Source: a virus | IMG/VR virus record: IMGVR_UViG_3300025879_000089 | Span: 1 to 26,402 of that record | Length of the DNA: 26,402 nt | Reading direction: 5' to 3' (one strand) | Part shown: positions 1 through 26,402 of the stretch, piece by piece | Layout of the letters: every line of letters begins with the position of its first letter | Numbering within the stretch: position 1 is the stretch's first letter | Notes under the pieces: model-generated | Told to the model about the DNA's origin: nothing | What the model saw: the letters and a program-made list of their open reading frames with translations, nothing else | The model's database searches: none | Program-made: the position numbers and the translations under genes

Positions 1-931
1 TATACCAACCTTTATATTCACCAAGACCTTTACCTAAACTAACTTTTAATAATTCAGTATTTGCGTTTGTTATTTTATATGCCTCACTATTTATAAATTT
101 AGTATTATCATTAAAAATATTTGGTAAAATAGAAACTATAGTCCCTACCGGTGCAGTTCCACCTAAATCTTCAGTATTTTTAAATACTAAAGTACCTTGA
201 TTATCATTAGAGACAGCAACAAAACCACTTTTATCAACTCCCGGATCTCCTCCAGTAATTTTTAAATTACCATCAATAATTACATCATTCTCAAAAGTAG
301 CATTGACATTAATATTTAAATTATTTTTATTTAAATTTAATACATCTGCTCCAATTGCTTTAAAAATAAACTTATTAGCAAAATTAATAAATTTATTATT
401 ATCAGTAGTATCAAATTTAGCAGTAACTATGGTGTCATTATTAACCACATCAGATATCCAATCAAATGCATTTTCAGAATCTAAATTAAGTAATCTTAAA
501 TTAGATATAAAGCCATTTTCACGTCTTATCGTTAGTACTGAGTTAATATTAGAATTGATATATTCGTTAAATTCAGCCGTATTAGTATTTGAATAGCCTA
601 AAACAACATTTGTAGCATCATTAGGGTATGATTCTGTATCATGTAATGGATATAATACATCCGAAGTACTATTATCTAGTAGATTACCTTTGACTAGATC
701 CCAATGCCCACCGCCATCTAAGCCTTTAATACCTTCAACTCCTTGAAATCCTTGGGCTCCTTGAACACCCTGGGCTCCTGTAATACCTATAGGTCCAGTT
801 TCACCAACAGATCCTTGAGGTCCTTGTGGACCACCGCCATTAGATACCAACTGATCAAAATTATAATTAATCTTATCCAGTTTAATATTATCGCTATCGG
901 TAATTAATATTTGCTTTAGATTTATCGTCAT
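1..931 (-). CDS. Collagen-like tail fibre protein, partial (C-terminus beyond window)
   Basis: The reading frame is open from an ATG at 931 to the left edge, giving 310 codons with no stop, so the gene is cut by the window. Residues 1-31 (LDKINYNFDQLVSNGG) match the segment just before the collagen stalk of the neighbouring fibre gene (IDKINYNFNQFILGG). Residues about 33-72 are Gly-X-Y repeats such as GPQGPQGSVGETGP, a collagen-like trimeric stalk. Residues 258-310 (APVGTIVSI and, at the edge, GEYKGWY) match the start of the tail-collar region of the neighbour (LPVGSIISI, FEGWYICNG). It is therefore a paralogue of the upstream fibre gene without the N-terminal beta-trefoil-like domain. The role inferred is a trimeric fibre or adhesin. 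The start is supported by a 36-base gap and a promoter-like AATATATAA 22 bases upstream. There is no Shine-Dalgarno sequence. Confidence 0.9.
   Translation of the reverse strand, partial: MTINLKQILITDSDNIKLDKINYNFDQLVSNGGGPQGPQGSVGETGPIGITGAQGVQGAQGFQGVEGIKGLDGGGHWDLVKGNLLDNSTSDVLYPLHDTESYPNDATNVVLGYSNTNTAEFNEYINSNINSVLTIRRENGFISNLRLLNLDSENAFDWISDVVNNDTIVTAKFDTTDNNKFINFANKFIFKAIGADVLNLNKNNLNINVNATFENDVIIDGNLKITGGDPGVDKSGFVAVSNDNQGTLVFKNTEDLGGTAPVGTIVSILPNIFNDNTKFINSEAYKITNANTELLKVSLGKGLGEYKGWY
716..835 (-). repeat. Collagen-like Gly-X-Y repeat in partial fibre gene
   Basis: This encodes residues about 33-72 of the truncated fibre. Triplets include GPQ, GPQ, GSV, GET, GPI, GIT and GAQ. It is the counterpart of the stalk in the adjacent fibre gene and is less regular in its Y positions. 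Confidence 0.88.
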
Positions 932-952
932 CTAATTGTTATACTATTTATT

Positions 953-961
953 TTATATATT
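953..961 (-). promoter_or_regulatory. Weak candidate phage promoter (AATATATAA)
   Basis: On the minus strand this reads AATATATAA, one base different from the GATATATAA motif found upstream of three other genes in the window. It sits in the 36-base gap before the partial fibre gene, 22 bases from its ATG, at the same spacing as the other copies. In AT-rich DNA this single match could be chance. Confidence 0.35.
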
Positions 962-967
962 ACTATT

Positions 968-3900
968 TTATTGTATACTTAGAGATGCATCATTATTGTT
1001 GAAATTTACTATTTCCATAGTATATGTAAATTTACCAGTTCCCTGGAATGTATAGTATGTACTAATTGTTTGGTATCTTTCAGCAATTAAATTTATTACT
1101 TTTATAGGAATCAAATCTTCATTCCTTATGGTTAATTTACCTTCCATAGATGATCCGGTAGATGTACCACCAAAAGCACTAAATAATATAGTTGCGGGTA
1201 AATAATTAACCGTGATGCTTGAAGCTGTAGAACGAGTAGGGAAAGATATTGTTTTTACAACTCCATCATCTGTACTTGCTAACTTATATGATTCACATTT
1301 AATTGGTGGATTTATTGTAGAATTTGTTGTTATAGTTGAAGTATATGTATCTCCACCCTGAGCTAGTTTAGCTACATCTGTAAGTACTGTATATTTACCA
1401 CTAATTTCTGGTGCATTTTGATTATATATTTTAACTAAAGGTTTATCACCAGATGCTTCAGTTCCATTCCAATTTAAATGTACTAAAACAGTACCACTTA
1501 CTGAATTAATTATATGCAATTTAGTAAGACTAATATCTATTATTGGAATCGTTTGATTCGTTGCATAATAGATTGGAGTTAGATCTGATAATTGACATGC
1601 CGTATTTTTAGATGATGATGCACCAATAGTGTTATCAATACCACCATTTTCATTAATAATACCTGCTTTATAAATATAATTTTCATTAAATTTATCACCT
1701 ATAAATTCAGAACCATTCCAATATCTTCTATAACCAAAATTAACAAACTCTCTATACCAGCCTGCAGCTGCGTTACTACCTCCTTGTAACAAACTCGTTG
1801 CATTTTCAAAATCTTCAGAATTTATAATATATTCTGTGTTTGACGTAGATATAATTCCATTAAGACCAGTAACATCACTATCAAATGTTAAATCTATAGG
1901 TATTAAAATTGGACATATCTCCCTTAATGAAAATTGAGAACCATTCCAGTATCTTGATATATCATCTTTAGAATACCAGCCAGCTAGTGCTCTTGTTTGT
2001 TCATTATCATTATATAATATAATATTTGACATATCGCCAACTGCCCAATTAGTTGCACCGCCGGACCATCGATATGTTTGTGTGGTATTTAAACCACATG
2101 CATCATCACTACTAGTAGAAGGCCCTGCCAGTTCAATAGGAGTTAGCGTTATTTGATCTATATTTCCAGTTTTCCAGAAATAATCAAGTACCTTTAAATA
2201 TATTATATGTACATTTCTACTAATATTAAAATTACCACCGGTATTTAAACTAATTTGATCAGTTGTAGTATCTGTTGGTGTTATAAATTCACTGGTATAT
2301 TTACTATCAGTCGTATCATATGTTGATTGCATTTCTAGATTATAACCCCCGATAATAATTGGTGTATTATCACCACCCACTACAGGATCTTGATCACCGC
2401 CATTGCTATCTATATCAAAGTTAAATGAGTTTAAGTTTGGTACTTCATACTGTATATTTCCATCAGTCCATGTTTGGCCGTTACAAATATACCAACCTTC
2501 AAATGGTGTATCTTCACGACCCCTACCATAAATAATTTTTAATTCACTACCAAATCCTTGATCATTAATTTCATCAAGTTGAGATATTGAATATGTTAAA
2601 TAAAAATTATCATTATTAAACCAGTCTTCAGTTATTGAAATAATAGAACCTACTGGCAATGTACCAAAAACATCACTTTTATTTCTCCAAGCAGTATTAC
2701 CATTATTATCCAAAGATACTAATACTCTATTTTCAAGAGCATTATTTGTATATTTAAAATTTGAATTCGCAATAATATTAGATGATTCTAAACCTAATTT
2801 AGTATCTTTAGATCTGAATTTTAAGTTTGTATTGTTATTTACATTAGTATCAATACCTGTATCAATAAGATTCCATTTAGCTTTATCGCTATTAACAATA
2901 CTGGAAGCACCGCTACTATAGAACTTACTATCATTACCTTGATAAACATACATATCAGTATCTCGAACTCTTATCCTATAATAATCATTTTCTTCGTTCC
3001 ATTCTAATTTGAACTTTTTATCTATGTCATCAACTTCCGGTTCAAAGTTAGTACTTACTAATACAAATGGTGGATTAAAGTTTGGTCCAGTGGCTCTTAT
3101 AGAACCATTAGACTTAGAGTCAATATTGTAATAAGCACCTGTTTCTGTAAATCTCCATTTAGTACTATCTCCAATATCATCAATTTCTGCAATTAAAGGT
3201 TCTGTTGAATTTTCAGCAGCTCCTATATAATTACCAGTTTCTAAATTAACTAAATTATAAAAACTTGATATGATTGGATTTGAAACAGCTTGATTAGCTT
3301 CTAATAAATATTTATTATTTGATGGATCATTATGTAAAATATAATCCATCGTATCTAGATCATATTGGAGTTTTAATTTAGATGCACTATTAATTATATC
3401 ACCAATCTCTAACTTTTTAAAATCACCTTCTGTTGACAATTTAAAATGAAAATCTAAAGAGTTTGGTGAATTAATAATTAAATTACTAAGAGAAGCCTCA
3501 TGATTGTGTAATGTAGTTAAAGGTCCTTGAAAATTTATAGCCACTTGCTCATTATCAATCGACTCACTATAAGTCTGTCCAATTCCAATACGAATCGGCT
3601 GATATTCACTACCTACTTGAAAATTAGGATGTAGTGTTAAAAAATCATTATTTGATCCTTCAGTCCATGGACTAATACCTTGAGGTCCTTGTGGGCCTTG
3701 ATGTCCTTGTGCGCCTTGATGTCCTTGTGGACCTTGAGGTCCGTCTTCTCCAAAATTACCATATTCTCCTAAAGAACCTACAGGCCCTGTCATGCCTCCT
3801 AGGATAAATTGGTTAAAATTGTAATTAATTTTATCAATCTTATCTTTTGACCACCAAGATTCTACTTCTACTATTTTTATTTTCCATGTATCATTTAGAA

Positions 3901-4321
3901 TTGAATATGCTCCACTAGCATAAAAATTATTATCATCATTGTTGTGATAAATATATTGGCTAGTTCCACTTACTCTAATTCTGTAAGTGTCATCAGCTTC
4001 ATTATATAATAGATCAAATTCTTTATCATTATCAAAAGTGATAGGTTCTTTATTAGTACTCACCAATACAAGGGGTGGATTAAAGTTTGGCCCAGTTGCT
4101 CTTAAAACACCGCTATCTAACGAATCAATATTATAATTACCATCATCATTTAATATCAATGACCATTTAGTACTATTATCTATATCACTTGTTCTGGCAA
4201 TAGCTGGCTCCGATGAAGATTGAGCAGCACCAAGATATACGCCTGTATCAACGTTAATAATATTATAAACATTTGTACGGCTACTATCTGATTTAAATAT
4301 ATTTTTAATATTTATTGGCAT
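968..4321 (-). CDS. Tail fibre: duplicated beta-trefoil-like domains, collagen stalk, tail-collar domain
   Basis: This 1117-residue protein is a probable receptor-binding fibre. Residues 18-150 and 354-487 are two copies of one module, sharing TGPNFNPP, VLVSTN and EP, YRIRV, and FYASGA/FYSSGA. Its short glycine- and tryptophan-bearing beta repeats look like a ricin-type beta-trefoil, though the fold is inferred. Residues 177-216 are a collagen-like Gly-X-Y stalk rich in GPQG and HQG. Residues 554-632 (LPVGSIISI, EGWYICNGQTW, YEVPNLN), closing near 706-713 (IIYLKVLD), resemble the phage tail-collar domain. The C-terminal 400 residues hold two AGWY-RYWNGS repeats (738-804 and 824-880). These resemble short repeats seen in Bacteroidota surface proteins, so they may bind the host. 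Its ATG lies 3 bases past the previous stop, which implies translational coupling. There is no Shine-Dalgarno sequence. Confidence 0.93.
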   Translation of the reverse strand: MPINIKNIFKSDSSRTNVYNIINVDTGVYLGAAQSSSEPAIARTSDIDNSTKWSLILNDDGNYNIDSLDSGVLRATGPNFNPPLVLVSTNKEPITFDNDKEFDLLYNEADDTYRIRVSGTSQYIYHNNDDNNFYASGAYSILNDTWKIKIVEVESWWSKDKIDKINYNFNQFILGGMTGPVGSLGEYGNFGEDGPQGPQGHQGAQGHQGPQGPQGISPWTEGSNNDFLTLHPNFQVGSEYQPIRIGIGQTYSESIDNEQVAINFQGPLTTLHNHEASLSNLIINSPNSLDFHFKLSTEGDFKKLEIGDIINSASKLKLQYDLDTMDYILHNDPSNNKYLLEANQAVSNPIISSFYNLVNLETGNYIGAAENSTEPLIAEIDDIGDSTKWRFTETGAYYNIDSKSNGSIRATGPNFNPPFVLVSTNFEPEVDDIDKKFKLEWNEENDYYRIRVRDTDMYVYQGNDSKFYSSGASSIVNSDKAKWNLIDTGIDTNVNNNTNLKFRSKDTKLGLESSNIIANSNFKYTNNALENRVLVSLDNNGNTAWRNKSDVFGTLPVGSIISITEDWFNNDNFYLTYSISQLDEINDQGFGSELKIIYGRGREDTPFEGWYICNGQTWTDGNIQYEVPNLNSFNFDIDSNGGDQDPVVGGDNTPIIIGGYNLEMQSTYDTTDSKYTSEFITPTDTTTDQISLNTGGNFNISRNVHIIYLKVLDYFWKTGNIDQITLTPIELAGPSTSSDDACGLNTTQTYRWSGGATNWAVGDMSNIILYNDNEQTRALAGWYSKDDISRYWNGSQFSLREICPILIPIDLTFDSDVTGLNGIISTSNTEYIINSEDFENATSLLQGGSNAAAGWYREFVNFGYRRYWNGSEFIGDKFNENYIYKAGIINENGGIDNTIGASSSKNTACQLSDLTPIYYATNQTIPIIDISLTKLHIINSVSGTVLVHLNWNGTEASGDKPLVKIYNQNAPEISGKYTVLTDVAKLAQGGDTYTSTITTNSTINPPIKCESYKLASTDDGVVKTISFPTRSTASSITVNYLPATILFSAFGGTSTGSSMEGKLTIRNEDLIPIKVINLIAERYQTISTYYTFQGTGKFTYTMEIVNFNNNDASLSIQ
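2861..3262 (-). repeat. Second copy of duplicated beta-trefoil-like module
   Basis: This encodes residues 354-487 of the fibre protein. It aligns along its length with residues 18-150, sharing YNIxNVxTGxYLGAA-like, TGPNFNPP, LVSTN and YRIRV segments. The copies have diverged, so the duplication is not recent. One copy lies before and the other after the collagen stalk. Confidence 0.85.
3674..3793 (-). repeat. Collagen-like Gly-X-Y repeat
   Basis: This encodes residues 177-216 of the fibre protein, about a dozen Gly-X-Y triplets dominated by GPQ, GHQ and GAQ, with a less regular start. Such repeats are known in phage fibres as trimeric stalks. At DNA level it appears as repeated cctTG/ccttg units. 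Confidence 0.9.
3872..4270 (-). repeat. First copy of duplicated beta-trefoil-like module
   Basis: This encodes residues 18-150 of the fibre protein, close to the N-terminus. It is the partner of the copy at 2861-3262. A carbohydrate-binding role is plausible for a ricin-like fold but is not shown by the sequence. Confidence 0.85.
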
Positions 4322-4324
4322 TGA

Positions 4325-7300
4325 TTAAGCTTGTATTTTCACATAAGCTTTCAATTTATATTGATAGCCTATTTTTTTATTATATATTAGTCTAAAACTA
4401 AGACTATCATTTTGATATTTCTGTATTTCATAATTAGTTAATGCCATATATCCGTCTGATGTTAAATCATTAGGATCTATTACTGAAATAAATTCAGTTC
4501 CTATATTTTTACCTTCAATACCGTATAATTCTATTTTATCTACAATAAATCTATTTACTATATTATTAACAATATATTGCTGTAAATCATCATCGATAGA
4601 ATCTTTTTCACCAAAAGAGTTTTCAGCCTTTAAATAATTCTTAAATACACCTCGTATACCATCTTCTAATAGTTCATCTATAATTGAAGAAGGTAAATAA
4701 AAGTCAGCAAAAATTTGAGAATCGGTTTCAGCCCAGTGTATTGTTGCTTTATTAAGTAAATTAATTCTAATATAATCTAAAGATTCTAATGAATTTTCAT
4801 TAATAGATAAAAATGAAGTTAATTCATAAATATCATTTACTTTCATTACAGTCGATGCCATAAAAGATTTAACTTCAACAGGACTTAATGTACCATGTGC
4901 ATTTATACTACGACCGGCTGGTAAATTTTTAGTAAAATATACTGAAGAATATTTAGATCTAAAAACATTTAAATCTTTTTTATCAATTGCTATTTCACCA
5001 ATCGCAGGATATAATGGTAATTTATCTGATGTTTGTGATAATTTTAATAAGTTTTTAACGTTCTCATCATTTACTTTATGATAAAATACATTTTTTAAGA
5101 AACCATATTCATTAGAATTCTGGTTAATTAATTTATATGATTCAAATGCAACTCCTAAATTATTAAACTTATTATAGATTAAATAATCTCTTTCATCATC
5201 GAACGTTACTTCATTAAGCTCTACATTATCTTTACTTGGAATTATTAATTTTTGATTTGTTAAAATATCCCCGAATGTCACAACATCTCTAAAAAGAGGA
5301 ATATAATTTCCATTCATTCTTCTTAATTTTGTAAAGTAACCACCATCATCTCTCATTTTAATAACTTTACCTATTTCATCAGAGGATAATTGATAAGATT
5401 TTGGTCTATCACCATCTGATTTTTTAGTAGTTAGAGATGCTTTTATAATTTCAGTTCCATCTTCAACTTCGAAGACAAACCTATTTTGATATTCACCAGT
5501 TTCATCAACTGTTAAATAATTAATATCTCCAAATTTATTAAATCTATCTACAAAATTATAAGCAACAATTTCTTCTAGTAAGTTATTATAACCACCAGCA
5601 CCACCCTGCCAATAATAATAATCCGTATTTAAAGGTGTAGATTTTAAATCTGTTAAAGGTGGCACACCTGTATCTAGGCCGGAAAAATCTTGCGTGAACG
5701 CTCTTGGTAAACCTTCTACTATTACTCTAGTATCATCAATTATATTAATAACTTTCATACCGTAGGGCCCTGTAGGTGCTTTAAATACAATCCAAGAATA
5801 TACACCATCATTATTTAGTTTTATATAATTTGTGAATTTTGGTGGATTTACATCACTATTTAATGATGCCGCCGCAGCATATAATATATTTTCACCGGTT
5901 TCAGACCAGTTTATAGGTGCATCATTTGAATCATAACCCAATCTAATTAAAAATGGAATATTAGTATCTTCTATATTACCATCCTCTTTTAAAATATCAT
6001 TTAATTCATAGCACGATTTACGATCAATATCTATTTTCTTAGTATCTTCAATAACAGTTAATGTAATAACCACACATATAAATTTATGAATATCGTTTTT
6101 AATTACATCGTAAGTTACTAAATTACTTTCTCCAAATTTATAATCAAATGTAACACCAAATCTATAGTTATTAACTTCTGTTGAATTAATAAATTCTGTT
6201 GGTGCTTTTTTTAAGTATTCCTTTCTTTTCTTATAAATATATCTTAACCCTCTAAAAACGCTTGTTGGATTAGAAACACCAGTACCTCCGCCAAATATAC
6301 TATATAATTTTTTACTATTATCATCTACCCAGATGTTATTATCTTCATTAAAATTACCATTTCTATTAAAATACATAGAAAAATAATCTATTTTAGTAGA
6401 TTTTAATTGGTCTAATGTAATTCCACTTTCACTATTTTCAAATGCGGTATAAGAATCTAGGCCTGTTAATGTATTTTCAGTATAAAAATAAGAAGGAATC
6501 TTATTAATATGAAAATGTTCCATGTTTAAATGTTCTGGATTCCTACCAGAAGTAATTGTTATATTCGGTGATAAGTTATCACTACCAAATGCCTCATTTA
6601 CATTTAAGATATAAGGTAAATTTCTAGCATTAGTTGCATTTTTTAATGCAAATTTCATAATAGTAGGTATAACCCTACTTCTAACCGCAGTTTCTTTTAA
6701 ATTATTTTCATCTAATCTATCATATTCAGATTCAATATACTCATTAGAAACATCTGTATCAATATCATCAGAATTTAAAACAGGTGTTAATCCACTAAAA
6801 TAATCAATTGAATCAAAATCATCATTGGATTCATATACTAAATCACCTAAGCTAGAATTTGAAGTATCATAAAAATCAAAATTAAAATCCTTTAAATTAT
6901 ATGCACTAAATTTACCATGCTTTGGTTTATGTAACTCATATACTTCTATTAAATTATCATTAGAAACTTTAACAGGTTTATCAACAATAATCCTCCAAAG
7001 ATTAACATCATAAGCATCTTGAGTTATTTCTTTAATTTGTGTATATTGATTTAAATTTTTACTCTTTAACCATTGACCTATTTTAATATCTCCTAATTCA
7101 CTTTGATTAACTATAAACATTGCACCCTCTTTAGAGCCGCCAACAGAAGTAAATATATTCCATTTAGAAAATTTTTCAGGATCTGAATCTAAAAGGCCTA
7201 TATTATCTAAATTACCAGCCTCAACATCTATAAAATCAATAAGATTTGTTTTATAAATTCCTAGTGCAGTACGTCTTCTATTGTATCCAGCGCTAATATC

Positions 7301-8767
7301 TTCAATAATAATTGAATTATTTATAACAGTTGTTTTATATGTTAATACCTCACTTAATTTTATTGAATTAGATAACGCAATTGCAATTTGAACCAAAGTA
7401 CCTTGTGTTGAAAATCTACCCCTTTCACCAGTTCCAGCTGGAAGTAATGGATCTGCTAAAAACGTATAATCACCTAAATTATATTTAGAAATTTTAAGTT
7501 CTGTTTTATCTGCAATAAAAACTCTATCATTAGGAGATGGTGTATCTTTAATAGTTAATTTTAAAAAACCCTTAGCTGATGTTTTATTATATAAAGTCTC
7601 AATAATATTACCAGTCGATACATATCCAGATAAGTTTTTTATATCACCATTAATAGACACTGGTAATTTTAAATTGCCAAAAATAGTATTATTTTTAACA
7701 TGGTGAAATTTACCGTATTTATCCTTAATATAATTTAAAGTTGGAATTTTTAAATCTTCATATTTAGGAAGCATATCTTCAGCATTTAATGAAGTATCTA
7801 CTAAATCATAATTAGTTTCATAACTATTAAGTTTAATGTATATTAAGCCATCTTTAGTGATATTATCTATATCAAAAGATCCTTCATCAAATGAATCTAC
7901 ATATAAACCAAAATATCTATAAATATGATAATCTTCAGCAGTTGTATCATCAAATAAAAATTCTAAATTAATTAAATTTGCTGAAATAATACCATTCTTT
8001 TCAAAACCACTAGTTAAATATTCATTAGCAATAATTTCAGGCTGATCAACTATTAAATAATCTTTGGTTATATTTACGTCTTTACTAACAAATCCACCGT
8101 TTATAGTATCAATACCATTATAAGATGTTGTACTATTAGAATCAAAATTAAATGATATTGGAGCCGATGGAAACCCAGAAGAATATACGTGGTTATGTAA
8201 ATAATCGCCTAAATTAGAACCTCTCTTAAGGTCATAATTTTTAATAATAGTAGCATCTTTAAGAAGTTCTAAAATTCTATTGTTTTGACCTAAAATATCT
8301 TCTGAATAATTTTTAGAATAATCAGTATTTTTAATTCTATAAATTACAAAATTTGATGGGATTTTTTTATCTAACCAAATAGGGGCTAATAATTTATATT
8401 GTTCATCATATAATTTAGTAGTATTAAAAGAAGCACCATAATGATATTGATCTTCAAATTGTTTGCTATATTCATCATACGCTGTTAAATCTGATAATTT
8501 CCTTAATGTAAAATATCTTTCACTTAAAGGTAAATTATTATAGAATCTACGCACATCATTAGAGTAAGTTCCATTAGATTTAATATCAAACTTTTGATAT
8601 TGTATCTTAGATAATGATTTATTAGCTTTAAAAGAACTTAAAAACAATTCCTCATTTGAATCTACTACTAATTTAATATTACTAGTAAACTTAGGATTAG
8701 TTCTTAATAAAGCAAATGAAGCATTATCAACTATATTATTAGAAATATTGAATTCAGTTGTAGCCAT
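4325..8767 (-). CDS. Very large structural protein, probable baseplate/tail component (1480 aa)
   Basis: At 1480 residues this is the largest gene in the window. It has no signal peptide or membrane segment. I do not recognise a named domain. The N-terminal 150 residues (KFTSNIKLVVDS, YHYGASFNTTKLYDE, LAPIWLDKKIP) look like a conserved opening module that I associate, from memory only, with large structural proteins of T4-like phages of Bacteroidota. The rest is Asn/Asp/Ser/Thr-rich with alternating hydrophobic residues, as expected for a beta-rich virion protein. It lies between the 1227-residue protein and the fibre gene, so a peripheral baseplate or fibre-attachment role is inferred from position. 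A 64-base gap upstream carries a promoter-like GATATATAG 23 bases before the ATG. Function is unassigned. Confidence 0.9.
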   Translation of the reverse strand: MATTEFNISNNIVDNASFALLRTNPKFTSNIKLVVDSNEELFLSSFKANKSLSKIQYQKFDIKSNGTYSNDVRRFYNNLPLSERYFTLRKLSDLTAYDEYSKQFEDQYHYGASFNTTKLYDEQYKLLAPIWLDKKIPSNFVIYRIKNTDYSKNYSEDILGQNNRILELLKDATIIKNYDLKRGSNLGDYLHNHVYSSGFPSAPISFNFDSNSTTSYNGIDTINGGFVSKDVNITKDYLIVDQPEIIANEYLTSGFEKNGIISANLINLEFLFDDTTAEDYHIYRYFGLYVDSFDEGSFDIDNITKDGLIYIKLNSYETNYDLVDTSLNAEDMLPKYEDLKIPTLNYIKDKYGKFHHVKNNTIFGNLKLPVSINGDIKNLSGYVSTGNIIETLYNKTSAKGFLKLTIKDTPSPNDRVFIADKTELKISKYNLGDYTFLADPLLPAGTGERGRFSTQGTLVQIAIALSNSIKLSEVLTYKTTVINNSIIIEDISAGYNRRRTALGIYKTNLIDFIDVEAGNLDNIGLLDSDPEKFSKWNIFTSVGGSKEGAMFIVNQSELGDIKIGQWLKSKNLNQYTQIKEITQDAYDVNLWRIIVDKPVKVSNDNLIEVYELHKPKHGKFSAYNLKDFNFDFYDTSNSSLGDLVYESNDDFDSIDYFSGLTPVLNSDDIDTDVSNEYIESEYDRLDENNLKETAVRSRVIPTIMKFALKNATNARNLPYILNVNEAFGSDNLSPNITITSGRNPEHLNMEHFHINKIPSYFYTENTLTGLDSYTAFENSESGITLDQLKSTKIDYFSMYFNRNGNFNEDNNIWVDDNSKKLYSIFGGGTGVSNPTSVFRGLRYIYKKRKEYLKKAPTEFINSTEVNNYRFGVTFDYKFGESNLVTYDVIKNDIHKFICVVITLTVIEDTKKIDIDRKSCYELNDILKEDGNIEDTNIPFLIRLGYDSNDAPINWSETGENILYAAAASLNSDVNPPKFTNYIKLNNDGVYSWIVFKAPTGPYGMKVINIIDDTRVIVEGLPRAFTQDFSGLDTGVPPLTDLKSTPLNTDYYYWQGGAGGYNNLLEEIVAYNFVDRFNKFGDINYLTVDETGEYQNRFVFEVEDGTEIIKASLTTKKSDGDRPKSYQLSSDEIGKVIKMRDDGGYFTKLRRMNGNYIPLFRDVVTFGDILTNQKLIIPSKDNVELNEVTFDDERDYLIYNKFNNLGVAFESYKLINQNSNEYGFLKNVFYHKVNDENVKNLLKLSQTSDKLPLYPAIGEIAIDKKDLNVFRSKYSSVYFTKNLPAGRSINAHGTLSPVEVKSFMASTVMKVNDIYELTSFLSINENSLESLDYIRINLLNKATIHWAETDSQIFADFYLPSSIIDELLEDGIRGVFKNYLKAENSFGEKDSIDDDLQQYIVNNIVNRFIVDKIELYGIEGKNIGTEFISVIDPNDLTSDGYMALTNYEIQKYQNDSLSFRLIYNKKIGYQYKLKAYVKIQA

Positions 8768-8789
8768 CTAAGTGATATTTTTCTTTAGT

Positions 8790-8798
8790 CTATATATC
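8790..8798 (-). promoter_or_regulatory. Candidate phage promoter (GATATATAG)
   Basis: On the minus strand this reads GATATATAG, one base from the GATATATAA found before three other genes. It lies 23 bases upstream of the ATG of the 1480-residue protein in one of the few real intergenic gaps. It overlaps an 8-base inverted repeat (8789-8796 with 8806-8813). Confidence 0.5.
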
Positions 8799-8831
8799 AA
8801 CTTTTTATATAGAGCTAATATAAATTACGTC

Positions 8832-11800
8832 CTAGAACCATGTTCTATCACCATAAATATTTGGTAATCCAAAATCTATTTTATTTGATAAAAATGCATT
8901 TCTAATATTAGTATTAGATGGTGATGCAGATGCAAACGTATTATAGTTAGTTAATAAAGAAGCATCAATAGAATTTATATTTTTACCTAAAGGTCTATAT
9001 TTAGCATATACTGAAATATCAAAATTAAAACTATTGTTGTATGAATCTAAAATATCTAATCCAATTTCTTTAGTATAAGTTAAATTTTTTGAAAGTCCAG
9101 TAACAACGCCACCAATTCTACCAATACCCGAAGATCCAGGTCCGTAATAATCTGTCATTCTATATTGAAAAACTAGATCTAATGTAATTGCATTTGCATT
9201 TCCACCTGGAATTATAGTTTTACCAGTTTTATTATCTGCATCTACAACCAAAGATTCTTTATCTAACGGAGCAACATATAAAAACGAGCCACATGACTGA
9301 CCACCTAATAAATATTGATCGTCTGGTTCAAATGAATTTTTAATAGTCTTTCTTAAACCAGGATTACCTTCATTATTTATAGTTTCAATTATTTTAAATG
9401 CAGTTTGTTGTTTACCATGACTATCATCTGATCTTCTAGGTGTTGTTTTTGGAAAACCAGCCATACCATTACTTTGAATATCTAATAAAGTTAAGTTTCC
9501 TCCATTACCTTGTAATAAAGGATGGTCTATATGCATTAAAATACCATTATTATATTTTTTATTAGTTACAGTAGCTAAAGTTGTTAATAATGGCTCAGAA
9601 GTGCCAGTGTTATAATCACCGTTCCAAATAAAATCAACAGCACTTTCAGATCCATTATTATCATATGCTGTAAAATTTGCACTAGAATAATCTTTAGAAC
9701 CATCAGGTAGTGTTAGAACTCCTTCAATATTATAATTTAAACCATATTCGTATAAAGAATATCCAGTGTCACCGCCAGTAGTATCCCCATCATTGGGGTC
9801 ATGAATATCCTCAACTACATAAAAATCTTTATCATTAGCCAAGTTAGTAAATCTTGAATTAATAAATTGACCCCTTAATTGAGATGATTGCTCTGGACTT
9901 GAATTAAACCATTCATAATCTACAATATCAGTTGAATCTAAGTTTTGATAAACCACAGGTACTAAATCATATTTACCTTCAGTTGTATAATATGTATTAT
10001 CTATTACTTTCGGATCAATAGTACCAGTACCTAAACCAAATTTAGTATTATCAGTAGAGGTATATGCAGGTTGTGTACGATCACCTATAATTCGTGCAAT
10101 TAATTCTAAATTAGTTGCTTTAGTATTAGAAAGTTCAACCTTAAAGTTTTTAGTAACAATAAATCCTTTAAAATTAGTTTCAGGTAATTCATCAATATAA
10201 TAACCAGCAAATAATTTAACTTTAGAGTTATTTGTTACTGGTGTTACATTACCGTCTTCATCAATAATACGTACTTGTAACTCTCCTATAGTACCTTCAA
10301 CCTGTGCTCTTAATCTTAAGACCTCTTCTTGTAATTGTACTAATTTATCATAAACTGAAATAGGCGCCTGTTCATCAGTTAAGAAACCAGAAGAAATTCC
10401 GGTTGCAGTATGTGCAAAAAACTTATCATTAGTTGTAAAACCATCACCTATATGCTGATATAATCCGGCTGCAGATAAATCAGATTCTATTTGTACTTTA
10501 ATATTATCAATTTCATTAGAAGATACAACACTACTCAATGAATCTGTTGCTAATTCTCCTTCTGGAAATTCTATTCTAGTTATTTCTGACCAGTCGCTTA
10601 CTATAGGATTAGCTGGGAATCCTGCTTCAGAAACGGATTTTACCATTATTTCTACAATTTCACCGCTACTAATAGGAATATCTAATGAATTGAAGTTAAT
10701 TGCTTGTGCATCTTCTTCGCTTTCTGACATCCATTTATAAACACCATTATCATTTTTACCACGAGATCTAACTGGTCCATTAAGTTCTACCCAGTTTGAA
10801 AACGCTGCAGTTTTTTCGGTATTATTTACACCATCATTAAATTTAATCTGTTCTATCTGGCTAGTTTTACCATTAGTCGATACGTAACGATATCTAATCT
10901 TAAATTGAACAACTTCTTGTGAAATTTCTTCACCAATAATTTTTGGATCTGGTACTGACCAAAATCCACGAACTCTAAATTTAGGAGATACTTTAGCTAA
11001 GTCAGAAGATTCAGCACTTGCCTTAATATCAGTCACTAATGAAGCGTATAACTTAGATTCAGAATCTCTTTCAGATATTAATGAATTTAATTCATTTTTT
11101 TGTTTATCTTTTTCAATTTGAGATTTAAATTTACGAGTATTAAGTTCAGCTTTTTTCTGACGTATTGATTCATCTAACTGTTTTAAAGTTTGTTCAGATG
11201 TAATTTTATCAGCTTTTAACCTTTTAATTTTTTGTGTTGTTGAATTATCAGTTAAATGTTTGTTTATTTGTATTACTTTAAAGTTATCATCTTGTAATAC
11301 TGGCGCATTTGGAACAATACCAACTGATGCTGGCGGAATATAATCAACCTTTAGTGATTTAATAAATTGTCCAAAATCAGAAACCTCATCTCTATAATAT
11401 TCTGCAAGAGATTTTGAATTTCCTTCAGCATCAATTATTAAAAGTTCATTTGAAAAGAATCCAACTCCTGGAGAATAATCCTCAGCAGGAATATTAGAAC
11501 TTGGATCAATTGGTTTAACAAAAACAATCTGTCTTTCATTATAACCAACTTTAACTTCAATATCTACATTAGTATCTATATCTTTATAAACATTAAGTTG
11601 ATTTGCACCAATTTTAATAACTTCAAATCCTTCAAGTAATTGAAGTTCAACTTGTGTTGTTGAATTATCAATTGACTTGATTTGGTATCTAGTTGAATAG
11701 TTACCAGAATTTATAATTAAAGAATCACCAACCTTTAAGACCTCAGTGTCTTTAAGTGTTTTAGATGAATCTGTGTAAGTTAATTTGTTAAGGGTATATA

Positions 11801-12515
11801 ACTTGATAGTCTTTGTTTGGGTTGAACCATCAACAGTTACTGATTTTTGCTGATTGTCTATCTTAATAACATCAAAAGATCCATTATATTGAATAGTTCT
11901 GATTGGCATATCAACAATCTCAGAATCTATTCTATATTTTATAGAATTTTCAATAAGTGCATTTTTAAAGGTAGAATAATCTATTTCGCTATTTCCATTA
12001 TAGATGCTATTAAATTGTTCAACGCTTGCATCATCTTCATTTTCAAAAATATATCTTTCGGTGTAAACTCTTTCGGTTTCTACTGGGATTTGACCACTAA
12101 CATCTAAATTAATAGTTAGTAATGGGTTTAAAAAATCTTCGAAGAAATCGTTTAATTTAGTACTAAATTCAGTAGGTGCTGCAAGAGAAGTAATTGACTT
12201 TGAAGGTCCTTTAAGTCTTGCAGTATGAATAGTTCTATAAGAACCATCCTTAAGGCGAACACTTGTATTTGCTCCACTGAGACCAGCAATAGAACTCATA
12301 TTCTTATTCAATCTCTCAATCTCAGATTTTAAATATCCAAAAGCTGGAATCTGTATGGTATCCATAGTTCCAGTTTTAGTATTAAATAAATCAATTGTGA
12401 CATTTTCTTTATCTGTCGTAATTGCTTCATTTATTCTGTTAAATGTCTCAAGTGAATTAGTGTTTAATTCTAAAAACTGCTCAAGTAATTGTGATATTGA
12501 ATTGCTAGCGCTCAT
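8832..12515 (-). CDS. Large baseplate/tail structural protein with coiled coil and FnIII-like domain (1227 aa)
   Basis: This 1227-residue protein begins with a helical segment (SISQLLEQFLELNTNSLETF) and has a charged heptad-like coiled coil at about 425-500, rich in Lys, Glu and Gln. Residues about 514-650 are beta-rich (RGFWSVPDP, QFKIRYRYVS, VEIMVKSVSEAGFP, SDWSEITRIEFP). This is the strand and tryptophan pattern of a fibronectin type III-like domain, and the assignment is by pattern only. A second helical stretch near 725-745 (VYDKLVQLQEEVLRLRAQVE) could trimerise. The C-terminal 400 residues look beta-rich. The ATG overlaps no gene but lies one base after the previous stop (TAA-T-ATG), so translation is probably coupled. 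The likely role is an elongated baseplate or fibre-connector protein. It occupies a position like T4 gp9-gp12 but shows no similarity I can claim. Confidence 0.9.
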   Translation of the reverse strand: MSASNSISQLLEQFLELNTNSLETFNRINEAITTDKENVTIDLFNTKTGTMDTIQIPAFGYLKSEIERLNKNMSSIAGLSGANTSVRLKDGSYRTIHTARLKGPSKSITSLAAPTEFSTKLNDFFEDFLNPLLTINLDVSGQIPVETERVYTERYIFENEDDASVEQFNSIYNGNSEIDYSTFKNALIENSIKYRIDSEIVDMPIRTIQYNGSFDVIKIDNQQKSVTVDGSTQTKTIKLYTLNKLTYTDSSKTLKDTEVLKVGDSLIINSGNYSTRYQIKSIDNSTTQVELQLLEGFEVIKIGANQLNVYKDIDTNVDIEVKVGYNERQIVFVKPIDPSSNIPAEDYSPGVGFFSNELLIIDAEGNSKSLAEYYRDEVSDFGQFIKSLKVDYIPPASVGIVPNAPVLQDDNFKVIQINKHLTDNSTTQKIKRLKADKITSEQTLKQLDESIRQKKAELNTRKFKSQIEKDKQKNELNSLISERDSESKLYASLVTDIKASAESSDLAKVSPKFRVRGFWSVPDPKIIGEEISQEVVQFKIRYRYVSTNGKTSQIEQIKFNDGVNNTEKTAAFSNWVELNGPVRSRGKNDNGVYKWMSESEEDAQAINFNSLDIPISSGEIVEIMVKSVSEAGFPANPIVSDWSEITRIEFPEGELATDSLSSVVSSNEIDNIKVQIESDLSAAGLYQHIGDGFTTNDKFFAHTATGISSGFLTDEQAPISVYDKLVQLQEEVLRLRAQVEGTIGELQVRIIDEDGNVTPVTNNSKVKLFAGYYIDELPETNFKGFIVTKNFKVELSNTKATNLELIARIIGDRTQPAYTSTDNTKFGLGTGTIDPKVIDNTYYTTEGKYDLVPVVYQNLDSTDIVDYEWFNSSPEQSSQLRGQFINSRFTNLANDKDFYVVEDIHDPNDGDTTGGDTGYSLYEYGLNYNIEGVLTLPDGSKDYSSANFTAYDNNGSESAVDFIWNGDYNTGTSEPLLTTLATVTNKKYNNGILMHIDHPLLQGNGGNLTLLDIQSNGMAGFPKTTPRRSDDSHGKQQTAFKIIETINNEGNPGLRKTIKNSFEPDDQYLLGGQSCGSFLYVAPLDKESLVVDADNKTGKTIIPGGNANAITLDLVFQYRMTDYYGPGSSGIGRIGGVVTGLSKNLTYTKEIGLDILDSYNNSFNFDISVYAKYRPLGKNINSIDASLLTNYNTFASASPSNTNIRNAFLSNKIDFGLPNIYGDRTWF

Positions 12516-12516
12516 A

Positions 12517-14439
12517 TTATCTTATAATTTCAAGATCAAATGTCTTGTTTATTTCATCAATACAGACAAATTCAAAGTATGGTCTATTGCTAAGTAAATC
12601 ACTAGAACTAATAGTTGATTTTAACAACCACCCCTTGTTTTTCTCTGTATAAATATTAATTTTATATGCTTCTAATGAAGGTAAATCATCTTTGAAAGAA
12701 AACTTAATAGTTTGTCCAGCTTTCCAAGAATTAATACCATCATCTAGGTATATATTCATGTCTCCTTCAAATGAACTTGAATCAATATTAAATCTAATTA
12801 AGTTTTCATATGCTTTTATTCTACAAATAATCCCAGTATTTATTGCAAGTCCAGGGTTCCATTTATTAGAACTTGTGATTTGATCTGATGTTGCACCAGA
12901 AGCTATATCATAATTAAATATTTGAGGTAAATTATACCCATAATTAGTGTTTACAATTTTAATTTTACCATTTGTCGATTTATCAATTAGAGTACCACTT
13001 CCTGAATCTAAAACATCAGTATTGTATTGTATTTCTGTAGGTATTACACCGCTTATTATTTGATTAATTCTAGCGTTTGTTGAAGTTATCATATCTAAAA
13101 TAGAAGATGAATTTGCATAATTTAATTTGGCATCTTCAACTGAATTTTCTAGACTAGTAAGTCTGGTAGGTATGTCGTTTTGTTGTTGCGATGTTAATAA
13201 AATACTCTCTAAATCATTAAGTCTAGCTGATATATTAGCATATGCATTATTTGCTTCAATTAGTATATTAGCTGCGTTCTGCAAAGCAGTTGTCGTATCT
13301 AGGAATATATCCATAGAAAACGTCGTAAAATCATTAATATTGTTTTCAATACCAACATTATCTAATGACGAGTTAAATTTAACATTTAACTTAAGCGCAA
13401 ATGCATTACCATTTAATCCTGTAACATCATTTGGCTTGTATTTAGTCAATTCAGGTATATACCAACCGGTAGATGATGGATCATTTTTCCAATTATCTAA
13501 AATAATTATACCATATAGGTTGGTTGATTTATTACCTAAGTTTGATTTTGAATATACATCATAGTACACTAATATCGCATTAAATCTAAAATCACCACCC
13601 CTTTTAGAATAGTCTAAGAAGTTATTTAATTTTGCATCATTTGTAATTTTAGCATAGACTGATGGATTCCACTCAATTCCGTAATTATAAGCAGTATTAT
13701 CTATATTAATAGTTCCTACGCTGTTATCAGATATTGCTTCTAAATTAAGTTTAGGATCTGGGTGTGTTTGTCCATCTCTTCCATTAATAGTATCTAATGG
13801 ACTATATGATGTTGCAGTTGTATTATAATTTGATGATTTAAATAGGACATTTGGCGTATATCCAACCGATGAAGGAACATTTACAAATATTTCATTATAA
13901 ACATTTCCTTGATAGTTTTTATCATTTGAAACATCAATATTTCCAATATATTGAACTACTCTACTATAATTAGTCCCTATATTTAGGGTATTATTTGGTT
14001 CTTCAATGGCTCTAGAATAGCTGCTAACAACTTCTTGTGATGTTGCCTGTTGTAATCTTATAGCACCTAAGTGATTTAACCATTTAAAGAATATTTTCTC
14101 TGAATCAGATGCGTAAAGCACTGGATCAAAGTCATCATCATTTAAAATAAAGTTTTCAAAATTTAATGCATAGTTCTGGAATGTTCTTGCAAAATCTATA
14201 TTTGCGTCACCGTCTTCAACGTAATTTGCCCCACTTGCATCAAATAAATTTTCAAATTGAATGTAGTTATCACCACTATTAGGCGCAGCAACAACTGGAA
14301 TGTCAAGAAGCGCGAACTTCGAGTATTCAAAATTTATATCTGGGTTGTAATATGCTCTTGTCAAATCCCTAGCAGCGCTTGAAAAGGCATACATAGTACC
14401 TCCTTGTTCCTGTGGGATTCTTATTAATGGTGTAGCCAT
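12517..14439 (-). CDS. Baseplate-associated structural protein with coiled coil (640 aa)
   Basis: The N-terminus (MATPLIRIPQEQGGTMYAFS, then SAARDLTRAYYNPD and KFALLDIPVV) looks like the opening of a structural family in marine T4-like phages. That is recalled, not searched. Residues about 85-200 contain conserved-looking aromatic segments (FARTFQNYALNFENFIL, EKIFFKWLNHLGAIRL, YNEIFVNVPSSVGYTP). Residues about 382-465 form a predicted coiled coil (NISARLNDLESILL, RLTSLENSVEDAK), which suggests trimerisation. The final 130 residues look like a beta-sandwich. It lies downstream of the gp7-like gene, where T4 has gp8-gp10, but it does not resemble T4 gp8 in length or sequence. There is no Shine-Dalgarno sequence. 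A GATATATAG sequence within the preceding gene lies 52 bases upstream. Confidence 0.9.
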   Translation of the reverse strand: MATPLIRIPQEQGGTMYAFSSAARDLTRAYYNPDINFEYSKFALLDIPVVAAPNSGDNYIQFENLFDASGANYVEDGDANIDFARTFQNYALNFENFILNDDDFDPVLYASDSEKIFFKWLNHLGAIRLQQATSQEVVSSYSRAIEEPNNTLNIGTNYSRVVQYIGNIDVSNDKNYQGNVYNEIFVNVPSSVGYTPNVLFKSSNYNTTATSYSPLDTINGRDGQTHPDPKLNLEAISDNSVGTINIDNTAYNYGIEWNPSVYAKITNDAKLNNFLDYSKRGGDFRFNAILVYYDVYSKSNLGNKSTNLYGIIILDNWKNDPSSTGWYIPELTKYKPNDVTGLNGNAFALKLNVKFNSSLDNVGIENNINDFTTFSMDIFLDTTTALQNAANILIEANNAYANISARLNDLESILLTSQQQNDIPTRLTSLENSVEDAKLNYANSSSILDMITSTNARINQIISGVIPTEIQYNTDVLDSGSGTLIDKSTNGKIKIVNTNYGYNLPQIFNYDIASGATSDQITSSNKWNPGLAINTGIICRIKAYENLIRFNIDSSSFEGDMNIYLDDGINSWKAGQTIKFSFKDDLPSLEAYKINIYTEKNKGWLLKSTISSSDLLSNRPYFEFVCIDEINKTFDLEIIR

Positions 14440-14458
14440 TTATTTCAGTTTAATTTTA

Positions 14459-15013
14459 TTAGTTTTTAGAAATCACATACCAAGATGAACCTATATATCT
14501 AAGTGTCATGGCTTTATTATCATCTAGTGTGATATTTACTGTCTCTCCAGCGATATTGCTAAAATTAAAAATAATGGAATCTCCTGACGGTATTAATGTA
14601 ATTTCTTGACCCTCTCTTGCAATTGCTAAAGTAACTGGTGTTGTAAATGAAGTTGAATCCATCACATATGTTGAATGTTCCCATCCACCATCTGTTGGAA
14701 GTTCAGTAACTGGTGTTGTTCCTCCTGCTACCGAATAAACAACTCCTTTTTGAAGATTCACATGTGCATCAAAACTTGTTTCAACATTAAAGGTAGCATC
14801 GCCAGAGGTTACTAATAATGTGTCAATTGATCCATTATTTATAGTAAGGCTTCCAGCTCTAACATTACCTATTAGTGATAATGTCTGTGAAGTTGTGTTT
14901 AACAGTGTAGAAATTTCTGATAGTTCAGTATTTAGCGCTGAGAAATTATCGTTGAGAATAATTCTTGACGAAGAAAGGCTATCTGTTCCTAATATTTGTG
15001 TAATATTTGCCAT
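14459..15013 (-). CDS. Small fibre-like structural protein (184 aa)
   Basis: This 184-residue protein has an N-terminal helical segment (residues 15-48, ILNDNFSALNTELSEISTLL) of the kind that trimerises phage fibres. Short beta repeats follow (residues 50-90, SLTINNGSIDTLLVTSGDAT), resembling a beta-helix shaft. It ends in a compact beta head (LAIAREGQEITLIPSGDS, LRYIGSSWYVIS), a type of ending common in fibre and spike knobs. It sits 1 base after the gp7-like stop and 19 bases before the next ATG, so it belongs to the same transcription unit. A short fibre or wedge-peripheral pin is inferred. No specific T4 homologue is recognised. Confidence 0.88.
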   Translation of the reverse strand: MANITQILGTDSLSSSRIILNDNFSALNTELSEISTLLNTTSQTLSLIGNVRAGSLTINNGSIDTLLVTSGDATFNVETSFDAHVNLQKGVVYSVAGGTTPVTELPTDGGWEHSTYVMDSTSFTTPVTLAIAREGQEITLIPSGDSIIFNFSNIAGETVNITLDDNKAMTLRYIGSSWYVISKN

Positions 15014-15014
15014 T

Positions 15015-17762
15015 TTAAATGATTTTTATGATATTTTTATTTGTTGTGTTTTTATTTCCATTAACATCAGTAAGCTCTAACTCAACTTTATAATCTCCTT
15101 TGTGTTTAAAAAGATGTGTTAGCCACTTATTATTATAATATATATCATCAACATTTATCGTATTATTTTTTAATACCCATCTTTGTGAAACTATTCCTGG
15201 CATATTAGTATTATCATATGACAATGTTAGATGATTTAACATTTTTAATTCTTCTTGTGAGTCAATTACTGATACATCAAAAAAGCTAGGATTATAACTT
15301 TCATGGTGTTGTTTTGAACCTTCAATTATTTCACCACCTAATGGATTATTAAAGTAAACATCCTCATAATCATAAGATCTTGACGGCTCTTCTCCAACTG
15401 CTAAAATATAATAACACTTATCTATAAAATCAAAATCACCATCTCCATCAACATCAACCGCTATATGATTAAAGTTAAATTTAGAAATTATGGGGTGATC
15501 TTCTGGATCTATTGAATTTAATTCAGTTGCAACGTTATAATGTCCTGTAACATCAGCATCTGATGTTGGATATGTTGATTGTATTGTATATTGATCTGTT
15601 TCAACAGCGTTGGTAATTGGGTTTATTCTTGTCATTATAAATATATGTCCATTCTGTTTTCCAGCAATATCCATTTTAAATGAAGCATTTATATCTCCAC
15701 CAACTCTTGTCATATTCCAATTTATCTCTTGACCATCATTCCAAACATGTGGTTTTAATTCATTCCATCTATAAGGTCCTGTAGTTTCAGCAAAACCAGT
15801 CAAGGAATTTTCATCCATATATCTTCTAACTGTTGAGAATGAATATCCTCCAACATCTTTTGCATCATGTACATAATTTGCTCGATCAAGCGTTAAATAA
15901 TATGTTGCAATAACATCTTCAACCTTTTCGGTATTTTCAGCGCCAGTATTCCAATCGCTTCCTGCATTATTCCAGGTATATTTGTATTGATTCCAATTTA
16001 ATTTTGGAAGTATCTTTTGAGTAACGCCGTATATTTCAACATTTTTACTCTTAACATTAATGTAGCCTGGTTTTCTATAAGAACTTCTAACATTAAAAAG
16101 ATCATACATTGCTAATTCAACACTATAATCTCCAGTAAATGGAAGTGTTATTGGAAATTTTGAATATGTGTCGATTGGTCCTCTAAAAGTCTTTAAATAA
16201 CCTCTGGGTCCGCTGATAATCCATTCAACTTCATAAATATTTTGTTTCCACCAATTATCCCATTCTAAATGGTCATCTCCAGTATCTTCAGCATCCATCC
16301 ATGTAAATTGTGCATCATCCCATGTTTCCTTGTATGATTCTATGTTTAATACGACTGGAGCACCTATTGGAATCCCAGATATTGTGTTAAACGTATCTAA
16401 ACTATTATCATAATAGGTTTCATAGAAAGAATTGATTGACTCTATAACTTCATTGGCATCTTTTTGATTTGTAAATGGAAAGGTTTGATTTATTCCAGTA
16501 AGTCTGTAATCAACCTTTCTTAAATCTTCAATAAATAACTGTCTATCCTCTGGGTATTTTTTAAATGCAACCTCAACACCTGCAGTTTGGTTTTTAATCA
16601 CATGTTGATTATTCCAAACGTTTAAATTAAATTGAGAGAAATAATCTCCCTCTCCAGTAATATCAACAATCTTAGCCTGTAGTGGCAAGTATTGTTTTTG
16701 AAGTTTTCTCTTAAGACCATATAATTTTATAAGAACTTCATCTGGGGAATAGTCTGTTGATTCTTTAACAGTTGGGATATCCCATTCATCTAATCCACCG
16801 TCGGCCTCGTTTAACCTATAAACTAATGAAAATCTTGAAGTTTTCTTTAAGTTTGAATTTGGAAGCTTAGTGTCATTATTTTTATTAGATAAAAAACCAA
16901 TACTGTCCTGTCCAGGAACTGCAATGGCTTTTAATTTACCAAAGTTCTCATTCTGTTCATTAATATTTAGCCAATATTCTTTAAGAGTTATTTTATCATA
17001 TCCAAAGAAATCGATTGCATTTAGTAAGGCTTTATATGTCCCAACAAATGGCTTAATCTGAGATGCTTGTAAAAGTAATTCTTTTCTCTTCTCATTTAAT
17101 ATTTTCCAGTCAGTTGAAAGCTCCTTTATATCTGACTTCTTAAAAATAAAATAGTCAGTCTCTTCAAGTAGCATTCCCATATTTGAAAGAAGAACTTTAA
17201 GTCTTTCATCCTCTCCTTCAACCTCTCCATATACTCTAATATTAGCAATTGGAATCACTTCCGAATTTGCGTCATTGACTAAGTTTATCTCAAGTATTCT
17301 AGTGTGATACCCTTCAACTTCGCTATTAAGTGCTATATTATAACTAATAGCAGATTTAGGTGTACTGTAGCTTACCGTGTTAACTCCAGTCACTTGATTG
17401 GTAGATACTGCGTAAGAATTATCTAATATTTTAAACTTTTGTTCAACTTGTTTCTGTACAAATAGATCTCCATCCTGCTGAGTTACACCATATAAAAAAA
17501 TATCATCACTAAATTCATAATCATTTAAAAATTTAGCGGTAAAATATGAGTCATCATTAATATTTGAAATTGGAGTTATCCATAGTTCATCGCCAAGACC
17601 GCCTGTTGCCTTTTCAAGAATATGGATTGTCAATGTCTCATAAAGACCTGTTGAAACTTCTGGTAAATAACAAACACCCTCCCATATATTTGTTTCTTGA
17701 TTAAAAATCAAGTTCAAATCATCTGAGTTATTATCAAAAAATCTTAAGTTTTGAATAGCCAT
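15015..17762 (-). CDS. gp7-like baseplate wedge protein with extra Trp-rich and Ca-loop segments
   Basis: This 915-residue protein directly follows the gp6 homologue and one small gene, where T4-like phages encode wedge protein gp7 (1032 residues in T4). Residues 201-265 (YFIFKKSDIKEL, DWKILNEKRKELLL, YKALLNAIDFFGYD, KEYWLN) look like the conserved core of gp7-like proteins in non-enterobacterial T4-like phages. Residues about 510-570 (YEVEWIISGPRG, GDYSVELAMYDLFN) and 860-915 (GDYKVELELTDVNGN) resemble PKD/Ig-like beta-sandwiches. Three tryptophan-rich segments (476-506, 588-606, 664-686) recur between them. Residues 770-781 (DVDGDGDFDFID) match an EF-hand calcium loop. It probably links the wedge core to peripheral proteins. 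The gp7 assignment rests on order and recalled family pattern. Confidence 0.8.
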   Translation of the reverse strand: MAIQNLRFFDNNSDDLNLIFNQETNIWEGVCYLPEVSTGLYETLTIHILEKATGGLGDELWITPISNINDDSYFTAKFLNDYEFSDDIFLYGVTQQDGDLFVQKQVEQKFKILDNSYAVSTNQVTGVNTVSYSTPKSAISYNIALNSEVEGYHTRILEINLVNDANSEVIPIANIRVYGEVEGEDERLKVLLSNMGMLLEETDYFIFKKSDIKELSTDWKILNEKRKELLLQASQIKPFVGTYKALLNAIDFFGYDKITLKEYWLNINEQNENFGKLKAIAVPGQDSIGFLSNKNNDTKLPNSNLKKTSRFSLVYRLNEADGGLDEWDIPTVKESTDYSPDEVLIKLYGLKRKLQKQYLPLQAKIVDITGEGDYFSQFNLNVWNNQHVIKNQTAGVEVAFKKYPEDRQLFIEDLRKVDYRLTGINQTFPFTNQKDANEVIESINSFYETYYDNSLDTFNTISGIPIGAPVVLNIESYKETWDDAQFTWMDAEDTGDDHLEWDNWWKQNIYEVEWIISGPRGYLKTFRGPIDTYSKFPITLPFTGDYSVELAMYDLFNVRSSYRKPGYINVKSKNVEIYGVTQKILPKLNWNQYKYTWNNAGSDWNTGAENTEKVEDVIATYYLTLDRANYVHDAKDVGGYSFSTVRRYMDENSLTGFAETTGPYRWNELKPHVWNDGQEINWNMTRVGGDINASFKMDIAGKQNGHIFIMTRINPITNAVETDQYTIQSTYPTSDADVTGHYNVATELNSIDPEDHPIISKFNFNHIAVDVDGDGDFDFIDKCYYILAVGEEPSRSYDYEDVYFNNPLGGEIIEGSKQHHESYNPSFFDVSVIDSQEELKMLNHLTLSYDNTNMPGIVSQRWVLKNNTINVDDIYYNNKWLTHLFKHKGDYKVELELTDVNGNKNTTNKNIIKII

Positions 17763-17765
17763 TTA

Positions 17766-18035
17766 TTATTTTACTTTTTTATCCTCTTTTTTAATAGTAA
17801 ATGATTTATAAGACCTTAAATAAGATACACTATCAATAATGTCTGCAAGCACATGTTGTATCATTATTAAAAAATCACTTAGACTTGGATTCCTCTGGAT
17901 GTGTCTAGAGAGAGAATTCAATAAAACGTTTTCTCTATATGTATTCCCAACATTTTTACGATCATCCATGATAGATTTCCTAACATCATAGTTCCTTTTC
18001 TTTCTTACTTTAAATAAATTCTTAGTAACATCCAT
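17766..18035 (-). CDS. Small basic protein between gp6 and gp7 homologues (89 aa)
   Basis: The start codon shares one base with the stop of the gp6 homologue (TAATG), and the stop lies 3 bases before the gp7-like ATG. Expression is therefore tightly coupled to both wedge proteins. The protein is strongly basic at both ends (KVRKKRNYDVRK and KKEDKKVK) with a hydrophobic helix between (residues 50-75, SLSDFLIMIQHVLADIIDSV). It is too short and too polar for a membrane anchor. I recognise no family. A wedge assembly factor or minor baseplate component is inferred from position. AAAGG lies 7 bases upstream of the ATG. It is the only Shine-Dalgarno-like sequence I saw in the window, and it falls inside the gp6 coding sequence, so it may be accidental. 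Confidence 0.8.
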   Translation of the reverse strand: MDVTKNLFKVRKKRNYDVRKSIMDDRKNVGNTYRENVLLNSLSRHIQRNPSLSDFLIMIQHVLADIIDSVSYLRSYKSFTIKKEDKKVK

Positions 18036-19855
18036 TATAGTGCCTTTCTATTTTGTGCTTGTAATCTACTGAACACTGTGTTTGGTACTGCAGGCTCGTC
18101 AAAATAAACTGAAAGTGCCGCAATTTCTCCCATTTTCGCCTCATCAGGTACCATTATGCCGTCGCGATCCATCCATCCGCCTCTAAATAGGGCAACCTCC
18201 TCCTTTTCAAGGATAATATCACCAAAAGAATCTAGATTAATAACCGCTTCTGGAAGAGCTGCACCTGGTTCAAAGTTAACTTGGTTTGTTACTACAGTCC
18301 TCTTAAAGAAAACATATTTTTGTTTTCCATTTCCTATCTCTTCAAGAACCGGAGTACTTGGAGTAACTGTTACAGTGTCTACTGAATAATATCCAAGTCT
18401 TCTTGCGGTTTCCTCCTTTTCAGAAGTAAATTTAACATTTACCGAATCAATACCTTCAACACCTTCTAGGAGTGCAATAATATCTGATTTTGGCAAACGA
18501 TCTCTTCTTGTTATGTTAATTAAATAGTCTGAAATCTTTGCACGAATTTCAGTATGTAGATTAGTCTTATTATATCCTTCAAAATATCTAACTTTAACAT
18601 CCATTCTAAAATATTGAACTTTAGGCTCCACAATTTTTACCTCAGTTGTAACCATTTGTTGTCTACTATTTTCTAATGTTGAAAGTATTCCATTCTTTTC
18701 GTCTTCTGAGAAAAAGAACTCATCTACTGATAAATTAAAATAGTCGTTATTTTTTGAAAGTTTTTTCTTAGTGTCTGGTAACATAAACAAATAAATCACA
18801 TTGTCATCGTCTAAATATCCATCGTCAGTTGTGTTGTATGCATCTAGGTATGAAAACATGCCGTATTTTGAAAGAAATGCTTCATAGTTTTCAGGAGTTG
18901 CAAGAACAAATGAATGACTCTGTAGCGGGGCAATTAACTTAGTTAATTCAGTACTTTCAGGGTTGGCTCCCATTTTAGGTGCTGTTGTAAAATTAGCCTC
19001 TAACATATTATTTAAATCGAATGTATCACCAAGTGAATCAAATCCTTCAGTTATAAATTTAAATCTTAAATCTTTAGAACCTGTTAAATTACCATTCGCA
19101 CCATCCGTAATTAAATACTCAACCTCAATAGAAGCACCTTCAACTGGAATCATTCCAAATGAACCATTTCCAAAATAAATATCAAGACCTCCAGTTATTC
19201 CAGTCTTAACAAGATAACCCTTGGTTCCAAATTTCATATCATATAGAGAATCGTATTTAGTCCAAAGCTCGCTATTAACACTTACTCTAACCGAATGATG
19301 GTCTGTGTTTCCTTTTGTAATAATATTAAAAGACTGCAAACTTTCACCAGTACCTGTAACTATTTGTGTCTCAATTTTACCTTGAATTACTGGTATTGTA
19401 ATATAGTTTGGGTTACTTTTTTCAATTCTAAATTGGTCATTGTTTGTTCTTAATATGTATTCTAACATATTCTTTTCAGCCTTAATTATAGTGTTCGCTG
19501 GTATATTCAGGGCATCTCCGCCAATATCATTTCCAGCTAAAGTATTTAATCTTACCTGGATTTCTCCTATAGCTGATGCGCCTCTAAATGAATCATGTCC
19601 TGCCAATCTTGATAAACCATATATAGATTCAGGATTTTGGGCAGTTAGAATATTTTGTTCAACTGTAGAGTCTTCTATATAATAGAATATCATCTCAGTT
19701 AAGCTTGAAAGAACACTTAGTATCTGAGAAAATGGAGATGCTGTGGTAAATAATTCACCAGCACGGCCATATATTCTAGAGATATATGATTGAGTGTCGG
19801 TAATCATCTCATTGGCTCTAATTCTAGCCGTTGATAAAAATTTAAATTCTGCCAT
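18035..19855 (-). CDS. gp6-like baseplate wedge protein (baseplate J family)
   Basis: At 606 residues it is close to T4 gp6 (660). Residues 10-75 (RANEMITDTQSYISRIYG, TEMIFYYIEDSTVEQNIL) form the helical N-terminus typical of gp6. Residues about 224-257 (YFGNGSFGMIP, GASIEVEYLITDGANGN) carry the hallmark baseplate J signature: FGNG-G-P-G-I-Y-DG-GN. Later segments include QYFRMDVKVRYFEGY and a DRLPKSDIIALLEGVEGIDS stretch, also typical of the family. gp6 dimers bind gp25 and gp7 and form the inner ring that joins the six wedges around the hub. It lies 17 bases downstream of gp25, the usual partner. There is no Shine-Dalgarno sequence upstream of the ATG. Confidence 0.92.
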   Translation of the reverse strand: MAEFKFLSTARIRANEMITDTQSYISRIYGRAGELFTTASPFSQILSVLSSLTEMIFYYIEDSTVEQNILTAQNPESIYGLSRLAGHDSFRGASAIGEIQVRLNTLAGNDIGGDALNIPANTIIKAEKNMLEYILRTNNDQFRIEKSNPNYITIPVIQGKIETQIVTGTGESLQSFNIITKGNTDHHSVRVSVNSELWTKYDSLYDMKFGTKGYLVKTGITGGLDIYFGNGSFGMIPVEGASIEVEYLITDGANGNLTGSKDLRFKFITEGFDSLGDTFDLNNMLEANFTTAPKMGANPESTELTKLIAPLQSHSFVLATPENYEAFLSKYGMFSYLDAYNTTDDGYLDDDNVIYLFMLPDTKKKLSKNNDYFNLSVDEFFFSEDEKNGILSTLENSRQQMVTTEVKIVEPKVQYFRMDVKVRYFEGYNKTNLHTEIRAKISDYLINITRRDRLPKSDIIALLEGVEGIDSVNVKFTSEKEETARRLGYYSVDTVTVTPSTPVLEEIGNGKQKYVFFKRTVVTNQVNFEPGAALPEAVINLDSFGDIILEKEEVALFRGGWMDRDGIMVPDEAKMGEIAALSVYFDEPAVPNTVFSRLQAQNRKAL

Positions 19856-19872
19856 TTTGTTAATATTCTATT

Positions 19873-20226
19873 TTATACATAAACTTCGATTTTATATCTA
19901 TTGTCTATTGTTATATCTATAAAAACTACATTTTTTTCAGTTTGACTTAAAAAATCAACAGAAACTGTAGTGTTATATTTTTTTGCTAATGGAATGTATG
20001 TATCAAATTGATCGGTGATAACCCCCTTTAGCATTCCATCGTTATACATAAATGAATATACATAATCTTCCAAGTTTGCACCAAAATTAACGGCTCCTAA
20101 AACATCTCCTTTTTTTGTAAAAAGACACATTTCAATTTGAGTTAACAACATTCCAATTTCTTCATCAACTTGAAGTGTATTAACATCGTATCCAGGATCG
20201 CCTATATCTTTTATGTAAAATTCCAT
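19873..20226 (-). CDS. gp25-like baseplate wedge protein (GPW/gp25 family)
   Basis: This 117-residue protein compares with 132 residues for T4 gp25. It shows the family pattern: a hydrophobic helical stretch (GMLLTQIEMCLFTKKGDVLG), the signature GANLEDYVYSF, then amphipathic helices and a closing pair of strands (NVVFIDITIDNRYKIEVYV). Members of this family have lysozyme-like annotations in old databases but act structurally, binding gp6 and initiating the sheath at the baseplate. The gene is directly upstream of the gp6 homologue with a 17-base gap, which matches the physical partnership. The ATG follows a very A/T-rich leader. Confidence 0.93.
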   Translation of the reverse strand: MEFYIKDIGDPGYDVNTLQVDEEIGMLLTQIEMCLFTKKGDVLGAVNFGANLEDYVYSFMYNDGMLKGVITDQFDTYIPLAKKYNTTVSVDFLSQTEKNVVFIDITIDNRYKIEVYV

Positions 20227-20245
20227 ATTTATATATATTTAGTTT

Positions 20246-21073
20246 TTAAGAGTGCATCATCCAATCAGTACCCTCATCACTTTTAATTTCTTCAACAACT
20301 GCTTCAAGCTCACTTTCACCCATTCCCTGTATCAGGTCTGCATTTACTGTAACATTTCCAGGAAGAACAAATCCAAATACTCCAAGTTTTTGACCTAAAG
20401 AAATTTTAATTTTAGCAGCACAATATCTAAAGAAAGCCTCATCACCATATAGCGAGCAATCAGGAATAGTTTCATAAACTTCAAGAACAACATCTTTAAA
20501 TGGAGTTTCCCCTGTAAATCGTAACTCATGTGTTAATTGACTATACTGATAACTAATTGGGTTGTGGATAATTTGACGTGCTAGATCAAAGAAGCTTTCA
20601 TTAATTACATAATATTGTAAGTTCTCTGCAGCATATCCTGTTTTAGAACCTCCATAGGTACCTCCAAGCATCATTCTTTCAATCGCAAAATCTCCTTGCG
20701 TAAAATTAATATCCATACTACCTCCCCAATTTGAACCAACGGGAGCACACGCAAACACTGAAAAGATTTCTCCGCCGCTACCATCTGTTGGGGGTTCGAA
20801 AGTAAAACTTCTTGTTTTTTTAAAATGTTCAGACTTAAATAAACCTTTTGGTAAAACTATAAAGTTTTCTCTAACAGAGTACTCATAATTTTTATAGAAC
20901 CATTTTTTCGCACGTTTAACTATATTTTGAACCTCTTTTTTTGGAAGATTCATTGGAATCATACATGAACCTGTAATTTCGTCTGCTAATTCATTAACAA
21001 ACGTGTTAAAACAATCAGTTTGATAAACTGGGTCTTGTAAATTTGATTCATTTCCTATATAAATATCACTCAT
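20246..21073 (-). CDS. Conserved-looking virion structural protein (275 aa)
   Basis: I do not recognise a named family. The N-terminus (FNTFVNELADEITGSCMIP, then LPKKEVQNIVKRAKKWFYKN) and C-terminus (RYCAAKIKISLGQKLGVFGF, LPGNVTVNADLIQGMGESEL) look well conserved and resemble, from memory, structural proteins encoded next to gp25/gp6 in large T4-like phages. A central section (DFAIERMMLGGTYGGSK, YYVINESFFDLARQII, LEVYETIPDCSLYGDEAF) suggests a mixed alpha/beta fold. It sits between the amidoligase and gp25, with short gaps on both sides (15 and 19 bases). It could fill the role of T4 gp53, a wedge component missing by name here, but similarity to gp53 is not evident. It has no signal peptide or membrane segment. 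Confidence 0.88.
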   Translation of the reverse strand: MSDIYIGNESNLQDPVYQTDCFNTFVNELADEITGSCMIPMNLPKKEVQNIVKRAKKWFYKNYEYSVRENFIVLPKGLFKSEHFKKTRSFTFEPPTDGSGGEIFSVFACAPVGSNWGGSMDINFTQGDFAIERMMLGGTYGGSKTGYAAENLQYYVINESFFDLARQIIHNPISYQYSQLTHELRFTGETPFKDVVLEVYETIPDCSLYGDEAFFRYCAAKIKISLGQKLGVFGFVLPGNVTVNADLIQGMGESELEAVVEEIKSDEGTDWMMHS

Positions 21074-21088
21074 TTCTTTTTATTATTT

Positions 21089-22381
21089 TTATATTGGTGT
21101 TGATAGTATTATTTCAGTTTGATTAAATACAGTTGTCTTTTTATCGTATCCTCCCTCTCGGAATATTCCTCCATTCATTGTTCCTTTAAAAGAACCCTTT
21201 CCATAAACATAACAATCATCAGTTACAACACTACGATGAACGTACGAACTTTTAAGTTTTGATGTTGTTATTTGTGATGAAGCATAGAAGTTACAAGAGT
21301 CAATATCAGAACCCTCAATTTGACACGTAAACATATCACAATATCTAAACTCTCCTCTTAAAAAACAATTGACAAAATCATAACCATCTAGATCAACACA
21401 GTAATCAAGTCTTCCATTTTGCACTTGAATCCTGCCAGTGTCTGAGTCATAATTGATGTGACCCTTACTAAAATTACCATGTGTGAATAATTTTATAACT
21501 CGTTGTTTAATATTGCTCCAGTATAAAGAAACTATTTTAGGGTCATCTTTGAGATCTACGGTAAATTTAGTGTCTTTCCAATTTTGAGATATTGTTTTCC
21601 AGTCACTTCTGGCGTCAATTATTCTTTGATTGTTAGAAATTATCCTTTTAAGTTCAATTGCATTGAGTTCTGTAAATTGAGTCGTTTCAGTTGAATTCCA
21701 TAATTGAATTAAAAATCTATCAATAAGGTGTAATATTGTAGTAGTTTTCTTTTGCCAATCCTTTCCACCAACATATCTAAATTCAAGATAATTTTTATGT
21801 CTTTTTTCAAAATTGATACCATAATATTTTGAATCAGGGTAGATAAAGTTTTGTTGGTTTATATGTTTTCCATCAAAAAATGAAACATCATCCTTTGGTA
21901 TAACAAATTTAATTGATTTTGCATAAGCTGAATCCTCTCTTTGTGGAAAAAACTTAAACACTTGCTCTTCATTAAAATCTAGGATAAACTTAAGAGTGTT
22001 CATCTTAGAGATTCTATATTTATTGTCTATTTTATTTTTGTCAAAAGAAAGATTTAAATGAATTGAAGATCTGTCATTAGTATACCCATTCTCATCAATC
22101 CATTGGTTAACTTTGATAATCATTAAGCGTGCGGCAAAATATGGAAGTGCCCCGGTAACAAGCTCCATAAGCTTTGCACCGCCGCTCATATCTGGTTCTA
22201 TCTTAAACTCATCTTGGGTTACTTCAAAGTCACTGTGTGCTTTTTCCTCAATACGAATTTTTTTACCAATAAGTTCCGCAATTTGCTTTGAAGTTTCTTC
22301 TATACTTAAATTTGAATAAAATTCAAATTCCACACCAACAAGCGCATTTTCAAGTATTTTAGAGTCATTTAAGTTATTCAT
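21089..22381 (-). CDS. Probable amidoligase with C-terminal beta-helix-like tail
   Basis: Residues 12-205 carry motifs of the amidoligase / carboxylate-amine ligase fold related to glutamine synthetase and gamma-glutamyl-cysteine ligase. These are GVEFEF (G16, E18, E20), EPDMSGG with MELVTG (D64, S66, E73), SIHLNL (H108) and LEFRY (E200, R202). In that fold such Glu, His and Arg residues bind metal, ATP and the acidic substrate. Such enzymes join a carboxylate to an amine using ATP. The substrate here is unknown. Residues about 324-420 (CVDLDGYDFVNCFLRGEF, RYCDMFTCQIEGSDIDSC) are short repeats like a beta-helix or pentapeptide-type tail, rich in cysteine. The gene starts a new unit after the terminator at 22452-22477 and has a promoter-like GATATATAA 31 bases upstream. 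It could modify virion proteins, but nothing in the sequence shows this. Confidence 0.75.
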   Translation of the reverse strand: MNNLNDSKILENALVGVEFEFYSNLSIEETSKQIAELIGKKIRIEEKAHSDFEVTQDEFKIEPDMSGGAKLMELVTGALPYFAARLMIIKVNQWIDENGYTNDRSSIHLNLSFDKNKIDNKYRISKMNTLKFILDFNEEQVFKFFPQREDSAYAKSIKFVIPKDDVSFFDGKHINQQNFIYPDSKYYGINFEKRHKNYLEFRYVGGKDWQKKTTTILHLIDRFLIQLWNSTETTQFTELNAIELKRIISNNQRIIDARSDWKTISQNWKDTKFTVDLKDDPKIVSLYWSNIKQRVIKLFTHGNFSKGHINYDSDTGRIQVQNGRLDYCVDLDGYDFVNCFLRGEFRYCDMFTCQIEGSDIDSCNFYASSQITTSKLKSSYVHRSVVTDDCYVYGKGSFKGTMNGGIFREGGYDKKTTVFNQTEIILSTPI

Positions 22382-22411
22382 TTATCGATATATTATTAAA
22401 CTACAGTTTGA

Positions 22412-22420
22412 TTATATATC
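22412..22420 (-). promoter_or_regulatory. Candidate phage promoter (GATATATAA)
   Basis: On the minus strand this reads GATATATAA, 31 bases before the ATG of the amidoligase gene and about 30 bases beyond the terminator. It lies within a 13-base sequence (22409-22421, AGATATATAATCA) also present before the S1 gene. T4 late promoters have a single -10-like element TATAAATA, and this motif resembles that type. Assignment as a late promoter is inference. Confidence 0.6.
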
Positions 22421-22451
22421 TCATTAAAATAATTATGTAAATATAAACAAA

Positions 22452-22477
22452 AACCCGAGACTAAAAAATCTCGGGTT
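22452..22477 (-). terminator. Rho-independent terminator after S1-domain gene
   Basis: A perfect 9-base stem (AACCCGAGA pairing with TCTCGGGTT) with an 8-base loop is followed on the minus strand by TTTGTTTATAT. It lies 27 bases beyond the stop of the S1-domain gene and is far more GC-rich than its surroundings. It should end minus-strand transcripts here. The plus strand also has a T-rich stretch a few bases on, but no plus-strand gene is present. Confidence 0.9.
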
Positions 22478-22503
22478 AATTATTTTTAAAAAGTTATTAA
22501 CAA

Positions 22504-23796
22504 TTATAGTTTTAGAAAAACCTTTCTTGTATCAACCTCAATTCTTGTAATTTTAACTGTGATTGTATCGTTCTTTTCAATTGAATCTTTATCAAATTCT
22601 TCTGGAAATTCAGAAACATGCAATAAACCTACAACACCTTCTCCAATATCTAAAAATACACCGTAATCTTTAATAGATTTAACAACACCAGCAACTTCCA
22701 TTGGGAACGTTGTATATTTTTCAGCGATTAATTTCCAAGGGTCAACTACTTCAACTTTTTCTATCTGTGTTAATGTAATTTTATTATTGCTAATTACCTC
22801 CTTAATCTTAAATTGAATCTCATCTCCTGGTTTAATTTCTCTTGCTTTATGTTTCTTAGCAGTTTCTGGATCAAGATCATTTGTATGAATCATTCCAGTT
22901 AAACAACCTTCAAATTCTACAAATACTCCATATTTTGCAGATCCAGTGACATTACCTGTTCTAGTAACATCCATATTAGCAGATACCTCTTCAACTTTAT
23001 TTGGAATCAATGCTTGTAAGTATTTTCTATGAGATACTACGATTGTTCCTTTTTCAGGAGAATAATTCATTGGTACAACATATAATTCAGTTCCAATAAT
23101 AGATTCAAAATCTACTAATTTATTAATTCCTGCAAGAGAACCTGGCATAAAACAATCTATACCTTGTACGTTTACAATATAACCACCGCCTTGAATCATA
23201 CTTAAAACCGTTGCAACATAAGCCGTGTTACCGTCTTCAATTGATTCTAGTAATTCTTTAGTAATTGCGGATTTAACTCCAGCCTCCACTGAACCAATAA
23301 TAAATCCTTTCTTATTAGATGTTCTGTCTCCTGTGATTTGAACTGAAATTGTATTTCCAGGAATTAATTTAGATTTAGAAGCCGATGACTCTCTAGATAA
23401 ATCAACATACACTAGTTCTCTATAACCAACGTCAATTGAACACCATTCCATATCTAGCGCATATATCTTACCCTCATGTGTCTCTCCAACTTTAATATCG
23501 AAGGTGGTTTGATTTTCACTATTGCTATAGAAGCTTTCCATTAAATCATATAACTCCTGTGCGTATGATTCTCTAGAATATACCTTGTCTCCATTTTTTG
23601 TTTTAATATGAGGGTTAGGTTTTCTAGTTGTTGATGGACATCCTGCAATATGTTCATCCCAATTAAATTCTTCAAGCGAAGGGTTTGCATTAATTGTGTA
23701 TGGAGTTTCTTTTGCTTCTTTTACAATAACTTCATCGTTAGTGTTTTCTGTAGAATCTTTGATTCTTAATCTTTTTGTTTTTGTGTCTTGTGACAT
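22504..23796 (-). CDS. Four-S1-domain RNA-binding protein
   Basis: This 430-residue protein has a polar N-terminal region of about 100 residues and then four S1 (OB-fold) repeats at about 102-170, 187-257, 275-345 and 364-430. The last two are the clearest: GNVTGSAKYGVFVEFEGCLT with GMIHTNDL, and GVVKSIKDYGVFLDIGEGVV with GLLHVSEFP, both with the canonical G-x-V-x-G-V-F-V/L pattern. The second repeat (GGGYIVNVQGIDCFMPGS, then VVSHRKYL) resembles the ribosome-binding half of ribosomal protein S1. Bacterial S1 has six repeats, so this is a shorter form. It probably binds single-stranded RNA and could act in translation of phage mRNA or in RNA protection. It lies inside a baseplate module, preceded by a promoter-like motif and followed by a strong terminator. 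Confidence 0.9.
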   Translation of the reverse strand: MSQDTKTKRLRIKDSTENTNDEVIVKEAKETPYTINANPSLEEFNWDEHIAGCPSTTRKPNPHIKTKNGDKVYSRESYAQELYDLMESFYSNSENQTTFDIKVGETHEGKIYALDMEWCSIDVGYRELVYVDLSRESSASKSKLIPGNTISVQITGDRTSNKKGFIIGSVEAGVKSAITKELLESIEDGNTAYVATVLSMIQGGGYIVNVQGIDCFMPGSLAGINKLVDFESIIGTELYVVPMNYSPEKGTIVVSHRKYLQALIPNKVEEVSANMDVTRTGNVTGSAKYGVFVEFEGCLTGMIHTNDLDPETAKKHKAREIKPGDEIQFKIKEVISNNKITLTQIEKVEVVDPWKLIAEKYTTFPMEVAGVVKSIKDYGVFLDIGEGVVGLLHVSEFPEEFDKDSIEKNDTITVKITRIEVDTRKVFLKL

Positions 23797-23830
23797 TTTT
23801 TTGTTTGTTAAAGTGTTAATAATTATATGA

Positions 23831-23839
23831 TTATATATC
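23831..23839 (-). promoter_or_regulatory. Candidate phage promoter (GATATATAA)
   Basis: On the minus strand this reads GATATATAA, 35 bases before the ATG of the S1-domain gene, in a 46-base gap. The 13-base stretch 23828-23840 (AGATATATAATCA) is identical to that before the amidoligase gene. The downstream leader ends in a run of A (ACAAACAAAAAAA before the ATG), as expected for Bacteroidota-type translation starts. Confidence 0.6.
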
Positions 23840-23842
23840 TAA

Positions 23843-25633
23843 TTAAATTACTAGTGGTGAAAATCCAACCATTGGAATTGGACTTACCGGGGTTGTAATT
23901 CCACCTAAGTATAAGAATTTTAATTTTAATAAATGTTTTGCACAAGCAACTGAAACAGCGCTTGCAACTGCCTTTGAAGCCACTGGTGTCAATGGTTGTT
24001 TGCTAAATCTTTTACCAGTATTCCATGCCCTTCTTAAATCATTTGCTAAAATTACTTCAGATCCATATGAAATTGGAGTATAAATTCCACCTAATGGCGG
24101 TTGTGTATTACATGGCGGTATTGGTGGTGTTTTCTTAAATGGCTGCACTGCTGTGCTTTTCCAATAATCAATAATTGCTTTAGCCATTATATTATATCCA
24201 TCGCTATTTATTATAGTTTCACCTCTTTCATTTACATTTTTTGAATTACCCCATTTTCTAAGTAATTCCCACCATAGCTCTTTCTCTTTTTTATATAATC
24301 TTTCTTTTTTACGAATTCTATCAAGTTCATCCCAGCTATCCCCCACATTAACAAGTCTAGCCCGTGTAATAGAATCTACAAGTTTAATGTATGTAAATTT
24401 ACAGATATAGCCATCTGTTGTTAACCATTTTGGTATAGTGATTGGATCATCCTTATGTTGGCTTTGGAAAATATATTCATTTAAAGTATTTTCACTCAAT
24501 ATTCCAAGTTCAATTAATTGAGAGGTATCGGGTATTTTATTTCGAATTGTAGTTTCTACTTTTATTTCGAATTTTTTTTCTAGGGCTCTTAGATTACTAG
24601 GCGTCATATACCTTGTTCTTGATCTTGAAAACATTTCACTTCTTAGTTTTTCTTCTTCAGATTTATAATAACTTTCAATTAAATCTTCAACCCTTTTTGC
24701 AACTTTAGCGCCTAATTTATCATTTCTAGAAATAGCTAAGCGTTCTACCCAGATTTTAAATTCTTCAGAACCGTCACATTGATGTAAAACCCTATCAGCT
24801 AAGACTTCAATAGTCTGCTCTTCTGTTAATTCTGGGATTAGTTGACGAGGAGTCTTACCTTCATTTGGGTCTTTGACAACATTAATCGTGTCGACTTGAC
24901 CCTCATCACCTATTGTTACAGTCGCTTCTTTATTAATTTCTTTAATTAAATTATCATTTAAGTCAAATACGCTCTTAAAAATATAATCATATGTTCCTGG
25001 CGTAGTATCTACTCTAACTTGTAATATTCCATCATCACTTGCAGGCGATAGAGGCTGATCAATACCATTGATAGAGTATAGGAATTTATACGCAACATCT
25101 GGTGTAAAATTTGCAATTGACATAGTTGCATATAATATCCCATCACTACTATTTTCAATTTGAGATGCGGCATCTTGTTGATTTTGACTAATTATTAGGT
25201 CAAAATCAATACCCGCGTAAATATCTATTTCCTTGTATGGAGGACATGTAGATGGAAACATTTGATAAAACCTAAACTTTTTTAAGTTTTCTTCATTATT
25301 TTTAGTCCATTCTTCAATTTCACAAAGGGGATCAAAATCAAAATTGTTGTTAGGTAGAGGTTCAAAGAAATCCGAATACCTTGACATTTCAAATTTATTC
25401 TCAAACTTGATTGTTTCATTTTCATAAATTTCTCTGAAGGCTGCTTTAAATCCGGTTTCTAAAATACGTTTATCGCCAGAAACATGTTTATTTCCAAATA
25501 TAGTTTGAGAACTCTTAACGGCCTTAAAATACTCATTTGCTAAAAATATAGCAAATTTATCTCTAGTCTTTGCATTTCTAGATTCTAATTTTTTAGAGAC
25601 GTTTTTAACAAATGTTGGCCATTGTGCCGGCAT
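23843..25633 (-). CDS. Unrecognised probable virion protein with Ig-like domain (596 aa)
   Basis: I recognise no named family. Residues 1-75 form a helical module (WPTFVKNVSKKLESRNAKTR, FLANEYFKAVKSSQTIFGN). Residues about 165-242 are a beta-sandwich-like, Ig/PKD-type domain (YATMSIANFTPDVAYKFLYS, VRVDTTPGTYDYIFKSVFDL). Residues 260-465 are largely helical and highly charged. A proline-rich linker at 500-514 (KTPPIPPCNTQPP) leads into an unusual C-terminus at 515-596. That C-terminus alternates small residues with Ile/Leu/Pro (GGIYTPISYG, VASKAVASAVSVACAKHLLK, GGITTPVSPIPMVGFSPLVI). It follows the gp5-like gene after a 29-base gap, so a hub or tail role is inferred from position. It starts at ATG 25633, 20 bases after a GATATATAA motif. 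Confidence 0.88.
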   Translation of the reverse strand: MPAQWPTFVKNVSKKLESRNAKTRDKFAIFLANEYFKAVKSSQTIFGNKHVSGDKRILETGFKAAFREIYENETIKFENKFEMSRYSDFFEPLPNNNFDFDPLCEIEEWTKNNEENLKKFRFYQMFPSTCPPYKEIDIYAGIDFDLIISQNQQDAASQIENSSDGILYATMSIANFTPDVAYKFLYSINGIDQPLSPASDDGILQVRVDTTPGTYDYIFKSVFDLNDNLIKEINKEATVTIGDEGQVDTINVVKDPNEGKTPRQLIPELTEEQTIEVLADRVLHQCDGSEEFKIWVERLAISRNDKLGAKVAKRVEDLIESYYKSEEEKLRSEMFSRSRTRYMTPSNLRALEKKFEIKVETTIRNKIPDTSQLIELGILSENTLNEYIFQSQHKDDPITIPKWLTTDGYICKFTYIKLVDSITRARLVNVGDSWDELDRIRKKERLYKKEKELWWELLRKWGNSKNVNERGETIINSDGYNIMAKAIIDYWKSTAVQPFKKTPPIPPCNTQPPLGGIYTPISYGSEVILANDLRRAWNTGKRFSKQPLTPVASKAVASAVSVACAKHLLKLKFLYLGGITTPVSPIPMVGFSPLVI

Positions 25634-25653
25634 AATAGATATGTTTTATAGAC

Positions 25654-25662
25654 TTATATATC
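25654..25662 (-). promoter_or_regulatory. Candidate phage promoter (GATATATAA)
   Basis: On the minus strand this reads GATATATAA immediately after the stop codon of the gp5-like gene and 20 bases before the ATG of the 596-residue protein. It is identical to the copies before the S1 and amidoligase genes, and the preceding base A is shared as well. Confidence 0.55.
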
Positions 25663-26382
25663 TTATTTATTTATTTGTTGATAATCCTCGTGTGTGCTAC
25701 TTAATTGACTAATTGTCGCAGGGGTTGCTCCAACTGGAGTACCAGAAGGACCTACTCCAGTTGGATGAAAATGAGTTTTATAATCATCTAATAGTTTTTG
25801 TAACCATTCTTGTAATGATGCACCTCGAACTACAGGTTCTGTTTCATCTTCACTACCTTCACCAGTATTAGAAAGAAATACATTACCAGCATCTAAGAAT
25901 ATCTTTTCATCTGTTGTTATTTTGATAAAACCTTGTTCGTCAATTTGAATTAGCGGTCTCTCTTTAGCGCCGCTTCCTCGAGTAATTACCAGACCGTCCT
26001 CTGGCGAGTGATAGATTCTAACATTTCTTACAGAATCATAAACTAATGAAACAACATCTTGTGGTGCAGCAGAAGGGTCTAAAATATCAGCCTTTAATGC
26101 TTTACTTTGATTAATTTGAAACCAATACTCTGGATGATAGATATTACCATTGTCAAATCTAACTGCAACAACAGTCCCAATATTTGGAATTGAATGAGAA
26201 CCAACATGGTCACGATTCATTGGAGTAGCCCATGGAATCGCTTCACTTGGAAGGTCATCAAATTTACCAAACACCTTTACTCTACATCTCCCTAAATTAG
26301 AAGGGTCCGCATTATCTACGACCTCTCCAATCCAATGAGTGTCTCTTATTTTATTTTTTCCAGCTTCTTTCCCAATACTCAT
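25663..26382 (-). CDS. gp5-like baseplate hub/spike protein with OB-fold, no lysozyme domain
   Basis: Residues 16-88 match the N-terminal OB-fold of the T4 gp5 / gpV spike family: WIGEVVDNADPSNLGRCRVK, IPWATPM, IGTVVAVRFDNGN, PEYWF. Residues 110-170 are beta-strand repeats (VRIYHSPEDGLVITRGSG, IQIDEQGFIKITTDEKIFLD) that probably form a short trimeric beta-helix. Residues 188-220 (ASLQEWLQKLLDDYKTHFHP, then TGVGPSGTPVG) match the H-x-H and GPSG-P ending common in spike proteins. At 239 residues it is less than half of T4 gp5 (575) and has no muramidase domain between OB-fold and helix. It should sit at the centre of the baseplate and form the membrane-piercing spike. Only 20 bases upstream are visible, with AATATATAC at 26391-26399, 9 bases before the ATG. 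Confidence 0.9.
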   Translation of the reverse strand: MSIGKEAGKNKIRDTHWIGEVVDNADPSNLGRCRVKVFGKFDDLPSEAIPWATPMNRDHVGSHSIPNIGTVVAVRFDNGNIYHPEYWFQINQSKALKADILDPSAAPQDVVSLVYDSVRNVRIYHSPEDGLVITRGSGAKERPLIQIDEQGFIKITTDEKIFLDAGNVFLSNTGEGSEDETEPVVRGASLQEWLQKLLDDYKTHFHPTGVGPSGTPVGATPATISQLSSTHEDYQQINK

Positions 26383-26402
26383 TATTCATCGTATATATTA
26401 CC

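Follow-up and report, generated by a model that had tools for sequence, protein, structure and literature searches.

A solenoid-fused amidoligase encoded in the baseplate operon of a family of giant phages

We analysed a stretch of viral DNA of 26,402 nucleotides (IMG/VR virus record IMGVR_UViG_3300025879_000089), hereafter called the window, and found in it a gene for a 430-amino-acid protein (P0001) in which an amidoligase domain is fused to a C-terminal beta-solenoid. The gene is located within a baseplate operon, and a solenoid-fused amidoligase in this position is a new arrangement of a known enzyme family. Each related baseplate operon that we examined had the gene in the same place, including those of a few lineages with a broken catalytic site, which suggests that the gene has a function in tail assembly rather than being a metabolic passenger. 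We tentatively propose that the protein is a core tail or baseplate member in a family of giant phages, which would act on or in baseplate assembly, ligating amides in most lineages, and would be needed even in lineages in which this chemistry was lost.

Amidoligase domain, catalytic residues and C-terminal solenoid

An earlier sequence-only reading assigned an open reading frame at 21089-22381 to the amidoligase fold on the basis of the motifs GVEFEF, DMSGG..MELVTG, IHLNL and LEFRY. We recovered the frame with exactly these ends (ATG at 22381 and stop at 21089 on the minus strand), all four motifs were found with the same residue numbering, and the fold was borne out by the Pfam family Amidoligase_2 (PF12224), by an AlphaFold model and by structural alignment with glutamine synthetase. 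Thus, the fold and the link to a baseplate described in that reading stood, but it had overlooked the C-terminal beta-solenoid and the natural active-site-dead versions of the protein, both of which are described below. The features of the gene and of its surroundings are listed in Table 1.

The window protein matched PF12224 with 35.5 bits (cut-off 22; E=1.3e-8). Its close relative L002 matched with 40.5 bits across residues 14-219, and the scores of the distant relatives L164 (21.5 bits) and LR745206 (15.2 bits) were under the cut-off. No match of the window protein was detected in profile searches of PHROGs and NCBIfam. Membership in PF12224 rests on the Pfam match and the fold, because hhalign comparisons, which used small alignments, were not significant against the amidoligases of the phages LUZ24 and tf or against glutamine synthetases (E=0.061 for the latter); further, no Gln-synt Pfam match was listed for the window protein.

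All eight catalytic positions (E18, E20, D64, E73, H108, N110, E200 and R202) were present in the window protein, and the whole set was kept in 114 of 118 distinct relatives. E20 was invariant and each of the other seven residues was found in 115-117 of the 118 proteins. The full set was also present in relatives with approximately 30% identity and in Agrobacterium phage Atu_ph07; in the distant relative L164, H108 alone was missing. A chance match of the motifs was ruled out by the Pfam score, by this conservation and by the matches in a viral structure library, most of which were proteins bearing the name amidoligase.

The AlphaFold model of the whole protein had a pLDDT of 90.5 and a pTM of 0.81. 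When residues 1-235 were aligned with glutamine synthetase using VIA-align, a Z of 11.9 was obtained, with an rmsd of 3.4 over 187 residues. Foldseek whole-chain TM-scores against glutamine synthetases were low (about 0.3), as the chains have a single domain in common. Judging from the fold match and the order of the motifs, the catalytic residues would lie in one pocket.

Because glutamine synthetases filled the structure search of the whole model, we modelled the C-terminal domain separately and used that model for a search of its own. Residues 296-430 modelled alone had a pLDDT of 95.2. This domain aligned at Z 8-11 with beta-solenoids, including the pentapeptide-repeat proteins AlbG, EfsQnr and MfpA; the solenoid class was seen by VIA-align only, a Foldseek search of the domain alone against the PDB having given no significant match (best E 6e-3). 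A profile match to AlbG in the PDB was obtained at E=6e-4. The pentapeptide-repeat Pfam families (PF00805/PF13599) were not matched by the window protein, and their matches in a minority of relatives were all under the cut-off (best 26.8 bits against 38). The model thus predicts a C-terminal domain whose solenoid fold is supported by these comparisons.

Table 1. Features of the amidoligase-solenoid gene and its neighbours in the window
Feature	Position	Strand	Basis
gpV-like spike/hub OB protein	25663..26382	-	Phage_base_V E=3.5e-8; phrog_430
S1-domain (ribosomal protein S1-like) protein, upstream neighbour	22504..23796	-	PF00575 E=6.1e-23
Intrinsic terminator between S1-like and amidoligase genes	22452..22477	-	11-pair stem, T tract
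Amidoligase-solenoid gene, 430 aa (P0001)	21089..22381	-	ORF; PF12224 E=1.3e-8; 118 distinct family proteins aligned
N-terminal amidoligase domain, residues 1-235, glutamine-synthetase-like fold	21677..22381	-	AlphaFold pLDDT 90.5; VIA-align Z 11.9; PF12224
Motif GVEFEF (16-21; E18, E20)	22319..22336	-	E20 118/118, E18 115/118 distinct relatives
Motif DMSGGAKLMELVTG (64-77; D64, E73)	22151..22192	-	D64 116/118, E73 116/118
Motif IHLNL (107-111; H108, N110)	22049..22063	-	H108 115/118, N110 117/118
Loop KSIKFVIP (155-162; K155, K158)	21896..21919	-	K155 and K158 116/118
Motif KYYGINF (185-191; K185, N190)	21809..21829	-	117/118 each
Motif LEFRY (199-203; E200, R202)	21773..21787	-	116/118 each
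Predicted C-terminal right-handed beta-solenoid, about residues 301-430	21092..21481	-	Model pLDDT 95.2; VIA-align Z 8-11
Head-tail adaptor (Ad2)-like protein, directly downstream	20246..21073	-	phrog_211 E=1.2e-8
Small gp25/W-like baseplate protein, assigned by position and order	19873..20226	-	phrog_33571 (unknown function) E=4.7e-4 only; synteny
Baseplate wedge protein (gpJ-like)	18035..19855	-	phrog_219 E=4.5e-33
gpI-like tail protein with PKD-like domain	15015..17762	-	Weak Tail_P2_I and PKD matches; synteny

Baseplate operon context and distribution

The gene had been read from the sequence as lying between hub and wedge genes of a baseplate module. This position was confirmed, with a gpV-like spike/hub gene upstream and adaptor-like, gp25/W-like and gpJ-like wedge genes downstream. 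The gene order in the window's clade was V spike/hub, a variable protein, the S1-domain protein, the amidoligase, the adaptor-like protein, the W-like protein, the J wedge protein, a small protein and the gpI-like protein. In the window, the variable protein is 596 amino acids long and sits between the spike/hub gene and the S1-domain gene. NCBIfam models of 30S ribosomal protein S1 matched the S1-domain protein, all under the cut-off.

The tie to the baseplate module was stronger than had been claimed. To avoid ascertainment through the amidoligase, loci were fetched by their wedge (J) protein, with at least 3 kb of upstream sequence required, and all 53 such loci carried the amidoligase gene. 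The identity of J was at least 70% in 34 of these loci, 55-70% in six and below 55% in 13, down to approximately 40%. The order S1-amidoligase-adaptor-W-J was observed in every wedge-fetched locus whose order was listed. Further, of 164 fetched loci long enough to include the adaptor gene, 157 had it directly after the amidoligase gene, although many contigs were fetched twice and these loci are therefore not independent. The amidoligase (median identity 69%) was as conserved as the spike (69%) and the adaptor (70%). The presence of the gene in all 53 wedge loci provides a handle on tail building in widespread uncultured giant phages.

Clear hairpins that differed in sequence were found at about the same site as the window's terminator in approximately 20 distinct relatives. 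Because this strong terminator lies after the S1 gene and its position is kept in relatives, the amidoligase gene is likely the first gene of an adaptor-W-J unit in those phages, and in the window the wedge transcription unit probably starts with it. In a promoter search, promoter-like sites were not more common than in shuffled sequences. Note that operon membership alone is no proof of a structural role, since the S1-like gene is linked as well.

Relatives of the protein, found from the single sequence, were encoded in at least 193 IMG/VR stretches, and those that we extracted were all full-length frames, except for one cut by a contig end. Deeper clades were reached through LR756500-LR756504 and LR745206, metagenomic records of huge phages that are 462-735 kb long. 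When phage records were searched using tblastn, matches were limited to metagenomic huge phages and Atu_ph07. A profile built from 31 members detected one clear copy per record in 10 of 10 large-phage records, some of which are near-duplicates, and additional matches in two of them were weak and marginal. No plasmid matched the amidoligase protein, and the only matches in a scan of bacterial and archaeal genomes were two small MAG contigs; in one of them the S1, adaptor, W and J neighbours are the same. On these grounds, we rejected the explanation that the gene is a host or plasmid metabolic gene acquired by the phage.

The amidoligase gene of the deeper megaphage clades usually lay at the edge of the tail module (gp53-like wedge protein, c2, c5, c3 and V), mostly on the other strand; in a few of these phages (L087 and L205), we recognised no adjacent tail gene. 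The gene is therefore not always co-transcribed with baseplate genes. We found no neighbouring candidate substrate gene that was conserved across all clades.

Several other genes were observed in these genomes. In most megaphages of the deep clades, the amidoligase gene had beside it or nearby a gene for a DHH-phosphoesterase-like protein with a winged-helix region (cluster c8; L086 11829-13820 and relatives). Homing-endonuclease-like proteins (c14) with repeated KxxxLEKxGVxx segments were encoded beside the amidoligase or the adaptor in several megaphages (L083 13074-14279, L183 11403-13160, L201, L085 and L087). The records behind L098 and L100 (G005 and G006) carried two thymidylate-synthase-family genes each, one of which was matched in two pieces within a 433-amino-acid frame. 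In the window itself, positions 968-4321 on the minus strand encode a fibre-like protein in which a collagen-like stretch, GPQGPQG, and two YNxxNxxTGxYxGA segments were observed.

Active-site-dead relatives and possible function

Three relatives have lost much of the catalytic set. Among 49 near-invariant columns, L035 had 11 changes, including E18K, D64G, H108Y and R202K; L263 had seven, including E18A, E73N, H108L and E200K; and L273 had 13, including E18G, D64N, E73S, N110Q, E200D and R202K. All three (L035, gene 2867-4156; L263; L273) were full length, kept the solenoid and occupied the usual syntenic place. In a tree of the family made without 20 active-site columns, L035 grouped with the intact L215 and L002, and L263 and L273 grouped together (support 0.85) within a clade that is otherwise intact. 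Given these separate placements, catalysis was lost at least twice independently. These versions are known from partial contigs, and a second, intact copy is possible elsewhere in those genomes.

Judged by pairwise omega values of about 0.07-0.24, the dead versions are kept under purifying selection; synonymous sites were near saturation in these comparisons and part of the divergence may predate the losses. Two phages that were 91% identical over 13 kb diverged sharply in the catalytic half of L035, by as much as 44% within 100 bases, a peak that is consistent with recombination. Hypermutation of the G-to-A type was rejected as the source of the L035 losses, because the spectrum of substitutions was mixed. 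The retention of dead yet full-length versions argues for a role besides enzyme activity; judging from these sequence comparisons, the protein probably serves as a scaffold or in assembly as well, and most lineages would additionally carry out amide-bond chemistry. Further, the natural active-site-dead versions are ready controls that separate scaffold from catalysis.

In our tentative model, the solenoid would dock the protein on the baseplate during assembly. In most lineages, the N-terminal domain would activate a carboxylate at the expense of ATP and couple it to an amine, and the product would be an isopeptide or a gamma-glutamyl-type amide on a tail component or on a ligand bound to it. 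A non-catalytic role would retain the protein in lineages without the active site. Hydropathy revealed no obvious signal-peptide-like or membrane segment, so the protein would act in the cytoplasm or in the particle, and it may be present in the virion or in an assembly intermediate. A more specific version is that the protein is a baseplate-resident, ATP-driven ligase of virion maturation, which sets amide bonds on tail proteins as cross-links or side-chain conjugates and of which the scaffold role alone remains in some lineages; we consider this version doubtful. The isopeptide cross-links of the HK97 capsid form without a ligase, and we know of no description of a contractile tail whose assembly includes amide-bond formation by an enzyme as an integral step.

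The enzyme might instead be expressed late as a modifier of peptidoglycan stem peptides or their precursors, which would exclude superinfecting phages or protect the host wall. A role of this kind was proposed for the cassette amidoligases of phiEco32, LUZ24, tf and RIO-1-like phages (PMC5498523, PMC10580990); the window protein belongs to the same family, PF12224, and is cytoplasmic by hydropathy. However, none of the cassette partners (GATase, RimK and gamma-glutamyl cyclotransferase) was found in the window operon, and they were not found as a set in the records searched, so that we rejected membership in a peptidoglycan cassette of the LUZ24, phiEco32 and RIO-1 type. GATase_6 was detected in none of 11 records, and a gamma-glutamyl cyclotransferase was detected in three of 10 large-phage records, distant from the amidoligase. 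A RimK-type ATP-grasp protein was detected in one record, its absence from the others being weak evidence because the RimK gene annotated in LUZ24 was likewise not detected by the model used. The position in a wedge operon and the fusion to a solenoid are also unlike LUZ24/tf-type cassettes. Wall modification is thus weaker than the tail-assembly model in view of the gene context and the missing partners, and we regard it as unlikely. It is quite unlikely that the protein is purely structural, with a fold recruited as a baseplate part and a vestigial catalysis. The retention of L035, L263 and L273 in synteny, at full length and under purifying selection would be explained in this manner, but the whole catalytic set in 114 of 118 relatives would be unexpected were catalysis useless.

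GCS/GS-fold enzymes typically form gamma-glutamyl or amide bonds on small molecules. Folate polyglutamate has been reported in T4 baseplates, with gp29 and gp28 named as the enzymes responsible. A small-molecule ligase that serves a tail cofactor or metabolite, for example through gamma-glutamylation of folate, would fit this chemistry and the thymidylate synthase-family genes that megaphages encode. Nevertheless, we judge it improbable, because no folate gene adjoins the amidoligase gene in the window, no thymidylate synthase-family gene was detected in Atu_ph07, which has the enzyme, and our literature search found no support for the T4 precedent. It is highly improbable that the enzyme modifies the adjacent S1-domain protein or the ribosome in the way that RimK acts on S6. 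An S1-like gene usually adjoins the amidoligase gene on its upstream side in the window's clade and also in L083 and L164; in contrast, the S1-like protein is encoded far from it in the deep megaphages, no S1 domain was detected in Atu_ph07, which carries the amidoligase, and the terminator parts the two genes in the window.

Comparison with known systems

LUZ24 gp18 and Pseudomonas phage tf_21 belong to the same PF12224 family and have the same GS/GCS fold and motif set, the equivalent motifs being GFEVELEG, GDGSL..EY, STHLHMD, KYSALN and IEFRG. KYYGINF of the window protein is in register with KYSALN in an alignment that was not itself significant. The LUZ24 and tf genes are located in early metabolic cassettes with a COOH-NH2 ligase, GATase, RimK and gamma-glutamyl cyclotransferase, and phage amidoligases of this family have been described in early metabolic regions with GATase, a RimK-type ligase and gamma-glutamyl cyclotransferase (PMC3890496). 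In contrast, the window gene probably heads a baseplate operon without cassette neighbours, and its product is fused to a solenoid. In the literature that we searched, phage members of the family were described as metabolic or anti-superinfection genes and none was placed in a baseplate operon.

Atu_ph07 encodes a clear homologue (AUZ94978.1; A0A2L0UZM1, 'Amidoligase enzyme'; profile E=1.2e-20) with all eight catalytic residues, two genes from the portal gene; counted from the portal gp198, it is gp196. Unlike the window protein, it had no recognisable solenoid match and its gene is outside any wedge operon. The published description of Atu_ph07 gives 131 virion proteins, concentrated in CDS 31-76, 170-215 and 284-329 (PMC6102473), and by this numbering gp196 falls inside the cluster at CDS 170-215. 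The same two-domain architecture was found in A0A6J5PQ40, a protein of an uncultured Caudovirales phage for which no function is named, with a TM-score of 0.84 over 444 aligned columns and just 21% identity to the window protein.

Glutamine synthetase and gamma-glutamylmethylamide synthetase have the same catalytic-sheet fold (Z 11-12 over 180-195 residues) at about 10-14% identity to the window protein. The order of motifs in the invariant columns of the glutamine synthetases' own alignment (GxExEF, the E..E pair, HxH/N, SxKx3P and ExR) is also the same, and the spacing of the KSIKFVIP loop equals their S-x-K-x(3)-P (consensus NSYKRLVP). The pentapeptide-repeat proteins AlbG, Qnr and MfpA are right-handed solenoids, as the C-terminal domain of the window protein is predicted to be; unlike these proteins, the window solenoid is fused to an enzyme.

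Follow-up and report, generated by a model that had tools for sequence, protein, structure and literature searches.

A 26,402-b virus record carries one and the same motif, AGATATATAA, in the gaps before three successive genes. An earlier note on this DNA had proposed that the motif is a T4-type late promoter, with another sequence and a dedicated sigma-like factor, and the question is whether it is such a promoter and, if so, which factor reads it. The window, i.e., the stretch of DNA analyzed here, is the whole record; because it ends at 26,402 b, genome-wide counts and enrichment were determined in relatives. In our best explanation, to which we give a probability of roughly 0.8, AGATATATAA is the -10-type late-promoter box of large T4-related phages that would use a gp55-like sigma factor and three promoter classes, with leaderless starts and a hairpin before the amidoligase gene. 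Promoter activity, start sites, and the translational block described below are predictions from the sequence.

The box lies in the gaps before genes of the window

The features of the window that bear on the box are the following.

22412..22421, minus strand: AGATATATAA, predicted late promoter of the amidoligase gene; the 5' arm of the leader hairpin lies here as well
23831..23840, minus strand: AGATATATAA, predicted late promoter of the S1-domain gene, predicted +1 at about 23826
25654..25663, minus strand: AGATATATAA, predicted late promoter of the 596-residue gene, predicted +1 at about 25649
8790..8798, minus strand: GATATATAG, probable late promoter of the 1480-residue gene (4325-8767)
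953..961, minus strand: AATATATAA, probable variant late promoter of the partial fibre gene (ATG at 931)
21089..22381, minus strand: amidoligase-like gene (Amidoligase_2, PF12224), ATG at 22381
22504..23796, minus strand: S1 RNA-binding domain gene (PF00575)
23843..25633, minus strand: 596-residue gene, without a family match

The window has three exact copies of GATATATAA (22412-22420, 23831-23839, and 25654-25662), all on the minus (coding) strand, and every copy is preceded by an A, which gives the motif that the earlier note had placed before the 596-residue, S1, and amidoligase genes. The first A of the box at 25654..25663 is at the same time the final base of the preceding gene's stop codon. 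From the end of the 10-mer to the ATG there are 30 nt for the amidoligase gene, 34 nt for the S1 gene, and 20 nt for the 596-residue gene, in agreement with the claimed 20 to 35 bases, and the reported 13-base identity of two copies is AGATATATAATCA, common to the amidoligase and S1 copies. No exact copy lies within a gene of the window on either strand, as the note had observed for the coding strand, and its two near-copies, GATATATAG and AATATATAA, are also present. The latter is a common box variant in G007, a near-complete relative, where a 1,500-aa counterpart of the 1480-residue gene has GATATATA before it; our tblastn leader survey in relatives yielded no leaders for the 1480-residue gene. 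With one mismatch or none, the window contains 24 matches compared to 34 expected in shuffles, and for lack of an excess the raw near-match count was dropped as evidence. Position was more informative: sense intergenic sequence makes up 0.75% of all strand positions and receives 26 of 937 words of the same composition, while all three copies of GATATATAA fall there (P about 2e-5 against those words).

The box is enriched and conserved before genes of related phages

The genome-wide upstream enrichment that the earlier note had asked to be checked was found in the relatives, with GATATATA as the top upstream-enriched 8-mer in five of seven long records. In 80 related loci plus the window, orthologues included, 111 of 126 copies of GATATATAA fall within 60 nt or less before genes, stretches that amount to 27,311 of 2,841,938 strand positions. 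Per long record (n = 7), the copies before genes number 16/28, 12/21, 7/18, 10/13, 20/39, 4/11, and 9/13, that is, 36 to 77%, compared to 2 to 6% for words of the same composition; in some records about half of the copies lie outside called gaps (12/28 in G007 and 19/39 in W01). LR756500 shows the enrichment (20/39), and its amidoligase leader is without the box.

Among unique leaders of relatives, the box (GATATATA or AATATATA) is kept before the amidoligase gene in 34 of 36, before the S1 gene in 25 of 31, and before the 596-residue gene in 12 of 24. It is hardly seen before operon-internal genes, where, in the window's gene order, 1/38, 0/27, 0/41, 3/40, and 3/42 leaders carry it.

The box defines a predicted promoter class without a -35 element

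The conserved form of the box is GATATATA(A/C/G), and no information was detected upstream of it at 24 sites in G007, 19 in G014, and 33 in W01, i.e., there is no -35 element. In G007, the box precedes genes for the head protease, tail sheath, tail tube, and fibres. Virion proteins account for four of the six functionally named box-class proteins scanned, compared to none of 14 in the other two classes; for most box-bearing genes no function is known (no family was assigned to 13 of the 20 scanned), and the box also stands before a polynucleotide kinase gene and a homing endonuclease gene. Replication genes carry TGAAAC...TATAAT, and a further class, TATATTTACAT, distinct from the box class, precedes many other genes. 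We infer that the box-bearing genes are expressed late.

The box might instead be the -10 element of ordinary host promoters, read by sigmaABfr or another host sigma factor and active early or constitutively, with no need for a phage sigma factor. Bacteroidota host promoters likewise have an AT-rich -7 box, and these genomes also have an evident host-like class, TATATTTACAT, which is near the TAnnTTTG that PMC2483708 reports for Bacteroides and Flavobacterium. However, that class is separate and serves other genes, whereas the box has no -33/-35 information, is carried by virion genes, and accompanies a conserved gp55-like sigma gene (see below), all of which make a host promoter improbable.

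A gp55-like sigma factor is encoded by the relatives

The gp55-like sigma gene predicted by the earlier note was found in six of seven long records, where it encodes proteins of 123 to 125 residues matched by the PHROG 234 profile (E values of 6.5e-9 to 1.7e-12). The predicted structure (pLDDT of 76.7), a sigma domain 2 fold, has T4 gp55 (7d7c_F) as its best fold match, with a Foldseek E value of 3.6e-3, a TM score of 0.70, and a Z score of 13.2 compared to 9.9 for the next match. When the sigma alignment was searched against the sequences of solved structures, only chance matches came up; the fold comparison did better. The protein stops well short of the end of T4 gp55; its hydrophobic terminus, GIYSI or GMFNI, is conserved, and LIYSxSLF forms the end of the DNA polymerase. 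Profile phrog_223 detected gp45 in none of seven records and phrog_254 detected gp33 in none of six; gp44 is present, and given this the gp33 and gp45 homologues may be divergent. A phage RNA polymerase beta' was found in none of six records, with the control positive in 14 of 14. The 26-kb window does not contain the gp55-like gene; judging from the relatives, this phage probably has one, and the co-occurrence of gene and box suggests that the gp55-like factor recognizes the box.

An ECF-like phage sigma factor could read the box in its place, and ECF-like sigma genes do occur, in G007 (204 to 209 aa, with an early-type promoter) and in G014, while LR756500 has four sigma-like genes. ECF sigma factors normally need a -35 element, though, and none is seen at the box; moreover, six of seven records have the gp55-like gene, but PF04542 (sigma region 2) exceeds the cut-off in only three of seven. 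We regard recognition by an ECF-like factor as having a low probability. Altogether, the enrichment before genes, the absence of a -35 element, the virion genes served, and the sigma gene in the relatives support the proposal of T4-type late promoters with a sequence and sigma factor of their own, and point to gp55-type late promoters in which GATATATA replaces TATAAATA.

A 12-nt spacing suggests leaderless late messages

The distance from the G of the box to the ATG is exactly 12 nt at 21 of 136 sites and never shorter; at most sites it ranges widely, from 19 to 63 nt. Of the 102 sites with another spacing than 12 nt, 85 have an A at +12. With this base and the minimum spacing, the predicted +1 falls at that position, which suggests that in some genes the start codon is exactly at +1 and that their late messages are leaderless. 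The spike was also seen when no gene models were used, as ATG stands at +12 for 24 of 221 copies of GATATATA, compared to 0 to 5 at the other offsets from 8 to 20. Fourteen IMG/VR relatives gave 31 cases at 12 nt and 5 at the control spacing of 13 nt, and LR756500 gave 1 and 0, respectively. No spike was present in distant giant phages (735, 642, 636, and 635 kb, and Lak-A1), with 18 cases at 12 nt and 15 at 13 nt, and the leaderless rule thus holds for near relatives only.

The box before the amidoligase gene is also part of a predicted leader hairpin

Further features lie upstream of the amidoligase ATG.

22387..22420, minus strand: GATATAT...ATATATC inverted repeat, with its end 5 nt from the amidoligase ATG; predicted to form an occluding hairpin in read-through transcripts and to be broken in those that begin at 22408
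22408, minus strand: predicted +1 of the late amidoligase transcript (A, 12 nt past the G), placed by the +12 rule; base checked
22435..22445, minus strand: early-type (class E) element TATATTTACAT, upstream of the amidoligase late promoter
22452..22477, minus strand: intrinsic terminator 3' of the S1 gene, AACCCGAGA...TCTCGGGTT followed by TTTG

By predicted folding, the box before the amidoligase gene is also an arm of this hairpin, a role that the earlier note had not seen. The window hairpin folds with -6.4 kcal/mol when whole and with 0 when cut; it is AT-rich and weak (z of -1.43). In the relatives' leaders the arms covary, with an MFE of -7.31 for the own arms compared to -5.20 (SD of 0.29) with arms exchanged (0/300). 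Two of the 40 unique leaders (L015 and L033) were left out of this test because they have no motif there. Pairs were not counted in a gapped MAFFT alignment of the leaders (32 of 40 rows), in which the arms were out of register; the arm-exchange test took its place. An early-type element lies in the leader in 4 of the 40 leaders, 877 to 919 nt upstream in 19, and was not seen in 17, two of which have short flanks. Among late-gene leaders, 14 of 89 have z < -2, which is above chance, but these include orthologues and the box is not always paired, and the hairpin claim is therefore limited to the amidoligase gene.

The hairpin and the exact 12-nt spacing to the ATG at 21 sites would also fit a signal that acts in RNA, as start-codon context, ribosome site, or processing site, rather than a promoter. 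Against this, the spacing of most sites is long and widely spread, A stands at +12 even where the ATG is distant, boxes are found at operon starts and not before internal genes, and a clade without the hairpin (L058-L066) still has the box; an RNA signal is very unlikely. Chance in AT-rich DNA, for which the number of near-matches in the window could speak, is refuted by the enrichment in seven records, with the position, strand, and conservation tests also against it, and has next to no probability.

A model of late transcription

According to the late-promoter reading, the host core RNA polymerase with a minimal phage gp55-like sigma factor would open DNA at GATATATA without a -35 element and start transcription about 12 nt past the G, usually at A. 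Box promoters would drive virion and other late genes, TATATTTACAT would be the early, host-like class, and a middle class, TGAAAC-N-TATAAT, would serve replication genes and the sigma gene itself. Where the start codon is exactly at +1, the late mRNA would be leaderless. Amidoligase transcripts that read through from earlier promoters would have their start region folded by the hairpin, whereas late transcripts would begin inside the hairpin and have that region free. More tentatively, and with slightly less than even odds, we envisage a large uncultured T4-related clade with a domain-2-only gp55, undetectable gp33 and gp45, a GATATATA box, a late programme that is leaderless in part, and gene e-type hairpins through which a gene can be read from its late start only.

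For phages known only from metagenomes, these results offer a code for late promoters, a candidate for their sigma factor, and predicted starts at single-base resolution; with such a code, late and early genes become separable in raw sequence, and the 12-nt spacing rule would reveal leaderless late mRNAs of this group from sequence alone. Should the sigma factor truly need neither the clamp tail nor gp33 and gp45, a classic transcription system would exist here in minimal form.

Comparison with known systems

We found no description of a GATATATA late box in the open literature, subscription papers being outside the scope of the search; the jumbo-phage review PMC7824862 was a literature match for huge phages and late promoters. 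The phages resemble the moraphages, large Bacteroidota phages with a sigma-factor gene in 24 genomes, in size range, predicted Bacteroidota hosts, and T4-like virion and replication genes (PMC12619734); the one promoter passage found in that paper describes no late promoter.

According to PMC5259590, the jumbo phages CBB and GAP32 share the three classes, i.e., RpoD-like promoters, TGAAACG/TATA before replication genes, and a late AT box before virion genes, and they have a gp55-like gene, with gp33 and gp45 not detected. Their late motif is ATAAATA, unlike GATATATA here, and their hosts are enterobacterial.

In the leaders of T4 genes e, soc, 49, and I-TevI, a late promoter lies within the 5' strand of a hairpin (PMC3014915). 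As in gene e, the start-region hairpin here has its 5' strand encoded by the predicted late promoter, so that late transcripts would lack that strand; unlike gene e, the gene is amidoligase-like and belongs to large phages, the hairpin is mostly A-U, and the translational effect is predicted.

T4 late promoters themselves use TATAAATA with gp55, gp33, and gp45 (PMC2988020). Here, the octamer TATAAATA at -13 to -6 is replaced by GATATATA(A/C/G); in 81 sequences, TATAAATA is weakly raised before genes, at 0.40 per kb compared to 4.8 for GATATATA. Compared to the 185 aa of T4 gp55, the sigma factor here stops ahead of the linker and the clamp-binding tail; PHROG profiles detected neither gp33 nor gp45, and leaderless sites are predicted. 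What the two systems have in common is a short AT box at the -10 place without a -35 element, an AT-rich start region, the position of the box before virion genes, and a gp55-like sigma factor.

Placement of the box in the window and its relatives

The window is an entire IMG/VR record of 26,402 b. Its long genes, all on the minus strand, include an amidoligase gene, an S1-domain gene and genes for baseplate and fibre proteins of the T4 type. A late-promoter-like motif, termed the box here, had been noted before three successive genes, and exact copies were found at all three, each within the gap preceding a gene and with no others in the window:

22412-22420, minus strand, GATATATAA, before the amidoligase gene
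23831-23839, minus strand, GATATATAA, before the S1-domain gene
25654-25662, minus strand, GATATATAA, before the 596-residue gene

Words of the same composition fell in sense gaps of the window in 26 of 937 cases, compared to 3 of 3 for GATATATAA (P of approximately 2e-5); near-matches were not enriched as such (24 observed, 34 expected).

The amidoligase is encoded by 193 IMG/VR stretches, with 80 retained as loci; named relatives come from six uncultured giant phage records, the nearest being LR756500.1 (462 kb, 40% identity). Across the 80 loci plus the window there were 126 exact copies, of which 111 lay in sense gaps no more than 60 nt from a gene start, a count inflated by orthologues; such gaps make up less than 1% of strand positions. 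Seven long records were then analyzed individually, and the share of box copies in sense gaps was 16/28 in G007 (236 kb), 12/21 in G004, 7/18 in G005, 10/13 in G014, 20/39 in LR756500 (W01), 4/11 in G009 and 9/13 in G002, with 2.2-6.0% for other words of the same composition. The upstream enrichment that the earlier note had predicted genome-wide is thus present in these relatives, well above the control. The G007 contig probably covers almost an entire genome of about 233 kb, with a strain variant closing it, as its ends (1-2097 and approximately 233190-236071; L085, L096) are 92-95% alike.

Occurrence of the box depends on the gene. When unique leaders from relatives were compared, GATATATA or AATATATA preceded the amidoligase gene in 34/36, the S1 gene in 25/31 and the 596-residue gene in 12/24, while five other, operon-internal window genes had either form in 1/38, 0/27, 0/41, 3/40 and 3/42.

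An exact 12-nt spacing to some start codons

Within 70 nt of a start, the seven records hold 140 GATATATA sites, 4 of which, inside an upstream gene, were set aside. In the remaining 136, the distance from the G of the box to the ATG was exactly 12 in 21 sites, 14 in 2 and 19-63 in the rest; none was shorter than 12, at 13 or at 15-18. Wrongly picked gene starts were considered as the cause of this spike and rejected, as it persists without gene models, with ATG at +12 in 24 of 221 copies and 0-5 at each other offset from 8 to 20. By blastp, the 12-spaced genes form about 15 families (22 genes listed, including the one inside an upstream gene). At sites with distances of 20-45, the base at +12 was A in 85/102. 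Read most simply, transcription would start at +12, and messages of the 12-spaced genes would begin with AUG as their first codon.

Among 14 IMG/VR records, the pattern with a spacing of 12 gave 31 matches versus 5 for the control with a spacing of 13; by the same comparison, no spike at 12 was found in more distant giant phages, and no window gene has the box at this spacing. Upstream of the amidoligase, a 262-267-residue gene (L089:4704-5492 in G007, with orthologues in G004 and G005) is preceded, in order, by a terminator, an early-type element and GATATATAA exactly 12 nt from its ATG, and it may have two predicted starts, early with a leader and late leaderless.

Three predicted promoter classes

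Unsupervised motif search in G007 returned TTATATTTACAT and nATATATAAT. By reading gaps, three classes were separated, with patterns picked after the data were seen: E, with TATATTTACAT in G007 and LR756500 and another form, TATTAGTATAGT, in G014; M, with TGAAAC, 14-20 nt and a TATAAT-like box; and L, with GATATATA or AATATATAA and no conservation upstream. The 135 G007 gaps of at least 18 nt comprised 25 E, 12 M (with one gene included twice because the contig ends overlap), 25 L, 3 E and L, and 70 in no class.

PHROG matches in class M (9 proteins scanned) included replicative helicase, single-strand binding protein (SSB), clamp loader and the gp55-like sigma. Class L (20 of 28 proteins scanned, the three E-and-L genes among the 28) matched head protease, tail fibre, tail tube, tail sheath, polynucleotide kinase, homing endonuclease and one family of unknown function, with 13 proteins unmatched. 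Class E (10 of 25 scanned) matched exonuclease, ECF-like sigma, DNA repair, phosphoesterase, PRPP synthetase, tRNA nucleotidyltransferase, DNA ligase, helicase-like ATPase, endolysin and a deoxyribonucleotidase-like protein. Virion proteins made up 4/6 of the function-named proteins in L versus 0/14 in E and M (hypergeometric 15/4845 = 0.003, computed by hand).

The class E element resembles TAnnTTTG, the Bacteroidota box (PMC2483708), which fits a putative Bacteroidota host. The TGAAAC with which class M starts is shared with the second class of CBB phage promoters, a TGAAACG class (PMC5259590). TGAAAC-N-TATAAT was seen in G007 (L085-L096) and G014 (L115-L123) before clamp loader, SSB, helicase and gp55-like genes. 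In LR756500, the clamp loader gene (gp44) lies in two pieces, 208139-208897 and 210258-210881, about 1.4 kb apart, as if split by an intron or intein.

A short gp55-like sigma factor

The earlier note had expected a sigma-like factor gene elsewhere in the genome, and the profile of PHROG 234, of which T4 gp55 is a member, identified one reading frame in each of 6/7 long records (E values of 6.5e-9 to 1.7e-12). The exception, G009, matched T4 gp61 and, weakly, gp41, but likewise gave nothing for T4 gp43, gp46, gp47 or uvsX, suggesting that this record probably is without most of the replication region. The gp55-like protein has approximately 123-125 residues, with KNYLNNKD at its N terminus where T4 gp55 has YNYVNNKE, and ends where T4 gp55 continues to a linker and clamp-binding tail. 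A structure model from 17 sequences (pLDDT 76.7) best matched T4 gp55 in 7d7c (Z 13.2, versus 9.9 for the next sigma domain). The G007 gene itself belongs to class M, which befits a middle gene. Profile searches detected gp45 in 0/7 long records, gp33 in 0/6 and cellular-type RNA polymerase in 0/6 (control, 14/14).

A second, ECF-like sigma gene lies under an early-type promoter (L095:10720-11334 in G007; L115:1842-2441 in G014), and LR756500 encodes four sigma-like proteins in addition to the gp55-like protein. On the minus strand of LR756500 (L135), the gp55-like gene (233216-233590) is directly followed by a 538-residue frame (231554-233167), absent from G007, G005 and G014. Both proteins end in NAEIYSI, as though the frame were an inserted element that had copied the last part of the gp55-like gene.

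A predicted hairpin in the amidoligase leader

The box before the amidoligase gene, present in 38/40 unique leaders, overlaps an inverted repeat:

22387-22420, GATATATAATCAAACTGTAGTTTAATAATATATC, ending 5 nt before the amidoligase ATG

In the window this repeat folds at -6.4 kcal/mol, and removal of the 5' arm leaves no fold. The arms covary among leaders (GG..CC, AG..CT, GAA..TTC), and the mean fold was -7.31 with own arms versus -5.20 (sd 0.29) with exchanged arms, 0/300 exchanges reaching the observed value, a result inflated by kinship among rows. In one clade (L058, L060, L063 and L066, standing for 24 loci), the box persists although the hairpin has been lost, which makes the two functions separable. 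Of the 40 unique leaders, 4 contain an early-type element, including that of the window (directly after the S1 terminator), and 19 have one 877-919 nt upstream; the other 17, two with short flanks, have one at neither position, and several of these 17 still have a strong hairpin. The hairpin may act on translation. T4 gene e has an inhibitory hairpin whose 5' strand is encoded by late promoters (PMC3014915), the same arrangement as here.

Position and spacing make it close to certain that the box sites are promoters; that they act late and are recognized by the gp55-like protein is likely. As far as literature searches go, the following are new: the box itself, a gp55 of such short length, its exact 12-nt spacing in the box-to-start-codon fusions, and the hairpin before the amidoligase gene; the kind is already known from T4 and, with the box ATAAATA, from CBB and GAP32.

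Follow-up and report, generated by a model that had tools for sequence, protein, structure and literature searches.

A four-domain S1 protein of large phages and its possible action on host ribosomes

Bacteroidota start translation without Shine-Dalgarno (SD) pairing, and a phage-encoded S1 protein may bear on how their ribosomes choose mRNAs. The gene at positions 22504..23796 (minus strand, as are all features given below with two-dot coordinates) of the IMG/VR virus record IMGVR_UViG_3300025879_000089, whose 26,402 nucleotides are called the window here, raises the question whether such a protein acts as a ribosomal protein S1 (bS1) or is an S1-fold protein of another kind. The gene is an intact ORF of 430 amino acids with an ATG start. 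Its product scores 81.4 bits with the Pfam S1 model (PF00575; cut-off 22), two repeats passing singly, and the NCBIfam rpsA models match it colinearly over residues 70-428 (E 1e-33 to 4.5e-41). This match is far beyond chance, though below the curated cut-offs: the best rpsA equivalog score is 140.8 bits versus the curated 524, and for this reason we do not file the protein as bS1 itself. Among solved sequences, E. coli bS1 is the best match, and PHROGs hold no family for the protein. Pfam shows no companion or catalytic domain beside the S1 repeats, while matches of the PNPase, RNase R or Tex type are confined to the repeats and are far below the cut-offs. A PNPase/RNase-type S1 protein, which an earlier sequence-only reading had named as the grouping that would speak against a ribosomal role, was rejected on these grounds. 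Host contamination was also rejected, since the gene is intact and lies in a phage gene order conserved across dozens of contigs.

For repeat assignment we built six separate HMMs, one per bS1 domain, using approximate E. coli domain boundaries after UniProt. Repeat 1 (residues 100-172; 23281..23499) resembles D1, the D1 model giving 15.4 bits and the others at most 3.6. Repeat 2 (residues 185-262; 23011..23244) resembles the bS1-specific D2 (36.1 bits versus at most 5.7) and carries CFMPGSLAGINKL and VVSHRKYL. The remaining two repeats are of the RNA-binding class: repeat 3 (residues 272-348; 22753..22983) scores 44.2, 29 and 16 bits with the D5, D4 and D3 models, respectively, and repeat 4 (residues 362-430; 22507..22713) is D4-like (42.6 bits). 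The protein thus consists of four tandem S1 domains, of which the first two are of D1 and D2 type and the last two of the RNA-binding class; like bS1, with which it is colinear, it begins with D1-D2. Aligning the repeats to the bS1 domains, as had been proposed, shows that D1, D2 and two repeats of the D3-D5 class are retained and that D5-D6 are missing. The same D1-D2-Dx-Dx assignment was obtained with the domain HMMs for most of 16 phage S1 proteins.

The repeats differ in conservation. Repeat 1 is the most diverged one of the window protein (15 bits) and is nearly degenerate in Lak phages, in which repeat 4 is missing as well. The phage equivalents of E. coli D39 and K43 in repeat 1 are D and R, and the E. 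coli D2 aromatics F120 and F130 are kept as Y206 and F216 in the window protein (for the roles of these E. coli residues see PMC4288201 and PMC10123108). Much of D2 is invariant among the phage S1 proteins, and this domain belongs to their most constrained parts. In repeat 3, F292 is invariant and H304 nearly so, and in repeat 4, Y378, F381 and H393 are invariant in alignment A4. The second repeat had been said to resemble the ribosome-docking part of S1; its D2 identity is specific to bS1 (36 bits versus less than 6), but E. coli S1 docks mainly through its N-terminal helix and D1 on uS2, and D2 lies beside the mRNA (PMC4288201, PMC10123108).

An AlphaFold2 model built from 29 phage sequences (the window protein and IMG/VR rows only) shows a helix (residues 79-95) followed by four OB barrels. 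With a mean pLDDT of 74 and a pTM of 0.45, the arrangement of the domains in the model is uncertain. The four repeats noticed in the initial reading are therefore borne out by the HMMs, by the colinear alignment with bS1 and by these barrels. The top structural matches of the model are 9guv, 9gut and 9guq (Z 10.8-13.7), which show bS1 bound to the 30S subunit in mRNA-delivery and pre-initiation complexes, and the D1-D2 pair of the model superimposes on ribosome-bound bS1 with 3.6 A over 166 residues. All of the best whole-length matches are bS1 on ribosomes; single repeats also match S1 folds of NusA and Tex.

Ahead of the repeats, residues 44-52 (23641..23667) read FNWDEHIAG and match the F[DN]W..[YF]E.G motif of bS1 from the class Bacteroidia; the counterpart in phage relatives reads FDWDAYEADCP. 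The pattern [FY][DNE]W[DESN] is found near the N-terminus in 78 of 80 Bacteroidales bS1 (for example, FDWDAFEKG) and in none of 12 S1 proteins from non-Bacteroidota phyla. In a sample of the phylum, all 15 sequences that most resemble the Bacteroidales query have F[DN]W, ten of them fitting the strict pattern and five reading FDWH or FNWH (for example, FNWHNFQEG), and the 15 more distant Bacteroidota bS1 show no match to the motif. Judging from similarity, the 15 motif-bearing sequences probably belong to the class Bacteroidia. The motif is located outside the four repeats and before the predicted helix, and its Bacteroidia type suggests a host-like origin.

The motif and the helix are separated by 25 residues that form a phage-specific basic segment, CPSTTRKPNPHIKTKNGDKVYSRES (residues 53-77; 23566..23640; RKPNPHIK), which is conserved in IMG/VR relatives and in part in Lak phages and is absent from host bS1. 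The predicted helix itself, YAQELYDLMESF.. (residues 78-95; 23512..23565), contains YAQELYDLME and lies where bS1 has its uS2-docking helix; the alignment with ribosome-bound bS1 sets it against the beginning of that protein. F44, W46 and Y78 are invariant across the 29 phage proteins. The N-terminal helix of E. coli S1 docks on uS2 (PMC4288201), and its aromatics F5 and F9 are essential docking residues (PMC10123108). For F9 the clade of the window offers no clear counterpart, M or L standing at the aligned position.

A scan of viral contigs with the window protein as a single query gave no relatives, and a nine-row alignment including a host S1 was too divergent as a query; an alignment of phage S1 proteins succeeded and identified more than 550 relatives in IMG/VR, 80 of which were fetched for analysis. 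The window is a 26-kb fragment, and the contigs of relatives reach 236 kb. In the phage collection, the closest proteins are encoded by LR756500 (462 kb, 38% identity), by LR745206, LR756504, LR756502 and LR756501 (634-735 kb) and by Lak Prevotella phages, the identity to the S1 proteins of the 462-735 kb genomes being 31-38%. Records labelled "Acinetobacter", "Listeria", "Enterococcus" or "Bacteriophage sp." were judged to be bacterial sequence and left out of the phage S1 set: L010 has the gene order cmk-rpsA-ihfB, L012 and L015 contain IspH fusions, and the rest resemble host S1.

All tested S1 proteins, whether from IMG/VR phages, from the huge phages of 462-735 kb or from Lak phages, form one clade (support 100/100) on a long branch. 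Because of this branch length, the tree, which was aimed at the span from the helix to D4, does not place the donor; a grouping of the phage clade with Bacteroidia is not rejected (AU p 0.30). The FDW motif lies outside the span of the tree and is a tree-independent hint of a Bacteroidia donor. On the host capture for which a phylogeny had been proposed, the FNWD motif shared with Bacteroidia bS1 suggests a host-like origin, and the tree gives one phage clade without deciding on the donor. The likely history is an ancient capture, most probably from a Bacteroidia host, followed by vertical inheritance in a large-phage lineage. The dN/dS ratios of seven pairs are about 0.05-0.15, demonstrating purifying selection on the S1 gene.

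The gene neighbourhood is conserved. The window and most IMG/VR relatives share one gene order: baseplate hub, 596-aa protein, S1, an optional gene, an amidoligase-like protein, an Ad2-like connector, a gp25-size protein and a baseplate wedge. In the window, the gpV/gp5-like hub OB protein (25663..26382; Phage_base_V, phrog_430) adjoins the contig end and the 596-aa neighbour at 23843..25633 has a conserved position; downstream of S1 are a syntenic gene with an Amidoligase_2-like N-terminus in Pfam (21089..22381) and, in fixed order, the connector, gp25-size and wedge genes (18035..21073; phrog_211, phrog_219 and synteny). The amidoligase-like N-terminus is joined to a C-terminal part of pentapeptide-like look. 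When the amidoligase-like neighbour served as the query in place of S1, an S1 gene turned up in 74 of 74 loci with enough upstream sequence, showing that the S1 gene is fixed near the window. Many relatives have an extra gene between S1 and the amidoligase-like gene (262-267 aa in L131:9248-10051 and L141:10203-10892), and L141 also has a gene that by eye appears to encode a GIY-YIG homing endonuclease; the window has neither.

Placement in the structural block is not general, because S1 of Lak phages lies near a DnaB-like helicase; in a 634-kb phage the baseplate genes of the window were not found beside S1. For several genes next to S1 in the phages of 634-735 kb, Pfam and PHROG searches revealed no clear function. 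Two very long proteins of 1480 and 1227 aa are encoded at 4325-12515 of the window; relatives of both occur a few kb from S1 in 634- and 642-kb phages but not in the part retrieved from the 462-kb relative.

The S1 gene is flanked by putative transcription signals of its own. The promoter-like box AGATATATAATC (23829..23840) lies approximately 32 nt ahead of the S1 start, and an identical 12-mer at 22410-22421 precedes the next gene, these being the two occurrences on the coding strand of the window. Among 52 distinct S1 leaders, 48 contain ATATATAA. Because a sigma-70 scan gave promoter hits no more frequent than in shuffles, the support for this box comes from conservation alone. Boxes of the form AGATATATAA at 23829-23840, 22410-22421 and 25654-25663, ahead of S1 and of the genes downstream and upstream of it, respectively, are a possible late promoter of this phage group. 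Directly 3' of S1, an intrinsic terminator, AACCCGAGATTTTTTAGTCTCGGGTT with a T-rich tail (22452..22477), has a folding energy of -18.9 kcal/mol (z -6.6, 0/200 shuffles), and a hairpin with a T-run follows the S1 stop codon in 46 of 52 relatives, mostly in the same place and with differing sequences. Given the box upstream and the terminator past the stop, S1 is probably a separate transcription unit inside the baseplate block. The location within the structural region that had been assigned to the gene thus holds for the baseplate/tail block of the window, but the gene looks like its own transcription unit and is found elsewhere in Lak phages. In addition, 40 of 52 S1 leaders contain an element of TTAAC followed by a T run and an A run (for example, in window 23797-23842), which is rare elsewhere and could be an autoregulatory site.

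The lack of SD sequences noted in the initial reading was confirmed. Neither GGAGG nor AGGAG precedes any gene of the window, where the longest match is an AAGG in front of a single gene, and none of 406 distinct upstream regions from the window and its relatives contains a 5-nt SD core; these leaders are A-rich. As a pointer to an S1 function this lack says little by itself: Bacteroidia hosts do not use SD sequences themselves (PMC9976891, PMC6847099), the anti-SD being hidden in their ribosomes (PMC9976891), so the same absence is expected of any phage of these hosts and is weak evidence for a role of S1. In vitro, bS1 of F. johnsoniae boosts initiation on an SD-less mRNA (PMC9976891).

A second ribosomal protein, bS21 (PF01165), is encoded on 22 of 44 S1-bearing contigs tested (14/24 and 8/20), some long contigs of the S1 clade being without it. 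In the clade of the window its gene is found 16-24 kb upstream of that for S1 and in the same orientation, and the window contig ends before that point; the nearest relative, L127, encodes it approximately 20 kb upstream of S1, also on the same strand (G079:C1:56789-56923). The phage bS21 proteins look Bacteroidia-like. Most retain the KA.Y.Q region, in which by our reading the tyrosine that clamps the anti-SD (Y54 in F. johnsoniae) would lie; in the nearest relative this residue is F. In E. coli ribosomes D1 of bS1 is in contact with bS21 (PMC10123108), and the entry of viral bS21 into ribosomes has been demonstrated (PMC6375957).

In 2020, Al-Shayeb et al. (PMC7162821) described S1-domain proteins of huge phages, remarked on the missing SD sequences of these phages and suggested that the proteins take part in initiation "on or off the ribosome"; Bacteroidetes hosts are predicted for the huge phages above 634 kb and for Lak. 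The S1 proteins of Mahaphages and relatives have four or three S1 domains and SD-less genomes, and they fall into the same clade as the window protein (100/100). The window protein therefore belongs to this published kind, and its core hypothesis is already in print. It differs in belonging to an IMG/VR sub-clade with a fixed position in the baseplate block, a conserved N-terminus (FDWD, RKPNPHIK and YAQEL) and its own transcription signals; in the excerpts of PMC7162821 we found no description of the baseplate-block position, the N-terminal region or the transcription signals for huge-phage S1. To this our analysis adds the identity of the domains, an N-terminus of Bacteroidia type, the fixed presence of the gene in close relatives of the window, its probable separate transcription and its frequent pairing with bS21. 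The 2020 proposal can thereby be tested on a specified protein with defined residues and numerous natural variants.

Among other known systems, Bacteroidia bS1 (rpsA) has in common with the window protein the D1-D2 order and signatures, the F[DN]W..[YF]E motif and a helix before D1, whereas identity to one Bacteroidales bS1 is 26%, and the window protein has four domains instead of six and the extra basic N-terminal segment. The bS1 of Microcystis phage PhiMa05/MaAM05 (PMC13157829) is likewise an S1 homologue carried by a phage and has been proposed to take the place of host S1; unlike the window gene, it adjoins ispH, rplU and rpmA, and it falls on another tree branch, being a separate capture. 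Phage bS21 (PMC6375957, PMC9723584) is a distinct protein of the same mRNA exit site, with a conserved late-module position and Bacteroidetes hosts, and accompanies S1 in half of the contigs tested here.

Starting from the observed anatomy and conservation of the protein, the fixation of its gene, its transcription signals and its co-occurrence with bS21, we consider the best explanation, with a probability of about 0.6, to be a captured, truncated bS1 that acts on host ribosomes in mRNA selection. It would dock via the N-terminal helix and D1 on uS2 of the host 30S subunit at the mRNA exit site and compete with, or add to, host bS1; D2 would flank the mRNA path, and repeats 3-4 would catch the A-rich, SD-less phage leaders. 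The loss of two C-terminal domains and the presence of the RKPNPHIK segment may shift which mRNAs are favoured, and phage bS21 may remodel the same site. Several sequence features count against docking: conservation is lowest in D1, the repeat that would dock, the two essential E. coli helix phenylalanines are not clearly matched, and the 25-residue phage segment parts the motif from the helix. The scores below the rpsA cut-offs, the SD absence equally expected from the hosts, the donor not placed by the tree and the long contigs lacking bS21 count against the explanation as a whole. The divergence of D1, strong in general and nearly complete in Lak phages, would also fit a protein that has lost stable docking and melts, protects or carries phage mRNA off the ribosome, or serves as a cofactor of an RNA-processing enzyme. 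Host S1 acts as a cofactor of T4 RegB. The canonical RNA-binding positions retained in repeats 3-4 agree with such a chaperone, and Al-Shayeb et al. (PMC7162821) leave the choice between on and off the ribosome open; however, a chaperone would have no need to keep the Bacteroidia motif, the helix and D1-D2, yet F44, W46, Y78 and D2 are among the most constrained parts, and we regard this alternative as unlikely.

The fixed position between the gpV-like hub and the baseplate genes in relatives of the window could instead point to a virion component, an OB-fold protein in the tail or one packaged and injected to act early, as packaging has been raised by Chen et al. for phage bS21 (PMC9723584). 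This is improbable given the apparent promoter-like box and terminator of the S1 gene, its surroundings in Lak and 634-kb phages, and the retention of RNA-binding positions and of the bS1 D2. More improbable still is a transcription-linked factor binding RNA polymerase or nascent phage RNA in a NusA-like or Q-beta-replicase-like manner: single repeats do match NusA and Tex by fold, and D1-D2 of E. coli bS1 also anchor on Q-beta replicase (PMC4288201), but the best whole-length matches are all ribosome-bound bS1, KH or other NusA domains are absent, and no RNA polymerase gene was recognized beside S1.

The phages have retained D1-D2 and two RNA-binding domains and lost the remainder, and a fixed phage S1 that is probably under separate control and frequently comes with bS21 offers a natural experiment on the parts of S1 that decide mRNA choice. 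We suggest, tentatively and with less confidence than for S1 itself, that the phages rebuild the Bacteroidia mRNA exit site with a shortened bS1 and a Bacteroidia-type tyrosine-clamp bS21 at once; if true, this two-protein rebuild would give hosts without SD pairing an initiation complex specialised for the phage. As a separate observation near bS21, an ATP-grasp gene (L226:753-1781) matches the phage family "ribosomal protein S6 glutaminyl transferase" (RimK-like).
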